Positions 1-64,000 of a stretch of DNA of 64,000 nucleotides are shown here, piece by piece. The DNA comes from Rhodobium orientis. GTDB taxonomy: Bacteria > Pseudomonadota > Alphaproteobacteria > Rhizobiales > Rhodobiaceae. The stretch is taken from the NCBI RefSeq assembly GCF_003258835.1, contig NZ_NPEV01000003.1, positions 62,001 to 126,000 of the forward strand, given 5' to 3'. The translations under genes and the position numbers were made by a program. A model generated the notes under the pieces. It saw only the letters and a program-made list of their open reading frames with translations. It was not told the origin of the DNA and ran no database searches. How positions within the stretch are numbered: the first letter of the stretch is position 1; each line of letters starts with the position of its first letter.

Positions 1-1493
1 CCATCCGCGTGGAGAGCCCCTATATCGGCGGCGGCTTCGGCGGCAAGCTGTGGCTGCGCGCCGACGAGGTTTTGGCGGCCATCGGCTCACGCGCCGCAAA
101 GGCGCCAGTCAAGCTGGCGCTGCCGCGGCCGTTCATGATGAACAACACCACCCACCGGTCCGCCACCGTCCAGCGCATCCGGCTCGCCGCCGGAGCGGAC
201 GGCAAGCTGACCGGCATCTGGCACGAGGCGGCCTCCCACTCCCTGCCGGGCGGGCGCGGCGAGAACGCAACGGCGCAGACGCCGTTCTTCTATGCCGCGC
301 CCAACCGCCGGGTGCAGCACCACATCATCGAGATGTCGCTGCCGGAAGCCTCAGACATGCGCGCGCCCGGCGAGGCCTCCGGCCTGATGGCGCTGGAAGT
401 CGCCATGGACGAGATGGCCGAGGCGCTGGAGATGGACCCGGTCGAGTTCCGCATCCTCAACGACACGCAGGTCAATCCGTCCGACCCGGACCAGCCATTC
501 TCCGAGCGGCATTTCGTGGAATGCCTGAAGCGCGGCGCGGAGGCCTTCGGCTGGAACGACCGCAACCGGACACCGGCCGGCAAGCGCGAGGGCCAGTGGC
601 TGATCGGCCACGGCATGGCCGGGGCCTATCGCGGCGCGCCGACGCTGAATTCCGGCGCACGGGTGCGGCTGTCGGGCGGTAAACTCATCGTCGAGACGGA
701 CATGACCGATATCGGCACCGGCTCCTACACCATCCTTGCCCAGACGGCGGCGGAAGTGATGGGGCTGACGGTCGAGGATGTGGACATGCGCCTCGGCAAC
801 AGCGCCTATCCGGTCTCGTCCGGCTCCGGCGGCCAGTTCGGCGCGGCCAGTTCCACCGCCGGCGTCTATGCGGCGTGCCTGGCGCTGCGCGAGAAGATCG
901 CGGAGCGGCTGAAGGTCGAGGATCCGGAGTTCCGTGACGGCCGGGTCATCGCCGGCGACAGCGACACGGCGCTCGCCGACCTCGACGGCGAGATCGTTGC
1001 CGAGGACACGATGAAATTCGGTGATTTCAAGAAGGGGTACAAGCTCGCCACCTTCGGCGCCCATTTCGTCGAGGTCGCTGTCCATCGCGGCAGCGGCGAG
1101 ATCCGCGTACGCCGCATGGTGGCGGTCGCCGATTCGGGACGCATCCTCAATCCGATCACGGCGCGCAGCCAGGTGATCGGCGGCATGACCATGGGCGTCG
1201 GCGCGGCGCTGTCTGAGGAAATGGCGCTGGATACGGGTCGCGGCATGTTCGCCAACCACGACCTTGCCGGCTACGAGGTCGCCGTCCATGCGGACATCCC
1301 CGAGCAGGAAGTGATCTTCCTGGACACGGTCGACGAGATATCGTCGCCGCTGAAGGCGAAGGGCGTCGGCGAACTGGGGCTGTGCGGCGTTGCCGCTGCG
1401 GTCGCCAATGCGGTCTATAACGCCACCGGCGTGCGCGTGCGCGACTATCCGGTCACGCTCGACAAGATCATCGACCGGATGCCGGCCGTCTGA
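1..1493 (+). CDS. paoC: Molybdopterin-binding subunit of a PaoC-type aldehyde oxidoreductase (5' end missing)
   Basis: Large molybdenum subunit of the xanthine dehydrogenase family, cut at its 5' end by the window edge; the reading frame is open from base 3. The visible part opens with the SPYIGGGFGGK loop, then MRAPGEASG, and ends with KGVGELGLCG, which carries the catalytic Glu of the family, followed by a C-terminus (VRVRDYPVTLDKI) that resembles PaoC/YagR. These enzymes oxidise aldehydes to acids with a Moco, FeS clusters and FAD; the FeS and FAD subunits would lie upstream, outside the window. Substrate cannot be told from sequence. The next gene runs the other way, so this is the last gene of its transcript. 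Confidence 0.9.
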   Translation, partial: IRVESPYIGGGFGGKLWLRADEVLAAIGSRAAKAPVKLALPRPFMMNNTTHRSATVQRIRLAAGADGKLTGIWHEAASHSLPGGRGENATAQTPFFYAAPNRRVQHHIIEMSLPEASDMRAPGEASGLMALEVAMDEMAEALEMDPVEFRILNDTQVNPSDPDQPFSERHFVECLKRGAEAFGWNDRNRTPAGKREGQWLIGHGMAGAYRGAPTLNSGARVRLSGGKLIVETDMTDIGTGSYTILAQTAAEVMGLTVEDVDMRLGNSAYPVSSGSGGQFGAASSTAGVYAACLALREKIAERLKVEDPEFRDGRVIAGDSDTALADLDGEIVAEDTMKFGDFKKGYKLATFGAHFVEVAVHRGSGEIRVRRMVAVADSGRILNPITARSQVIGGMTMGVGAALSEEMALDTGRGMFANHDLAGYEVAVHADIPEQEVIFLDTVDEISSPLKAKGVGELGLCGVAAAVANAVYNATGVRVRDYPVTLDKIIDRMPAV

Positions 1494-1638
1494 TCGCTCG
1501 CCGCAGCAAGTGCTACCACGACAAGGGGGCGTTCGCCGGCAAGGCGGGCGCCCTCGTCGCGTGTTGTTTAGGCCCGTATTCTTGTCCGAAAACCGGTTTC
1601 CACGTTTCGCTGACGCGGACCTTCGGTTCGGGAATACG

Positions 1639-1908
1639 CTAGTGCGTGCGCAGCCATTCGCGGGCGGAGCGCTGGGCGTCGGCGATCTCGGCGGCCGACA
1701 GTTCGCCGGCGACTTCCTGGCGATACTGCACCGCCTCGCGCTTGCCCTTCATGGCCGCCAGGTTGAACCACTTGTGGGCGGAGACGAGATCCGGCTCGGC
1801 CTCGCGGCCGATGGAGCACATCATGCCGAGGCGGAAGAAGATGTCGCCGCTGGCATCGTCGTGACCCATCGCGGCAAGGTCGGCACTGTTGATTTCAAAT
1901 CGAGCCAT
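1639..1908 (-). CDS. Small Sel1-like repeat protein
   Basis: An 89-residue protein with no signal peptide. Residues about 20 to 60 (GDIFFRLGMMCSIGRE, then SAHKWFNLAAMKGKREA) form a Sel1-type helix pair with the usual AxKWFxLAAxxG signature. Such repeats act as protein-protein adaptors. A GGGAG ribosome site sits about 9 bases before the ATG. It converges on the paoC-like gene and diverges from the DUF2147 gene. Partner and pathway are unknown. Confidence 0.75.
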   Translation of the reverse strand: MARFEINSADLAAMGHDDASGDIFFRLGMMCSIGREAEPDLVSAHKWFNLAAMKGKREAVQYRQEVAGELSAAEIADAQRSAREWLRTH

Positions 1909-2007
1909 CGAACACTACTCCCGTTTCATCTGTTCTCGATGTCGCTTCTATTGGGCTTCTGCCCGCGTTTGATGGGATGAGTGTGCCCAAGGCCCTTGAA
2001 TCACGGG

Positions 2008-2024
2008 TTAAGCTTTGAGCTTAA
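2008..2024. other. Perfect inverted repeat TTAAGCT-3-AGCTTAA in AT-rich intergenic DNA
   Basis: Seven-base arms flank a 3-base centre (TTG) and are followed on the plus strand by TTTTT. It lies in the 450-bp gap between the Sel1-like and DUF2147 genes. It could be a weak terminator or an operator; the stem is AT-rich, so a terminator would be poor. The half-sites are 5 bases too far apart (N9 between TTAA motifs) to be a CtrA box. Confidence 0.35.
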
Positions 2025-2075
2025 TTTTTGAAAAACAAACCTAAAATTCTTTGTAAAATTTACGGAGGATTCAGA

Positions 2076-2150
2076 TTGAATCGCCGGAAAGCCGAAAGGA
2101 CTCAAGGTCCCGCAGATTCAATTCGACCGATACCTGAAACCGACTGTTAA
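2076..2150 (+). CDS. Candidate 24-residue small protein with a strong ribosome site
   Basis: A TTG codon 7 bases after TACGGAGG opens a 24-codon frame ending TAA; the peptide begins (M)NRRKAERTQG and ends IPETDC. The Shine-Dalgarno match is better than for most long genes here and the surroundings are otherwise non-coding, which is the only reason for calling it. No family is recognised. Five GANTC sites (1998, 2068, 2078, 2099, 2115) fall in and just before it. It may instead be a leader peptide or chance. Confidence 0.3.
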   Translation: MNRRKAERTQGPADSIRPIPETDC

Positions 2151-2358
2151 ACATCGACCAATGAAACCCGCGGGCGAGTGCGTCTTTTCTCGCCGGGATC
2201 GGCCGGAGAACCTTGCCGTTTCCGCCACAGTTTCGTCTGCAAGAAAGCTGATCATGCGGTTCATGCCCGGTTCATTGCCCGGCCCCTAGGGTCCGGATCA
2301 ACAGAACGGCGGGCCATTGCCCGCAGAGCGCTTTCTTTCCTTTCGGGAGATCAACGAC

Positions 2359-2823
2359 ATGATCGCACGCACCGCCTCCACCGCCCTTGTTGCCGCCGGC
2401 ACTCTTTTCGGCGCGCTCTCGCTCTCCCCGGCGCTCGCGCAACAGGGCGGAGACGCTATCCTCGGCTTCTGGAAGACGCCGCACGGCGCCACCGTGGAGG
2501 TCGTCCCCTGCGCCACCGGCATCTGCGGCGACATCGTGGAAATGGATGCCCAGGACGGCGTTCCGGGGCCTCAGGTGCGCGACGTCAACCACCCGAACCC
2601 GGATCGCCGCGACCGCAAGCTCCTCGGCACGCGGATCATGCGCAAGGTCGTCAAGACCGGTCCGAACGAGTGGAAGGGCCGCGCCTACCATCCCAAGCAC
2701 GGCCTCAGGATGGCGCCGACCATCACGCTTGTCGGCGACGGCCGGATGAAGCTGACCGCCTGCCTGAAGAAGGCGCCGTCGATCTGCCAGGACGAATACT
2801 GGCAGCGGGTCAACGGCTCCTGA
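2359..2823 (+). CDS. Secreted DUF2147 family protein
   Basis: A 154-residue exported protein. The start chosen is the ATG at 2359 (CGGGAGA about 8 bases upstream), which gives a clean signal peptide ending SPALAQ; a longer frame from 2317 would put extra residues before the signal. The mature part starts GDAILGFWKTPHGATVEVV, typical of DUF2147, whose members fold as small periplasmic beta barrels of unknown function. Two Cys pairs (PCATGIC and CLKKAPSIC) could form disulfides. It is followed at once by a terminator, so it is a single-gene unit. Confidence 0.85.
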   Translation: MIARTASTALVAAGTLFGALSLSPALAQQGGDAILGFWKTPHGATVEVVPCATGICGDIVEMDAQDGVPGPQVRDVNHPNPDRRDRKLLGTRIMRKVVKTGPNEWKGRAYHPKHGLRMAPTITLVGDGRMKLTACLKKAPSICQDEYWQRVNGS

Positions 2824-2849
2824 TCAAGGAAAACGACTGCAGAAGGACA

Positions 2850-2880
2850 AGGAGCGGCGCCACACGCCGCTCCTTTTTTG
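2850..2880 (+). terminator. Rho-independent terminator after the DUF2147 gene
   Basis: Perfect 9-base stem GGAGCGGCG / CGCCGCTCC with a 5-base loop, followed by TTTTTT. It also lies just past the stop of the convergent glutathione transferase gene and may serve both. Confidence 0.85.
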
Positions 2881-2897
2881 TTGGCGTTGGGCCCGGC

Positions 2898-3605
2898 TCA
2901 GTCCCGCGCGCGCTGGCCGAACAGCACGGACTGGGCGCCCTTATCGGCGGAGAGGTTGAACTTCTCGCGCTCCGCCTTGCCGACCTCGAAGCCGCGCTGC
3001 ACCGCAGGGCGGGCGTTCATCGCCTCGAACCAGCGCTTCAGGTGCGGGAAGTCGGCAATGTCCTGGCCCTGGTTCTCATAGGGCCGGATCCAGCCGATTG
3101 ACGCCATGTCGGCGATGGAATAGTCGCCGGCGAGGTACTCCCGGTCGGCAAGGCGCTTGTTGATGACGCCGTAGAGCCGGTTGACCTCGTTGGTGTAGCG
3201 GTCGATGGCGTAGGGGACCTTTTCCGGCGCGTACTGGCGGAAATGGTGGGCCTGGCCGGCCATCGGTCCGAGCCCGCCCATCTGCCACATCAGCCACTGT
3301 TCGACCTCAACCCGGCCGCGCTCGTCGGCGGGGTAGAACTTGCCGAACTTGCGGCCGAGATAAAGGAGGATGGCGCCGGACTCAAAGACCGAGATCGGCG
3401 ACCCGTCCGGGCCTTCCGGATCGATGATCGCCGGCATGCGGTTGTTCGGCGAGATCGCCAGGAACTCCGGCTTGAACTGGTCGCCCTGGCCGATATTGAT
3501 CATGTTCAGGTTGTAGGGAGTACCGAGCTCTTCCAGCATGATGGAAATCTTCCATCCGTTCGGCGTCGGCCAGTAGAAAAGCTCGATCGGTGTTGTCTGC
3601 TGCAT
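2898..3605 (-). CDS. Glutathione S-transferase family protein, YghU/YfcG-like
   Basis: Residues 8 to 90 form the thioredoxin-fold N-terminal domain (YWPTPNGWKISIMLEELG and the VFESGAILLYLG glutathione site); the rest is the all-helical C-terminal domain (YSIADMASIGWI, FPHLKRW). The TPNGxKxxIxLEE start is the mark of the nu-class disulfide-bond oxidoreductases YfcG/YghU, which reduce disulfides or peroxides with glutathione and lack a classical Cys/Ser catalytic residue. Length 235 fits. Cytosolic. It stands alone, divergent from nothing close and downstream of no operon. Confidence 0.88.
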   Translation of the reverse strand: MQQTTPIELFYWPTPNGWKISIMLEELGTPYNLNMINIGQGDQFKPEFLAISPNNRMPAIIDPEGPDGSPISVFESGAILLYLGRKFGKFYPADERGRVEVEQWLMWQMGGLGPMAGQAHHFRQYAPEKVPYAIDRYTNEVNRLYGVINKRLADREYLAGDYSIADMASIGWIRPYENQGQDIADFPHLKRWFEAMNARPAVQRGFEVGKAEREKFNLSADKGAQSVLFGQRARD

Positions 3606-3700
3606 GGTCCCTCTTTTCCTTCACTCCGGCCTGTCGCCGGGCACGCTGTTGCAGCGCGTTCAGCGGCAGAGGATAGCGGGGGACGATGACATTTCCAGCC

Positions 3701-5536
3701 TCAGGCGGCCGTTTCCTCCATCACCCTTGCGGGAGCGCCTTTCGCGGCGTCGTCGGAGAGCGGGCCGGCGCCGGCCAGCACCTGGTGCAGGGCCCGGGCG
3801 CGACCGAGAACGGTTTCAGGCTCGGTCTCGGCCGGGGTCAGCAGCACGCGGCCCCCGGCGGCGGCGCGTCCGACGGCCGGTGCGGCGGTGAGCGAAATGA
3901 CGGCGGGGGCGAGAATCAGCGGCACCGTCACCGGCCACAGCCAGACCAGCAGTTTCGGGGCGAAGAACCAGGCGACGGTCATCGCGGCGATGCCGGTCAG
4001 CATCATCCACCAGGTGGCTTTCAGCCCGGTCCACAGGCCGACCGAGCCGTCCGAGCGGTTTGCCGCCGGCCAGCCGCTGTCGCGGCCGCTGAGCACCTGC
4101 AGCACCGAGCGGGTCTGGAACATCATGTTGATGGGCGCGACGATGCTGGACAGCACCAGTTCGATGACGGCGCTGGAGACCATCGCCGCCTTGCCGCCGA
4201 ACGGCCTCAGATTCTCCTGGACGAGGCCGCGCCAGACGATCAGCGCCTTCGGCAGCACCAGGAGGGCGACGATGCCGAGCACCAGGATGATCGCCTTGTT
4301 GCGCTCCGGCTGTGGGAACACGGGCTGGCCGCTGCCCTCGATCGGGAAATAGACCGGTGCGGGGGCGACAATGACGGCCATCAGGCTGGCGATCAGGAAC
4401 AGCGCCCACATCGGCGAGGCGAGATAGGACAAGATCCCCTGCACGAGCGAGGTGCGGCTCCAATAGGGCATGCCCGGCGTGCCGATGATCTTGGAATGCT
4501 GCAGATTTCCCTGGCACCAGCGGCGGTCGCGCTTGGCGTATTCCAGGAGGTTGGCCGGCGCTTCCTCGTAGGAGCCGCCGAGATCCGGATCGACCCGCAC
4601 CTTCCAGCTGTTGCGGGCGAGCAGCGCGGCCTCGACGAAGTCGTGGCTCAGGACGTCGCCGCCGAAGGGCGGTTTTCCCGGCAGGGTCGGCAGGCCGCAG
4701 GAGCCGGCGAAGGCCTCGATGCGGATCAGCGCATTGTGGCCCCAGAACGGGCCCTGGCGGCCCTGCAGGGCAGCAATGCCCCGAGTGAAGATCGGCGCGT
4801 AAAGGGCGGCGGAGAACTGCAGCGCACGGCCGAATAGCGACGACTGGCCGGTGACCACCGGCAGGGTCTGCAACAGGCCGAGCTTGGGGTCGGCGTCCAT
4901 GCGCCGGACCATTTCCAGGATGGTCTGCGCGCTCATCACGCTGTCGGCGTCGAGCACCAGCATGGATCCGTAGGCGCCGCCGGAGGTGGTGACGAACGAC
5001 TTGATGTTGCCGGCCTTGCGGCCGGTATTTTCCGTGCGGCGGCGATAGAAGATGCGGTTGCCGGCACCGAAGCGGGTCAGAACGTCGCGATAGAGCCGCT
5101 TTTCCTCTTCCGCGCGCTGCTCGTTGGTGCTGTCGGACAGGATGTGGAAATCGAACGCATCGCCATGCCCGCTCGCCTGGATTTCCTCATACATGGCAAG
5201 GACGTTGGCAAAGACCGCCGAGGCGTCCTCATTGTAGACGGGCATCAATACGGCCACGCGCTGGGCGGGGCCGCCCCAGTCGTCCGCCGTGCCGCGCGGC
5301 TCCATCGGGAAGATGAGGCCGAGGACGGCGGTACAGGCGCCCCAGGCGAGCCAGCCGGTGGTCGCCGCCAGGAGCACGACGCGCACGGCATCGAGCGCGT
5401 CAAACCCGTCGGAGGCGACGACGTCGAGGAACAACCCCATGGCGATCGCCGTCAGGACGACGGTCAGCACGACCGCGCCGAGGCGACGGATGTGGATCGA
5501 TAAGGGTTCGGGCGTCGGCTGGAACGGGGCGCGCAC
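3701..5536 (-). CDS. opgH: Osmoregulated periplasmic glucan glucosyltransferase
   Basis: Inner-membrane family 2 glycosyltransferase that polymerises UDP-glucose into the beta-1,2 glucan backbone. Seen: two N-terminal membrane segments (about 15 to 70), a cytoplasmic GT2 domain starting VAVLMPVYNED with LVLDADSVM (DxD) and the RRWCQGNLQH (Q-RW type) motif, then several membrane helices. At 611 residues it is much shorter than E. coli OpgH because the long N-terminal extension is absent. The start is GTG at 5536, preceded by CAGGACC. Third gene of the opgG-opgI-opgH operon, 39 bases after opgI. Confidence 0.95.
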   Translation of the reverse strand: MRAPFQPTPEPLSIHIRRLGAVVLTVVLTAIAMGLFLDVVASDGFDALDAVRVVLLAATTGWLAWGACTAVLGLIFPMEPRGTADDWGGPAQRVAVLMPVYNEDASAVFANVLAMYEEIQASGHGDAFDFHILSDSTNEQRAEEEKRLYRDVLTRFGAGNRIFYRRRTENTGRKAGNIKSFVTTSGGAYGSMLVLDADSVMSAQTILEMVRRMDADPKLGLLQTLPVVTGQSSLFGRALQFSAALYAPIFTRGIAALQGRQGPFWGHNALIRIEAFAGSCGLPTLPGKPPFGGDVLSHDFVEAALLARNSWKVRVDPDLGGSYEEAPANLLEYAKRDRRWCQGNLQHSKIIGTPGMPYWSRTSLVQGILSYLASPMWALFLIASLMAVIVAPAPVYFPIEGSGQPVFPQPERNKAIILVLGIVALLVLPKALIVWRGLVQENLRPFGGKAAMVSSAVIELVLSSIVAPINMMFQTRSVLQVLSGRDSGWPAANRSDGSVGLWTGLKATWWMMLTGIAAMTVAWFFAPKLLVWLWPVTVPLILAPAVISLTAAPAVGRAAAGGRVLLTPAETEPETVLGRARALHQVLAGAGPLSDDAAKGAPARVMEETAA

Positions 5537-5575
5537 GGTCCTGAGGTCCTGATATCTGGATGGGAGATGCGCGCC

Positions 5576-5944
5576 TTAGCGGGCGCGCACCCGGATACGG
5601 CGCCAGGAAAGCACCGGGACGGAAATCTCCCGCGGCTGCCAGCCGAGTTCCTGGGCGGGCATCACCATCGGCGCACGGGGCGGCGGCATGTCGAGAGCCG
5701 CCTCGATGGCCGTGATGGTGCCCCGCTCGGCGGTGTCCGTCGCCACCGCATAGGCGTCGACGTCCTGCAGGCCGAGACGGCCGGCCGCGTCGTGGATCAT
5801 CTCCGGGGCAGCGGACGGCTCCAGGTCGCCGCGGCCGAGCCGCGTCAGCCAGACGCCATAGGCAACGGTTTCGGTCCGCTCTGCCGCGTCGGGAAAACGG
5901 GCGGCATCGGTAGCGGGCGGGGTGTCAATCTCCAGAAGGGTCAT
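5576..5944 (-). CDS. opgI: OpgI-like small protein between opgG and opgH
   Basis: A 122-residue protein beginning MTLLEIDTPPA, with no signal peptide or membrane segment. Its ATG overlaps the opgG stop as ATGA (5941-5944), so the two are translationally coupled. In Rhodobacter sphaeroides a small gene of unknown role, opgI, sits in the same place in an opgGIH operon; the symbol is assigned on position and size, not on a recognised domain. A Pro-rich middle (DMPPPRAPM) and a basic tail (RRIRVRAR) are visible. It could tune or tether OpgH; that is inference. Confidence 0.65.
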   Translation of the reverse strand: MTLLEIDTPPATDAARFPDAAERTETVAYGVWLTRLGRGDLEPSAAPEMIHDAAGRLGLQDVDAYAVATDTAERGTITAIEAALDMPPPRAPMVMPAQELGWQPREISVPVLSWRRIRVRAR

Positions 5945-7506
5945 TCTACACTCCATTGGTACAGCCAGGTTTCGCTCAAACGAGCGTCCTCGAAGGTTAG
6001 ATAGGCACGTAATTCGACCGGATCGTCGCTGGAGCGGCGCACATCGGCGATGAGGCGCCAGCAATCTTCATGCGGCATCCGCTGCACGACCGTGGAGACG
6101 ATCTCCGCGTTCGAGGCCTCCAGATGCGGCTTGACGGCCGCATCCTTCGGCAGGTTGGAAAGCACACCGCCGCGGAAATCGACGACGAACTTGCGCATCT
6201 CCGGATCGATCTCGAGGCCCGCGACGCCGCCGTGACCGGTGTGGGTCGCGATGACCTCGGCAAGGTCGGTGCTGCCGGAGCGGTCGCCCCAGCGCATGCG
6301 GTAGCGGTATTCCCTCTCGTCGCCCGCTTCCGGCTCCTTAGCCGGCTGCCAGAAGGCGACGATGTTGTCGTTGGTCTCGCTGTCGCTGGGGATTTCGGCC
6401 AGGACCACGCGGCCCTGCCCCCAGTCGTTGAGCGGCTCGATCCAGGCCGTCGGGCGCCGTTCGTAATGCGCCTCAAGGTCCTGGTAGTTGCCGAATTCGC
6501 GGTCGCGCTGGGCGAGGCCAAAACCCTTGGGATTGGCGACGCGGAAGAAGCTGACCCGCAGCGAGCCCGGATTGCGCAGCGGCCGGACCGCCTGCTCGTC
6601 ATTGCCGTTGAGGATGACCAGCGTGTCGCTGTCATGCACTTCGGGGCGGTAGTCGTCGAAGCCACGGTCGTCGTTTTCCCCGAACAGATACATACTCGTC
6701 AGGGGGGCAACACCCAAACGGTCGATCCGGTTCCGGAAAAAGAGTCGTGCCGTGACGTCGACAACGGTTTCGTCGCCCGGCGTGATCTCGAAAGCATAGG
6801 CGCCGGTGACGCGCGGGCTCTCAAGGCTCGCCCACAGGCGGATGGTGCGCTCGTCGACGCCCGGCGGGGCGATGTAGAACGCGGTGAAGGCCGGAAACTC
6901 CTCCGGCTCGGACGATGCCGTATCGATGGCAAGGCCGCGGGACGACAGGCCATAGACCGACTGCCGGCCGAGGGCGCGGAAATAGCTGGCGCCGAGGAAC
7001 GCGACCACCTCGTCCATATAGTCCGGACGCTTCAGCGGATAGTGCAGGCGGAAACCGGCCACGCCCGGCATCTCGAAATCGTCGAATTCGGTCTCGTCGA
7101 GCGGCGCGTCGTAGCGGAAATCGTGGCCGGTGAAGGCGACCGGATCGGCGCGGTCGTCGCGCACCTCGTAGATCGTCACCGGCTGCTTGAACAACCAGCC
7201 AGGATGGAACGCCTGGAGCTGGTAGCGCGCGCCGGTGTCGCGCCACAGGGAATGGTCGGGACGGAAACGGATCGCGCGGTGCTGGTCATAGGTGAGCGAT
7301 TGCACCTTTTCCGGCAGCGGCGATTCCGGCTTTTGCCATGCCTCCTTGGCCTTGGCACGCATGCGCTCGGTCAGGATATCGAACGAGAAGGCCTCGCCCG
7401 CCTCCGGCCTGGTGGTGGCCGCAAAAGCGCGCGAAAGCGGAAGGGACACGCCTCCGGCCAAACTCAAAAAACTAACGCTGGACTGCAGGAACCGGCGACG
7501 GTCCAT
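5941..7506 (-). CDS. opgG: Periplasmic glucan biosynthesis protein OpgG/OpgD, Tat-exported
   Basis: Opens with MDRRRFLQSS, a twin-arginine signal as in OpgD, followed by a hydrophobic stretch and cleavage near AFA-A. The mature protein matches the OpgG/MdoG family (FRPDHSLWRD, WGQGRVVLAEIPSDSETNDN, FVVDFRGG), periplasmic proteins that shape or branch the glucans made by OpgH. The ATG at 7506 is preferred to an in-frame GTG at 7515 because of the GGGGGT about 8 bases upstream. First gene of the operon; it is translationally coupled to opgI. By the Tat signal alone it could be named opgD. Confidence 0.93.
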   Translation of the reverse strand: MDRRRFLQSSVSFLSLAGGVSLPLSRAFAATTRPEAGEAFSFDILTERMRAKAKEAWQKPESPLPEKVQSLTYDQHRAIRFRPDHSLWRDTGARYQLQAFHPGWLFKQPVTIYEVRDDRADPVAFTGHDFRYDAPLDETEFDDFEMPGVAGFRLHYPLKRPDYMDEVVAFLGASYFRALGRQSVYGLSSRGLAIDTASSEPEEFPAFTAFYIAPPGVDERTIRLWASLESPRVTGAYAFEITPGDETVVDVTARLFFRNRIDRLGVAPLTSMYLFGENDDRGFDDYRPEVHDSDTLVILNGNDEQAVRPLRNPGSLRVSFFRVANPKGFGLAQRDREFGNYQDLEAHYERRPTAWIEPLNDWGQGRVVLAEIPSDSETNDNIVAFWQPAKEPEAGDEREYRYRMRWGDRSGSTDLAEVIATHTGHGGVAGLEIDPEMRKFVVDFRGGVLSNLPKDAAVKPHLEASNAEIVSTVVQRMPHEDCWRLIADVRRSSDDPVELRAYLTFEDARLSETWLYQWSVE

Positions 7507-7947
7507 CAGTAACACCCCCGACTAAATTTCGCCCAAGCAGGGGTTGAAGGCCCCTTGCAGCCACTAGCCTAGTGTCAAAAATGCGGCGAAAACACGAAAC
7601 GACGTGCCCGTATAACGTCGAAACGGGGATTTGGTTCCGATTTTTCGCGAGCTAAATTGTTGCAGCGCCATATAGTGAAATCCGGTTTCATTACAACAGG
7701 GTGACGGAATCCGAAATTCCGCGGAAACGCGCTGCAACAGGGCAAAAGGGGCGTGCGGCGGGCCGCCGCGCCCCCCAAAAAATTAGGTCCTGGGAAAAAT
7801 ACCTAGTGAGCCGCCACCAACATAGAGGATTACCGCAAGGTTTCGGTGGCAATGCAGAACACAACCGCTGCGCCGCCGCGGCGGGTCGTGCCGTCACGCG
7901 CGCAAAATGCCGACCGCGGGGCCGACCAACGGCCGGCTCCGGGCCGA
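7507..7947. other. Intergenic region upstream of the opg operon, no gene seen
   Basis: The 441 bases between opgG and gatB (both on the minus strand) hold no convincing frame. The half nearer opgG is AT-richer than its surroundings and should carry the opg promoter; CGACGT-9-ACGTCG (7600-7620) is a short inverted repeat there. The half nearer gatB is GC-rich and would be the gatB 3' region; no clear terminator is visible. Confidence 0.5.
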
Positions 7948-9432
7948 TCAGTCGATGCCGATCTTCTTCTTCAGCAGGTCGTTGACGGCCTGCGGGTTGG
8001 CCTTGCCGCCGGACGCCTTCATCACCTGGCCGACAAACCAGCCGACGAGGCCCGGCTTTTCGCGGGCCTGCTCGACCTTTTCGGGATTGGCGGCGATCAC
8101 CTCGTCGACGACCTTCTCGATGGCGCCGAGGTCGGTGACCTGCTTCATGCCGCGTTTCTCGACGATCTCGGCCGGATCGCCGCCCTCGGCCCAGACGATC
8201 TCAAAGACGTCCTTGGCGATCTTGCCGGAGATGGTGCCGTCCTGGACGAGGTCGATGACGCCGCCGACCTGCTCGGCCGAGACCGGGCTCGCGGAAATAT
8301 CCCGGCCTTCCTTATTGAGGCGGCCGAAGAGCTCGTTGATCACCCAGTTGGCGGCCTGCTTGGCGTCGCGGCCCTTGGCGACCTTCTCGAAGAAGTCCGC
8401 CGATTCCCGGTCGACGACGAGGATGTCGGCGTCATAGGGCGACAGCCCGTAGTCGGCGATGAAGCGGGCGCGCTTGTCGTCCGGCAGCTCCGGCAGGCCG
8501 ACCTTCAGGGCCTCCACATAGGCGTCGTCGAACTCCAGCGGCAACAGGTCCGGGTCCGGGAAGTAGCGGTAGTCGTGCGCCTCCTCCTTGGAGCGCATGG
8601 AGCGGGTCTCGCCCTTTGCCGGATCGAACAGGCGGGTTTCCTGGTCGATTGTGCCGCCGTCCTCCAGGATGCCGATCTGGCGGCGCGCCTCGTATTCGAT
8701 CGCCTGGCCGGCAAAGCGCATGGAGTTGACGTTTTTGATCTCGCAGCGGGTGCCGAAGCCCTCGCCCGGCCGGCGCACCGAGACGTTGACGTCGGCGCGC
8801 AGGTTTCCCTTTTCCATGTCGGCGTCGGACGAGCCGATATAGCGCAGAATGGTGCGCAGCTTGGAGATGTAGGCCTTGGCCTCGTCGGAGGAGCGCATGT
8901 CGGGCTTGGAGACGATCTCCATCAGCGCCACGCCGGACCGGTTGAGGTCGACATAAGACTTGGTCGGATGCAGATCGTGGATCGACTTGCCGGCGTCCTG
9001 TTCCAGGTGCAGGCGCTCGATGCCGATGCGGATCTCCTCGCCGTCCCCCAACTCCAGGATGACCTCGCCCTCGCCGACGATCGGCTGCTTGAACTGGGAG
9101 ATCTGGTAGCCCTGGGGCAGGTCCGGATAGAAGTAGTTCTTGCGGTCGAAGACGCTCTTGTTGTTGATCTCGGCCTTCAGGCCGAGGCCGGTGCGGATCG
9201 CCTGCTTGACGCATTCCTCGTTGATCACCGGCAGCATGCCGGGCATCGCCGCATCGACCAGCGAGACGTGGTCGTTGGGGCTGGCGCCGAACTCGGTCGA
9301 CGAGCCGGAAAACAGCTTCGCCTCGGACTGCACCTGGGCATGGACTTCCAGGCCGATGATGATTTCCCAGTCGCCGGTGGCGCCCTTGACCAGGTTCTTC
9401 GGATTGGTGTTGCGGGTATCGACGAGGGTCAT
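7948..9432 (-). CDS. gatB: Asp-tRNA(Asn)/Glu-tRNA(Gln) amidotransferase subunit B
   Basis: 494 residues, normal for GatB. Signatures: [10 protein letters not shown] near the N-terminus, [26 protein letters not shown], and a C-terminal GatB/YqeY tail domain ([18 protein letters not shown]). With GatA and GatC, not in the window, it transamidates Glu-tRNA(Gln) and Asp-tRNA(Asn) in the cytosol. This genome therefore probably uses the indirect route to Gln-tRNA. It appears as a single-gene unit with a 439-base upstream gap. Confidence 0.97.
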
Positions 9433-9871
9433 TGCCGGGCCTTGCTCAGAGTCGTTCGGTGGGTATCTCGCTTTCCTTTAGCGCAATGCGGCCCGGTGGG
9501 AAAGAACGACGCTTGACCGGCGCAACCGGCAGGCGTATTTCAGCGGCCATTCCCATCGGAGCTTTTATGCGCCTCGACACAACAGCCCGGTAAGACCCCG
9601 CCCGAAAGCGCGGCGGGGGATTTTCCAAAACGGCACGGCATCCGGCCGGACCGACGGGTTTTTCGTGGGCTTTTTTCCGATCTCCCGATCCTGATCCGTC
9701 CATCCAACCGGTAAGCGCCCCGGGGCTTTCGCATGTCTTTTTCGAGCGATCCCGGCGCCGGCCGTGCTCTTAGAGGGCGCGTGTCCTTTCCCGAACTCCA
9801 TAGCCCATTCGCAAGCGAGCCTTCGGTTCGGGGAACACGCGTGAGGCATATGCCTTACGGGATCTTTTCCG
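9433..9871. other. Divergent intergenic region between gatB and yjhX
   Basis: No gene seen in 439 bases. A GC hairpin (CCCCGCC-8-GGCGGGG, 9598-9619) and an imperfect inverted repeat (arms near 9778-9795 and 9826-9840, GCGTGT...CCCGAAC / GTTCGGG...ACACGC) are visible, then the sharp palindrome listed separately. Promoters for both genes must lie here. Confidence 0.45.
9841..9858. promoter_or_regulatory. Palindromic operator candidate in front of yjhX
   Basis: GTGAGGCATATGCCTTAC is an 18-base palindrome with a perfect 12-base core (AGGCATATGCCT) and one mismatched pair. It ends 13 bases before the yjhX ATG, so it would lie in the 5' leader or core promoter. Position suggests autoregulation or control by a neighbouring regulator. 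Confidence 0.5.
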
Positions 9872-10132
9872 ATGAACATTTCAAGGACCGAACAGCGGAT
9901 CCTGCACGCCCTCGCCCAGGGCGGCCTGATCCGCGTCATACGCGACGACGACGCCAAGAAGATCGTCGACGTCGACTGCCTCAACCGCGACGGCTGGCGC
10001 CTTGCCGACTGCAAGCTCGACACCTTCCGCCGGCTGAAGAAGCGGCGCCTGATCCTCTCCAGGGGCGGCAAGCCCTACGAGATCTCGCCGCTCGGCATTC
10101 GTACCGTCAGGGCGCAGCTCGACAATCGGTGA
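9872..10132 (+). CDS. yjhX: YjhX family protein (UPF0386, putative toxin)
   Basis: 86 residues, the family length, closely following the YjhX layout: MNISRTEQRILHALAQGG, then DCLNRDGWRLADCKL, RRLKKRRLI and a RAQLDNR ending. E. coli YjhX is reported as the toxin of the YjhX-YjhQ pair, where YjhQ is a GNAT-type antitoxin; no adjacent antitoxin on this strand is seen here. A GNAT gene does lie 157 bases downstream but on the opposite strand, and it looks like an ordinary acetyltransferase. The fold resembles a small winged helix, so a DNA-binding role is also possible. Confidence 0.85.
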   Translation: MNISRTEQRILHALAQGGLIRVIRDDDAKKIVDVDCLNRDGWRLADCKLDTFRRLKKRRLILSRGGKPYEISPLGIRTVRAQLDNR

Positions 10133-10145
10133 CAAAAGGCACGAG

Positions 10146-10178
10146 GAGACCCCGGGCGTCCGCGTCCGGGGTCTTTCG
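10146..10178 (+). terminator. Rho-independent terminator after yjhX
   Basis: Nine-base stem AGACCCCGG / CCGGGGTCT with a 10-base loop and a short TTTCGGTTTG tail, 14 bases after the yjhX stop. Confidence 0.75.
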
Positions 10179-10194
10179 GTTTGTTCCCAGAGGA

Positions 10195-10284
10195 CTGGAT
10201 TGCCGCGTCGGCCTTACGGCCTCCTCGCAATGACGTTGAAAGGATTGAGAAAACCGTCATTGCGAGCGGAGCGAAGCAATCCAG
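10195..10284. repeat. Dispersed palindromic element, copy 1
   Basis: Two halves in opposite orientation: CTGGATTGCCGCG...CGCAATGACG at 10195-10235 and CGTCATTGCGAGC...GCAATCCAG at 10255-10284, joined by a short spacer. It can fold into one long cruciform. Five more copies in this window all lie between genes (18502, 34317, 42145, 44180, 62758). Confidence 0.85.
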
Positions 10285-10289
10285 ACTTC

Positions 10290-10748
10290 CTACAGCTCCA
10301 GCGTCAGAAACACCGTCAGCGGACCCGCCTTGTAGTCCCCGAAGGCGTCGCGGTCGGTGAAGCCGGCGCTGCGGTAGAGCGCGACGGCCGGGGCGAAGGC
10401 TTCGAAGGAGCCGGTCTCAAGGCTGAGGTGGCGGTAGCCGCGGGTTCTGGCTTCGGCGATGATGTGGCCGAGCATCTTTTTCGCCAGCCCCCGGCCCCGG
10501 TGTCTCTTCACCGTGTGCATGGACTTGACCTCGCCGTGTTCGGCATCGAGTTCGCGGAGCGCCCCGCAGCCGAGGAGATCATCCCCCTCCCACATGCTCC
10601 AGAAGGTGATCGAGGGGTCTCTCAACTTTTCCACGTCGAGGGCGTGCCTGGCCTCGACGGGCGTCGTTGCCACGGCAAAGGCCATGTGGTCGGCCAGGAG
10701 TTTCAGGATCTCCGGGCCTTCCAGCGGGTCCCGTCGTATCTCCACCAT
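10290..10748 (-). CDS. GNAT family N-acetyltransferase
   Basis: 152 residues starting MVEIRRDPLEG at the ATG of 10748, with GGGGAGGGG just upstream; a longer frame to 10904 overlaps the TerC gene and is rejected. The acetyl-CoA site is HRGRGLAKKMLGHIIAEA, and ALYRSAGF is the usual GNAT motif B. Members near this type (YhbS/ElaA-like) acetylate amines of small molecules or proteins; substrate unknown. Its start is 13 bases past the TerC stop, so it is probably cotranscribed as the second gene. Confidence 0.88.
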   Translation of the reverse strand: MVEIRRDPLEGPEILKLLADHMAFAVATTPVEARHALDVEKLRDPSITFWSMWEGDDLLGCGALRELDAEHGEVKSMHTVKRHRGRGLAKKMLGHIIAEARTRGYRHLSLETGSFEAFAPAVALYRSAGFTDRDAFGDYKAGPLTVFLTLEL

Positions 10749-10761
10749 CGCCCCTCCCCGC

Positions 10762-11565
10762 TCAGGCCGGCTCGACCGGCTTGCCGCGCTCGATGTCGGC
10801 CTGCATGCGCAGCTTCTTCTGGTAGCGCGACTGGACGATGTCGATGACGACCATGACGCCGATGACGAAGTAGAAGGTCGACTTGGCCATCGGCTCGACG
10901 ACATAGCCGAAGAGGTGCAGGTGGCCGAGATGGCCGCCCTCCGACAAGAGCATGACGCCGACGATGAACAGGATGAAGAGGCCGAGCACCTCGTACATGC
11001 GGTTCTTCTTGAGGAACTCGGAGACGTAATCGGCCAAGAAGATCATCATCAGGCCGGAGATGACGATGGCCGCGGCCATGATCCAGAACACCTTGGTGAG
11101 CGCTAGCGCCGAGAGGATCGAATCGAAGGAAAAGACCAGGTTCATGGCGACGATCCAGGTGATCGCACTGGCGACGGACCGCGGCGTGCGGGCCTTGTGG
11201 TCGCCGATCTCCTCGATGATCAGCATGTGCGAGATCTCCTTCATCGCCGTATAGATGATGAAGGCGCCGCCGACGAGAACGATCATGGTGTGGACGTTGA
11301 ACGTCCCCTCCACGATGCCCGGCCAGTCGATGGTGGCAAACGGCTCCTGGAAATACTCGATCGCGCGCATGACGACGAAGAGCAGGATCAGCCGCAGGAC
11401 GATCGCCAGGCCGATGCCGGCCCGGCGCACGAAGGCCTGCCGGTCGAGCGCCACGCGCTTCGATTCGATGGAGATGTAGAGCAGGTTGTCGAAGCCGAGC
11501 ACGGCCTGCAGCAGCACCAGCATGGCCAGCGTGAACCAGGCGTCGATCGAAAAAAGGCCTTCCAT
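10762..11565 (-). CDS. TerC family integral membrane protein
   Basis: 267 residues with about seven hydrophobic segments. Family hallmarks are FDNLLYISI near residue 25 and FSFDSILSAL near 125, each with the conserved acidic residue within the membrane. TerC/Alx/YkoY proteins are now linked to manganese export; tellurite resistance is only the historical name. The C-terminal tail is charged and cytoplasmic. First gene of a two-gene unit with the GNAT gene. Confidence 0.88.
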   Translation of the reverse strand: MEGLFSIDAWFTLAMLVLLQAVLGFDNLLYISIESKRVALDRQAFVRRAGIGLAIVLRLILLFVVMRAIEYFQEPFATIDWPGIVEGTFNVHTMIVLVGGAFIIYTAMKEISHMLIIEEIGDHKARTPRSVASAITWIVAMNLVFSFDSILSALALTKVFWIMAAAIVISGLMMIFLADYVSEFLKKNRMYEVLGLFILFIVGVMLLSEGGHLGHLHLFGYVVEPMAKSTFYFVIGVMVVIDIVQSRYQKKLRMQADIERGKPVEPA

Positions 11566-11671
11566 CCGCTCTATCTCCCCATCGGCAAAATGACGGAGAA
11601 AAACCCACCACAGTTCCGGTAACGGGGCAAGTCGGCTATAGGCGGTTTTCTGGAAACCTGGGAGGACGCGG

Positions 11672-12250
11672 ATGAAGGCATGGTTCGCGACGAGATCGGC
11701 CGGCTTTTACTGGATCGCCGGGGCGGGCCTGGTCGCGCTGACGGCCGCGATCCTTCTTGCCATGGGCCGCAACCCGATCTGCACCTGCGGGACGGTGAAG
11801 CTCTGGCACGGCGTGGTCATGTCCTCGGAGAACTCCCAGCACCTTTCGGACTGGTACACGCCCTCGCACATCATCCACGGCATGATCTTCTACTGGTTGA
11901 CGGGCCTCGTCCTGCCCGGCTGGCGGATTGGTGCCCGCGCCCTCGTCGCCATCGTCATCGAGGCCGCCTGGGAGATCTTCGAGAACTCCGACCTAATCAT
12001 CAACCGCTACCGCGAGGCGACGATCTCGCTCGACTATTTCGGTGACAGCGTCATCAACTCCGTCAGCGACGTGGCGTTCATGTTTGTCGGCTTCTACCTG
12101 GCGCTGAGGCTGCCGGTGGCGGTCACCATCGCGCTCGCCATCGTCTTTGAGATCGTCGTCGGCCTCGTCATCCGCGACAACCTCACACTCAACGTGCTGA
12201 TGCTGGTCTATCCGATCGATGCTGTGAAGACCTGGCAGGCGGGCGGGTGA
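11672..12250 (+). CDS. UPF0314 / DUF2585 membrane protein
   Basis: 192 residues, four to five membrane segments. The family core is visible: [30 protein letters not shown], and [19 protein letters not shown], with conserved His and acidic residues that could bind metal. A family found mainly in alphaproteobacteria with no assigned function. GGGAGGACGCGG precedes the ATG. It converges with pssA, with only 10 bases between stops. Confidence 0.88.
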
Positions 12251-12260
12251 TGCGGACCCC

Positions 12261-13091
12261 TCACCCGTTGGCTTTGCCCGCGTCCCTGTCCCGGTCGCGG
12301 GTCATGCGCCGTCGGAAGTCGTTCCAGGCGATGGGCAGCGTCACCAGATAGGCAAGCACCCCGAGCGACAGCATGACGAAGGGATAGGAGACGACCAGCG
12401 CCACCGTCATCACCACGGCGACCAGCAGCGGCAGCACCACGTTGCGGTGGACCCGGGCACCGATCCGCTTGCCGGAATAGGTCGGCAGGTTGGAGACCAT
12501 CATGAAGGCGGTGAAGAGGATGTGGAGGATCACCGGCACGACGATGTAGACGTCGGCGGTCACGAGGTCCAGCAGTGCCAGATAGACCGGCAACAGCACG
12601 GTCAGAGCACCGGCCGGAGCCGGCATGCCGACGAAGAAGTCGACCTGCCAGTGCCGTCGCTCGGCCGCATCGTCGAGGGCGACGTTGAAGCGGGCGAGCC
12701 GCAAGGCCGCGGCAATCGCGAAGATGAGGACGACGATCCAGCCGAGCCCCCGCGCCTCGTTCAACAACCAGATATAGAGGATGATCGCCGGGGCGACGCC
12801 GAAATTGACGAAGTCGGCGAGTGAGTCGAGTTCCGCGCCGAAGCGCGAGGTGCCCTTGAGCAGCCTGGCGACGCGGCCGTCGACGGCATCGAGAAGGGCG
12901 GCGAGCAGGATCGCGGCAATCGCCCAGTCGAAGCGGCTTTCCAGCGCCATGCGGATGGCGGTGAGGCCGGAACAGAGCGCCAGCAGCGTCACCACATTGG
13001 GAAGAATGACCCGCAGCGGCAGGCGGCGGAAGCGGTAGCGCCTGGAGCGGCGCCGGCGGCCGGGATCGAAGGGCGGAAAGAGCCAGTCCAT
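12261..13091 (-). CDS. pssA: CDP-diacylglycerol-serine O-phosphatidyltransferase
   Basis: Makes phosphatidylserine from CDP-diacylglycerol and serine at the inner membrane. The CDP-alcohol phosphotransferase motif DG-x2-AR-x8-G-x3-D-x3-D is present at residues about 75 to 100 (DAVDGRVARLL...GAELDSLAD). Hydrophobic helices follow. The start is the ATG at 13091 (MDWLFPPFD); the frame upstream overlaps psd. Only one base separates it from the psd stop, so the two are cotranscribed and supply the two steps to phosphatidylethanolamine. Confidence 0.95.
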   Translation of the reverse strand: MDWLFPPFDPGRRRRSRRYRFRRLPLRVILPNVVTLLALCSGLTAIRMALESRFDWAIAAILLAALLDAVDGRVARLLKGTSRFGAELDSLADFVNFGVAPAIILYIWLLNEARGLGWIVVLIFAIAAALRLARFNVALDDAAERRHWQVDFFVGMPAPAGALTVLLPVYLALLDLVTADVYIVVPVILHILFTAFMMVSNLPTYSGKRIGARVHRNVVLPLLVAVVMTVALVVSYPFVMLSLGVLAYLVTLPIAWNDFRRRMTRDRDRDAGKANG

Positions 13092-13092
13092 C

Positions 13093-13800
13093 CTAGTCGA
13101 CCCGGCTTGAGACGGGCGCCTGGGTGCGGCCGGTGAGGTCGGCAAGCGGCGTCTCGCCGGCGATGGCGCGCTGGCCTTCCGAGACCAGCGGGCGCACGCC
13201 CTCCGGCAGGTAGACGTCGAGGCGCGAGCCGAAACGGATGAGGCCGAAGCGCTCGCCGATTTCCACCGTCTCGCCCTCCGTCTTGAACGAAACAATGCGC
13301 CTTGCCACCAGACCGGCGATCTGGACGACGCCGATCCGCGCGCCTGCCGCCGTCTCGATGATGAGGCCGTTGCGCTCGTTGTCCTCGCTCGCCTTGTCGA
13401 GGTCGGCGTTGAGGAAGATGCCGCCCTTATAGGCGATGCGGGCGAGCCGCCCGCCGACGGGGGCGCGGTTCACATGGACGTCGAAGACGCTCATGAAGAC
13501 GGAAATGCGGGTCAGCGGTGTGTCGGAAAGGCCCAGTTCCGGCGGCGGCATCGCCGGGCCGATGAAGGAGACCCGGCCGTCGGCCGGCGAGACCACCATG
13601 CCCTCGGCGACGGGTGTGACGCGCTGGGGATCACGGAAGAAGTAGGCGACCCAGCCGGTCAGGAACAGACCGATCCAGAAGATCGGCGTGACGAACCAGC
13701 CGATCAGCAGCGTCGCGGCGGCGGCAATGGCGATGAACGGCCGGCCTTCCGGGTGGATCGGCGTCAGCGTCTTGGAAATCGTGTCGATCAGCGAGGACAT
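13093..13800 (-). CDS. psd: Phosphatidylserine decarboxylase
   Basis: Converts phosphatidylserine to phosphatidylethanolamine with a pyruvoyl group formed by self-cleavage. The cleavage motif is RFGSR; the break falls between Gly191 and Ser192. Two N-terminal membrane segments (about 22 to 55) and [13 protein letters not shown] are seen. The 235-residue length is that of the short (type II, rhizobial) enzymes. Start at ATG 13800 ([10 protein letters not shown]). First gene of the psd-pssA pair. Confidence 0.95.
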
Positions 13801-13896
13801 GGGCGGTCTCGAGGCTCCCTTGGTCCGGGCGGCTTTCTTTGGCCGCGCCGACGCTCCGGTGTGCCATGGCAAGGGATCGATGTGAAGGCCCGTTCC

Positions 13897-15849
13897 TCAG
13901 CGCGAGATACGCTCGGCGTCCGGCTCGTGGGCCGCATCGCGGTCGCGGTCCCTGTCTGGATCGGCGTCCTCGCCGGCCTTGGCGAGGGCGTACTCCTCCT
14001 CCTGGGCGATCCGCAGCCGCTCCTCGGCCTCGTCGGCTTCGCGCTGGCGCTCCCACATGGAGGCGTAGAGCCCGTTCTTGTCCAGGAGCGCGCCGTGGGT
14101 GCCCCGTTCGGCGATCTCGCCCGCTTCAAGGACGACGATTTCGTCGGCGCCGACCACGGTCGACAGCCGGTGCGCGATGACGAGGCTGGTGCGGCCGCGC
14201 GAGACGGTGTCGAGCGCTGCCTGGATTTCCCGCTCGGTGTGGGTGTCGAGCGCCGAGGTCGCCTCGTCGAGCACCAGGATCGGCGGCGCCTTGAGGATGG
14301 TGCGGGCGATCGCCACGCGCTGCTTCTCGCCGCCGGAGAGCTTCAGGCCGCGCTCGCCGACCTCGCTGTCGAAGCCGCGCGGCAGGGTCTCGATGAAGCC
14401 GGCGATCTGGGCCATCCTGGCGGCCTCATACACCTCCTCGTCGGTGGCGTCGGCGCGGCCGTAGCGGATGTTGTAGCTGATGGTGTCGTTGAACAGCACG
14501 GTGTCCTGGGGGACCATGCCGATGGCGGCCCGAAGGCTCGTCTGGCGGACATCGCGCAGGTCCTGGTCGTCAATCCGGATGGCGCCGCCAGTGACGTCAT
14601 AGAAGCGGAACAGCAGCCGGGAAATGGTCGACTTGCCGGCGCCGGACGGGCCGACGATGGCGACCGTCTTGCCGGGCGGCACCTCGAACGAGATGTTCTT
14701 CAGGATCGGCCGATCCGGATCGTAGTGGAACGAGACGTTCTCGAAGCGGATGGCGCCGGCGGCCACGTCCAGGTCCGGGGCATCGGGCTTGTCGACAATC
14801 TCCGGGGCGACGCCGAGGAGGTTGAACATCTCCTCGATGTCGGTGAGCCCCTGCTTGATCTCGCGATAGACCGTGCCGATGAAGTTGAGCGGCATGAAGA
14901 GCTGGATCAACAGGGCGTTGATCATGACGAAGTCGCCGACCGTCTGGCTGCCGTCAAGGACGGCGAGCGCCGACAGCACCATGCAGATGACCATGCCGGT
15001 GGTGTAGATCACCGACTGGCCGGCATTCAGCCAGGCGAGCGAGGTCAGCGTCTTCACCGCGGCCGTCTCGTAGCCCGACATGGACCGGTCGAAGCGGTCC
15101 GATTCCAGCTTCTCGTTGTTGAAATACTTGACCGTTTCGAAATTGAGCAGGGAGTCGATCGCCTTGGAGTTGGCGTCGGTGTCGGACTCGTTCATCTCGC
15201 GCCGGATGGCGATCCGCCAGTCCGAGGCGCGGATGGTGAAATAGATGTAGATCGCCACCATCACCGCGAGGACGCCGACATAGGAGACCGAGAACTGATA
15301 GGCGATGACGGCGGCCATCAGCGTCAGTTCCAGGATCGTCGGCAGGGTGTTTAGGATGGTGAAGCGGACGATGACCTCGATGCCCTTGATGCCGCGCTCG
15401 ATGACGCGCGACAGGCCGCCGGTGCGGCGCTGCAGGTGGAAGCGCAGGCTGAGCTGGTGCATGTGCACGAAGGTCTCGTTGGCGAGCCGGCGCACAGCAT
15501 GCTGGCCGACCTTGGCAAAGACCGCGTCGCGGAGCTGGTTGAAGCCGATCATCATGACGCGGCCGACGCCATAGGCGATGACCAGCATCACCGGCACGGC
15601 CAGCAGGCTCGCGGTCTCACCGCCCGCCTCGCCGAGCGCGTCGGTCGCCCATTTGTAGCTGTAGGGCACCAGCACCGTGATGATTTTGGCCATCACCAGG
15701 AAGACGATGGCAACGAGCACCCGCAGCTTCAGGTCGCGGCGGCGGTGCGGCCAGATATAGGGCCAAAGGTTTCGCACCGTGCGCACGGCCGATTCCGGGG
15801 CGGCGTTGGCGCTGTTGGAGCGCCGTGTGGCGGAGGCGGCCATGGTCAT
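13897..15849 (-). CDS. Atm1/HMT-type ABC exporter, fused membrane and ATPase domains
   Basis: About 650 residues from the ATG at 15849 (GGGGAGG 7 bases upstream). Six-helix exporter domain at about 55 to 340, then the ATPase: Walker A GPSGAGKST, signature LSGGEKQRVAIAR, Walker B ILVLDEATSALD, H-loop IAHRLSTV. The FHLQRRTGGLSRVIERG loop is typical of the Atm1/HMT1 group, which exports glutathione-linked compounds or metal-glutathione complexes and supports Fe/S assembly outside the compartment. The C-terminal tail (about 50 residues) is rich in Asp, Arg and Glu. Single-gene unit. Confidence 0.92.
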   Translation of the reverse strand: MTMAASATRRSNSANAAPESAVRTVRNLWPYIWPHRRRDLKLRVLVAIVFLVMAKIITVLVPYSYKWATDALGEAGGETASLLAVPVMLVIAYGVGRVMMIGFNQLRDAVFAKVGQHAVRRLANETFVHMHQLSLRFHLQRRTGGLSRVIERGIKGIEVIVRFTILNTLPTILELTLMAAVIAYQFSVSYVGVLAVMVAIYIYFTIRASDWRIAIRREMNESDTDANSKAIDSLLNFETVKYFNNEKLESDRFDRSMSGYETAAVKTLTSLAWLNAGQSVIYTTGMVICMVLSALAVLDGSQTVGDFVMINALLIQLFMPLNFIGTVYREIKQGLTDIEEMFNLLGVAPEIVDKPDAPDLDVAAGAIRFENVSFHYDPDRPILKNISFEVPPGKTVAIVGPSGAGKSTISRLLFRFYDVTGGAIRIDDQDLRDVRQTSLRAAIGMVPQDTVLFNDTISYNIRYGRADATDEEVYEAARMAQIAGFIETLPRGFDSEVGERGLKLSGGEKQRVAIARTILKAPPILVLDEATSALDTHTEREIQAALDTVSRGRTSLVIAHRLSTVVGADEIVVLEAGEIAERGTHGALLDKNGLYASMWERQREADEAEERLRIAQEEEYALAKAGEDADPDRDRDRDAAHEPDAERISR

Positions 15850-15976
15850 GCCGACGCCTCCCCGGCAACTGACGCCGAACGGGCAGGGAAAAAGCGGTCG
15901 GACGCCGGGCGCGCCAGCGGCGACCGGCTGCGGTTTTCGCGGAAGGAAAAGTTCAAACTGGGGGCCTCGCGGAGGA

Positions 15977-16014
15977 GACAAAGCGGCGCACGCTTCCAGC
16001 GCCGCCGCTTTGTC
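15977..16014. terminator. Strong hairpin after the LysM gene
   Basis: GACAAAGCGGCGC pairs with GCGCCGCCGCTTTGTC (three unpaired bases), loop about 9. It is 155 bases past the LysM stop (minus strand) and has no T-tract. The 320-base gap holding it (15850-16169) shows no gene; it must also carry the ABC exporter promoter. Confidence 0.45.
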
Positions 16015-16169
16015 GAAGTGTTTCGGCGCCCGGCCCGCTTGGCGTTCAGCGGTCGGGCCCGCGCCGGGAGAAGTTCATATTCAACAGCCCTGAACTATGC
16101 CGGCGCGCGGAAAAATCAAGCACGCACAGGCGCGCATGCTGCGCCGTCAGGCCGTCGGAGCGGGTCGGA

Positions 16170-17531
16170 TCAGTTGGTGCTCCAGCCGACATCGCCTTCC
16201 GGAACCATGAAGACCTGGCCCGGATAGATCAGGTCTGGATTGCGGATCTGGGTCTTGTTGGCGGCGTAGATCGTGGTGTAGCGCACACCCTCGCCGTAGC
16301 GCCTTCGGGAGATGCGCCAGAGATTGTCGCCCTTGCGGATGATGACGGAGGGGACCCTGGCGATGGTGAGGCTGCCGGCGTCCCCTTCCGTGCCGCCGGA
16401 GGCGACTTCCAGCGGCGTCAGCACGACGGCGTTCTCGTCCTTCTGGAACGGCACCTCGGCGCGGGCGACGACGGTGCCGGCGTCATCGGCGACCTGGTCG
16501 GCGCGTACCCGGTGCTGGCCGGTGGCAAGGTCCTTCGGCGCTTCCAGCAGCCAGCGGCCGTCGGCATTGGCCTTTGCCGTGCCAACGAACTCGTCCTCCA
16601 CATAGACGCGCACGTCGGCGTCGGGCTCGGCGGCGCCGGCAACGAACAGCTTGCCGCGCTCGGTCTCCACCGCCTCGACGGTGACGGTCTTGGCTGAAGG
16701 CGCCAGGGTTGCCGTCGTCGCCTCAGACCCCGCGTCCGGCTCGGCAAGGGCGATCTGCGGCGCAGGCATTTGTTCTGCCGACGGGGCCGACGCGCCCTGC
16801 TCCGGCTGCGGTTCGGTGCCGGCAGCCTGTTGCCCGGCCAACTCCTGGGGCGCAGTCGGCTCGGCCGCCGCCACCTCGGTTCCGGGCTTTGCCTTCGGCT
16901 TCTGCAGCACGCGGGCGGGCTCGCCGGGCTTGCTCATGACGACCAGCAGTTCCTCGGCATCGTCCTCGGGGATCGACACGGCAATGCGGTCGTCCGATTG
17001 CGTCTCCTCCGGATCGTCCTCGGATTTCCTGGAGGAGGCGGACAGGTCGTGGTCGCCGGGCTCAAGCGGCTTTTCCAGCACCATCGACCAGGCGCCGGTC
17101 GGATCGGCCACGGTCTTGCCGACGACGTTGCCGTTGGACAGGACCGCGACGATGGCGCCCGGCTCCGACTGGCCGGCGACGACGGCATCGCCGGTCGGCT
17201 CGACGCGCACGATGTCGAAGCTCGGCTTCTTCTTCGGCGGCGATGCTGCGGGCGTCCCGGCGGTCTTTTGGTCCGGCTCCGGCGCCCGCGCCTCGGTGAT
17301 GGTCCCTTTCGCGCCGCCCGCATCGGCCGGCGCGGTCTTGTCAGGCGCCTCGGCCGTCTTGCCGTTGCCCGGCGCGGCCGTTCCAGCATCGGAGGTAAGC
17401 GGCGCCGGCGTCGTCTGCGGCGCTCCGGTCAGGCGGTCGATATCGATGACGCCGGTGGCGACCAGTACGCCGACGGTGACCGCCGTGCCGCCAGCGGCGA
17501 TCGCGGACCAGATCAGGGCAATTTTCGACAT
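16170..17531 (-). CDS. LysM-domain protein with repeated Ig-like/Pro-Ala-rich stretches
   Basis: 453 residues. An N-terminal membrane anchor (about 5 to 27) is followed by a long Ala/Pro/Glu-rich region, two similar domains that include VEPTGDAVVAGQSEPGA with WSMVLEKPLEPGDHDL, and VETERGKLFVAGAAEPDA with WLLEAPKDLATGQHRV (bacterial Ig-like folds), then a C-terminal LysM (VIIRKGDNLWRISRRRYG to PGQVFMVPEG). LysM binds peptidoglycan, so this is a cell-envelope protein facing the periplasm. It diverges from the LOG-type gene. A common alphaproteobacterial architecture without assigned function. Confidence 0.85.
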   Translation of the reverse strand: MSKIALIWSAIAAGGTAVTVGVLVATGVIDIDRLTGAPQTTPAPLTSDAGTAAPGNGKTAEAPDKTAPADAGGAKGTITEARAPEPDQKTAGTPAASPPKKKPSFDIVRVEPTGDAVVAGQSEPGAIVAVLSNGNVVGKTVADPTGAWSMVLEKPLEPGDHDLSASSRKSEDDPEETQSDDRIAVSIPEDDAEELLVVMSKPGEPARVLQKPKAKPGTEVAAAEPTAPQELAGQQAAGTEPQPEQGASAPSAEQMPAPQIALAEPDAGSEATTATLAPSAKTVTVEAVETERGKLFVAGAAEPDADVRVYVEDEFVGTAKANADGRWLLEAPKDLATGQHRVRADQVADDAGTVVARAEVPFQKDENAVVLTPLEVASGGTEGDAGSLTIARVPSVIIRKGDNLWRISRRRYGEGVRYTTIYAANKTQIRNPDLIYPGQVFMVPEGDVGWSTN

Positions 17532-17764
17532 CGGAGTTCCGTTGGTTGGCGCGCCGCCGGCACCCGTCCCGGCCGATTCCTTGCCGGATCGCCAGGGTTG
17601 CCGACAGCGGCGCGAATCGTTGTCGCTTCGGCGAAGTCGGTCTCCCCTTGATCGATAAACCGGAAATCCGCCGATCGCAAGGCACGGCGCGGGATGCGGG
17701 GACCGTTGCGGCGTGCGGAACGATCCCCTTGACGGCGCACCGAGCGGGTGCGAAGGGACGTTTC

Positions 17765-18376
17765 ATGGCCGAGATTCGAAGCATATGCGTCTATTGCGGG
17801 TCCGCCGACGGCGTCAATCGCAGCTTTCACCATGCCGCGACCGAGCTCGGCCGGCTGTTCGCCGAGGCCGGCATCCGCCTCGTCTATGGCGGCGGCTCCA
17901 TCGGCCTGATGGGCGCGGTCGCCAAGTCCGTCATCGCCAATGGCGGGTCCGTCACCGGCATCATCCCGGAGTTCCTTAACAAGCGCGAGATCATGCTGGA
18001 CGCGGTCGACGAGTTGATCGTCACCGCCGACATGCACGAGCGCAAGCGGCTGATGTTCGAGCGCTCCGAGGCCTTCGTGGCCCTGCCCGGCGGCATTGGC
18101 ACGCTGGAAGAGGTCGTGGAGATGATGACCTGGGCCCAGCTCGGCCAGCACGAAAAGCCGGTGCTTCTGGCCAATATCGGCGGCTTCTGGGACCCGCTGA
18201 TCGACCTCCTCGCCCACATGAAGGCCGCCGCCTTCATCCGCCCGCCCTACAATGTGGGCTACCTGGTCGCCGACCACGTCGCCGACATCGTTCCGCGGCT
18301 CGCCGAGGCCGTACGCGAGACGCCCCAGGCCGCGCTCAGCAAGGGCGGCGACCCGGACGCGATGAAGAGACTCTGA
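17765..18376 (+). CDS. LOG family (TIGR00730) nucleoside-monophosphate phosphoribohydrolase
   Basis: 203 residues from ATG 17765. Rossmann fold with YGGGSIGLMGAVA and the LOG motif PGGIGTLEE-x-x-E-M. Members hydrolyse AMP or cytokinin riboside monophosphates to base and ribose phosphate. In bacteria the physiological substrate is often unclear; naming it cytokinin-activating would be guesswork. Divergent from the LysM gene over 233 bases. A perfect 11-base hairpin lies 63 bases after the stop. Confidence 0.92.
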   Translation: MAEIRSICVYCGSADGVNRSFHHAATELGRLFAEAGIRLVYGGGSIGLMGAVAKSVIANGGSVTGIIPEFLNKREIMLDAVDELIVTADMHERKRLMFERSEAFVALPGGIGTLEEVVEMMTWAQLGQHEKPVLLANIGGFWDPLIDLLAHMKAAAFIRPPYNVGYLVADHVADIVPRLAEAVRETPQAALSKGGDPDAMKRL

Positions 18377-18438
18377 TCCATACGTTCAAACGCCACGCAG
18401 GCTTACGGCGCATAAGCGCCGGCGCGCGCTTGCGCTTG

Positions 18439-18471
18439 CCATTTCCCGGCGAGTTCCTCACCGGGAAATGG
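18439..18471. terminator. Perfect 11-base stem-loop downstream of the LOG gene
   Basis: CCATTTCCCGG pairs with CCGGGAAATGG across an 11-base loop. No T-tract follows, so it may be a 3' stabilising element or part of the repeat patch that follows, rather than a classic terminator. Confidence 0.5.
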
Positions 18472-18501
18472 ACGGTGCCATACGGTCAGGTCATTGCAGA
18501 T

Positions 18502-18605
18502 CGTCATCGCGAGGAGGCCGCAAGGCCGACGCGGCGATCCAGGCCAACTTGCTCGGAGCGCGCAGCTCTGGATTGCCGCGCTCGCTTCGCTCGCTCGCAA
18601 TGACG
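18502..18605. repeat. Dispersed palindromic element, copy 2
   Basis: CGTCATCGCGAGGAGG...GCGATCCAGG at 18502-18544 and CTGGATTGCCGCGCTCGC...GCAATGACG at 18568-18605. The order of halves is inverted relative to copy 1, so they face outward instead of inward. Confidence 0.8.
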
Positions 18606-18641
18606 GCGAGAGGACCGACCCCAAGACCTGCGCCAGCGCAC

Positions 18642-19571
18642 CTACACCGTCTTCACAGGCTCCGGCGGCCGTTTCTTGCGCAGGGAGGCGATCGAGAAGA
18701 CGGCGAGCGCGACCCAGATCAGGGCGAAGCTGGCGAAGCGCTCGGCCGACAGCGGTTCGCCATAGACGAGGACGGCGAGCGCGAACTGGATCGAGGGCGC
18801 CAGATACTGCAGCAGCCCGACCACCGTCAGGGTCAGCCGGCGGGCGGCAAAGGCGAAGAGGATCAGCGGCAGCGAGGTGACGATGCCGGTGCCCAGCAGC
18901 AGGGCGACGTCCACCGGACTGTCGGTGAAGTGGCCCGTGCCGGTCGCTTCCAGCCAGACGACATAGGCGATGCCGAGCGGCAGGATGAGGCTGGTCTCGA
19001 TGAACAGGCCCGGCGAGGCGCCGACCGGGGTCAGCTTGCGGACATAGCCGTAGGCGGCGAAGGAGCAGGCGAGGAACAGCGAAATCCACGGAAAGCCGTG
19101 CAGGGTCGTCGCCTGGATGACGATGGCAACGACGGCAAGGCCGATGGCGACGCGCTGACCGGTCGAGAGCCGCTCGCCGAGCAGCAGAAAGCCGATCATC
19201 ACCGAGACCAGCGGGTTGATGAAATAGCCGAAGCTGACGGCCAGCACCTGGTTCTGGGCGATCGCCCAGACGAAGACCAGCCAGTTGATTCCGATGATCG
19301 ATGCGGAGAGCAAGAGGCGCAGCAGCACCCGCCGGTCGCGCAGCGCCAGCAAAACCTCGTTGAGGCGCCCGAAGGCGACGAGGAACAGGCCGACGAAGAA
19401 AACCGTCCAGACGATGCGGTGGGCGATTACCTCGCTGGCCGGCACATGGGCCAGCCATTTGTAGAAGATGACCGAAAAGCCCCACAGCACATAGGCGGTC
19501 ACGCCGGAAATGAATCCGGCGCGGATGCTGTCTGCCTCGCTGCTTGGCGCCCCCGCCGTGCCGACCGCCAC
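18642..19571 (-). CDS. rarD: RarD-type EamA family transporter
   Basis: About 309 residues, ten hydrophobic segments in two EamA repeats. GINWLVFVWAI and LSFGY-like FGYFINPLVSV motifs identify the RarD subgroup. The best start is GTG 19571, 4 bases past the cimA stop; no ATG is available before the first membrane segment. Function of RarD proteins is unproven (chloramphenicol sensitivity in Pseudomonas). Last gene of the cysS operon. Confidence 0.85.
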   Translation of the reverse strand: MAVGTAGAPSSEADSIRAGFISGVTAYVLWGFSVIFYKWLAHVPASEVIAHRIVWTVFFVGLFLVAFGRLNEVLLALRDRRVLLRLLLSASIIGINWLVFVWAIAQNQVLAVSFGYFINPLVSVMIGFLLLGERLSTGQRVAIGLAVVAIVIQATTLHGFPWISLFLACSFAAYGYVRKLTPVGASPGLFIETSLILPLGIAYVVWLEATGTGHFTDSPVDVALLLGTGIVTSLPLILFAFAARRLTLTVVGLLQYLAPSIQFALAVLVYGEPLSAERFASFALIWVALAVFSIASLRKKRPPEPVKTV

Positions 19572-19575
19572 CGGA

Positions 19576-21210
19576 TCAGGCCGTGGCGGCGATCGGACGG
19601 ACCTCGCCCCTGGTCTTCTGGATGAGCAGGTAGACGACGGAATCGACCAGCGCCTGGAACGAGGCATCGACGATGTTGGACGAGACGCCGACGGTGAACC
19701 AGCGCTCGCCCGTGCCGTTGTCGCGGCTTTCGATGAGGACGCGGGTGACGGCGCCGGTGCCGCCATTCAGGATACGGACCTTGTAGTCGACCAGTTCCAG
19801 GTCCTCGATCAGCGGCTGGTAGGGGCCGAGATCCTTGCGCAGGGCGATGTCGAGGGCGTTGACCGGGCCGTTGCCTTCGGCGACCGACATCAGCATGCGA
19901 TCCTCGATCTCGACCTTGACCACGGCCTCGGAGACGGTGATCAGTTCGCCGATGGCGTTGAAGCGGCGCTCGACCATCACCCGGAAACTCTTGATGTCGA
20001 AGAATTTCGGCACCTCGCCGAGGACCCGCCGGGCGAGCAGCTCGAACGACGCATCGGCCGCCTCGTAGGCATAGCCGGTGGACTCGCGCTCCTTGACGAC
20101 GCGCAGCAGCTCGTCGAGACGGCGGTCGCCCTTGTCGACGGCGATGCCAAGGCGCTCCAGCTCGGCAAGCAGGTTCGACTTGCCGGCCTGGTCGGACACG
20201 AGAACGCGCCGCTTGTTGCCGACGGTCGCCGGCTCGACGTGCTCGTAGGTCTTGGGGTCCTTCAAGAGCGCGGAGGCATGGATGCCGGCCTTGGTGGCAA
20301 AGGCCGAGGCGCCGACGTAAGGGGCGTGGCGGTCCGGCGCCCGGTTCAGCATCTCGTCGAAGACGTGCGAGACGTTGGTGAGGTCGGCAAGGGCCGCATC
20401 GGTGATGCCGATCTCGAAGCGGTCGGCATATTCCGGCTTCAGCTTCAGGGTCGGGATCAGCGATGTAAGGTTTGCATTGCCGCAGCGTTCGCCGAGGCCG
20501 TTGAGCGTGCCCTGGACCTGGCGCACGCCGGCGCGCACCGCGGCCAGCGAATTGGCGACGGCCTGTTCGGTGTCGTTGTGGGCGTGGATGCCGAGACGGT
20601 CGCCGGGGATGTGCTCGATGACCGTCGTGACGATCTCCTCGACCTCATGGGGCAGCGTGCCGCCATTGGTGTCGCAGAGAACCACCCAGCGGGCGCCGGC
20701 CTCATAGGCCACCTTGGCGCAGGCAAGCGCATAGTCCGGGTTGGCCTTGTAGCCGTCGAAGAAGTGCTCGCAGTCGACCAGCGCCTCCTTGCCGGCCTCG
20801 ACCGCGGCCTCGACCGACTGGCGGATGCCCTCAAGGTTCTCCTCGTTGGTGGTGCCGAGGGCGACCTTGACGTGGTAGTCCCAGGATTTCGCCACATAGC
20901 AGATGGCGTCGGACTTGGCGTCGAGCAGGAGCCTGAGGCCCGGATCGTTGGAGACCGAGCGGCCGGCCCGCTTGGTCATGCCGAAGGCGGTGAAGGCGGC
21001 CTTCTTCGTGCGCTTTTTCTCAAAGAACGCGCTGTCGGTCGGATTGGCGCCCGGATAGCCGCCCTCCACATAGTCGACGCCGACGCGCTCCAGGAGCTCG
21101 CAGATGGCGATCTTGTCTTCCAGCGAGAAGTCGATGCCGTTGGTCTGCGCGCCGTCTCTAAGCGTCGTGTCGAAGAGGTAGAGGCGTTCCTTGGTGGCTT
21201 GGCTGGTCAT
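19576..21210 (-). CDS. cimA: (R)-citramalate synthase
   Basis: 544 residues, TIGR00977 type. The TIM-barrel N-terminal half opens LYLFDTTLRDGAQTNGIDF, with metal-binding HAHND (GIHAHNDTEQAVANSL) and ALNGLGERCGN-like GTLNGLGERCGNAN; the C-terminal half is a LeuA allosteric dimer domain. It condenses pyruvate and acetyl-CoA to citramalate, the threonine-independent entry to isoleucine. The gene starts 3 bases past the GFA gene and is cotranscribed from cysS through rarD. Confidence 0.95.
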   Translation of the reverse strand: MTSQATKERLYLFDTTLRDGAQTNGIDFSLEDKIAICELLERVGVDYVEGGYPGANPTDSAFFEKKRTKKAAFTAFGMTKRAGRSVSNDPGLRLLLDAKSDAICYVAKSWDYHVKVALGTTNEENLEGIRQSVEAAVEAGKEALVDCEHFFDGYKANPDYALACAKVAYEAGARWVVLCDTNGGTLPHEVEEIVTTVIEHIPGDRLGIHAHNDTEQAVANSLAAVRAGVRQVQGTLNGLGERCGNANLTSLIPTLKLKPEYADRFEIGITDAALADLTNVSHVFDEMLNRAPDRHAPYVGASAFATKAGIHASALLKDPKTYEHVEPATVGNKRRVLVSDQAGKSNLLAELERLGIAVDKGDRRLDELLRVVKERESTGYAYEAADASFELLARRVLGEVPKFFDIKSFRVMVERRFNAIGELITVSEAVVKVEIEDRMLMSVAEGNGPVNALDIALRKDLGPYQPLIEDLELVDYKVRILNGGTGAVTRVLIESRDNGTGERWFTVGVSSNIVDASFQALVDSVVYLLIQKTRGEVRPIAATA

Positions 21211-21213
21211 GTT

Positions 21214-21723
21214 CTAGTCCTTTTGACCTGTCGTCCCGTCCGCCGGATGCGTCCAGGTCTCGGTATCCCGGTCGGGATGCTGGTAACTCGTCACTGTGTC
21301 GAGGAACGGAGCTGCTTCCATGTCGTCCTCGGTGCGCTTTTCGGGCAGCGCACAAATCCCGTCGACAAAGGGCAGCTTTGCCTCGATGCCGAACTGAACG
21401 GTGGGCATAATTTCAACCGGACGGTCGAAGGCGCCGATTGCAAGCGCCAGGCCGTCCGGGGCCTCATAGGTGAGCGGCGTGCCGCAGGCGGGGCAGAAGC
21501 CGCGCGTGGCGTGGTTGGAACTCCGGAAGCGCTTCGGCGCCCCCCTCGTCCAGGTGACGCGCTCGGCGTCGACGCTGACGAGCGGGGCGTAGAAATGGCC
21601 GAACGCCTTCTGGCACATGCGGCAATGGCAGATCGAGGCCTCGCCGAGCGGCCCGTCGACGCGGAACCGCACGGCGCCGCACTGGCAGCCGCCGGTCCGG
21701 ATATTTTCCACGGTCTCGCTCAT
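21214..21723 (-). CDS. GFA (glutathione-dependent formaldehyde-activating-like) family protein
   Basis: 169 residues. The zinc ligands are all present: GGCQCGAVRF, ICHCRMC and RGFCPACG. The family was named after Gfa, which binds glutathione adducts of formaldehyde, but most members have no tested activity. The C-terminal 60 residues are polar and Thr/Asp-rich. Middle gene of the cysS-VOC-GFA-cimA-rarD operon. A second GFA gene is at 35688. Confidence 0.88.
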   Translation of the reverse strand: MSETVENIRTGGCQCGAVRFRVDGPLGEASICHCRMCQKAFGHFYAPLVSVDAERVTWTRGAPKRFRSSNHATRGFCPACGTPLTYEAPDGLALAIGAFDRPVEIMPTVQFGIEAKLPFVDGICALPEKRTEDDMEAAPFLDTVTSYQHPDRDTETWTHPADGTTGQKD

Positions 21724-21745
21724 CGTTTCGGTCTTTCCTCGGTGC

Positions 21746-22156
21746 CTATTGCGGCGCGTGGCACACGGCTTCGATGTTGTGGCCTTCGGGGTCGAGGACG
21801 AAGGCGCCGTAGTAGTTCGGGTGGTAGTGGGGTCTCAGCCCCGGCGCGCCGTTGTCGGTGCCGCCCGCGGCCAGGGCCGCCTCATAGTAGGCGTCGACCA
21901 GGGCGCGGCTTTCCGCGCCGAAGGCGATGTGCTGGATCGGCGTCTGCCGGCCGGTCCCCGTCAGCCAGAAAAACGGCTTGCCGTCGACGCCGAAGCCGGC
22001 GCCCGCGAAGGAGCCGGTCATTTCCACGGTGACTTCCATGACCAGCGAAAAGCCGAGCGGGGCGAGCGCTGCCGCATAGAACGCCTTGGCGCGCTCGTAG
22101 TCAGCAACGTTCAGCGAAATGTGGTCAATCACATGGTGGCTTATTGGGCGGCTCAT
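21746..22156 (-). CDS. VOC family (glyoxalase/bleomycin-resistance fold) protein
   Basis: 136 residues, a single vicinal-oxygen-chelate domain: [20 protein letters not shown] at the start and [12 protein letters not shown] at the end, giving possible His/Glu metal ligands. Its ATG overlaps the cysS stop (ATGA, 22153-22156), so it is translated with cysS. Substrate unknown; the link with a tRNA synthetase is positional. Confidence 0.88.
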
Positions 22157-23532
22157 CGCCGTACCTCCCAGGTGGTTCCCTGCGGGCCGTCCTTGAGGAC
22201 GATCCCGCTTGCCGCAAGGTCGTCGCGGATGCGGTCGGCCTCAGCGAAGTTCTTGTCCTTGCGCGCCGTCTTGCGGGCCTCGATCAGGCGTTCGATCTCG
22301 CCGGCGTCGACTTCCGGCTCGGCGGCGGTGCGGGCGGTCCAGTCGCTCGCGGTCTCTTCCAGGAGGCCGATGAGGTTGGCGCTCGCCTTCAGGGACGCCG
22401 CCCCCTCCCCGCCCTTCGCCGCGGCGCGAAGGCCGTGCAGCGCGGCGATCGCCTTCGGCGTGTTGAGATCGTCCGTGAGCGCGGCGACGACGTCCGCATC
22501 GGGCTCGGCCGCCGGTCCGGCATCGCCGATAGCATCGTACCATCCATCGAGGATCTTTGCCGTCTCAGAAAGGCCCTTTGCCGTCCAGTCGATGGGCTGG
22601 CGGTAATGGGTGCGCAGCATGTTGAGGCGCAGCACCTCGCCCGGCCAGTCCTTCAGAAGGTCGTGGATGGTGATGAAGTTGCCGAGGGATTTCGACATCT
22701 TCTCGCCCTCGACCTGCAAAAAACCGTTGTGGAGCCAGTAATTGGCCATCACGTCGGTGCCGTGGCAGCAGCGCGACTGGGCGATCTCGTTCTCATGGTG
22801 CGGGAACTGCAGGTCGATGCCGCCGCCATGGATGTCGAAGACCTTGCCGAGGTGCTTCCAGCTCATCGCCGAGCATTCCAGGTGCCAGCCCGGACGGCCG
22901 CGGCCCCAGGGGCTGTCCCAGCCGGGCTCGCCCTCGGCAGACGGCTTCCACAGCACGAAGTCCATGGCGTTCTTCTTATAGGGCGCGACCTCGACGCGGG
23001 CGCCGGCCTGCATTTCATCGAGCGAGCGCCGCGACAGCCGCCCGTAATCGTCCATGGACGGCACGTCGAACAGGACATGGCCGTCGGCGGCGTAGGCGTG
23101 GCCGTTTTCCACCAGCTTTTCGACCATCGCGATCATCTCCGCGATGTGCTCCGTCGCCCGCGGCTCGACGGTCGGCCGCAACACGTTGAGGGCGTCGATG
23201 TCATCGTGGTAGACACGCGCGGTCTCTTCGGTCAGCTCGCGGATGGAGATGCCGCGCTCGGCAGCGCGGGCGTTGATCTTGTCGTCGACGTCGGTGATGT
23301 TGCGCACATAGGTGACGTGGTCGGCGCCATAGAGGTACCGCAATAGCCGGAACAGGACGTCGAAGACGATGGCCGGGCGCGCATTGCCGATATGGGCGAA
23401 GTCGTAGACCGTCGGCCCGCAGACATACATGCGGACGTTTGCCGGATCGATCGGCGAAAACGCTTCCTTTTCCCGGCTCAACGTATTGTAGAGCTTCAGG
23501 CCCTTGAAGCCGGTATTCTGCCCGTCTGGCAT
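22153..23532 (-). CDS. cysS: Cysteinyl-tRNA synthetase
   Basis: 459 residues, normal length. Class I signatures: zinc-site Cys and HIGH-like loop in [25 protein letters not shown] with the second zinc Cys, HHENEIAQS, and KMSKSLGN. Charges tRNA(Cys) with cysteine in the cytosol. First gene of a five-gene operon (VOC, GFA, cimA, rarD follow with 0 to 22 base gaps). Confidence 0.97.
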
Positions 23533-23753
23533 GACTCACCCCTTGCCGGCTGACCGGGGCGTTCGCTTTTCGTCATGGAGTCGAAGGAACGGCCGCAGCC
23601 AGCGTGATCGCTAGCCGTCGATAATCTTGCAAATAATGCAGGTCGCCGAAGTCGGCGTGGCCGTGTTCATAGCCATCGTTTTGCCGATTTCGCGGTGAAG
23701 GTCAAGGCGCAATTGCCGCAGTGCCACCTTTGGTCGCTCCGTGGCACTAATGC

Positions 23754-23768
23754 TTAACGTGGTGTTAA
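23754..23768. promoter_or_regulatory. Perfect CtrA-type box TTAA-N7-TTAA
   Basis: TTAACGTGGTGTTAA, followed by CC, fits the consensus TTAA-N7-TTAA(C) of the alphaproteobacterial cell-cycle regulator CtrA. It lies in the 332-base gap between cysS (start 23532) and the small membrane protein at 23865, 97 bases before the latter's ATG. A GANTC site (23780-23784) follows 11 bases on. No other gene is seen in the gap. Confidence 0.55.
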
Positions 23769-23864
23769 CCGCCATGAACGATTCCTGAATGGCGATCTCA
23801 GCGCGAATTCAGGCGCAGTGCGCTACCCCTTTGGGCGTTCACTGCGTATCAGGAGGTCCAGCAG

Positions 23865-24146
23865 ATGTCCGTTCGAGCCGCCCACGCGATGCCGGCATTC
23901 TCGTCCGAAAGTCCCGTCCACGTGCTTGCGCGCGGCGAGCGCCGGCGCGGCGCGCGGGCCAGCGACCTTGCACGGCTCGCGCTCATCGCCCTTGTGTTTG
24001 CCGCGTTCTTCGCCGGGCCGGCGGCCTATGTCTCCATGGCCGAGAAGGGCAAGGCGCCGAAGACCTTTGCCGAGGCGCAGACCGCCGTCTGCCAGACCGC
24101 CCAGAGCCAGTGCGGCGACGTCGTCGGCTCCATCAAGAAGCCCTGA
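23865..24146 (+). CDS. Small single-span membrane protein of unknown function
   Basis: 93 residues. A basic N-terminal 35 residues is followed by one hydrophobic segment (about 36 to 56, LARLALIALVFAAFFAGPAAY) and a 37-residue tail with two Cys (VCQTAQSQC). The strong AGGAGG 9 bases before the ATG and a terminator after the stop support it as a real monocistronic gene. I do not recognise the family. The CtrA-type box upstream suggests cell-cycle control. Confidence 0.7.
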   Translation: MSVRAAHAMPAFSSESPVHVLARGERRRGARASDLARLALIALVFAAFFAGPAAYVSMAEKGKAPKTFAEAQTAVCQTAQSQCGDVVGSIKKP

Positions 24147-24152
24147 CGCAAC

Positions 24153-24185
24153 AACGGCGCCCGGTTCCCGGACGCCGTTTCTTTT
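24153..24185. terminator. Terminator between the small membrane protein and creA
   Basis: AACGGCG / CGCCGTT outer stem with an inner CCGG-TTC-CCGG stem, followed on the plus strand by TCTTTTCC. Placed between convergent genes. Confidence 0.75.
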
Positions 24186-24221
24186 CCTTCCCATCGAAAA
24201 TTCGGTATTCCGGGGCCGCGC

Positions 24222-24737
24222 TCAGTCGTCTACCCAGTCGGAACAGCGCGGCGCCGGCTGGTCGCCCCAGGGCATGATCGGCACGGTCGAGGTGGAGTTC
24301 TTCGGCGAGCCCTCGATGAGCTTGTCGGAATAGACCAGATAGACGATGACGTTGCGCTTCAGGTCGCAGCCGCGCACGATGCGCATCTTCTTGAAGAACA
24401 GCGAGCGGCGCTCGCGGAACATCTCGTCGCCCTGCTCGAACTTCTCCTTGAAGGTGATCGGCCCGACCTGGCGGCAGGCGAGCGAGATGTCCGAGACCTC
24501 TTCGGCAACGCCCAGCATGCCCGAGACACCGCCCTTTTCGGGCACCGAATAATGGCAGGCGACGCCGTCGATCAGCGGGTCGTCGAGGCCGTAGACCGCC
24601 AGCTTGTGGTCCGGCGTCAGCATCTTCCAGACGGTCGACTTCTTGAAGATCAGGTCGGGCTCTGCGGCAAGCGCGGGGGCGGCGACCGCGGCGGCGACAA
24701 TGGCGGCCAGCAGTCCCTTCATCATGTTTCGAAACAT
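24222..24737 (-). CDS. creA: CreA family periplasmic protein
   Basis: 171 residues from ATG 24737 (AGAGGA upstream), with a signal peptide ending APALA-A. CreA hallmarks: DPLIDGVACHYS, GVAEEVSDISLACRQVG, and FFKKMRIVRGCDLKRNVIVYLVYSDKL (three conserved Cys). The family is widespread and its role is unknown. It lies 143 bases after the MBL-fold gene, so it may or may not belong to the homogentisate operon. Confidence 0.9.
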   Translation of the reverse strand: MFRNMMKGLLAAIVAAAVAAPALAAEPDLIFKKSTVWKMLTPDHKLAVYGLDDPLIDGVACHYSVPEKGGVSGMLGVAEEVSDISLACRQVGPITFKEKFEQGDEMFRERRSLFFKKMRIVRGCDLKRNVIVYLVYSDKLIEGSPKNSTSTVPIMPWGDQPAPRCSDWVDD

Positions 24738-24880
24738 GGACAATCCTCTCTTAATGGAAATCACTGCAAGGAGAACCGATTGGCGGCCAACCGGTTCCCT
24801 CAGGTCAGCATCCCATATGGGACCGCCCAATGACGTTTGCGAGACGGGCGACGCGTTGACGCCCCATCCGTGCCGATCGC

Positions 24881-25831
24881 TCAGCCCTGCAGTTCGGCCC
24901 ACATCTCCTGGTCGCGTTCCGCCGTCCAGATGCGCGGATGGGCGATGCCCGAGGCCTCATCATAGGCGCGGGCGACGTTGAAGGGCAGGCAGTGCTCGTA
25001 GATGGCGTAGGAGCCGAAGCGCGGATCCATCTCCGCCCGGCAGGCCTCGAACGCCTCCTTCATCGTCATCTTCTTGGCGACGGCCGACGACACCGAGCCA
25101 TAAAGCGCGGCGAGAAAGTCACGGGTCAGCGCGACCGCCTCGTGGACCTGGTCCGACGAGGTCAGGGCATCGCCCCTGCCCGGCACCAGCGCCTTGGGGT
25201 TCATCTGGGCGAGGCGCTCCAGCGTCTTCGGCCAGTCCTGAAGGTGCGCATCGCCGCAATAGCAGGCCGAGTGATATTCGACGAGGTCGCCGGAATACAT
25301 GACGTCGGAATCCGGCACCCAGGCGACGATGTCGCCCATGGTGTGGCCGCGGCCGAGATGGATCAGACGCACCTCGCGGCTGCCGAGGAAGACCGACATG
25401 GAGGTGGCGAAGGTCGCCGTCGGCCAGGTCAGGCCCGGAATGCTCTCGGCATTCTGGAAGAGGCGCGGGAAGCGGCCGTATTCGGAATCCCAGTCCTCCT
25501 GGCCGCGTTCGACGATCAGCGAGCGCGTGAGATCCGAGGCAATGGTCTCGGACGCATGGTAGGCCGAGGCGCCGAGCACGCGCACGGCGTGGTAGTGCGA
25601 CAGCACCACGTATTTGACCGGCTTGTCGGTGACGGAGCGGATCTTCTCGATCACCTTGTCCGCCATCGCCGGCGTTGCCTGGGTGTCGATGACCATGACG
25701 GAGTCGTCGCCGATGATGACGCCGGTATTGGGGTCGCCCTCGGCGGTGAAGGCATAGAGGTCGCGGCCGATCTCGGTGAAGCTGACGTTCTTTTCTTCCA
25801 TGTCGCCGACGGAGGCGAAGGCTTTGGCCAT
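24881..25831 (-). CDS. MBL-fold hydrolase-like protein with a changed metal motif
   Basis: 316 residues, metallo-beta-lactamase fold (GVIIGDDSVMVIDTQATP at the start, GRGHTMGDIVAWVP, MYSGDLVEYHS). The HxHxDH motif reads SHYHAVR: His79 and His81 remain but the Asp and His of the second metal site are Val83 and Arg84. It lies directly after the FAH-family gene (48 bases), within the homogentisate/tyrosine locus. It may hydrolyse an acyl or lactone intermediate using one metal; this is inference. Confidence 0.85.
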   Translation of the reverse strand: MAKAFASVGDMEEKNVSFTEIGRDLYAFTAEGDPNTGVIIGDDSVMVIDTQATPAMADKVIEKIRSVTDKPVKYVVLSHYHAVRVLGASAYHASETIASDLTRSLIVERGQEDWDSEYGRFPRLFQNAESIPGLTWPTATFATSMSVFLGSREVRLIHLGRGHTMGDIVAWVPDSDVMYSGDLVEYHSACYCGDAHLQDWPKTLERLAQMNPKALVPGRGDALTSSDQVHEAVALTRDFLAALYGSVSSAVAKKMTMKEAFEACRAEMDPRFGSYAIYEHCLPFNVARAYDEASGIAHPRIWTAERDQEMWAELQG

Positions 25832-25879
25832 GGGGCTGTTCCTTTTTTGTGACGTTCGGCAGGCTGGAGGCGTCTCTGC

Positions 25880-26908
25880 CTATTCTGATCTGTTCCGGAC
25901 CCACTGAACCACGGTCTGATCGATGGCGCCGAAGATGCTGTTGTCGTTGTCGTCGCGCATGTCGATACTGACCCGGTCGCCGACGCGCATGAAGGGGGTC
26001 GACGGCTTGCCGTCGGCAATGGTCTCGATCATGCGGATTTCCGCAATGCAGGAATAGCCGACGCCGCCGTCCCTGACAGGGCGCCCGGCGCCGCCGTCGA
26101 CGTCGCGGTTGGAGACCGTGCCGGAGCCGATGATGGTGCCGGCGGCGAGCGGCCGCGTGCGGGCGGCGTGGGCGATCAGCTTCGGGAATTCGAAGGTCAT
26201 GTCGACGTCGCAGCGCGGGCGCCCGAAGATCTCGCCGTTGTAGTCGACCCGCATCGGCAGCTTGATCTTGCCGCCGTCCCAGGCCTCGCCGAGCGCATCG
26301 GGCGTCACGGCGACCGGGGAGAAGGCCGAGGAGGGTTTTGATTGGAAAAACCCAAAGCCCTTGCCGAGTTCGCCGGGGATGAGGCCGCGCAGGCTGATGT
26401 CGTTGACCAGCATGACGAGCTTGATGTGGCCGGCTGCTGCGTCCTCCGCCACGCCCATCGGCACGTCGTCGGTGACGACCGCGACCTCGGCCTCGAAATC
26501 GAGGCCCCAGGCCTCGTTGAGAAGCGGGATCGCCTCGCGCGGGCCGATGAAACTGTCGGAGCCGCCCTGATACATCAGCGGATCGGACCAGAAGCTATCG
26601 GGGAGCACCGCGCCGCGGGCCTGGCGGACGAGCTGGACGTGGTTCACATAGGCCGAGCCGTCGGCCCATTGGTAGGCGCGCGGCAGCGGCGAGAGGCACG
26701 CCGCTTCGTCGAAGTCCATGCCCTCGATCTGGCCGAGGAGCAGCCGGTCGGCGAGGTCCGCAAGGCCGGGCTCGGCCGCCGCCCAGTCGTCGAGGGCGGC
26801 CTGCAGGGTGCCGGCAACGGCGCCGGCAGGGGTGTAGCGGGAAAGATCGTCGGTGACGACGACGAGCTGGCCGTCGCGGGTTCCGTCTCTAAGGCTTGCG
26901 AGTTTCAT
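25880..26908 (-). CDS. fahA: Fumarylacetoacetate hydrolase family protein
   Basis: 342 residues from ATG 26908. The core is LDFEAEVAVVTDDVP (metal-binding Glu residues), LVNDISLRG and GTIIGSGTVSN. Position between homogentisate dioxygenase and the MBL gene, with maleylacetoacetate isomerase across the promoter, makes it the likely fumarylacetoacetase that yields fumarate and acetoacetate, the last step of tyrosine catabolism. The symbol rests on context; the family also holds other C-C hydrolases. Confidence 0.88.
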   Translation of the reverse strand: MKLASLRDGTRDGQLVVVTDDLSRYTPAGAVAGTLQAALDDWAAAEPGLADLADRLLLGQIEGMDFDEAACLSPLPRAYQWADGSAYVNHVQLVRQARGAVLPDSFWSDPLMYQGGSDSFIGPREAIPLLNEAWGLDFEAEVAVVTDDVPMGVAEDAAAGHIKLVMLVNDISLRGLIPGELGKGFGFFQSKPSSAFSPVAVTPDALGEAWDGGKIKLPMRVDYNGEIFGRPRCDVDMTFEFPKLIAHAARTRPLAAGTIIGSGTVSNRDVDGGAGRPVRDGGVGYSCIAEIRMIETIADGKPSTPFMRVGDRVSIDMRDDNDNSIFGAIDQTVVQWVRNRSE

Positions 26909-26981
26909 CGGGCACCAATGTTGTTCTTGGGTCGGGCGGAGGACACCCGCGGAATGCGCCGGGATGGCGTTTCGTTCCCGA

Positions 26982-28151
26982 TCACTCGGCGGCCTTCGGG
27001 CGCGCCGGCGGGCGGACCGGGCCGTCTGCCACGTTCCAGGAGCGGGCGTAGTCCTTGAACTCGGTCGCCTGGGCGCCAGCACCGGGCGTCAGCGGATCGC
27101 GGGTGTCGATCATCACCGCATATTCGTCGGTCATCGGCTTGGACTGCTCGTACATGCGCGACAGGGCCTTGGGGTGCGGGCCGTGTGTGAAGCCGCAGGG
27201 GTGGAAGGTCATCATGCCCGGATGGATGTTGTCGCGGCTGAAGAAATCGCCGTCATGGTAGAAGATGACCTCGTCATAGTCGTCATTGTTGTGAAAGAAC
27301 GGCACCTTCAGCGCGCCCGGGTCGGTCTCGAAGGGGCGCGGCACGAAGGTGCAGATGACGAAGCGGCCGGCGACCCAGGTCGAGTGGGCCGAGGGCGGCA
27401 GGTGATAGCGGTGGGACATCAGCGGGCGGATGTCGGTCACGTTCAGCCGGACCACCGAGAGATCACCGTGCCAGCCGACGGCATCGAGCGGGTTGAACGG
27501 ATAGATGACGGTGGAGACCTCGCCCATGCGCTTGATGAGGACGTGCCACTCGCTCTCGTCCTGCTGGGCCTTGAAGGCGTCGTCGATGACCGGCGTGTCG
27601 AGGATCGCCTCGTCATAGACGGCATGGCGGCCGACCATGCCGCGGTCCGGCGTGCGATAGGTCGTGCCGGTGGCCTCCACGGCGAGCAGCATCACCGGCT
27701 CGTCGGGCACGATGCGCCACATGGTGGAGCGCGGCAGCACGATGTAGTCGCCCTTGCCGAAGCGCAAATGGCCGTAGTCGCAATAGAGCGAGCCGGAACC
27801 GGCGTGGATGAACAGCAGTTCGTCGCCGTCGCCGTTGCGCAGCAGGTAGTCCATCGGCTTTGCCACCCGCCACAGCCGGATCAGCGTCGACGCATTGGAC
27901 AGCACCGCCGGTGCGTCCCAAAGCGTCTCGCCGCACTCCGTCAGCGTGTTGAGGTCGAAGGCGCGCGGGCGCAGAGGGCCTGACCAGTTGGTCCAGCCGG
28001 TTGGCGCATGGCAGTGATACATCATCGTCGCCGGGCCGAAAAAACCTTCCTTGCCGAGCTCGCGCTCGAAGGTGCCCTCCGGCAGGTCGACATGGGCCTG
28101 GCGCGACGCGGCGCCCTCGATGCGCGGAAACGAGATGTAGTTGGACGACAT
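26982..28151 (-). CDS. hmgA: Homogentisate 1,2-dioxygenase
   Basis: 389 residues from ATG 28151. Cupin-type ring-cleavage enzyme: the iron-site region is DDYDEVIFYHDGDF with HPGMMTFHPCGFTHGPHP, and RIVPDEPVMLL and WHGDLSVVRLNV are typical of the bacterial enzymes. It opens homogentisate to maleylacetoacetate. First gene of hmgA-FAH-MBL; transcribed away from a MarR gene, with a palindrome between them. Confidence 0.92.
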   Translation of the reverse strand: MSSNYISFPRIEGAASRQAHVDLPEGTFERELGKEGFFGPATMMYHCHAPTGWTNWSGPLRPRAFDLNTLTECGETLWDAPAVLSNASTLIRLWRVAKPMDYLLRNGDGDELLFIHAGSGSLYCDYGHLRFGKGDYIVLPRSTMWRIVPDEPVMLLAVEATGTTYRTPDRGMVGRHAVYDEAILDTPVIDDAFKAQQDESEWHVLIKRMGEVSTVIYPFNPLDAVGWHGDLSVVRLNVTDIRPLMSHRYHLPPSAHSTWVAGRFVICTFVPRPFETDPGALKVPFFHNNDDYDEVIFYHDGDFFSRDNIHPGMMTFHPCGFTHGPHPKALSRMYEQSKPMTDEYAVMIDTRDPLTPGAGAQATEFKDYARSWNVADGPVRPPARPKAAE

Positions 28152-28274
28152 TGTCCCCTCCCTTTTTGCCCTCGTTGGCGGGGCCCTGCTGTTGCCGGGC
28201 CCTTGGTCGCCGCCGGTCTTTGCCGGCTTTGGCGCGCCGCCCGACGGGCCGCGGCGCCTTGACGCACCTCGATA

Positions 28275-28296
28275 ATTAGTTTCGACTGTAACCAAT
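28275..28296. promoter_or_regulatory. Operator candidate between hmgA and the MarR gene
   Basis: ATTAGTTTC-GACT-GTAACCAAT: nine-base imperfect dyad, seven of nine pairs matching, in the AT-rich divergent promoter. Size and position fit a MarR-family site controlling both arms. Confidence 0.5.
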
Positions 28297-28371
28297 GTCA
28301 ATGCGCCCGGAGTTGCGCGTTTTCGCTATGTCGCTTAGGAAAAGTCCAACGACCCAAAAACGAGGCGACAC

Positions 28372-28917
28372 TTGACCAGGGGAACACTTGCTGCGCCCGG
28401 CACCAGCCGGACCGCCGACGACGGCCTGCGGCTGGAATCCTTCCTGCCCTACCGGCTGAACGTTGCCGCCGAGACCGTCAGCCTGGCGCTGTCGCGGCTC
28501 TATGCGGAACGCTACGGCATCGGCATTCCGGAGTGGCGGGTGATCGCCACCCTCGGCCAGTACGACACGATGACGGCCAAGGACGTCGGGCTGCACAGCC
28601 AGATGCACAAGACCAAGGTGTCGCGCGCCGTCGCCTCGCTCTTGCGCAAGGGCTTCGTCGAAAAGCGCGCCAACCCGCTCGACAAGCGCGCCGCCTTCCT
28701 GTCGCTGACGGCAAAGGGGGAGACGACCTATGCGGCGCTGGTGCCGCTGGCCCGGGCGTTTTCCGAACGGCTTGCGGCCGAACTGGACGGTACCGACATC
28801 GCGGCGCTGGAGGCGGCCCTGCAGCGGCTCGGCGAGGCGGCCGCACGGGTCGCCGAGGAGATCGCCGGCGAAGACCGGCCGACGTCCGGCGATGGCAAAC
28901 GCGAGGCACGGCCATGA
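28372..28917 (+). CDS. MarR family transcriptional regulator of homogentisate genes
   Basis: 181 residues. Winged-helix core at about 45 to 115 (EWRVIATLGQYDTMTAKDVGL, MHKTKVSRAVASLLRKG, DKRAAFLSLTAKG). Start is TTG 28372, with GAGGCGACAC before it. Divergent from hmgA and coupled to maiA (ATGA at 28914-28917), which makes it a local repressor of the pathway, probably responding to homogentisate or a related acid; the ligand is inference. Confidence 0.88.
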   Translation: MTRGTLAAPGTSRTADDGLRLESFLPYRLNVAAETVSLALSRLYAERYGIGIPEWRVIATLGQYDTMTAKDVGLHSQMHKTKVSRAVASLLRKGFVEKRANPLDKRAAFLSLTAKGETTYAALVPLARAFSERLAAELDGTDIAALEAALQRLGEAAARVAEEIAGEDRPTSGDGKREARP

Positions 28918-29549
28918 AGCTCTACAGCTATTACCGCTCGTCGGCGGCCTATCGGGTGCGCATCGCCCTGGCGCTGAAGGGCCTTTCCTACGACTACCGG
29001 CCGGTGCACCTCGTCGCCGGCGGCGGCGAGCACCTGCAGCCGGCCTACGCCGCGATCAATCCGCAAAAGCGGGTGCCGACGCTGGAGCTGGACGACGGCA
29101 CGCACCTGATCCAGTCGCCGGCGATCCTGGAATTTTTGGACGAGCGCTATCCGGAGCCGCCGCTGCTGCCCGCCGACCCGGAAACGCGGGCGAAGTGCCG
29201 GGCGATGGCCGCGATTATCGGCTGCGACATCCATCCGCTCAACAACAGCTCGACCCTCGCCTATCTCAAGGGCCCCTTCGGCCAGGACCCGGACGCCGTC
29301 TCGGCCTGGTACGCGCATTGGGTCCACCAAGGGTTTTCCGCCATAGAGCAACTCCTTGGAGAGACGCCCTTTGCCTTCGGCGAGGCTCCCGGCATGGCCG
29401 ACCTCTATCTGGTGCCGCAGGTCTACAATGCGCGCCGGTTCAAGGTGCCGCTCGACGCCTTCGCGAAGATCGTCGCGATCGACGCGCGCTGCGCCGAGAT
29501 CGAGGCCTTCCGGATCGCCCATCCGGACGCCCAGCCAGACGCGGTGTAG
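28914..29549 (+). CDS. maiA: Maleylacetoacetate isomerase
   Basis: 211 residues, zeta-class glutathione transferase. The catalytic SSAAYRVRIALALKG (Ser-Ser-x-x-x-x-R) is complete, followed by NPQKRVPTLELDDG and QSPAILEFLDE. Isomerises maleylacetoacetate to fumarylacetoacetate using glutathione, linking hmgA and FAH. ATG overlaps the marR stop, so the two are translated together. Confidence 0.95.
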   Translation: MKLYSYYRSSAAYRVRIALALKGLSYDYRPVHLVAGGGEHLQPAYAAINPQKRVPTLELDDGTHLIQSPAILEFLDERYPEPPLLPADPETRAKCRAMAAIIGCDIHPLNNSSTLAYLKGPFGQDPDAVSAWYAHWVHQGFSAIEQLLGETPFAFGEAPGMADLYLVPQVYNARRFKVPLDAFAKIVAIDARCAEIEAFRIAHPDAQPDAV

Positions 29550-29804
29550 CCGGCGTATCCACGCGCCGTAAAGAACGGTTTACCGCGTTTTCCGCCTTTA
29601 ATTGCGCGCTAGCCCCGCTGCCGGCATACTTTGACCATCGACATTGGCCGAATTGTCCAATGGCGTGGCGTTGCCGGACGGCATGCGACGGAGCCTGGGG
29701 TAGGATCCGGCGCGTTTTGGCGTCTTTCCCCTTCGAAGGGTCAGATGCGACCGGACGGCCGCCCGTGGGGTATGAAGTAACGCGTTCGGGACGGGACCCG
29801 GAAT

Positions 29805-31085
29805 ATGTCGATTGACCGGCCCTTGGCATTTCTGCTGGCAGGCGTTGTCGCCGCCGCGACGCTCGGCGTGCCGTCGTCCGAGGCGGCGGCCCAACGCGCC
29901 AATTGCGCCCGGCTGGAGGCCCAGCTCGCCCGGGCGGAGGCGTCCGGCGCACGCGGCCATTCGCGCAAGTTCGACAAGTGGAACCGGGCCGTCGGCAAGC
30001 AGCGCCAGGCGCTGAAGCGCGCCCGCTCCCAGGCGCGGCGCGGCCGCTGCACGGGCAGCCTGTTCGGCCAGCCGCAGGCGGGCTGCAACGCGCTGATGGT
30101 CAAGATCGACCGCATGGAAGCCAATCTCGCCAAGCTGGAACGCGGCCGCGACCGCCACGCAGGCGGCGGCGGTAACGGCAGCAAAACGGCCCGCATTCGC
30201 GCCAAGATGCGCCGCGTCGGCTGCGGCCGCACCACGACGCGCCAGGCCAATGCCCGCGAGGACGGACGCTTGCGGGTGTCCTCGTCCGAAAAGCCAAAAA
30301 GGCGCGGTCTCCTCGGCCTTCTCTTCGGCGGCGAGCGGCACGAGCGCTCCTCGGCCAGGGTCCGCGAAGTGCGGCTCGAGGACGAGCGGGGCGGCGGCTG
30401 GCGGGCCGGCACGGAACGGGTCAACGACCGCTGGACGTTCGAGGATGAAAACAGCGACGGCGAAGCCTTCGGCAGGCGGCGCTATCTGCCCGGCTTCTAC
30501 GGCAACTACCGGACGCTCTGCGTACGCACCTGCGACGGCTACTATTTCCCGATCAGCTTCCGCACCACCCAGGAAAAGTTCGCCCGCGACCAGGCGGTCT
30601 GCGCGGCGATGTGCCCGTCGGCCGACGTCCGGCTCTACGTGCACCGCAATCCGGGCGAGGAATCGGAAGACATGGTCTCGGTCGACGGCGAGCCCTACAC
30701 CGAGCTTGAAACCGCCTTTGCCTATCGCGACAGCTTCAAGCCGGAATGCACCTGCGGCCAGATCACCAGCACGCTGAAGAAGATCCCGGTGCATGGCGAC
30801 GGCACGGGCCTTCGCGAGATCACCCTGTCCGGCGAGTCCTTCCAGGGCCCGGACGAGAGCATCTTCCGCGACAGCCTGCCGGCTGTGAAGACCGCCCGCG
30901 TGCCGGACCCGAAACTGCCCTTCGACGCCGACCCGGATACCATCCTCAACCTCGAAGGCGGATTTACGGACGTGCTGGCCAAACGAGCCGAAGAGTTGAA
31001 GACGGGCAAGACGGAAGAGACAGCAGACGCAGCGCCGGTCAAGCGGGTCCGCCAAGTCGGGACATCGTTCTACGCCGACCAATGA
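29805..31085 (+). CDS. Secreted DUF2865 protein
   Basis: 426 residues. Signal peptide to about 29 (SSEAAA-Q), then a basic coiled-coil-like region ([47 protein letters not shown]), a Gly/Arg-rich linker, and the Cys-rich DUF2865 core ([41 protein letters not shown]). Function unknown; exported. Its last 47 bases overlap the end of gltX on the other strand. Confidence 0.85.
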
Positions 31086-32409
31086 ACGGCAGCAGGCGGG
31101 CAAGCTCCGGCCCGTGATCGAGGCCGGTCAGCGCCAGCCGCAGCGGCATGAAGAGCTGTTTGCCTTTTCGCCCGGTCTTCTCCTTCAGCGCCGACGTCCA
31201 GGCCTTCCAGGTGGTCTCGTCCCAGGGCTCGTCCGGCAACAGGTCGAGGGCGTCTGCCATGAACGGGCGGTCCTCTTCGGCAACGACCGGATCGATGTCG
31301 CCGTCCACCACCTGCCACCAGTCGGCAACGTCGGCGAAGACCTCCAGATTGCCGCGTACCGCCTCCCAGAAATCCTCCCCGCCGGCAACGCCGAGGATGG
31401 CCAGCCGGTCGGTGACGTCCTCGTAGTCGAGGCCATGCAGCATCCGCGCGTTAAGGCTTTTCAGTTCCTCCGGATCAAACCGGGCCGGCGCCCGAGAGAT
31501 GCCTTTGAGGTCGAACATGCCGGCGAGTTCGTTGAGGGATGCCACCGGGGCGACCGCATGGGAGGTGCCGATGAGGACGGCGTGGGCGGCGATCGCCAGC
31601 GGCTCGTAGCCGGCGTCGCGCAGCGCGCCGACGGAGAGCGAGCCGAGGCGTTTCGACAGCCCCTCCCCGCTCGCCGTCGTCAGGAGATTGTGGTGACCGA
31701 AGCGCGGCGGGTCGGCGCCCAGCGCCTCGAACAGGCAGAGCTGCACGGCCGTGTTGGTGATGTGGTCGTCACCGCGCAGGACTTCCGTCACACCGCAGTC
31801 GATGTCGTCGACGATGGAGGGCAGCGTGTAGAGGTAGCTGCCGTCCTCGCGGATCAGCACCGGGTCGGAGAGCGAGCCGATGTCGACGCTCTGGGGGCCG
31901 CGGCAAAGATCGTCCCAGGCAATGTCCCGGCGCGCGATCTCCGCCGGATCGCCGTCGTAATTCGGCAGCAGGAAGCGCCAGTGCGGCTTGCGGCCGTCCG
32001 CTTCCAGGGCTGTCCGTTCCGCGTCCGTCAGCTTCAGGGCGGCGCGGTCATAGACCGGCGGCTTGCCTTGCGCCCGGCGCAGGCGCCGGCGGCGCTCCAG
32101 CTCCTCCGGCGTCTCGTAACAGGGATAGACGAGCCCCGCCGCCTTCAGCTTTTCGGCCGCGGCGTCGTAGGTTGCGAGCCGTTCCGACTGGCGGATGGTG
32201 CGGTGCGGGGCGATGCCGAGCCAGCGCAGGTCCGTCTCGATGGCCTCGGCGAATTCGGGCCGGGAGCGCTCCTTGTCGGTGTCGTCGAAGCGCAGGAGGA
32301 AAGTGCCGTCGGTCCTGACCGCCTCCAGCCAGTTGATGAGGGCGGTGCGGGCATTGCCGATATGGATATGGCCGGTCGGCGACGGCGCGAAGCGGACGGT
32401 GGCGCTCAT
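31039..32409 (-). CDS. gltX: Glutamyl-tRNA synthetase
   Basis: 456 residues. [14 protein letters not shown] carries the HIGH motif, [13 protein letters not shown] is conserved, and the KMSKS loop reads EGLSKRLG. The GluRS anticodon-binding half follows. Many alphaproteobacteria carry two GltX copies; this may be either. Because GatB is present, one of these probably also charges tRNA(Gln). The ATG overlaps the nadE stop (ATGA, 32406-32409), so the two are coupled; the 3' end overlaps DUF2865. Confidence 0.93.
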
Positions 32410-34115
32410 GAGGTGGCTTTCGGGCCTTTGGCCGTGGCGCCGTTGCGGTCGCGGAACCGGTTGGTGATCGGATAGCGGCGGTCGCGGCCGAAATGCTTGC
32501 GCGTGACCTTCACGCCCGGCGCGGCCTGGCGGCGCTTGTACTCGGCGATGTAGAGCAGGTGCTCGACCCGGTGGACGAGGTCGCGGTCATGGCCCCTGGC
32601 GACGATGTCGTTCACCGGCATCTCGTTTTCGACCAGGCATTGCAGGATGTCGTCGAGCACCTCATAGGGCGGCAGGGAATCCTGGTCGGTCTGGTTCTCG
32701 CGCAGCTCCGCCGTCGGCACCTTGGTGATGATGTTCTTGGGGATCACCTCTCCCGCCGGCCCGAGCACACCCTTCGGAAGGAACTCATTGCGCCAGGCGG
32801 CGAGCTTGAACACCTCGGTCTTGTAGAGGTCCTTGACCGGATTGAAGCCGCCGTTCATGTCGCCGTAGAGCGTGGCGTAGCCGACGGAGACCTCCGACTT
32901 GTTGCCGGTGGTGACGACCATGGAGCCGAACTTGTTGGAGACGGCCATCAGGAGCGTGCCTCTGGTGCGCGACTGGATGTTCTCCTCCGTCACGTCCGGA
33001 TCACGGCCGGAAAAGAGAGGGCCAAGCGCCTCTGAGAACCCTTCCACCGGCTCGGCAATCGGCACGATGTCGTAGCGCACGCCGAGCGCTTCGGCGCAGG
33101 CCGCCGCATCGCCGAGGCTTTCCGACGAGGTGTAGCGGTATGGCATCATGATGCAGTGGACCCGGTCCGGCCCGAGGGCATCGACGGCCATTGCCGCGCA
33201 GACGGCGGAATCGATGCCGCCGGACAGACCAAGCACAACGCCGGGAAAGCCGTTCTTTTCCACATAGTCGCGAAGGCCGAGGACGCAGGCGTTCCAGTCC
33301 GAGGCGGCGCGGTCGAGGAGCGGCTCCATCGGCCCCTCGACGCAGCGCCAAGGCGCGTCGCTATCCTTCTTCCAGACCGTCAGCACGACGGACTCTTCGA
33401 AGTCGGGCATCTGGAAGGCGAGCGAGCGGTCGGCGTGGAGGCCGAAGGACGCGCCCTCGAAGATCAGTTCGTCCTGGCCGCAGATCTGGTTGAGATAGAC
33501 CAGCGGCAGGCCGGTCTCGACGACCCGGGCGACCATCACCTGCAGGCGCAGATCCGTCTTTTCGTGCCAGTAGGGCGAGCCGTTAATGGACAGCAGCATC
33601 TCCGCGCCGGTCTCCATCAGGCATTCGCAGACCTCGTCCGACCAGCCGTCCTCGCAGATCGGCACGCCGAGCGACAGGCCGCGGAACTGGATCGGCCCCG
33701 GCAGACCGCCGGCCGCGAAGACGCGCTTTTCGTCGAAGACGCCATAGTTCGGCAGGTCGACCTTGTAGCGGGTGGTGACCACCCTGCCCTCGTCGAGGAG
33801 GCAGACGGCATTGTAGACGCCGCCCTCGTCGCGCCACGGGGTGCCGATCAGCATCGCCGGTCCGCCGTCGGCGGTGTCCTTTGCAAGGTCGTGCACCGCC
33901 GCCTCGCAGGCCTCGATGAAGGCCGGCTTCAGCACCAGGTCCTCGGGCGGATAGCCGGCGATGAAGAGCTCGCTGTAGAGCACCATGTCGGCGTCCATGG
34001 CCGCCGCCTCGGCGCGCGCGGAACGCGCCTTCGCCGCATTGCCGGCGATGTCGCCGACGGTCGGGTTGAGCTGGGCCAGCGCCAGGCGGAAGGTGTCGGT
34101 GATCGGATGGGTCAT
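32406..34115 (-). CDS. nadE: Glutamine-dependent NAD+ synthetase
   Basis: 569 residues, two domains. The N-terminal nitrilase-like glutaminase has the triad Glu49 (YSELF), Lys118 (KVDLPNYG) and Cys154 (PICEDGW); the C-terminal ammonia-dependent synthetase has the P-loop [15 protein letters not shown] and [17 protein letters not shown]. Makes NAD from deamido-NAD, ATP and glutamine. First gene of nadE-gltX. The upstream 640-base gap is unusual and is listed as separate features. Confidence 0.95.
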
Positions 34116-34266
34116 GGTCCCCGTTTAGCGCGGGGCGCGGAGCGGGACAATGGGATTCGGGGATGGGCGCGTGCCTTGCCCCCTCAGCCTCGCCCCGGCA
34201 AGGTGATTGGCGGGCGAGAGTACGCACGGGCCATCGCACCTCTTCCGACGTCTTGCCGAGTGGTTC

Positions 34267-34282
34267 AGATACGTTCGTATCT
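34267..34282. promoter_or_regulatory. Perfect palindrome AGATACG-TT-CGTATCT
   Basis: Seven-base perfect arms around TT, 152 bases upstream of the nadE start. Size and symmetry suit a dimeric regulator; no family can be named. The surrounding 34116-34755 has no gene. Confidence 0.45.
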
Positions 34283-34316
34283 CGCGGTGACGTTCGTCAT
34301 GCCACCGAAACCCCCT

Positions 34317-34374
34317 CTGGATTGCCGCGCTCGCTCCGCTCGCTCGCAATTGCGAGCGCAGCGAAGCAATCCAG
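34317..34374. repeat. Dispersed palindromic element, copy 3 (compact form)
   Basis: CTGGATTGCCGCGCTCGC...GCAATTGCGAGCGCAGCG...GCAATCCAG. The two halves abut with no spacer and form a 58-base near-perfect palindrome. Confidence 0.85.
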
Positions 34375-34520
34375 GCCGCCTTGGCGACATCGCACGGCAT
34401 ACCGAGGGGACAGGCCAATGGCCCCGGGTCTCGCTACCCTCGCCCGGGGTGACGACGGCGTTTGCGGCCGGCGAAAAAGGCTATCAAGTCAGCCGCATCG
34501 GGGACCGTTGGTGAGGAAGT

Positions 34521-34770
34521 GAGTCAACGGGCTCACAATCCGATTCAGGCAAGCACGGCACCATGAGACGGTGATTCAATCGCTTCACAAACCGATTCAA
34601 CGAGCTGCGCGTCACTTGAAGTCCTGATTCAAGTAGGCGCCGCAAACCGGCCGTTCTTGCCGTCCCGCATCCTTCAGAAACTGATTCAAGTGCGGGCGAA
34701 AAGGCGAGTCGTTTGAATCCCTTGCCGCCCGCTCCTGAGGCGCCGATTCACATGGTTAACAAATCGATTC
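34521..34770. repeat. Cluster of ten GANTC (CcrM) sites
   Basis: Sites at 34521, 34542, 34573, 34594, 34626, 34683, 34706, 34715, 34745 and 34766; most read GATTCA(A), spaced 9 to 57 bases. At this GC content fewer than one is expected per 250 bases. ACTTGAA-7-TTCAAGT (34614-34634) is a perfect inverted repeat inside it. The last site lies in the 3' end of the dioxygenase gene. GANTC is the methylation site of CcrM in this bacterial class. Confidence 0.7.
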
Positions 34771-35595
34771 AACTTCGCTGGAAACGCCGTCCAGTTCCGC
34801 CACCGTGCCGAAGGCGAAGCAGTCCATGGCGAGCGCGCCGTATTGCGCGGAGGAATGGATGCGGCGGCCGGACGCGGCCGGCCCCGCAGCACCGAGGGCG
34901 ACGAAGATCGGCAACAGGTGCTCGTCGGTCGGGTGGTTCTGCAGCGCGAAGGGCGCCCTTGCCCGGTAGTCGAGGAGATCGTCGACGGCGCCCTCAGACA
35001 GCCTGTCGGCGAACCAGTCGGCAAAGCCCTTGACCCAGTCATGGGCCGGCCCGCCCTTGTCATCGCGGCCGTGCCGGAACGCTTCGCGCAGATTGTGGGT
35101 GAGCGCGCCGGTGCCGACGATGAGGACGTCCTCGTCGGCGAGCGGGGCGAGCGCCCGACCGAGCGCGAGGTGGTGGGCCGGGCTCATCTGTGGCTGCACG
35201 GAGAGCTGGACGACCGGCACGTCGGCGTCGGGAAACAGGAGCATCAGGGGCACCCAGGTGCCGTGGTCGTAACCGCGGTTGCGGAGCTCATCGGCGGTCA
35301 GGCCAGAAGCGGCAAGGCGCCCGGCGATGTCCGATGCAAGCGCGCGGTCGCCCGGGGCCGGATAGACCATCTCATAGAGGCGCGGGTCGAAGCCGCCGAA
35401 GTCGTAGATCATGCCCGGTGCATCGTCGACGACGACCGCCGGCCGGCGGGTCTCGAAATGGGCCGAGACGGAGACGATGGCGCGCGGCCGCGGCAGGCTC
35501 GCGCCGAGGGCCTTCAGGTGGTCGCGGGCGGGGGTGTCGCGCAGCACCAGGTCGGGGGCGCCGTGGGAGATGAAAAGCGGCAACTGGCGGGCCAT
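34756..35595 (-). CDS. ygiD: DODA-type extradiol dioxygenase (YgiD/LigB family)
   Basis: 279 residues. Opens with LPLFISHGAPDLVLRD, with IVSVSAHFETRRPAV, RGYDHGTWVPLMLLFP, and GTGALTHNLRE, matching the LigB-fold DODA family in which His residues bind a divalent metal. YgiD opens 4,5-DOPA-type catechols in vitro; the natural substrate is unknown. The ATG follows a CGTGAGGATT leader. Last ten or so codons run into the GANTC cluster. Confidence 0.9.
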   Translation of the reverse strand: MARQLPLFISHGAPDLVLRDTPARDHLKALGASLPRPRAIVSVSAHFETRRPAVVVDDAPGMIYDFGGFDPRLYEMVYPAPGDRALASDIAGRLAASGLTADELRNRGYDHGTWVPLMLLFPDADVPVVQLSVQPQMSPAHHLALGRALAPLADEDVLIVGTGALTHNLREAFRHGRDDKGGPAHDWVKGFADWFADRLSEGAVDDLLDYRARAPFALQNHPTDEHLLPIFVALGAAGPAASGRRIHSSAQYGALAMDCFAFGTVAELDGVSSEVESIC

Positions 35596-35687
35596 GGCAG
35601 AATCCTCACGGGATCAAGAGAAGCGTTCCGCCTTCAGATAGGATGCGCTCCGGCCTCCGGCCAAACCCCGGGATGTGAAAACATCGT

Positions 35688-36155
35688 TCACTCTTGCGAG
35701 CCGCTCTCCCCGCCCGGTTCGGTCGGAGCGGTCATTGCCGCACGCTCGTCCTTGGCGATGGTGACGTCATATTGCGGCGGGCCGTCGCCGATCTCGTAGT
35801 AGTCGCCCTTGTCGGCAACGAAGATGTGGGCGACCGTCGTGAGCCCGGTGGGCGCGTCGAGGGTGCCGGCGAAGATCGACATGGTCGCCCGGCCCGCCGG
35901 CTCCCAGAAGAGCTGCGAGCCGCAGGTCTTGCAGAAGCCGCGCCGGGCCGAGTCCGATGCCGCATACCAGGTGAGGTTTTCGGCGCCGGCGATCGTCAGG
36001 GCGTCCATCGGCACCTGTGTCGCCGAGACATAGTGGCCGGACTGCTTGCGGCACTGGCTGCAATGGCAGGCGACGACCTGGCGCGCCGGGCCGGCGATCT
36101 CGTAGGTGACGGCGCCGCAAAGGCACGCGCCGGTGCGCTTTGGTGTGGTGTCCAT
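35688..36155 (-). CDS. GFA family zinc protein, second copy
   Basis: 155 residues from ATG 36155 (GGGGGAT upstream). Zinc ligands in GACLCGAVTYEI, CHCSQCRKQSG and RRGFCKTCGSQLF. Same family as the gene at 21214 but only distantly alike. Glutathione binding is the family's suspected property; no substrate known. Single-gene unit between the dioxygenase and DAHP synthase genes. Confidence 0.88.
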   Translation of the reverse strand: MDTTPKRTGACLCGAVTYEIAGPARQVVACHCSQCRKQSGHYVSATQVPMDALTIAGAENLTWYAASDSARRGFCKTCGSQLFWEPAGRATMSIFAGTLDAPTGLTTVAHIFVADKGDYYEIGDGPPQYDVTIAKDERAAMTAPTEPGGESGSQE

Positions 36156-36181
36156 GTCCGTATCCCCCTTCGTGACAAGAC

Positions 36182-36217
36182 AAAGGGCGCGACCGGCAGG
36201 ACCGCGCCCTTTTTTTA
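36182..36217. terminator. Terminator hairpin between aroG and the GFA gene
   Basis: AAAGGGCGC / GCGCCCTTT with a 13-base loop, TTTTTTT on the plus side and TTTGTCTTG on the minus side. By position it ends the minus-strand DAHP synthase transcript. Confidence 0.75.
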
Positions 36218-36219
36218 GT

Positions 36220-36314
36220 CGAACGGCATTGACCGCGACTGATAGCGCCAGCGGAAAAGCCGTCTTTCCCATATCCTCAGAGCGCTCCGAACTGACGGTC
36301 GTCAATGCCGTTCG
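36220..36314. repeat. 14-base perfect inverted repeat with a 67-base spacer
   Basis: CGAACGGCATTGAC at 36220-36233 and GTCAATGCCGTTCG at 36301-36314, just past the aroG stop. Such a long exact match is unlikely by chance in 95 bases. The RNA could fold into one long stem. Confidence 0.6.
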
Positions 36315-36331
36315 GATCGATCACGTTCCGC

Positions 36332-37714
36332 CTATTGGGCGGCGACGTGGCGCTCCGGATGGGTGTCGCGCTCGCGCTTCAGGTTCTCCGCGATCAGGAA
36401 GGCCAGCTCCAGCGCCTGGTCGGCGTTCAGCCGCGGGTCGCAATGGGTGTGGTAGCGGGCCGACAGGTCGTCGTCGGAGATCGCCTTGGCACCGCCGGTG
36501 CACTCCGTCACGTTGGAACCCGTCATCTCGATGTGGATGCCGCCGGCATGGGTGCCCTCGGCGCGGTGGACGGCGAAGAAGTTCTCCACCTCGGCCAGGA
36601 CCCGGTCGAACGGCCGCGTCTTGAAGCCGGAATTGGCCTTCACCGTGTTGCCGTGCATCGGGTCGCAGGACCACAGCACCTTGCGGCCCTCGCGCTCCAC
36701 GGCGCGGATGAGCTGCGGCAGGTGGTCGAACACCTTGTCGGCGCCGAAGCGCGAGATCAGCGTCAGCCGGCCCGGCTCGTTGGCCGGGTTGAGGATATCG
36801 ATCAGCCGGATCAGGTCTTCCGGATCGAGCGAGGGGCCGCATTTCAGGCCGATCGGGTTCTTCACGCCGCGGGCGAACTCGATATGGGCGTGGTCGAGCT
36901 GGCGGGTGCGGTCGCCGATCCAAAGCATGTGGCCGGACGTGGCGTAGTATTCACCGCTGGTGGAATCGATCCGGGTCAGCGCCTGCTCGTAGCCCAGAAG
37001 CAGGGCCTCGTGGCTGGTGAACAGGTCCGTGGAGCGAAGCTGCGAGGTGCTGTCCGGGTCGATGCCGCAGGCGCGCATGAAGGCCAGCGTCTCGGTGATG
37101 CGGTCGGCGATCACCTGGTAGCGGCTCGACTGCGGGCTGCCCTTGACGAAGCCCAGCGTCCACTGGTGCACATGGTCGAGATTGGCATAGCCGCCCTGGG
37201 CGAAGGCGCGCAGAAGGTTCAGCGTCGCCGCCGCCTGGCGGTAGGCCATGACCATGCGTCGCGGATCGGGCTCGCGGGAGGCCGCATCGAAGGCGATGTC
37301 GTTGACGATGTCGCCGCGGTAGCTCGGCAGCGCCAGTTCGCCCTGGGTCTCGAAGGCGGCGGAGCGCGGCTTGGCGAACTGGCCGGCGATGCGGCCGACC
37401 TTCACCACCGGCGAGGCGGCGGCATAGGTGAGGACGACGGCCATCTGCAGGAAGACGCGGAAGAAGTCGCGAATCCCGTCGGCATGGTGCTCGGCGAAGC
37501 TCTCGGCGCAATCGCCGCCCTGGAGCAGGAAACCGTGGCCACTGGCGACCTGTGCGAGTGCCGCCTTCAGTTTGCGGGCCTCACCTGCAAAAACCAGCGG
37601 CGGAAAGGTCGACAGAAGCTGCTCGACCTCGGCAAGGCTTTCCTTGTCCGCATAGTCCGGCATCTGCTGGACCGGTTTTTCGCGCCAACTTGCAGGGCTC
37701 CACTGGGTGTTCAT
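36332..37714 (-). CDS. aroG: Class II 3-deoxy-7-phosphoheptulonate synthase
   Basis: 460 residues, plant/mycobacterial type (class II) DAHP synthase. Motifs: [29 protein letters not shown] and [15 protein letters not shown]. Condenses PEP and erythrose-4-phosphate, the first step of the shikimate route. Cytosolic. No apparent operon partner; the next gene upstream is 181 bases away. Symbol by function only; other labels (aroH, aroF) are used for the class. Confidence 0.95.
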
Positions 37715-37895
37715 CTCAACGTCCGTCCGAGTGAATTGATCGGATGCGCGGGGGCCGCTTTTTTCTTCGGAACGGCATTTCGTCGCGCCGCGCGGTTATA
37801 CACAGGCGTCGCCCCTTTGACCACACCTGCGGGGCGAAAACGCCCTTGTCCGCCGCCCGCTTGCGCAGACCGCGGCGATGTCTTCCAGCCGGCCC

Positions 37896-38801
37896 CTAGA
37901 TCCGTCGCCGGTGCGCCGCCGACGGTGTCGTGAGGGCGATGAAGACCGCCCCGGCGACGATCAGCGCCGCGCCAATAAGCGCGGTCAGGCTGAGGCCGAC
38001 GCCGAAGAGGAGGAAATCATAGACCGCGGCAAAGACAAGCACCATGTAAAAAACCGGTATCACGAGGCTGGCATCGCCGAGCCGCATGGCGTGGATGAAC
38101 AGCGCCTGGGCCGAGACCATGACGGTGCCGAGGACGACGAGCAGCCCCCATTGGGAGGCTGCCGGCGCGGTCCAGACCGTTGCCGCGGCAATCGCCGAGA
38201 CGGTGGCGCCGATGGCGTTGTTGATCAAAAGGATGCGCAGCGGCGGCTCGCTGCCGCTGAGGCGCTTGATGAAGATCGCCTCCGTGCCCATGAAGGCGGC
38301 GGCGGCGAGCGCCAGGAAGGCGGCCGGCCGGAACGCCTCCGTGCCGGGCTGCAGCAGAATCAGCGCGCCACCCATGGAGAGCGTCGCGCCGGCCCATTTG
38401 CGGATCTCCGAACTCTCCTTCAGGAGCAGGATCGCCAGCGTCATTGTGACGAGCGGGCTGAGGAAACTGATCGCAGTTGCCTCGGCGAGCGGCATGCGGG
38501 CGGCGGCGGCGAACATCGACGTGATGCCGAGCCAGCCGCACAGCGAGCGGCCGATATGCCAGCGCCAGCGCGCGCCGGCGAAGTCGGGCCGGGCTGCGGG
38601 GCGCAGGGCGATGACAACGAGGAGCGCCAGCAGTGCGAAGGCGAAGCGGCCGGCGCTGACCTGAAAGGGATGGAGCCCGGAGACGCCGGGCTCGCCGACG
38701 CCGAGCACCTTGGCGATCAGCGTCGTCGCGCCGACCAGCGCACTGGAGCCGGCCATCGCCAGCATGCCGCGCGCCGTGTCGCGGAAGGTGTCGCTCGCCA
38801 T
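37896..38801 (-). CDS. EamA/DMT superfamily transporter
   Basis: 301 residues, ten membrane segments in two EamA repeats (first MLAMAGSSALVGATTLIAKV, second FRPAAFLALAAAAFMGTEAIFIK). Inner-membrane carrier of unknown substrate. Stands alone; a short gap of 94 bases follows on its 3' side before the DAHP synthase promoter region. Confidence 0.85.
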   Translation of the reverse strand: MASDTFRDTARGMLAMAGSSALVGATTLIAKVLGVGEPGVSGLHPFQVSAGRFAFALLALLVVIALRPAARPDFAGARWRWHIGRSLCGWLGITSMFAAAARMPLAEATAISFLSPLVTMTLAILLLKESSEIRKWAGATLSMGGALILLQPGTEAFRPAAFLALAAAAFMGTEAIFIKRLSGSEPPLRILLINNAIGATVSAIAAATVWTAPAASQWGLLVVLGTVMVSAQALFIHAMRLGDASLVIPVFYMVLVFAAVYDFLLFGVGLSLTALIGAALIVAGAVFIALTTPSAAHRRRI

Positions 38802-38981
38802 GTGATCGGTCCCGCCGGAGGAATGCGTCTGAATGCTCCGGCGGAATGCAGGCTATGGCGGCAGAAGTCCAGCCCAAAAAGGAACGGACCCGCACGCCTT
38901 TGAAAAAGCGCACGGGCCCTTGGGTGTCTCCTTCCGGCCGAGCGGGTGGGGAGGCGCGGGCGCCGGAGGGAGGACCGGTGT

Positions 38982-39011
38982 GCGCCCGGGGCCGAGAGCC
39001 GTCCCGGGCGC
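38982..39011. terminator. GC-rich hairpin after the cytochrome c peroxidase gene
   Basis: GCGCCCGGG / CCCGGGCGC, nine perfect pairs, 12-base loop, 15 bases past the ccpA stop on the minus strand. No T-tract. Confidence 0.55.
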
Positions 39012-39026
39012 GGTCTCTTCAACTCC

Positions 39027-40088
39027 TTACTGGGCGATCATGGCTTCCGGACGCGGGGTGTCGGCGGTCTCCACCGGCAGGACCGGATAGGTCACCGTCG
39101 GCATTTCGCCGGTCAGCGTCTTCAGGAACGCGGTGATGGCCTTGACTTCGTCGCCGGAGAGGTCTTCGCCGAGCTGGGCCGTGCCCATGATGGCGACGGC
39201 CTGTTCCAGATCCCAGACCATGCCGGAATGGAAGTACGGCGCGGTCAGCTCGATGTTGCGCAGCGGGCCGGCGCGGAAGACGTATTCCTCGTCCGCCGTC
39301 TGGGTCACAGCAAAGCGGCCCTTGTCGTTCGCCGGCAGGATGTTGGCGCCCGGCTTCTCGACGACGCCGAACGGATAGTAGCCGTTGCCGCCGACATTGA
39401 GGCCGTTGTGGCAGGAGGCGCAGCCCTTATCCATGAACAGTTGAAGGCCTTCCCTCTCCTGATCGTTGAGGACGGCAACGTTGCCTTCCAGGAACTGGTC
39501 GAAGCGCGAGGCGGGGGTGATCAGGGTCGCCTCGAAGGCCTCGATGGCCTTGGCCATATTGTCGAAGTTGACCGGATCGGCCTCGCCCGAGAAGGCGCGG
39601 GTGAAGCGCTCGACATATTCCGGCAGGCTCTTCAGGGTGGTCTCGACGCGCTTCGGCGTGGAGGCCATCTCGACGCCGGCCTGGACCGGACCCTTGGCCT
39701 GAGCTTTCAGGTCTTCGGCGCGGCCGTCCCAGAACTGGGCGATGTTGAAGACCGCGTTGAGCACGGTCGGCGCGTTGCGCGGACCCTTCTGCCAGCCGTG
39801 GCCGATCGAGGTCTCCAGATTGTCGTCACCACCCATGCCGAGATTGTGGCAGGTGTTGCACGAAATCAGCGCAGAGGACGAGAGCCGCGGGTCGAAGAAG
39901 AGCATCTTGCCGAGCTCGACCTTCTCATGGGTGACCGCGTTGTCCTTGACTGCCGGTACTACCGACGGAATCGGCTTGAAATAATCCTTCGCCTCGTTCA
40001 GCAGCGCATCGTCTGCCAGAGCTACCGAGCCTGCTGCGAGCATGGTGGCGGCAAATACCGCGCACAGCCCCGTGGCTTTCCCGAACAT
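39027..40088 (-). CDS. ccpA: Di-heme cytochrome c peroxidase
   Basis: 353 residues with a signal peptide ending SVALA-D. Two heme-binding CxxCH motifs, CNTCH near 78 and CASCH near 215, and the family sequence LGKMLFFDPRLSSS. Periplasmic enzyme that reduces H2O2 with electrons from cytochrome c. ATG preceded by AAGGAGACGAC. Monocistronic; the upstream region holds two Irr-like boxes, consistent with iron control of a heme protein. Confidence 0.93.
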   Translation of the reverse strand: MFGKATGLCAVFAATMLAAGSVALADDALLNEAKDYFKPIPSVVPAVKDNAVTHEKVELGKMLFFDPRLSSSALISCNTCHNLGMGGDDNLETSIGHGWQKGPRNAPTVLNAVFNIAQFWDGRAEDLKAQAKGPVQAGVEMASTPKRVETTLKSLPEYVERFTRAFSGEADPVNFDNMAKAIEAFEATLITPASRFDQFLEGNVAVLNDQEREGLQLFMDKGCASCHNGLNVGGNGYYPFGVVEKPGANILPANDKGRFAVTQTADEEYVFRAGPLRNIELTAPYFHSGMVWDLEQAVAIMGTAQLGEDLSGDEVKAITAFLKTLTGEMPTVTYPVLPVETADTPRPEAMIAQ

Positions 40089-40141
40089 TGTCGTCTCCTT
40101 ATTTGGTTGCGAATTCGCATACGCTTGCGGACGGTATGATA

Positions 40142-40157
40142 TTAGAACCCTTCCTAA
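40142..40157. promoter_or_regulatory. Irr (ICE)-like box 1 upstream of ccpA
   Basis: TTAGAACCCTTCCTAA resembles the iron control element TTAGAA-N3-TTCTAA with one extra C in the right half. Lies 54 bases upstream of the ccpA ATG. Confidence 0.45.
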
Positions 40158-40187
40158 CTGAACGCATTGAGGGACCGCATTGACACA

Positions 40188-40206
40188 TTAGAAGCGTTCG
40201 AATAAA
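40188..40206. promoter_or_regulatory. Irr (ICE)-like box 2 upstream of ccpA
   Basis: TTAGAAGCGTTCGAATAAA matches TTAGAA-N3-TTCTAA with one changed base. It is 46 bases from box 1. The block 40100-40310 is AT-rich; a TTCTAGAA palindrome (40252-40259) follows. The 406-base gap has no gene. Confidence 0.5.
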
Positions 40207-40494
40207 CTCCATAAAAGTCTATTTTAGCTATGTATTTTGGTTTCATAATCGTTCTAGAAAGTGTTGATATGTCGCGCCTCCATTTTCTGAGATTGGCCCG
40301 TTTCCTGCTTAACCGTGGGATGTATCCGTGCCGCTCGCCGATGTGAGCCGCCGCATCCTTTCGCGGCCGGCGCAGATCCGGCGGGCGTCGATCGGCGGCG
40401 TCTGGGGCGATCCGGAATTCGCCCGTCGCTTCAACGGGATAAACGGCCAAATTCGTGGTGGCGGCGGGCCGCGGTTTGTTGCACGATGGCGGCC

Positions 40495-41631
40495 ATGACG
40501 TCGTCCGAGCCCAGCTTCACCGTCGGCATCGAGGAGGAGTACCTTCTCGTCGACCGCAAAACGCGGGCGCTGGCCAGCGATCCGCCGGCCGATCTGCTGA
40601 AGGCCTGCCAGGATTCGCGTCCGGGCGCGGTCAGCCCGGAATTCCTGCGCTGCCAGATCGAGATCGGAACCCCTGTCTGCGAGACCATGAAGGACGCCAG
40701 GCACGAACTTTCGCGCCTGCGGCGGATGATCGCGGAGAACGCGGCAGCGTTCGGTCTCGCGCCCATTGCGGCCTCGACTCACCCCTTCGCCGAGTGGGAC
40801 CAGCAGCCCCACACCGACAAGGATCGCTACAACGAGCTCGCCAAGACCATGCAGGTGGTGGCGCGGCGGCTGCTGATCTGCGGCATGCACGTCCATGTCG
40901 GTGTCGAGGACGAGGCGCTGCGCATCGATCTGATGTCGCAGCTCACCTATTTCCTGCCGCACCTGCTGGCGCTGTCGACCTCATCGCCGTTCTGGCGCGG
41001 TCGCGACACGGGGCTGCGCTCCTACCGGCTTTCCGTCTTCAACGAACTGCCGCGTACCGGTCTGCCGGACACTTTCGCCAGCCCGAGCGAATTCCACCGC
41101 ACCGTCGACATCCTGGTCGAGGCCGGGCTGATCGAGGACGCCACCAAGATCTGGTGGGACCTGCGGCCCTCGGCACGGTTCCCGACGCTCGAAATGCGCA
41201 TAAGCGACGTCTGCACGCGGCTCGACGACGCGCTGGCGATTGCCGCCCTGTTCCGCTGCCTGACCCGGATGCTGTGGCGGCTGAAGGGCAAGAACCAGAG
41301 GTGGCGGCAATATCCCGGCTTCCTTATCGACCAGAACCGTTGGCTCGCCCAGCGCGATGGCATCACCGGCGAACTGGTCGATTTCGGGCGCGGCTGCTGC
41401 GTGCCCTTCGGCGACCTTCTCGACGAGATCCTGGAGCTGACCCGCGAGGACGCGGAGCATTTCGGCTGCCTCGCCTCGATCGAGCACGCCCGCGCGATCA
41501 TTGCCGACGGCACCTCGGCCGACCGGCAGCTCGCTGTCTACAACGGCGCCATCGAGGCCGGCGCCAGCACCCAGGAAGCGCTGGAGGCCGTCGTCGACCA
41601 CCTCATCGAGGAAACGCTTGCCGGCTGCTAG
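40495..41631 (+). CDS. YbdK-type carboxylate-amine ligase (GCS2 family)
   Basis: About 379 residues. [25 protein letters not shown] and [14 protein letters not shown] are the signatures of GCS2/YbdK, which ligate glutamate-like acids to amines; E. coli YbdK has weak glutamate-cysteine ligase activity. ATG 40495 is taken; ATG 40486 is in frame and also possible. The gene's own role is uncertain, but it is one of several glutathione-linked families in the window. Confidence 0.9.
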
Positions 41632-41649
41632 CGATCGGGGCCTCCTGCC

Positions 41650-42105
41650 CTACAAGAGCAGCGAATAGGCGCCTTCCAGCTTCAACAGCCGGATTTTCGT
41701 CTCGACACCGCCCGCGCCGGAGAACCCGCCGAGACCATGGGTGCCGACCACGCGGTGGCAGGGGATGATGACCGGTATCGGGTTGGCGCCGCAGGCCTGG
41801 CCGACGGGCTGCGCGGGCACACCGAGATCCCTGGCGATGTCGCCGTAGCTGCGGGTTTCGCCAAAAGGAATGGCGCGCATCGCCGAATAGATCTGTTGCT
41901 GAAACGCGCTGCCGGCCGGAGCCAGAGGCAGGTCGAAGGCCGTCCGCGTGCCGTCGAAATAGTCCGCGAGTTGGCGAAGGCTTTCTTCCAGGACGGCTGT
42001 TCGTTCTCCTTGCGCTTCCGCATCCCAGATGAGGCGGGTGATCCGGCCACCCTCCTCCGCCACACCGAGACGGCCGACGGGCGTATCGAGGGTCGCGATG
42101 TTCAT
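41650..42105 (-). CDS. ogt: Methylated-DNA-protein cysteine methyltransferase
   Basis: 151 residues. The helix-turn-helix half has FGETRSYGDIARDLGVPA and the active-site motif PCHRV with Cys116. Removes alkyl groups from O6-alkylguanine in a single suicidal transfer. Short N-terminal domain, no Ada regulatory half, so Ogt type. Converges with the YbdK-like gene (18 bases apart). Confidence 0.95.
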   Translation of the reverse strand: MNIATLDTPVGRLGVAEEGGRITRLIWDAEAQGERTAVLEESLRQLADYFDGTRTAFDLPLAPAGSAFQQQIYSAMRAIPFGETRSYGDIARDLGVPAQPVGQACGANPIPVIIPCHRVVGTHGLGGFSGAGGVETKIRLLKLEGAYSLLL

Positions 42106-42144
42106 GTCCTCGGCATCTCCCCATGCATTTGCGGCACCGCCGCA

Positions 42145-42244
42145 CTGGATTGCTTCGCTGCGCTCGTAATGACGTCGGAAGTTGATTTACGTTGTAAAAT
42201 CAACGTCATTGCGAGGAGGCCGATAGGCCGACACGGCAATCCAG
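42145..42244. repeat. Dispersed palindromic element, copy 4
   Basis: CTGGATTGCTTCGCTGCG...GTAATGACG and CGTCATTGCGAGGAGG...GGCAATCCAG, with an inner stem GTTGATTT-8-AAATCAAC at 42181-42204. Confidence 0.85.
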
Positions 42245-42271
42245 CTTCGGACCGCCAAGCCCGTTCCCGGG

Positions 42272-43447
42272 CTAGTCATCCCGCACGGCACGGCAGAAGG
42301 CTTCGATCTCGGCCTCGGTATTGTAGTAGTGGACCGATGCGCGCACCAAGGCATCGAACCCTCGCCGCGGCAGGTCGAGTTGGGCCGAGCGCGCCTGGCT
42401 GTGGGTGACGTTGATGGAGCGTTTCGACAGCCGCTGGCGGGTGGCGAGCGGTGTCTCTCCCTCTTTCAGGAAGGTGACGATACCGCATTTCTCAACGCCG
42501 AGGTCGTGCACCGAGACGCCGGGGATCTTTTCCAGTTCGCCGCGCAGAATATCGGCGAGCATCTTCACGCGCGCCTCGATCGCCGCCATGCCCAGGTTTC
42601 CGGCATAGCGGGCGGCAACGCCGAGCGCGATCTGGCCGGCGACGTAGCGCTCCCAGTTCTCGAAGCGCTTCGCGTCGGGCTTCCATTCGAAGCTCTCCGC
42701 ATCGAGCCAGTCGGCGGCAGCGAGGTCGACGAAGGGCGGCTCCAGGTCGGCAATGGCGTTGCGGTCGACCCAGAGGAACCCCGTCCCGCGCGGCCCGCGG
42801 AGGTACTTCCGCCCGGTGGCCGACAGCATGGTGCAGCCGATTTCCCTGACGTTCACATCGAGCTGGCCGACCGACTGGCAGGCATCGAGCAGATAGGGGA
42901 TGCCGAAACGGCGGGCGACGTCGCCGACGGCGGCGGCCGGATTGACCAGACCGCCCTGGGTCGGCACGTGGGTGATGGCGATCAGCCGGGTCTTCGGCGC
43001 GACCATGTTCGCAAGGGCGGCAACGTCGATCTGGCCGTGCTCGTCGTCCGGCACCACGTCGATCTCGATGCCGGCGCGGTCCCTCATCTGCAGGAAGGCA
43101 ACGTAGTTGGAGACATATTCGGAGCGGCAGGTGATGACCCGGTCGCCCTCGCGGAACGGAATGGCATAGAACGCCATGTCCCAGGCGCGGGTGGCGTTCT
43201 CGATGAAGGCGACCTCGCCCGGCTCGGCGCCGATAAGATCGGCGATCGCCGGGTAGAAATCCGCGACCTTGGCCGCCGCCGCGCTTGCCGCCTCGTAGCC
43301 GCCGATCATGGCTTCCAGGTCGAGATGGGTCTTCAGCGCCTCGACGACGGCGCGGGTCGGCAGGGCCGAGCCGGCATTGTTGAAATGCAGCACCATCTCT
43401 ACGCCCGGCGTCTCGGCGCGCAGGCGATCGATATCGAGCTCCGGCAT
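42272..43447 (-). CDS. Class V aminotransferase-fold PLP enzyme
   Basis: 391 residues. PLP lysine is in [16 protein letters not shown], with THVPTQGG and [11 protein letters not shown] upstream. Related to SufS/Csd cysteine desulfurases and isopenicillin-N epimerase-like enzymes, but the C-terminal active-site cysteine loop of SufS is not evident. It may be an amino acid lyase or aminotransferase; substrate unknown. Diverges from the GGCT-like gene over 134 bases. Confidence 0.85.
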
Positions 43448-43581
43448 GGCCTTCCCTCCCCGTCAGTCGTCACCTTCCGTTAGTCGATTCCGAGAGCGGG
43501 TCAACACCCTTGATGCTGCGCGCCGCATCGTTACGGTGAGGCGTCTGTCCGCAGTTCCCCTTCCCCAAGAGCATCCTGACC

Positions 43582-44172
43582 ATGACCGACATGATCGCCG
43601 TCTTCGGCTACGGCTCCCTCGTCAACCAGGCGACCCTGCCGCCGGGGACGCCCAGCATTCCCGGCACGCTTTCCGGCTTTCGCCGGGCCTGGCGGATCGC
43701 CGGCAAGACGCCGATCGGCCACACCTGCGGCCTGACGGCGGAACCGGCAGACGGCTCGGCGATCCGCGGCACGCTGATCCTTTATCCGCGCTCCGAGCTT
43801 GCCGACCTCGACGAACGCGAATGGCGCTACGACCGGCACGATCTCGACCTCGCGGCCTTTTCCCCGGACGGCGATGCCGCCGCCGCGCCCACGACCCGCA
43901 TCGTCTACCGGGTGAAACGGGAGCACGAACGCTGGGGCGACGAGGATCACCCCGTCATCCAGAGCTATGTGGATTGCGTGCTGCGCGGCTATTTCGAGCG
44001 CTGGGGCGTCCTCGGCGTGCGCCACTTCGTGGAGACCACCGCGGGCTGGCAGGTGCCGATCCGGCGCGACCGGGCCGAGCCGCGCTACCGCCGCGCGGTG
44101 CGGATCACGGCCGAGGAGGAAGACCTTTTCGACCGCATCCTTGCCGAGGCCGGCGCGCGCTGGATCGACTGA
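43582..44172 (+). CDS. Gamma-glutamylcyclotransferase-like (GGCT fold) protein
   Basis: 196 residues. FGYGSLVNQATLP is the YGSL phosphate-like loop of the family; the catalytic Glu is expected around YPRSELADLDEREW. Such proteins release 5-oxoproline from gamma-glutamyl compounds including glutathione. The C-terminal third (VDCVLRGYFERWGVLGVRHFVE) is longer than in ChaC. ATG at 43582 or 43591. Substrate not testable by reading. Confidence 0.82.
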   Translation: MTDMIAVFGYGSLVNQATLPPGTPSIPGTLSGFRRAWRIAGKTPIGHTCGLTAEPADGSAIRGTLILYPRSELADLDEREWRYDRHDLDLAAFSPDGDAAAAPTTRIVYRVKREHERWGDEDHPVIQSYVDCVLRGYFERWGVLGVRHFVETTAGWQVPIRRDRAEPRYRRAVRITAEEEDLFDRILAEAGARWID

Positions 44173-44179
44173 AAAGGAT

Positions 44180-44258
44180 CTGGATTGCCGCGTCGGCCTT
44201 TCGGCCTCCTCGCAATGACATCGGTTATTGTCATTGCGAGCGGAGCGAAGCAATCCAG
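44180..44258. repeat. Dispersed palindromic element, copy 5
   Basis: CTGGATTGCCGCGTCGGCC...GCAATGACA and GTCATTGCGAGCGGAGCG...GCAATCCAG, the form closest to copy 1; 7 bases past the GGCT-like stop. Confidence 0.85.
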
Positions 44259-44337
44259 TGCAGCCGTCTACTACCAGTGCCGCTCGGGTTAAAAATGCAG
44301 CCCTGCGACAACCAACGCAGACCGAAATGGTCAACCG

Positions 44338-46275
44338 CTATGTCGCCAGCGGCTTCCTGAGGCGGATGGTGTCGATCTCGGTACCGGCCAGGTTGTCGTA
44401 GCGCTTTTCGCGCGAACGGTCGGAAAAGCCGCGGGTGCGGAAGAACCTGAGGGCGCGGCGGTTGCCGGCGAACAGGTCTAGGTCGACATATTTGGCGTCG
44501 CGCGCGGCAAGCGCTTCCTCAAGCGCGGCGAGAAGGGCCTCGCCGGCACCGTTTGCCCAGGCGCTCGGCGCCACCCAGATTTCGCTGATCGCCCCCTGGC
44601 CCGAGGCGACGATGGCAAAGCCCACCGGCTCGCCGTCGAGGGTCGCGACCAGGACCGGGCCGCCGGCCGATGCCAGGAGATGCTCGAACGGCTTTTCGTC
44701 GCGCAGCCGCTTCCAGGCGTCGCCGGCAAGCTGCGAGCCGATCGAGGCCTGCCAGGAATGCATGCCGATCTTGGCAAGGATGGCGAAATCGGTCTCGCGC
44801 GCCTCGCGCACCTCCACGCCGGTGACTGGCTTGGCCGCCTCGCCGGCCCCGGCCGAGCCGACCGCCGCCTCGCCGATGCCTGCTGCCGCCACATGGGCCT
44901 CACGCGCGCGATAGCGCTCGCTCGGCTCGCGCATGGTGACGAGTTCCTCGGCCGCCGTCGGGTGGACGGCGACGGTGCGGTCGAAATCGGCCTTGGTGGC
45001 GCCCATCTTGATGGCGATGCCGAGAAGCTGGGCCATCTCGCCGGCATCCGGGCCCATGACGTGGACGCCGAGCACGGTGTCGCTGGCGGCGTCGACGATG
45101 ACCTTCATCAGCATCCGCTCGTCGCGGCCGGTCAGCGTGTGCTTCATGGCGCGGAAGCGGGCGCGGTAGATGTCGACGGCATCGAAGCGGTCGCAGGCCT
45201 CGTCCTCGGTGAGGCCGACCGTGCCGATCTCCGGCTGGGAGAACACAGCCGTCGCGATATTGGAATGGTCGACGGTGACGTTCCTGGCCCCGAACACGGT
45301 GTCGGCGAAGGCATGGCCCTCGCGGATCGCCACCGGGGTCAGGTTGACCCGGTCGGTGGCATCGCCGACGGCATAGATCGAGGCAACGGACGACTTCGAC
45401 TGGGCGTCGACGACGACGGCGCCATTCTTGGTCAGTTCGACGCCGGCCTCTTCCAGGCCGAGCCCTGCCGTCGCAGGGCGCCGGCCGATGGCATACATGA
45501 TCTGGTCCGCCTCGATGGTCCGGCCCGCCTCGGTCCGGCCGACCAGCGCCGCACCGCTCTTCTCGATGGCGGTGAAGCGGTCGCCGGTGATGACGTCGAT
45601 ACCCTTCTTTTCCATCTCCTCGTGCAGCAGCGTGCGCATGTCCATGTCGAAGCCGCGCAGAATCTCCTCGCCGCGATAAAGCAGCGTCGTCCTGGCGCCG
45701 AGGCCGGCGAAGATGCCGGCGAACTCAACGGCGATGTAGCCGCCGCCGACGACGGTCACCCGCTCGGGGAAGTCTTCCAGATGGAAGGCCTCGTTGGAGG
45801 TGATAGCGTGCTCGATGCCGGTAACGGAGCTGTCGAGGAAGGGCGTCGCGCCCGTCGCGATCAAAATGTATTTGGCGGAAACCGTGCGGTCGTCGGCGAG
45901 CAGACGGACCTCGTTCGGGCCGGCGACCGTCGCCCGGCTCATGACAATCTCGACGCCGGAGCGCTCCAGATTGGTGAGATAGACCTTGTTGAGCCGGTCG
46001 ATCTCCCGGTCCTTGTTGGCGATCAGGGTCTTCCAGTCGAATTTCGTCTCACCGACCGACCAGCCGAAGCCGGCGGCGTCCTCGAATTCCTCGCCGAATT
46101 TGGAGGCATAGACGAGGAGCTTCTTCGGCACGCAGCCGCGGATGACGCAGGTGCCGCCGACCCGGTATTCCTCGGCGATCGCGACCCTGGCCCCATAGCC
46201 CGCGGCGATGCGCGCGGCCCGCACGCCGCCCGATCCGGCCCCGATGACGAAAAGATCGTAGTCGTAGCCGCTCAT
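44338..46275 (-). CDS. gor: Glutathione reductase fused to a GNAT acetyltransferase
   Basis: 645 residues from ATG 46275. Residues 1-455 form a full glutathione-disulfide reductase: FAD site VIGAGSGGVRAAR, redox pair Cys43/Cys48 in GGTCVIRGCVPKK, NADPH fold VVGGGYIAVEFAGI, FAD site YAVGDATDR, and the His438 loop AVHPTAAEEL. Where other Gor proteins end, an Ala/Gly linker (about 456-486) leads into a GNAT domain (487-645: VEVREARETDFAIL, SEIWVAPSAWANGAGEALL, GNRRALRFFRTRGF). Third gene of rpiA-DUF2059-gor. The acetyltransferase substrate is unknown. Confidence 0.93.
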   Translation of the reverse strand: MSGYDYDLFVIGAGSGGVRAARIAAGYGARVAIAEEYRVGGTCVIRGCVPKKLLVYASKFGEEFEDAAGFGWSVGETKFDWKTLIANKDREIDRLNKVYLTNLERSGVEIVMSRATVAGPNEVRLLADDRTVSAKYILIATGATPFLDSSVTGIEHAITSNEAFHLEDFPERVTVVGGGYIAVEFAGIFAGLGARTTLLYRGEEILRGFDMDMRTLLHEEMEKKGIDVITGDRFTAIEKSGAALVGRTEAGRTIEADQIMYAIGRRPATAGLGLEEAGVELTKNGAVVVDAQSKSSVASIYAVGDATDRVNLTPVAIREGHAFADTVFGARNVTVDHSNIATAVFSQPEIGTVGLTEDEACDRFDAVDIYRARFRAMKHTLTGRDERMLMKVIVDAASDTVLGVHVMGPDAGEMAQLLGIAIKMGATKADFDRTVAVHPTAAEELVTMREPSERYRAREAHVAAAGIGEAAVGSAGAGEAAKPVTGVEVREARETDFAILAKIGMHSWQASIGSQLAGDAWKRLRDEKPFEHLLASAGGPVLVATLDGEPVGFAIVASGQGAISEIWVAPSAWANGAGEALLAALEEALAARDAKYVDLDLFAGNRRALRFFRTRGFSDRSREKRYDNLAGTEIDTIRLRKPLAT

Positions 46276-46367
46276 GGGGGCCTCCTTACTGGCCGGACCG
46301 GAAGGCCGGTCCGGCACGCATTACGCAAAACCTACTGAAAACGGAAACGGAGACGTGCGCTTTGGCG

Positions 46368-46907
46368 CTACTCGGCCTTTTTTTCGGGCGCGGCAGCGGC
46401 GATCTTTTCCATTTCCTTCTGGGCCTGTTCCAGCATGTCGATGCCAAGCTGGTTGCGGTATTCCCGCGCGGCGCCGATCGACAGGGTCGACAGCTCGGCC
46501 GATTTCTCGGCCAGCTTGGCGCCGACCGGAGAAGTGTAGAAGGCGGTGATCTCGTCCAGCTCTTCCTTGGTGAAGCGGCGGGCCCAGATCTCCTCGATCA
46601 TCTTGTCGAGATCAACGCGCTTGCCGGCCATGGAGAGCGCGACGTCGTTGACCATGGCGTCGATTTCGCGGGCGAACTCGGGGTTCTGGCGCACGAGCTG
46701 CTGCTTGGTCTGGCTGGCGACGATCGGCAGGATCTCGTCGAAGCCGTAGTTGGAGCGGGTCGCCTCGACGGCGGCCTCGGCGGCCTTCATGTGCTCCGGC
46801 GTGAAGGTTTCTTCCTGGGCCGCCGCCGGCGTCAGGTTGAGGGCACCGGCGACGAGCATGACGGCCAGCGCCAGCGCGGCGGTGCCGACAGTTTTGGAAA
46901 GGGTCAT
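46368..46907 (-). CDS. Secreted DUF2059 family protein
   Basis: 179 residues from ATG 46907 with a signal peptide ending PAAAQ. The DUF2059 domain is the region RRFTKEELDEITAFYTSPVGAKLAEK. The family is alpha-helical and periplasmic, with no proven role. It lies 44 bases after rpiA and 92 bases before gor. Confidence 0.88.
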   Translation of the reverse strand: MTLSKTVGTAALALAVMLVAGALNLTPAAAQEETFTPEHMKAAEAAVEATRSNYGFDEILPIVASQTKQQLVRQNPEFAREIDAMVNDVALSMAGKRVDLDKMIEEIWARRFTKEELDEITAFYTSPVGAKLAEKSAELSTLSIGAAREYRNQLGIDMLEQAQKEMEKIAAAAPEKKAE

Positions 46908-46951
46908 GTCTTTCTCCGTTCGGTGACGACGCGTGCCGTCGTGTGGATTTC

Positions 46952-47641
46952 TCAGGGCTTCAGGCATTCGGTGCCATCGGGACCCGCAACATAGGCGGCG
47001 TCCGCGATGCCGATGAACAGCCCGTGCTCGACCACGCCCGGAATGGCGCCGAGCGATTCGCTCAACGCTTCTGGCGCGGCAATCTGGCGAAAAGATGCAT
47101 CGAGGATGTAGTGCCCGCCGTCGGTGACGAATGGGGTCTCCTTGCCGCCGCGCAGGACGATCTCGCCGGTGAGGCCGAGGGCGGAGGCGTTCGACATGAT
47201 CGCGCGCCTGGTCGACTCAAGCCCGAAGGGCACGACCTCGATCGGCAGCGGGAAGGCGCCGATCATGCGCACCAGCTTGGAACTGTCGGCGATCACCACC
47301 ATGCGGGCGGAGGCCGTGGCGACGATCTTTTCGCGCAAAAGCGCCCCGCCGCCGCCCTTGACGAGCCGCAAATAGCGATCGAGTTCGTCGGCGCCGTCGA
47401 CCGTCAGGTCGAGTTCCGGCGTCTCGTCGAGGGTGGAGAGCGGGATGCCCAGTTCGCCGGCAAGCTCGGCCGTGCGTTCCGAGGTCGGCACGGCGAGAAT
47501 ATCGAAGCCGGCGGCGACCTTCTCGCCGATCAGCCGGATGAAGTGGTCGGCCGTCGAGCCGGTGCCGAGACCGAGCCGCATGCCGGACTGGACTTCGGCG
47601 AGCGCAGCGACTGCCGCGGCGCGCTTGAAATCGTCGCTCAT
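46952..47641 (-). CDS. rpiA: Ribose-5-phosphate isomerase A
   Basis: 229 residues from ATG 47641. Motifs: [19 protein letters not shown] and [12 protein letters not shown]. Interconverts ribose-5-P and ribulose-5-P. First gene of the rpiA-DUF2059-gor set; the NADPH-producing pentose pathway and the NADPH-using reductase are thus in one transcription unit. Confidence 0.95.
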
Positions 47642-47729
47642 TGGATCACACGCTCCCGAATGTGCCGTTCCCCGTCGGCCGCTGATTAGCATGGCCGGCG
47701 CCGGGCGCCAAGATATCGCAACAGGACGC

Positions 47730-47754
47730 GGCCGGCGCGTTTTCGGCGCCGGCC
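47730..47754. terminator. GC hairpin after gabD
   Basis: GGCCGGCGC / GCGCCGGCC, nine perfect pairs with a 7-base loop, 29 bases past the gabD stop on the minus strand; no T-tract. Confidence 0.5.
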
Positions 47755-47782
47755 GGCCGGTATTACAGGTTCTGCGGGCGGA

Positions 47783-49225
47783 TCAGAGGCCCGCCATCAG
47801 CATGTATTTGATCTCCACGAACTCCTCGACGCCGTGCGAGGAGCCTTCGCGGCCGATGCCCGACTGCTTGACGCCGCCGAACGGGGCCACCTCGGTGGAG
47901 ATGATGCCGGTGTTGATGCCGACCATGCCGTATTCCAGACCCTCGCCGACGCGCCAGACGCGGCCGAGGTCGCGGGCGAAGAAATAGGCCGCCAGACCGA
48001 ACTCGGTGTCGTTGGCCATGGCGACCACCTCGTCCTCTTCGGAGAAGCGGAAGAGCGGGGCGACGGGACCGAAGGTCTCCTCGCGGGCGACCATCATGGC
48101 AGGGGTGACGCCGGTCAGCACGGTCGGCTGGAAGAAGGTGCCGCCAAGGGCATGGCGTTCGCCGCCGGTGACCACTTTCGCGCCCTTGCCGAGGGCGTCG
48201 GCGATGTGCTCCTCGACCTTTTCGATTGCCGCCATGTTAATGAGCGGGCCCTGGACGACGCCCTCCTCGGTGCCGGTGCCGACCTTCATTTCCTTGACCT
48301 TGGCCGAGAGCTTTTCGGCAAAGGCGTCATAAACGGCATCCTGCACGTAGATGCGGTTGGCGCAGACGCAGGTCTGGCCCATGTTGCGGTATTTCGAGGC
48401 GAGCGCGCCTTCCACGGCAGCGTCGAGATCGGCGTCGTCGAAGACGATGAACGGTGCGTTGCCGCCGAGTTCCAGGCCCACCTTTTTAATGGTCGAAGCG
48501 GCCTGCTCCATCAGCAGCCGGCCGATCTCGGTCGACCCGGTGAAGGTGATCGCCTTGACGTCCGGGTTCGACGTCATCTCGCCGCCGATCTTGGAGGCCT
48601 TGCCGGTGACGACATTGAAGATGCCGGCGGGGATGCCGGCGCGCTCGGCGAGTTCGGCCAGGGCAAGCGCCGACAGCGGCGTCTCGCTCGCCGGCTTGAC
48701 GACGATCGGGCAGCCGGCGGCCAGCGCCGGGGCGGCCTTGCGGGTGATCATCGCGGCGGGGAAGTTCCACGGTGTGATCGCGGCGACGACGCCGATCGGC
48801 TGGCGGATGCAGACGATGCGGGCATCGGCGCGGTAGGACGGGATGGTCTCGCCGTAGATGCGCTTGGCCTCCTCGGCGAAGAACTCGATGAACGAGGCGG
48901 CATAGACGATCTCGCCGGCGGCCTCGGTGAGCGGCTTGCCCTGCTCGCTCGTCATCAGGAGGGCAAGGTCGTCCTTGTTCTCCAGCATCAGGTCGAACCA
49001 GCGGCGCAGGATCGCCGAGCGCTCCTTGGCGGTCTTTTTCGCCCAGGCCGGGAACGCGGCCTTTGCCTTGTCGATCGCCTCGCGGGTCTCCTCGGCGCCG
49101 AACTGGGGCACCTTGGCGAGTTCGGCGCCGGTCGCCGGATCGGTGACGGCCATCGTCGGCTCGCCGACCCATTGGCCGTTGATATAGCACTGCTCCTTCA
49201 GCAGCGACGGATCTGAAAGCCGCAT
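47783..49225 (-). CDS. gabD: NAD(P)-dependent succinate-semialdehyde dehydrogenase
   Basis: 480 residues. Catalytic Cys in MGQTCVCANRIYV and Glu in LELGGNAPFIVFDD; TPWNFPAAMITRK and FTGSTEIGR are standard. Sequence best fits GabD, which turns succinic semialdehyde into succinate at the end of GABA breakdown. No gabT is in the window. Inserted between rpiA and gph, which in many relatives are closer. Confidence 0.92.
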   Translation of the reverse strand: MRLSDPSLLKEQCYINGQWVGEPTMAVTDPATGAELAKVPQFGAEETREAIDKAKAAFPAWAKKTAKERSAILRRWFDLMLENKDDLALLMTSEQGKPLTEAAGEIVYAASFIEFFAEEAKRIYGETIPSYRADARIVCIRQPIGVVAAITPWNFPAAMITRKAAPALAAGCPIVVKPASETPLSALALAELAERAGIPAGIFNVVTGKASKIGGEMTSNPDVKAITFTGSTEIGRLLMEQAASTIKKVGLELGGNAPFIVFDDADLDAAVEGALASKYRNMGQTCVCANRIYVQDAVYDAFAEKLSAKVKEMKVGTGTEEGVVQGPLINMAAIEKVEEHIADALGKGAKVVTGGERHALGGTFFQPTVLTGVTPAMMVAREETFGPVAPLFRFSEEDEVVAMANDTEFGLAAYFFARDLGRVWRVGEGLEYGMVGINTGIISTEVAPFGGVKQSGIGREGSSHGVEEFVEIKYMLMAGL

Positions 49226-49572
49226 CGGGATTTCCTCCTTGAATGACGGTTCTGGCCGCCGAGGCCCGGAGCGCCGGCGGCGCGCAATGGTGGCAGCCGG
49301 CGGGGCGATCGGCGGTCTCCTCCGGGACGATCCCGGAAAGACGGGAACGGCGGTGTGCGGCGCTCCTTCCGGGGCCGCATGCCGTCATGATCGGCGGCAC
49401 GATAGTGGAAAGTCCGAACGGCGTCGATAGGTTCCGAACGGCGCGCGCAAAGGGTTGCCGGAGCGGCGCCAGGGCCCCATTGTATAAACCATTCCCGGAT
49501 CGCCGGGTCGGGCCGGCGCGCCCGCTGCCGATCCACAGCTTCCTCGCCAGACCGCTCAGATAGAGACAAAAA
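49226..49572. other. Divergent promoter region gabD / gph
   Basis: 347 bases with no gene. CCGGGA-CGA-TCCCGG at 49322-49336 is a small palindrome. A TTGTATAAACC stretch at 49479-49489 is a possible promoter -10 for gph. Confidence 0.4.
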
Positions 49573-50259
49573 ATGCAGAAACCGCCCGTCCTTGCCATCG
49601 ATCTCGACGGCACGCTGATCGAGACCGCCCCCGACCTGATGGGGACCCTCAACGTCATCCTGGAGCGCGAGGGACTTGCCCCCGTCAGCCTCAAGCAGGT
49701 GCGCGGCATGGTCGGCCAGGGCGCCAAGATCATGCTGCAGCGCGGCTTTGCCGCCCATGGCGAAACACTCGAAGGCGCGCGGCTGGAGACCCTTTTCGAG
49801 GCCTTCCTGGAGCACTATGCGGAGCATATCGCGGTGGAAAGCCACCCCTTCCCCGGGGTCGTCGAAGCGCTCGAAGGCTTCCGCGCGGAGGGCTGGAAGC
49901 TCGCTGTCTGTACCAACAAGCTGGAGGCGCTGACCCGGCGGCTGCTCGACGAACTCGACCTGACGCGGCTGTTCGACGCGATCGGCGGGCCGGACACCTT
50001 CGGCGTGCGCAAGCCCGACCCGCAGCACCTCATCAAGACCATCGAGGCGGCCGGCGGCGAAGCGACCAACGCGATCATGGTCGGCGACTCGGCCGCCGAC
50101 ATCAACGCGGCCAAGAACGCCGCCGTCCCCGTCGTCGCCGTCGATTTCGGCTACACCGACATCCCGGTTGCCGAGCTCGGGCCGGACCGGATCATCTCCC
50201 ATTTCGACGAGCTCGCCGGGGCGGTTTCGGAGCTGCGCGGGGCGATGACCGCGGGCTGA
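49573..50259 (+). CDS. gph: Phosphoglycolate phosphatase
   Basis: 228 residues, HAD-superfamily. Motif I AIDLDGTLIETAPDL (nucleophile Asp plus acid-base Asp), motif II VCTNK, motif III K at RKPDPQHL, motif IV VGDSAADINAAK. Removes 2-phosphoglycolate from DNA repair or photorespiration-like waste. Upstream of the tRNA-Val gene. Confidence 0.9.
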   Translation: MQKPPVLAIDLDGTLIETAPDLMGTLNVILEREGLAPVSLKQVRGMVGQGAKIMLQRGFAAHGETLEGARLETLFEAFLEHYAEHIAVESHPFPGVVEALEGFRAEGWKLAVCTNKLEALTRRLLDELDLTRLFDAIGGPDTFGVRKPDPQHLIKTIEAAGGEATNAIMVGDSAADINAAKNAAVPVVAVDFGYTDIPVAELGPDRIISHFDELAGAVSELRGAMTAG

Positions 50260-50346
50260 GGCCACGCCGGCGCGGCCATTCGGCCGGCGTGCACTGCAAA
50301 GGCTTGACTTCCCGGGGGGCCAACCCTTAAATCCGCGCACCCAATC

Positions 50347-50421
50347 GGGCGGTTAGCTCAGCGGGAGAGCACTCGCTTCACACGCGAGGGGTCACTGGTT
50401 CAATCCCAGTACCGCCCACCA
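50347..50421 (+). tRNA. tRNA-Val (anticodon CAC)
   Basis: 75 bases ending in encoded CCA. Acceptor arm GGGCGGT / ACCGCCC, D-arm TAGCTCAGCGGGAGAGC, anticodon stem CTCGC / GCGAG around the loop TTCACAC with anticodon CAC, T-arm GGTTCAATCCC. Followed by TTTTTT. Only tRNA in the window. Confidence 0.96.
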
Positions 50422-50429
50422 TTTTTTCG

Positions 50430-50745
50430 CTCACGGTCAATTCGCTTCGCTCATGACCTCCGCGGGGGCCTCGCATCGGCTCGGGCGCGCAGTCGCGCTT
50501 GCGAAGCCAACGGCTTCGATTTCTCTCACGCCAAACTCGCTTCGCTCGCTGGCTCCGTGAGGGCCTCGCATGAGCTCTGGCGGCCGGTCGGCCTTGCGAA
50601 GCCCTTGGCTTCGTTGGGGCATCTCACGGCAGTTCGCTTCGCTCACGCCTGCGATGGCGCGGCGCATAAGCGCCGGCGGCCGGTCCGCCTTGCGAAGCCC
50701 TTGGCTTCGATTTCTCTCACGCCGACTTCACTTCGTTCAACGCTG
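50430..50745. repeat. Tandem ~95-base repeat array beside tRNA-Val (3.3 copies)
   Basis: Units start with CTCACG at 50430, 50525, 50623 and a partial fourth at 50716 (lengths 95, 98, 93). Each complete unit has TTCGCTTCGCTC near its front and an internal hairpin CGAAGCC-3-GGCTTCG near its end. The last unit runs into the 3' end of the DoxX gene. No protein is encoded. Confidence 0.75.
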
Positions 50746-51111
50746 CCATCCGCGCCACAGCGTCCGAGGGCTTTGCGCGGCAATCGCCAATAGCCCGCCG
50801 GCAATGGCCCAGTTCTTGACCATGATCGTGACCTGCCAGGGATCGGCGCGGAGCTGCCAGTGGAACCAGCTCGTGAACAGGCAGTAAACTGCCAGCGCCA
50901 GCGCCCACAGCCGGATGTGCGGCCCGGCAACGAGGCAGACCGCGGCAACGGCGTTGAACGCCGCGACCGGCCAGACGAACCATTCGGGAAGACCGATGCC
51001 GGCGATCATCTGCTGGACGGGCGCCGGGTCGAGGATTTTTTGGACCGCACCGCCCACGAACAAGAGAGCAATCAGGACGCGGCCGGTGATGCTGAGAAAA
51101 GCGTTCATCAC
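50737..51111 (-). CDS. DoxX family membrane protein
   Basis: 124 residues, four hydrophobic segments: GRVLIALLFVGGAVQKILDP is the typical DoxX start, followed by LPEWFVWPVAAFNAVAAVCLV. Members are small inner-membrane proteins with proposed roles in quinone or thiol redox chemistry. Its 3' end overlaps the repeat array by 9 bases. Isolated gene. Confidence 0.85.
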   Translation of the reverse strand: MMNAFLSITGRVLIALLFVGGAVQKILDPAPVQQMIAGIGLPEWFVWPVAAFNAVAAVCLVAGPHIRLWALALAVYCLFTSWFHWQLRADPWQVTIMVKNWAIAGGLLAIAAQSPRTLWRGWQR

Positions 51112-51235
51112 TGCCTAACTGCGGTAGCCGGCAGGCACGGCAAGAGCGGAGGCGCTCAGTCACCGTTGTCAGCTACCTTCAGACCTGCGGCAGAAACGAT
51201 GCCTATCGAGATCGAAAGGCCGACAGTTTCTCGCG

Positions 51236-51526
51236 TCAATGGTCTTGCCGCGGATAGATCATACGTGTGTGCAACACTCCAATCACATCGACTTCCGTCT
51301 CGCTCGCGATCCGGTAGACGGCGAAATACGGCAGACCGGGAATAGTTAGTTCACGGGTGGAACGCACCCTGCCCGGTCGCCCAATCAGCGGAAATTGCTC
51401 AAGCATTGCAATGGATTGCAAGATGCGGGCAATCGTGTTTTGCGCCGACTGCCGGTCATGTTCACTAATGAAGCCGTGTATGTTTTCCAGATCGGCCAGC
51501 GCGTCGGCCGTGAAGCTAATGTTCAA
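51236..51526 (-). CDS. ParE/RelE-family toxin
   Basis: About 96 residues, starting at TTG 51526, inside the antitoxin's last codons (11-base overlap). ISFTADALADLENIHGFI and FPLIGRPGRVRSTRELTIPGLPYFAVYRI are characteristic of the ParE/RelE superfamily. Likely inhibits gyrase or cleaves mRNA; the class cannot be told by reading. Pair with the gene at 51516. Confidence 0.82.
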   Translation of the reverse strand: MNISFTADALADLENIHGFISEHDRQSAQNTIARILQSIAMLEQFPLIGRPGRVRSTRELTIPGLPYFAVYRIASETEVDVIGVLHTRMIYPRQDH

Positions 51527-51734
51527 GGCCGAACTTTTTCCAGACGTCGCGCATGGATACACGGCCGTTCGGGTCCGCGTCGGCAGCTTTTAGCGCGCGT
51601 TCGATCTTTGACTTGGCAAATGCCTGGTATTCCGGATCGTCGGATTCGGGTTGTTCCGTCACCAGATGCGCCGGTACCGGCTTCTTGTCAGCGATCTCGT
51701 CCATGACCGGATCATACCAATCCTTCCTCTGCAC
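51516..51734 (-). CDS. Antitoxin of the ParE/RelE-type pair
   Basis: 72 residues (ATG 51734; an ATG 10 codons later is also possible). C-terminal half SKIERALKAADADPNGRVSMRDVW is typical of small antitoxins that clamp ParE/RelE partners. It precedes the toxin and overlaps it, the usual type II order. The module sits 1 kb from tRNA-Val in the only accessory-looking patch of the window. Confidence 0.75.
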   Translation of the reverse strand: MQRKDWYDPVMDEIADKKPVPAHLVTEQPESDDPEYQAFAKSKIERALKAADADPNGRVSMRDVWKKFGLEH

Positions 51735-51835
51735 TTCCAGATCGCCACAACGATTCCCCTAGCACTCATTCGTGTTTTTGAATTAGTCTTCCCGAATAAG
51801 ACAAACAAAAAATCAATCGGGGGGGGAAACCGACC

Positions 51836-52213
51836 ATGAGGACGAGGTTTCTTGTGACGTTTGCGGTGCTGTGCACCGCCCTTTTTGCGCTGTCCGACGT
51901 TGCGTCGGCGGCGGCCGAGACGCTGACCTGGCAGGTGCGCAGCGAGCATCCGAACACCGTTGCCGTGGAGTTCTACTCCCAGGACCGCAACGCGGCCTGG
52001 CCGGGCGACGGCGAGGTCTACCTGATCCGCGACTGGGACACCCACACCTTCAAGCTCGACTGCCGCCGGGGCGAATCCATCTGCTACGGCGCCTGGGTCC
52101 GCAACCAGAGTTCGAGCTACTGGGGTGTCGGCAAGGACAATGCCAGGGGCTGTCAACGCTGCTGCTATGTCTGCGGCGGCGGCCGGACCAAGACCCAGGT
52201 GCTCAATCCTTGA
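51836..52213 (+). CDS. Small secreted Cys-rich protein, unknown function
   Basis: 125 residues, signal peptide ending ASAAA-E. The mature part (TLTWQVRSEHPNTVAVEF, DWDTHTFKLDC, ESICYGAWVRN) is followed by a Cys-rich tail CQRCCYVC. This pattern recurs in Rhizobiales as a hypothetical exported protein. RBS is GGGGGGGAAA before the ATG. Metal or disulfide function is only suspected. Single-gene unit. Confidence 0.75.
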   Translation: MRTRFLVTFAVLCTALFALSDVASAAAETLTWQVRSEHPNTVAVEFYSQDRNAAWPGDGEVYLIRDWDTHTFKLDCRRGESICYGAWVRNQSSSYWGVGKDNARGCQRCCYVCGGGRTKTQVLNP

Positions 52214-52255
52214 CGCGCACCGGGCCCTGACGCACGTCGGGCCACAACAAAGCAA

Positions 52256-52280
52256 AGGGGCTCCGCGGATCGCGGAACCC
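52256..52280. terminator. Strong hairpin between the two small secreted-protein genes
   Basis: GGGG-C-TCCGCG / CGCGGA-A-CCCC with a 3-base loop between convergent genes. No T-tract. Confidence 0.5.
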
Positions 52281-52341
52281 CCCGTTGCCCCAGACATGCG
52301 GCGACCGGTGCATGCCGGCGCCGTCCGGGTCGTGTCGGCGG

Positions 52342-52620
52342 CTACTGCCACCAGCACTGTTTCTTGACGACGACGACCCGTTCGCCGAGATCCTCGTCGT
52401 AAACGGTTGTCGGCAGGTTCTGGCAGACCCGGTAGCGCACCATGCCGGGGGCGCGGGCGCCTTCGACCCAGGGGCCGCCGCGAGCCTCGTCGCGGTCGAG
52501 TTCTTCCAGCATGGCGCGGTCGGAGCCGGTGTCGCGCCTGCCGGCGGAGGCGGAGGTGGAGACGACCGCGGAGCCGGCGATGGTCAGGGCAATGATGGCC
52601 AGGGTGGTCTTCTTGAACAT
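52342..52620 (-). CDS. Small secreted protein of unknown function
   Basis: 92 residues with signal peptide to about SASA-G. The mature chain (RRDTGSDRAMLEELDRDEARGG, RYRVCQNLPTTVYDEDLGERVV, KKQCWWQ) has two Cys. ATG at 52620 with GGAAAATCCG before it. Not recognised. Confidence 0.6.
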   Translation of the reverse strand: MFKKTTLAIIALTIAGSAVVSTSASAGRRDTGSDRAMLEELDRDEARGGPWVEGARAPGMVRYRVCQNLPTTVYDEDLGERVVVVKKQCWWQ

Positions 52621-52750
52621 CGGATTTTCCTTTCGTCGCTGTTCCCTCGAGGACCGGCCCCATCGGCGTCGCCTCGTTGTCCCCAATATGCGGAGATACG
52701 CCGGCGCCGACTGTGACGGCCGTCACGTTTTGAGGGTTTGCCGAAGGGGA

Positions 52751-52787
52751 AAAGAAAAATCCGCGGAAACCGGCAGGTTTCCGCGGA
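52751..52787 (-). terminator. Strong intrinsic terminator on the minus strand
   Basis: Perfect 12-base stem TCCGCGGAAACC / GGTTTCCGCGGA, 4-base loop, then TTTTTCTTT on the minus strand. The nearest minus-strand gene upstream is the nsrR-type gene, almost 400 bases away, so the transcript it ends is probably something else (see the RNA candidate). Confidence 0.85.
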
Positions 52788-52970
52788 AAAGTTAGTCCGG
52801 CCGCTCGCAGAAGAAGGGAGGCTGCGACCGTCGACAAACAGAGAGGAACCCCGAAAAGCCTCGGGGGAGCTGCATCAGGACATTCAGGAGGACCGCCGCC
52901 GGCTCCCTCGGAACAAAACAGTCCGCGGAAGGAACGCTCCGGCCATCGATCCGCTACACCACTGGATGGA
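52751..52970 (-). ncRNA. Candidate small RNA with CCUCC motifs
   Basis: About 200 nt from an AT-rich block (52965-53015) to the strong terminator. In minus-strand sense it has no frame, but several stem-loops: CGCAG-(CCTCCC)-CTGCG at 52806-52826, CCCCGA-6-TCGGGG at 52849-52866, and a GGTCCTCC stretch near 52888. Repeated CCUCC (anti-Shine-Dalgarno) loops recall the cuckoo/CcsR/alpha-r14 RNAs of Alphaproteobacteria. Boundaries are guesses; the 5' end is not fixed. Confidence 0.45.
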
Positions 52971-53180
52971 TTCTAATATAAGCTATTACTCAAATAAGAA
53001 TAGTGTATTTCTGCAACAATGTTAAGCGCAGGTTGCGCGATTTCCTCGCATTTCCTGGGGAATACAATCTATACGCGATCTACCGTTGCGCGAAGGGCAC
53101 AGAGCCGTCTGCTGCGCGCCGTTTTCGGCAGCAAACCGGCCGTTTCGGCGATATTCCGGGAGAGGCGCGGCCCGCCTGAC

Positions 53181-53693
53181 TCAGCTGGCGGCAACCTGGC
53201 GGATGGCCTTTGCCCCGTCGCCGCGGCCGGGCACCACGGGCGCGCCCTCGGCAGCCTCTTCCTCAAGCCCGAGGCCGGAGCGCAGCGGTCCCGGCGAGGC
53301 AATGAGGTCGGCAAGGGTGTAGCCGTCGAGCACCGACAGAAAGGCGTCGAGGCCACGCTCCAGGATCGCCTTCAGCCGGCAGCAAGCGGCGATCGGACAG
53401 GTGTTGGTGCCGTCGTCGAAACACTCCACGAGGCACAGATTCTCTTCCGTCACCCGGATCACGGCGCCGACATTGATGTCCTCGGGCGCCGCGGACAGGC
53501 GCACGCCGCCATTGCGGCCGCGGACCGTCTCGATGACGCCGATATGCGACAGGCACTGGGCGATCTTGGTCAGGTGGTTTTCCGAGATCCGATAGGCCTT
53601 GGCGATGTCGGCGATGCGCGATACCGGCCGGTCGGACAGCGCGCAGAACATCAAGAGCCGCATCGCATAGTTCGAATGATGTGTGAGGCGCAC
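53181..53693 (-). CDS. nsrR: Rrf2 family regulator, NsrR-type
   Basis: 170 residues. Winged helix at 1-75 (NYAMRLLMFCAL, ISENHLTKIAQCLSHIGVIETVRGRNGGVRL). FeS ligands likely Cys91, Cys99 and Cys104 or Cys105, in LVECFDDGTNTCPIAACCRLK; then the YTLADL ending typical of NsrR. The Cys spacing is also shared with RirA, the iron regulator, so that is the alternative. Senses nitric oxide (NsrR) or iron. Divergent from a TDT transporter. Confidence 0.78.
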   Translation of the reverse strand: MRLTHHSNYAMRLLMFCALSDRPVSRIADIAKAYRISENHLTKIAQCLSHIGVIETVRGRNGGVRLSAAPEDINVGAVIRVTEENLCLVECFDDGTNTCPIAACCRLKAILERGLDAFLSVLDGYTLADLIASPGPLRSGLGLEEEAAEGAPVVPGRGDGAKAIRQVAAS

Positions 53694-53838
53694 TGGTTCC
53701 GGACTCCTGAACCCATTCCGATGGTTGTATAAATGAGCATTAACGGCGCCGCTTTAGCCGGTGTCAAACGGGATTGGCGTTTTCGTCGTGGAATCCGGAA
53801 AAACGGGACGTAAGGTCGCAATAAACTGGGTTGGAAAT

Positions 53839-53850
53839 TGCTAATTAGCA
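53839..53850. promoter_or_regulatory. Perfect palindrome TGCTAATTAGCA between nsrR-type gene and transporter
   Basis: 12-base palindrome 104 bases upstream of the transporter ATG and 146 bases before the regulator start. A second AGCATT half lies at 53736-53741. Plausible autoregulatory site for the Rrf2 protein. Confidence 0.45.
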
Positions 53851-53953
53851 TTGATTTCGATCATAGCCCCCCTGTAAACGACGCATATTAGCGACCTCGA
53901 ATGGACCCGAGTCGCCATTCCCGAAACACGGCCGAAACCATGGAGTGACCCGG

Positions 53954-54922
53954 ATGGACGCGGTGAATAGCGGTGCGCGATTGATACATTTCCCGGTTTC
54001 CTTTTTTGCCGTGGTCATGGGCTTGTCCGGCCTCACCCTGGCGGTGGAACGCATGGAGGCGACCCTCGGCGTGCCGCATGTCTGGAGCCTTGCGTTCGTC
54101 GTCGTCTCCGTCGCCGCCTTTATCATCATCGGTGCCTTCTACCTGACCAAGCTGTTGCGGCACCGGGCCGCGGTCATCGCGGAATGGAACCACCCGGTGC
54201 GCATCGCCTTCTTCCCGGCGATCACCATCGGCCTGATCCTGCTGGCCACCGCGCTCCGGCCCTACCAGCCCGACGTCGCCCGCATCCTCTGGTTCGTCGG
54301 CACCGCCGGACATCTCGGTGCCACGCTCGCTGTGATCTCGACCTGGATCGGCCACCGCTCGTTCGAGACACCACACATCAACCCGGCCTGGTTCATTCCC
54401 GCCGTCGGCAACGTCATCGTCCCGGTCGCCGGCACGGATTTCGGCTATACCGAGATCTGCTGGTTCTTCTTTGCCATCGGCCTCGTCTTCTGGGTCATCC
54501 TGCTGGTCCTCGTCTTCAACCGCCTGATCTTCCACCATCCGCTGCCGGAGCGGCTCTACCCGACGCTGGTCATCCTGATCGCGCCGCCGGCGGTCGCGTT
54601 CCTCGCCTATATGAAGCTGACCGGCGGGCCGATCGATGCCTTTGCCCGCATCCTCTACTATGCGGGCCTGTTCTTCACGCTGCTCGTGACCATGCAGCTC
54701 GACCGGCTGGCGCGGCTGCCCTTTGCCATGTCGTGGTGGGCCTATTCCTTCCCGATGGCCGCGATCACCATCGCCACCTGGGTCTATGCCAAGGGAACGC
54801 AATCCGGCTTCCACACCGGCCTCGGCTTTGCCCTCTTCGCGGTCCTGTCGGCGATCATCCTGATCCTGCTCTACCGCACCACGAAGGCCATCGCCGGCGG
54901 GGAAATCTGCCAGCCAGAATAG
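53954..54922 (+). CDS. SLAC1/TDT (TehA-like) anion transporter
   Basis: 322 residues with about ten membrane segments (first LIHFPVSFFAVVMGLSGLTLAVERM). Start is ATG 53954, with GGAG 8 bases before it; GTG 53945 is also open. Related to TehA and SLAC1 channels, which pass chloride, nitrate, sulfite or organic acids. Given the regulator, an anion linked with nitrosative stress is plausible but unproven. Confidence 0.85.
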   Translation: MDAVNSGARLIHFPVSFFAVVMGLSGLTLAVERMEATLGVPHVWSLAFVVVSVAAFIIIGAFYLTKLLRHRAAVIAEWNHPVRIAFFPAITIGLILLATALRPYQPDVARILWFVGTAGHLGATLAVISTWIGHRSFETPHINPAWFIPAVGNVIVPVAGTDFGYTEICWFFFAIGLVFWVILLVLVFNRLIFHHPLPERLYPTLVILIAPPAVAFLAYMKLTGGPIDAFARILYYAGLFFTLLVTMQLDRLARLPFAMSWWAYSFPMAAITIATWVYAKGTQSGFHTGLGFALFAVLSAIILILLYRTTKAIAGGEICQPE

Positions 54923-55072
54923 CGCCCCGTTGCCTTGCCCCGAGGCCGTTCCGGCCGGCGGATCGTTCGTGATAGGCTGGCGCAAACGGAAAGGCCGTTC
55001 CCAGGGGCCTTTCCGATCGGCCCTCGCGCCACATCTTCTGGTGCCGGGCGACATCACGGACGGAGGCAAGGT

Positions 55073-55630
55073 ATGGGCATTCTCACACGGACTGCGGTGA
55101 CGGTTTTCGGGCTGTTGATGAGCGCTGCCGCCGCGATCGCCAATTCCGGGCTGCCGCACGCGCACTATGCAGATCAGCAGGACCGCGCCGTCAGCACGCT
55201 TTCGGCCGAAGACGTCGAGGCGCTGAAGGCCGGCGCCGGCTGGGGGCTGGCACGGCCCGCCGAGTTCAACGGCTATCCGGGCCCGCGCCACATCCTCGAC
55301 ATGGCGGACGAACTGGCGCTGAGCCCGCAGCAGCGCGACGACATCGCAGCGCTGTTCGAGACGATGCAGGCCGATGCGCAGCGGCTCGGGCCGGAACTGA
55401 TCGCGGCGGAAAAGGCCCTCGACGCGGCGTTCCGCGCCGGCACCATCGATGCCGAGACGTTGCGGGCGCGGGTCGCGGCGGCCGAAGACGCGCGCAGCAG
55501 ATTGCGGGTCGTCCATATGGAGGCGCATCTTGCGGCAACGCCGCTTCTGACGCCGCACCAGCGCCACCTCTACAACACGCTGCGCGGCTATGCCGGCAAC
55601 GCCCACGACATGCACCACCCTCACCAGTAG
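55073..55630 (+). CDS. Spy/CpxP-like LTXXQ periplasmic protein
   Basis: 185 residues. Signal peptide to about AAIA-N. LTXXQ-type helices: LSPQQRDDIAALFETMQADAQRLG and LLTPHQRHLYNTLRG. The tail HDMHHPHQ is His-rich, suggesting metal binding. Spy-like proteins act as periplasmic chaperones or metal-stress proteins. Good AGG-GGAGG site before the ATG; first of a possible unit with cupin and LysE genes, 24 bases upstream of the cupin. Confidence 0.8.
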   Translation: MGILTRTAVTVFGLLMSAAAAIANSGLPHAHYADQQDRAVSTLSAEDVEALKAGAGWGLARPAEFNGYPGPRHILDMADELALSPQQRDDIAALFETMQADAQRLGPELIAAEKALDAAFRAGTIDAETLRARVAAAEDARSRLRVVHMEAHLAATPLLTPHQRHLYNTLRGYAGNAHDMHHPHQ

Positions 55631-55654
55631 CCCGACGCGCGGACGGATCCTTCC

Positions 55655-55966
55655 ATGAGCCTCATCGACTGGCGCGATTTTTCCGGCACAGCGGCGTGGG
55701 ACGCGCTCGACATTGCCGAGGTCGAGGGCGCCACGGTCCGCGTCCACTGGACCGACGCGCCCTATCGCTGGCACGTCAATGACGGCGAGGAGGTGTTCGT
55801 GGTGCTCTCCGGCACCGTCGACATGAAGCTGCGCGAGGGAGGCATCGAGAAATCCGTCCGCATGACCGCCGGCGACATCTTCCATGCCGGCGTCGGCACG
55901 GAGCACGTCGCCCATCCGCTGGAGCCGTCGCGCATTCTCGTGGTAGAAAAGAAAGGCAGCGTCTGA
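55655..55966 (+). CDS. Small cupin-domain protein
   Basis: 103 residues, a single cupin barrel: WHVNDGEEVFVVLSGTVDMKL and AGDIFHAGVGTEHVAHP. His and Glu at the usual metal sites. Substrate unknown. Stop and next start overlap (TGATG). Confidence 0.85.
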   Translation: MSLIDWRDFSGTAAWDALDIAEVEGATVRVHWTDAPYRWHVNDGEEVFVVLSGTVDMKLREGGIEKSVRMTAGDIFHAGVGTEHVAHPLEPSRILVVEKKGSV

Positions 55967-56595
55967 TGTCCGCGTTTTCCCTGGAAGGCCTTGTCATCGG
56001 CTGGGTCGCGCTGCTCGCCGCCGCGGCGGCGCCCGGCCCCAATCTCCTGGCCGTCGCCGCCAGCGCGCTCGGCAACGGACGCCGCTTCGCGCTTGCCGTT
56101 GCCGCGGGCGTTGCCGCCGGCACCTTCTTCTGGGCGCTCGCCGCCGTCCTCGGCCTCACCCTCGTCTTTTCCGCCTATCCCTGGTCGACCGACATCCTGC
56201 GCATTGCCGGCGGGGTCTATCTCATCGTCGTCGGGGCGCGGGCGATCCGGGCCGGCCTTGCGGGCAACGCCGCCCTGATGCGCAACGGCGCGGCGTCGGC
56301 GAGCATCGGAAATTCGTTCCTGCGCGGCTTCGTCGTCGTCGGCACCAATCCGAAGGCGATGCTGTTGTGGACCTCGATCGCGGCCCTTGTCGTCGTGCCG
56401 GGCATGCCGCTTGCCGTCGCCGTTCTGTTTGCCGGCGTCTCGATGGCGATCTCGTTTGCGGTTTATGCGATTTATGCACTGGTCTTTTCGCTGCCGCGCC
56501 TGCGCGCCGGCTATCGCGGTTTCGCCAACCAGCTCGAGATCGCCTTCGGCGCTGTTTTCTGCCTGTTCGGAGCGCGCCTCCTAGCCAGCCGCTAG
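55966..56595 (+). CDS. LysE/RhtB family exporter
   Basis: 209 residues, six membrane segments. APGPNLLAVAASALGNGRRFALAVAAG is the RhtB-type loop. Exports amino acids or homoserine-like compounds. One base overlap with the cupin gene means translational coupling. Confidence 0.88.
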   Translation: MSAFSLEGLVIGWVALLAAAAAPGPNLLAVAASALGNGRRFALAVAAGVAAGTFFWALAAVLGLTLVFSAYPWSTDILRIAGGVYLIVVGARAIRAGLAGNAALMRNGAASASIGNSFLRGFVVVGTNPKAMLLWTSIAALVVVPGMPLAVAVLFAGVSMAISFAVYAIYALVFSLPRLRAGYRGFANQLEIAFGAVFCLFGARLLASR

Positions 56596-56653
56596 GCGTT
56601 CGGCACTCTATTAGCGTTCACTAACGCGCGACCCAATGCACCTCACGCGCCTG

Positions 56654-56680
56654 TGACTGTTTCGCACCGGTAAACAGTCA
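56654..56680. promoter_or_regulatory. Perfect 9-base inverted repeat upstream of yceI
   Basis: TGACTGTTT-9-AAACAGTCA, 90 bases before the yceI ATG and 59 bases after the LysE stop. No T-tract, so an operator or RNA stem is more likely than a terminator. GCGTT-4-AACGC precedes it at 56614-56627. Confidence 0.5.
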
Positions 56681-56769
56681 ATCCACGCCGGTCATATTGA
56701 TGGCAGGCGGCCACGGTGCCACCTAGCGGGAACACACATTCCTTTTTCCTTCCACGAGGTACGTCCCGC

Positions 56770-57357
56770 ATGATCCGCAACACCGCTTTTGCCGCCGTTA
56801 CCGCCCTCGCCCTTTCCGGCGCCTTCGCCGCCAGCGCACTCGCCGAGCCGGTCGACTACGCCTTCGACAAGACCCACGCCAACATCACCTTCACCATCAA
56901 CCATCTCGGCTTTTCCACCGCCCATGGGCGCTTCAACACCTTCGACGGCGCGCTGACGATCGACGAAGAGACGCCGGCGAACTCCGCCGTCACGGTGACG
57001 ATCGCCACCGACAGCCTCGACACCTTCTACGACAAGCGCAACGAGCACCTGAAGAGCAAGGACTTCTTCAACGTCGCCGAATTTCCGGAGATGACGTTCA
57101 AGTCGACCTCCGTGGAAAAGACCGGCGACGATATGCTGAAGATGACCGGCGATCTGACCATGCTCGGCGTCACCAAGCCGGTGACCCTTGACGTCACCGT
57201 GCCCAAGCTCGGCGCACACCCGATGAGCGGCGCCAAGGCCGTCGGCTTCCATGCGACCGGCACCATCAAGCGCTCCGAATGGGGCATGACCACCTTCGTG
57301 CCGGCGGTCAGCGACGAGGTCGACATCGTCATCGACCTGGAAGCGGCGGCCAAATAA
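56770..57357 (+). CDS. yceI: YceI family periplasmic protein 1
   Basis: 195 residues, signal peptide ending ASALA-E. Lipocalin-like YceI core: DKTHANITFTINHLGFS, FFNVAEFPEMTF, VTVPKLGAHPMSG and SEWGMTTFVPAVSDEVDIVID. Such proteins bind isoprenoids (polyprenyl pyrophosphate/quinones). Together with the cytochrome b561 and second YceI it forms a co-directional cluster with gaps of 125 and 27 bases. Confidence 0.92.
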   Translation: MIRNTAFAAVTALALSGAFAASALAEPVDYAFDKTHANITFTINHLGFSTAHGRFNTFDGALTIDEETPANSAVTVTIATDSLDTFYDKRNEHLKSKDFFNVAEFPEMTFKSTSVEKTGDDMLKMTGDLTMLGVTKPVTLDVTVPKLGAHPMSGAKAVGFHATGTIKRSEWGMTTFVPAVSDEVDIVIDLEAAAK

Positions 57358-57482
57358 CTGTCAGCCGATAGCGGCCGCGATGCCGTAAAGATTGACAGAC
57401 GGGCGGCGCTGCCCTCCTCTCCTTCCCCCAGGAACGGGTGGCGCCGCCCGACCCTTTCATGTGCGAACCGAGGCATTCGACC

Positions 57483-58070
57483 ATGCTGCGCAACACGACA
57501 TCCGGTTACGGCCTTGTGGCCATCGCGCTCCACTGGCTGATCGCGGCGATGATCGTCGCCATGATCGTGGTCGGCATGTATATGAGCGGGCTGGAACTCA
57601 CCGACCCCAACAAGTTCCAGCTCTACCAGCTCCACAAGTCGTTCGGGCTGACCCTGCTCGGCCTCGTCGTCGTCAGGCTCCTGTGGCGCTTCGCCAATCC
57701 GGCGCCGCGGCTGCCCGCCACCCTGCCCGACTGGCAGAAGGCCGGCGCACATCTCACCCACCTGGCGCTCTATCTCCTCCTCATCGCCATGCCGCTTTCC
57801 GGCTGGCTGATGGTGTCGGCCTCCACGCTCGGCATCCCGACGCTCTATTTCAATCTGTTCCAGGTGCCGCACCTGCCGGTGCCGGGCTTCCTCGGCGAGC
57901 CGGCGGTGGCCGAAGCGACCCTGAAGGAAGTGCACGAGGCGCTCGCCTATCTCCTCATCGTCGTCGTCGTCCTTCACATCGCCGCCGCGCTGAAGCACCA
58001 TTTCGTCGACCGGGACGATATCCTCACGCGGATGGTCTCGACCGGCCCCGGACGCTACGGTATTCGCTGA
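57483..58070 (+). CDS. Cytochrome b561 family protein
   Basis: 195 residues, four membrane segments. Heme-ligand His in ALHWLIAAMI and LHKSFGLTL, plus VHEALAYLLIVVVVLHIAAALKHHF. Superoxide:quinone-type oxidoreductase of the inner membrane. Placed between two YceI genes as in E. coli yceJ-yceI, but here one copy is on each side. Confidence 0.9.
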   Translation: MLRNTTSGYGLVAIALHWLIAAMIVAMIVVGMYMSGLELTDPNKFQLYQLHKSFGLTLLGLVVVRLLWRFANPAPRLPATLPDWQKAGAHLTHLALYLLLIAMPLSGWLMVSASTLGIPTLYFNLFQVPHLPVPGFLGEPAVAEATLKEVHEALAYLLIVVVVLHIAAALKHHFVDRDDILTRMVSTGPGRYGIR

Positions 58071-58097
58071 CCCAACCTCGAAAACGACGGAACCCGC

Positions 58098-58688
58098 ATG
58101 ACCCTTTTCTCCCTTTCGCTCCCCCGCCTTGCGCGGGTCGCCTCCGCGATCGCCGTTGCCGCGCTCCTGGGCATGCCCGTTCACAGTGCCGCGGCGGCGG
58201 CCAGCGGCTGGATCGTCGATCCCGCAAAGAGCACCGTCGGCTTCACCGCGACCCAGGCCGGCAAGCCGTTCACCGGCACCTTCAACGGCTTTGAGGCCGA
58301 CATCACCTTCGATCCCGCCGACATGAACGCCGGCAATGTCGACGTCGTCTTCGACACCACGAAGATCGAGACCGGCGATGCGCAGAAGGACGCCAACCTG
58401 CCGGCGCCGAACTGGTTCAACGCCAAGGCCCACCCGATGGCCACGTTCACGGCATCCAGCTTCACCAAGACCGGCGACGACAGCTACGAGGCCAAGGGCG
58501 AGCTGACGATCCGCGACATCGCCAAGCCGGTGACCCTGCCGTTCACGCTGACCGTCGACGGCAACAGCGCAAAGATGTCCGGCAAGACCACCGTCAAGCG
58601 CACCGATTTCGGCCTCGGCACCGGCGTCCCGGTGGAAATGATCGGCGACGACGTCATCGTCACGATCTCGCTGACCGCCACCAGATAG
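58098..58688 (+). CDS. yceI: YceI family periplasmic protein 2
   Basis: 196 residues, signal peptide ending HSAAAA. YceI core: [39 protein letters not shown], and [20 protein letters not shown]. Sequence resembles the other YceI only moderately, so the pair is an old duplication. Translated 27 bases after the b561 gene. Confidence 0.92.
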
Positions 58689-58839
58689 CGGCGGCGGCCG
58701 CGCCCGGACCCCCTTCGATTGCAGCCCTTCCGGGACCCATGCGCGGCAGCGCATGGGTTGGCGGAGCGTGCTCCGTGGTCTACATACCGGACATCCCCTC
58801 CCCGCCAGACCGGGACAGAATCCCCTGGGAGATATTCCA

Positions 58840-60555
58840 ATGTCCGATCCTGAAAGCCCGCCCGAAAGCCCCAATGCCGACCTGTCCCCCTATCGCAAGA
58901 TGGGCCGCGAGCTGATCGACGAACCGGAGACCCGGATGCCCGCCTTCGACCACACCCCGCTGCTGCCGCTCGGCGCCGACGACACGCCCTATCGCAAGCT
59001 CACCGGCGACTACGTCTCGACCTCCGAATTCGAGGGCAACACCATCCTCAAGGTCGACCCGGAAGGCCTGAGGCTTTTGGCCGAAGAGGCGTTCAAGGAC
59101 ATCAACCATTACCTCAGGCCCGGCCATCTGAAGCAGCTCGCGTCGATCCTCGACGACCCCGAGGCGACCGACAACGACCGCTTCGTTGCCTACGACCTTT
59201 TGAAGAACGCCTGCATCTCCGCCGGCGGCGTCCTTCCCATGTGCCAGGACACCGGCACCGCCATCGTCATGGGCAAGAAGGGCCGGCTCATCTGGACCGA
59301 TGGCAGCGACGAGGCGGCGCTGGCAAAGGGAACGCGCGATGCGTATCTGAAGAAGAACCTGCGCTATTCGCAGCTCGCGCCGCTGGCCATGTTCGAGGAG
59401 AAGAACACCGCCAACAATTTGCCGGCGCAGATCGAGCTCTATGCGGAGGGCGAGGACGCCTACAAGTTTCTGTTCGTCGCCAAGGGCGGCGGCTCGGCCA
59501 ACAAGACGTTCCTGTTCCAGGGAACGCCGTCACTGCTGACCGAAGACAGGATGCTGTCCTTCATTGCGGAAAAGATCCTGACGCTCGGCACCGCGGCCTG
59601 CCCGCCCTATCACCTTGCCGTCGTCATCGGCGGCACCTCGGCGGAAATGAACCTGAAGACGGTGAAGCTCGCCTCCTGCCACTATCTGGACAATCTGCCG
59701 ACCTCCGGCTCGGAAGCGGGCCATGCCTTCCGCGATCTGGAGTGGGAGGAAAAGGTCCAGATCCTGACCCGCAAGACCGGCGTCGGCGCCCAGTTCGGCG
59801 GCAAGTATTTCTGCCACGACGTGCGCGTCATCCGGCTGCCGCGGCACGGCGCCTCGCTGCCGATCGGCATTGGCGTGTCCTGCTCGGCCGACCGCCAGGC
59901 GCTCGGCAAGATCACGTCCGAGGGCATCTTCCTGGAACAGCTCGAGACCGAGCCGGCCAAGTACATGCCGGAGTTCGACGAGTCCAAGCTGGGCGGCGAC
60001 GTCGTCAAGATCGATCTCACCCGGCCGATGCCGGAGATCCTTGCCGAACTCTCGCGCCATCCGATCAAGACGCGGCTGTCGCTGACCGGTCCGGTAATCG
60101 TCGCGCGCGACCTCGCCCACGCCAAGCTGCGCGCCCGCATCGAGGCCGGCGAGGACCTGCCCGACTATTTCAAGAACCATCCGATCTACTATGCCGGCCC
60201 CGCCAAGACGCCGGAGGGCTACGCCTCGGGCTCGTTCGGCCCGACCACGGCCGGGCGCATGGACGCCTATGTGGACCCGTTCCAGGCCCTCGGCGGCTCC
60301 ATGGTCATGCTGGCCAAGGGCAACCGCTCGCCGCAGGTACGCGATGCCTGCGAGAAGCACGGCGGCTTCTATCTCGGCTCGATCGGCGGCCCCGCCGCCC
60401 GGCTCGCCCAGGACTGCATCAAGAAGGTCGAGGTCGTGGAATACCCCGAACTCGGCATGGAGGCGATCTGGCGCATCGAGGTGGAGGACTTCCCGGCCTT
60501 CATCGTCATCGACGACAAGGGCAACGACTTCTTCAAGGAACTCAACCTCGGCTGA
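58840..60555 (+). CDS. fumA: Class I fumarate hydratase
   Basis: 571 residues. FeS-dependent hydro-lyase with Cys in [28 protein letters not shown] and VSCSADRQ as likely 4Fe-4S ligands, and [18 protein letters not shown] in the C-terminal domain. Interconverts fumarate and malate in the TCA cycle; oxygen-sensitive type. A fumarate-making pathway (homogentisate) is also in the window, but far away. GGGAGA precedes the ATG. Confidence 0.95.
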
Positions 60556-60834
60556 TGCCGGGACGCGAATCGTTGCACCGGAGCAGATGTCCGACGCCCC
60601 GACCGGGCGCCGGATGTCGCCTTTCTTCCCGGAATCCTTAACAAAGCCTTTCCAGACCGGGTGCCGAACCGGCTCGAATGGGCCTTGCACCGTGCGTCAC
60701 CGTGTCCTGTCGACAACACAACATCCAAAATTCGCAAACGCCGGCCTGATCGCAGAAATGTCAGTTGCCATGGAATCGCCGCATTATCAGAATGCCGCGC
60801 TGTACCGCTACGTGCCGGTTGGCCGAGGCGGCCC

Positions 60835-60876
60835 GAATTCGACCCGATGAATTCGACCCGATGAATTCGATCCGAT
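60835..60876. repeat. Three tandem 14-base repeats upstream of the L,D-transpeptidase
   Basis: GAATTCGACCCGAT occurs twice exactly and once with one change (GAATTCGATCCGAT). Ends 39 bases before the transpeptidase ATG. The 360-base gap (60556-60915) has no gene; the transpeptidase promoter must overlap or precede these repeats. Confidence 0.8.
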
Positions 60877-60915
60877 CCCGACCGGGATTCACACTGACGG
60901 ACTGAAGGGCTTCAG

Positions 60916-61524
60916 ATGCGAAAAATCACTCTGGCGTTTGCCGCTTTGGCGCTCGTTTTCGGCGCGACGACCTACTCGACCATCGCCGGCGCCTACACGG
61001 TGCGGCCGGACGGCACGCTGAAGATGCGCGAAGACGGGATCATCAAGGTTCCCGCCTATTTCGGACGCGGCAGCGGAAAGTCGCCGATCCGGCGTACCGA
61101 AGTGTCCTATGACGGCGGCCACCGGCCGGGCACCATCATTATCGACACCAATGAGCGCCGCCTCTACTACGTCATGTCCGACGGCAAGGCGATGAAGTAC
61201 GGCATCGGCGTCGGCCGTCCGGGCTTCCAGTGGTCCGGCACGCACCGCGTCACCCGCAAGGCCGAGTGGCCGGGCTGGACGCCGCCGCCGGCCATGCGCA
61301 AGCGCCAGCCGGGCCTGCCGCACTACATGCCGGGCGGCCCGAACAACCCGCTCGGCGCGCGCGCCATGTATATCGGCTCGACCATCTACCGCATCCACGG
61401 CTCCAACGAGCCCTGGACCATCGGCCAGGCGGTCTCCTCGGGCTGCATCCGCCTTGCCAATGAGGACGTCATCGACCTCTACAAGCGGGTGAAGGTCGGC
61501 GACCGGGTCGTCGTCAAGCGCTGA
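60916..61524 (+). CDS. L,D-transpeptidase (YkuD family)
   Basis: 202 residues, signal peptide to about AGA. YkuD catalytic pattern: IHGSNEPWTIGQAVSSGCIRL (His and Cys). Crosslinks peptidoglycan or attaches proteins to it in the periplasm. Sits between repeats and a terminator, single gene. Typical of the many L,D-transpeptidases of Rhizobiales. Confidence 0.93.
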   Translation: MRKITLAFAALALVFGATTYSTIAGAYTVRPDGTLKMREDGIIKVPAYFGRGSGKSPIRRTEVSYDGGHRPGTIIIDTNERRLYYVMSDGKAMKYGIGVGRPGFQWSGTHRVTRKAEWPGWTPPPAMRKRQPGLPHYMPGGPNNPLGARAMYIGSTIYRIHGSNEPWTIGQAVSSGCIRLANEDVIDLYKRVKVGDRVVVKR

Positions 61525-61550
61525 CGCGCCGCAGACGCTTTTGTGGACAA

Positions 61551-61588
61551 GAAGGCCGGTGCTTCGTTAAGCATCGGCCTTCTCTTTT
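61551..61588 (+). terminator. Rho-independent terminator after the L,D-transpeptidase
   Basis: Fourteen-base stem GAAGGCCGGTGCTT / AAGCATCGGCCTTC with one G-U pair and a 4-base loop, then TCTTTT. Confidence 0.85.
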
Positions 61589-61633
61589 GTCGGCCCGGGC
61601 GCCTCGCGCCGGGCAGGATGACGTGCGCGAGAC

Positions 61634-62716
61634 ATGACGGCAGACATGACGGCGGCAAGCGGCGGCACCGGGCCGGCCGGCCAGGTTCAGGCCGGGCGGC
61701 GGGCGATCCTGCATATCGGCCTGCACAAGACCGGCACCACCTATCTGCAGCGCTGCCTCTTTGAGAATATCAAGGCGCTTGAGGATCTCGGCTTCTTCTG
61801 CCCCTCGCCGTCGGGAAGCCGGGTGGTCGCCGCCCACAATCTCGCCCGCGAGGTGCGCAAGACCAGGCAGTTCGAGCCGAACGGCATGCTCTGGCACCAC
61901 GTGTTGCCGGCCTTTGCCGCCTCGAACGCTGAAACGCTGCTTTTGACGTCCGAGTGCTTCGACCTGTCGCTGCCACGGCACATGGCGCGTTTTCGCGAAC
62001 TGCTCGGCAGCATGGAGGTCACCGTCCTCCTCTGCCTGAGGCATCCGATCGACCTCATCCAGTCGATGTATTCCCAGATCACCAAGAGCGAACGCGACGA
62101 CGATTTCGCCGCCTTCGTGGAGCACCGGGTGACCAAGGACAACCGGCTCCGCTTCGACCGCCTCCACCGCCAGTGGTCCAAGGCGTTCGGCGCGGAGAAC
62201 GTCCGGGTGCTGTTCTACGAGGAAATCCGGGACAATCTTTTGGAAGTGTTCCTCAGGGAGATGGGTGCCGAGGCGCTTTTGGCAAAGGGGGCGCCGCGGC
62301 TGCCGGACGCCAGGGTCATCAACGCGTCCGCCGACGAGCGGCTGATCGCGCTCCGGGTCGCCTGTGCGGCGCGGGCAAAGGCCACCGGCATGGACCCGGC
62401 GCGTTATCGCGACGAGATCGAGCCGGCCCTCCTGCGGCTTGCCACCCGCCGCGGCTGGACCGACAGCAAGCTGAAGCTGGTGACGCCGGCGCTGGCCGCG
62501 CGCATCGAGGACGCCTGCCGGCCGGAGATCGAAGCGCTCAACGACCGCGTCCCCCTGCCCGCCTCGTATTTCACCTTCCCCGCCAACCGCGATGCCGCAA
62601 CGAGCCCTGAAGACGCCCTGATCGACGGACTCGCCGATGCGCTCCTTTCCGGCGACCTCACCGTTGCGGGCGCAGCCCGGCCGTCGCTGCTGTCGCGATT
62701 GTTGGGGCGGGGGTAG
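61634..62716 (+). CDS. Sulfotransferase family protein
   Basis: 360 residues. PAPS-binding 5' loop HIGLHKTGTTYLQ and 3' loop LCLRHPIDLIQSMYSQ (R-x-P...S) are both present. Transfers sulfate from PAPS to an unknown acceptor, perhaps an envelope glycan or lipid. No signal peptide; the first 24 residues are Ala/Gly-rich and the ATG could lie slightly downstream (residue 5). Single gene. Confidence 0.8.
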   Translation: MTADMTAASGGTGPAGQVQAGRRAILHIGLHKTGTTYLQRCLFENIKALEDLGFFCPSPSGSRVVAAHNLAREVRKTRQFEPNGMLWHHVLPAFAASNAETLLLTSECFDLSLPRHMARFRELLGSMEVTVLLCLRHPIDLIQSMYSQITKSERDDDFAAFVEHRVTKDNRLRFDRLHRQWSKAFGAENVRVLFYEEIRDNLLEVFLREMGAEALLAKGAPRLPDARVINASADERLIALRVACAARAKATGMDPARYRDEIEPALLRLATRRGWTDSKLKLVTPALAARIEDACRPEIEALNDRVPLPASYFTFPANRDAATSPEDALIDGLADALLSGDLTVAGAARPSLLSRLLGRG

Positions 62717-62757
62717 CGATCCGGGCCAAAGACCCCACACCAGGAGCAAAAGTGCGT

Positions 62758-62847
62758 CTGGATTTCCGCGTCGGCCTGACGGCCTCCTCGCAATGACATT
62801 GAATTCATTGCAATTTCCGTCATTGCGAGCGCAGCGAAGCAATCCAG
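62758..62847. repeat. Dispersed palindromic element, copy 6
   Basis: CTGGATTTCCGCGTCGGCC...GCAATGACA and GTCATTGCGAGCGCAGCG...GCAATCCAG, with an inner TTGAATTCAT spacer. Between the sulfotransferase and DUF971 genes. Confidence 0.85.
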
Positions 62848-62866
62848 AAGGCCACACGCACCGGCC

Positions 62867-63235
62867 TTACGGCTCGCGCGACAGGCCCTGGGCCTCAAGT
62901 TCGCCCAGATAGCGCTGCCACAGCGCGTCCTGGCGATGGCCGACATCCCAGAGATAGTCGTAGGTGTAGAGGCCGGTGTCGTGCAGGTCGTCGAAGGTGA
63001 TCTTGACGGCGTAGTTGCCGACCTGCTCCAGCGACAGGATCTCCACATTGCGCTTGCCCGGCACCGTCTTGCGCTGGTCGGGCGAATGGCCCTGGACCTC
63101 GGCGGAGGGCGATGCGATGCGCAGGAACTCGGCCGGCAGGGCGAAGGTCTCGCCGCTGTCGAAGCCCACCGTCAGGGTGCGCCGGTCCTTGCTGAGCCGG
63201 ATTTCCGTCGGCCAGGGATGGTCTTCTGTGGTCAC
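62867..63235 (-). CDS. DUF971 (gamma-butyrobetaine hydroxylase N-terminal-like) protein
   Basis: About 122 residues from GTG 63235 (GGGAGA upstream; no ATG in frame). WPTEIRLSKDRRTLTVGFDSGE and GNYAVKITFDDLHDTGLYTYDYL are typical. DUF971 proteins are small and metal-linked; one role suggested is in FeS or molybdenum cofactor assembly. Its position divergent to moaA supports that but does not prove it. Confidence 0.82.
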   Translation of the reverse strand: MTTEDHPWPTEIRLSKDRRTLTVGFDSGETFALPAEFLRIASPSAEVQGHSPDQRKTVPGKRNVEILSLEQVGNYAVKITFDDLHDTGLYTYDYLWDVGHRQDALWQRYLGELEAQGLSREP

Positions 63236-63461
63236 GATGGTTTGTCTCCCGCGGTTTCTCAATTCGTTATACCGGTCATAGGCTTTTGACTTCGCATGAC
63301 AAGCCGGAGCGTATATATGTGTGCGCCGAAGGGTGGTCAAAGGGACGCATCTGCGCCAAATCGACGGGGCGCACGCGCCCTGGCGCGTTGCCGTCGACAA
63401 AAGAACCGCCCCGGCGCCGAAGCTGCGCCAAGTAAGACCCCTCCGGCCGCAGGAGCATCGA

Positions 63462-64000
63462 ATGCCTTTCGATCCCGAACTCGTCCCCGCCACCGGAACG
63501 CTGACCGACCCTTTCGGGCGCGACATCACCTATCTCAGGGTTTCCGTCACCGACCGCTGCGATTTCCGCTGCGTCTATTGCATGGCGGAGAACATGACCT
63601 TCCTGCCGAAGCGCGAGGTGCTGACGCTGGAAGAGCTTGAGCGCCTGTGCAGCGCCTTCATCCGCAAGGGCGTCAAGCGGATCCGCATCACCGGCGGCGA
63701 GCCGCTGGTGCGCAAGGGCATCATGGAGCTGTTCCGCTCGCTCGGCCGCCACCTCGATGCCGGCACCCTCGGCGAGGTGACGCTGACCACCAACGGCTCG
63801 CAGCTTTCCCGCTATGCCGCCGAACTTGCCGACTGCGGCGTCAGGCGCATCAACGTCTCGCTCGACACGCTGGATGCGGACAAGTTCCGCTCCATCACCC
63901 GCCGCGGCGACCTTACCAAGGTGCTGGACGGCCTTGAGGCGGCGGACCGCGCCGGCATCGCCATCAAGCTCAACATGGTGGCGCTGCGCGACTTCAACGA
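63462..64000 (+). CDS. moaA: GTP 3',8-cyclase MoaA (3' end missing)
   Basis: First 179 codons seen; the frame is open to the window end. Radical-SAM motif CDFRCVYC (CxxxCxxC) and [31 protein letters not shown]. First step of molybdenum cofactor synthesis, in the cytosol. RBS AGGAG 6 bases before ATG 63462. Divergent from DUF971. Confidence 0.95.

Follow-up and report, generated by a model that had tools for sequence, protein, structure and literature searches.

Eight head-to-tail copies of a 19-bp GANTC-bearing motif beside nadE, a possible docking array for a chromosome-organising protein in Hyphomicrobiales

The matS site of the E. coli Ter macrodomain, at which MatP acts, is a single 13-bp palindrome, and we know of no counterpart sequence in alphaproteobacteria. 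MatP itself has been reported only in enteric bacteria (PMC7188993). In Caulobacter crescentus, ChIP of ZapT, a MerR-family protein of the ihfA-zapT operon, gave ten sites, mostly within open reading frames, nine of which fall around the terminus at 1.3-2.2 Mb; no consensus motif emerged for ZapT, whose specificity in vitro is low (PMC7188993). Homologs of ZapT have been reported in Brucella (PMC7858052). Dense groups of GANTC sites are known from promoters, such as that of gcrA in Agrobacterium, which has six GANTC sites in the 250 bp upstream, and the hemimethylated state of GANTC sites is briefest near the terminus (PMC11514494).

The region described here belongs to a window of 64,000 nucleotides, the whole stretch of DNA that was analysed. 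It comprises eight head-to-tail putative binding sites for a sequence-specific DNA-binding protein, and we see about an even chance that it is a terminus-half array working much as matS does. Like matS, the sites are short, lie on the terminus side in both genic and intergenic sequence, and serve no single pathway, but they are 19 bp long, asymmetric, and arranged head to tail, and they do not follow the 13-bp palindromic consensus. ZapT likewise has sites near the terminus, in its case mostly in open reading frames, but it has no consensus motif and a low specificity in vitro. The ten GANTC sites of the array recall the dense clusters of CcrM/GcrA promoters; there, however, GANTC defines the promoter sites, while here a longer periodic motif, found mostly away from promoters, has GANTC as its core. 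Finally, plasmid iterons likewise repeat head to tail every two helical turns, but the sites of the array type are dispersed on the chromosome and no replication initiator gene was seen nearby.

A sequence-only reading of this DNA had noted ten GANTC sites in 250 bases where under one is expected, and all ten are present where that reading put them (Table 1). The sequence is GATTCA at seven of the ten, and successive sites are spaced by 21, 31, 21, 32, 57, 23, 9, 30, and 21 bp. GANTC is depleted in the window as a whole, with 81 sites observed versus 328 expected from shuffles; the expectation per 250 bp is about 0.3 at the real density and 1.3 from shuffles. Our background consisted of a 460-kb sample of the same genome and whole-genome pattern searches, and against it the cluster is the densest spot found. 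No 250-bp window elsewhere in the 460 kb reached six sites, and in the whole-genome search for close GANTC triplets the spot was tied by one other only, a coding repeat in ycjX. The cluster had been placed just upstream of nadE and over the 3' end of a dioxygenase gene. Its last site (34766-34770) is inside the open reading frame of the LigB-type dioxygenase, and the array is about 405 bp from the nadE start at 34115 and not directly at it.

The GANTC cluster is a by-product of an array built from a longer unit. The 19-bp motif STTGAATCRNTTTSTSAAS, laid out as TTGAATC, 3 bases, and a TTGTGAA-like half, recurs eight times head to tail on the minus strand, and the sites belong to these copies. 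The idea that GANTC alone was the repeated unit therefore gave way to this motif, and simple GANTC clustering was rejected because the repeated unit is longer than GANTC. A PWM that takes its sites from exact hits in related genomes, neighbours included, yields STTGAATCRNTTTSTSAAS; in the 64-kb window it scores above 8 at the eight units only, all of them on the minus strand within 34510-34773. Steps between adjacent units are 21, 62, 57, 32, 21, 31, and 21 bp, and since neighbours are mostly two or three helical turns apart, many units would face the same side of the DNA. A GANTC site is present in every good unit; the two at 34706 and 34715 fall outside the units, and both are kept in a congener (G001). 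A classical tandem repeat was rejected, as Tandem Repeats Finder reports none at the array, and so was a structured RNA, with no Rfam covariance-model match at E values up to 1 across 33900-35000. Between the array and nadE, a palindromic element, CTGGATTGCCGCGCT ... AGCGAAGCAATCCAG, occupies window positions 34312-34374 and is probably an intergenic repeat.

Table 1. Units of the array, GANTC sites, and neighbouring features, in window positions
Feature	Position	Strand	Remarks
Unit 1, GTTGAATCGATTTGTTAAC	34755..34773	-	PWM 24.9; inside/overlapping dioxygenase 3' end
Unit 2, TGTGAATCGGCGCCTCAGG, second half weak	34734..34752	-	PWM 8.8; 21 bp from unit 1
Unit 3, CTTGAATCAGTTTCTGAAG	34672..34690	-	PWM 30.0; exact core match
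Unit 4, CTTGAATCAGGACTTCAAG	34615..34633	-	PWM 16.3
Unit 5, GTTGAATCGGTTTGTGAAG	34583..34601	-	PWM 26.4; exact core match
Unit 6, ATTGAATCACCGTCTCATG	34562..34580	-	PWM 17.2; 21 bp from unit 5
Unit 7, CCTGAATCGGATTGTGAGC	34531..34549	-	PWM 18.9
Unit 8, GTTGACTCACTTCCTCACC	34510..34528	-	PWM 17.2; 21 bp from unit 7
GANTC sites (starts)	34521, 34542, 34573, 34594, 34626, 34683, 34706, 34715, 34745, 34766
Imperfect inverted repeat, 19-nt arms, 79% complementary	34686..34738		flanks GANTC 34706 and 34715
LigB-family (DODA-type) dioxygenase, upstream neighbour	34756..35595	-	PF02900, E 1.5e-35
nadE, glutamine-dependent NAD synthetase, downstream neighbour	32406..34115	-	PF02540 and PF00795

The cluster is far denser than chance would give, and it is also conserved in relatives. 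All ten GANTC sites are kept in G001 with nearly unchanged spacing. Between the window's own genome (G000) and G001, the units are 95.4% identical, versus 75% for the spacers and 88% for the adjoining coding sequence (units versus spacers, Fisher p 1.7e-6), and the most variable motif position is the motif's free position. A smaller array of the same 19-bp unit sits between the same two genes, dioxygenase and nadE, in the more distant G002, whose dioxygenase is 59% identical. The unit also occurs in other clusters, in the folE/hisI intergenic region and in a FemAB-like gene, and further clusters in G002 lie upstream of fabI and in the gap between genes for an enoyl-CoA hydratase and a hydrolase. 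Separately, seven GANTC sites in about 140 bp (L142:6145-6287; G000:C182:41144-41282) were seen upstream of a sensor-kinase-like open reading frame; this cluster is at least partly kept in G001 (C5:276963) and has no 21-bp array.

The motif extends across the order. Its core, TTGAATCRNTTTSTSA, has 163 matches (a hand sum of table rows) in 88 of 397 Hyphomicrobiales genomes, versus 1 for a reversed-pattern control. Because an exact core match occurs in only 22% of the genomes, either the system is unevenly distributed or its motif is subject to drift. Many of the core matches sit in arrays with an exact 21-bp period and up to eight units, as at L300; around exact hits, distances to same-strand neighbours peak at 21 bp (30), 42-43 bp (18), and 63-64 bp (8), and opposite-strand neighbours number only 4. 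In-register mismatches at the G, A, T, and C of GANTC were seen 20 times versus 49 expected, which makes the CcrM site the most constrained part of the unit. The middle base of GANTC is A in about 90%, and the free middle base that would be expected if methylation alone were selected is not clearly seen. We found no description of the motif in open-licence papers, nor do the papers searched appear to describe a comparable conserved array of multiple DNA units, whatever its function. The unit together with a second TTGAATC was also found in six viral contigs, in five of them inside one conserved phage gene and probably by chance. On a GC-rich viral contig that may be a prophage or gene transfer agent, the interval separating genes for the terminase large subunit and the phage portal has two to three units (L404:3118-3219).

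The commonest settings of the arrays are coding sequence and the promoter-free gaps between convergent genes, with gene calls around the loci being heuristic except where Pfam was run. Loci between convergent genes include those at thrS, at a grxD-like gene, and at the enoyl-CoA hydratase/hydrolase site, which holds arrays in two families, f27 (L299) and f1 (L224). Those in coding sequence lie inside ycjX and FemAB-like genes: in five loci of family f44 the units occupy one shared segment of ycjX, the C193 GANTC cluster of G000 falls in that same segment of the ycjX coding sequence, and the G002 FemAB-like gene has motif-rich segments in two reading frames. Arrays also occur upstream of the unrelated housekeeping genes nadE, hisI, fabI, and gph, and array-flanking genes have no common pathway. 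In G255, a gene for a CcrM-type DNA methylase (N6_N4_Mtase plus RAMA domain) has a motif unit 230 bp upstream (L302:1499-1517).

Regulators of the AraC/XylS type bind 17-bp direct repeats 21 bp apart, and 21-bp direct repeats fit two-HTH regulators in general. The array could be an operator for a conventional transcription factor, of this or a similar type, that controls nearby genes, and the arrays upstream of housekeeping genes and the unit near the CcrM-type methylase gene would suit such a role. A regulon is argued against, however, by flanking genes that share no pathway and by the many arrays that are intragenic or lie between convergent genes, and eight units would be unusual for one operator. 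We consider an operator unlikely, if still worth keeping in view.

The sequence-only reading had proposed a methylation-dependent switch of the CcrM/GcrA type acting at nadE or the dioxygenase. Methylation could matter, since no part of the repeated unit is better conserved than its GANTC core, and clustering of GANTC at a promoter has its precedent at gcrA of Agrobacterium (PMC11514494). Nevertheless, conservation extends over a unit far longer than GANTC, and most arrays elsewhere lie away from promoters. A promoter cluster of this type would sit at the promoter and be kept with its gene, but this array is 405 bp from nadE, and the nadE loci checked in other genera have no array upstream of the gene. 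Regulation of nadE by the array, as proposed in that reading, is accordingly unlikely, and the switch as a whole strikes us as quite improbable.

Rickettsia palindromic elements insert in frame into genes, and the motif-rich segments inside ycjX and the FemAB-like gene, in two frames in G002, might likewise suggest that a dispersed repeat or a small mobile element left them behind. Against this, BLAST of the array against its own genome found no second copy of it (next E 0.34), and a longer dispersed repeat was rejected on that ground. The shared part is the 19-bp motif only, and the units are under selection with their 21-bp phase kept, so we see little prospect for a mobile origin.

Position on the chromosome was assessed in 11 single-contig chromosomes, in which parS served as the origin marker; for G315 and G218, GC skew bears out both origin and terminus, and chromosome lengths were rounded for G329, G272, and G196. 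Thirty of 31 exact loci lie in the terminus-side half, at 0.55-0.81 of the parS-to-terminus distance, and the remaining one at 0.49. This is the terminus concentration known from matS, except that the exact loci avoid the last fifth beside the terminus. The probability of such a bias by chance is about 1e-4, taking about 13 loci as independent by our own judgement, and the test covers three families only (f44, f6, and f41), with 7 of the 11 chromosomes belonging to one genus (g70) and sharing loci. Hits with one mismatch, among which real sites are mixed with chance ones, show the same bias, with 78% in the terminus half. As the window's own genome is a 244-contig draft, we infer the terminus distance of its array from G002, where the polarity of GGGNAGGG, which is polar by replichore in G315 and G218, points to a terminus at 0.5-0.82 Mb of C1. 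The nadE array of G002 is at 0.26 Mb of the same contig, about 0.25-0.55 Mb away. In the window itself (1-64000), this KOPS-like sequence is strongly polar, with 1 occurrence on the plus strand and 14 on the minus strand. A replication-control locus, consisting of iteron-like initiator titration sites or a fork-pausing site, would agree with the 21-bp head-to-tail repeats and with placement relative to the terminus, but it has a slim chance at best, because no replication gene was seen nearby and, in G218 and G174, the units at exact sites point the same way on either replichore, which leaves no fork polarity.

A motif that is periodic, conserved, order-wide, indifferent to gene function, and biased toward the terminus half behaves as a docking site for a chromosome-organising protein would, and this role is likelier for the array than that of a gene switch. 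A dedicated protein would bind the units of such an array cooperatively and, once bound, would organise or anchor the chromosomal region that replicates late, in the manner of MatP at matS. CcrM should methylate the GANTC sites in the units, and its methylation may, speculatively, modulate binding at the array, which could differ between fully methylated and hemimethylated DNA. Because terminus-proximal GANTC sites are hemimethylated for the shortest time, methylation is a possible, though again speculative, timer. ZapT is a candidate for the binder by function only; an ihfA/MerR (zapT-like) pair was not found in the DNA scanned, which is a small part of each genome. More tentatively, and with considerable doubt, these elements could be combined into a new terminus-organising system of the Hyphomicrobiales, in which periodic 19-bp sites with an obligatory GANTC core are read by ZapT or another protein and timed by CcrM. 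If this were true, the last-replicated region would be gathered only once it had been replicated. An order-wide, periodic, terminus-biased motif would offer a direct handle for finding the binder and for testing both terminus organisation and the link to CcrM.

Two other repeats were noted in the window: a tandem repeat of about 95 bp in 3.3 copies at 50425-50735, and three near-perfect 14-bp tandem copies of GAATTCGACCCGAT at 60835-60876.
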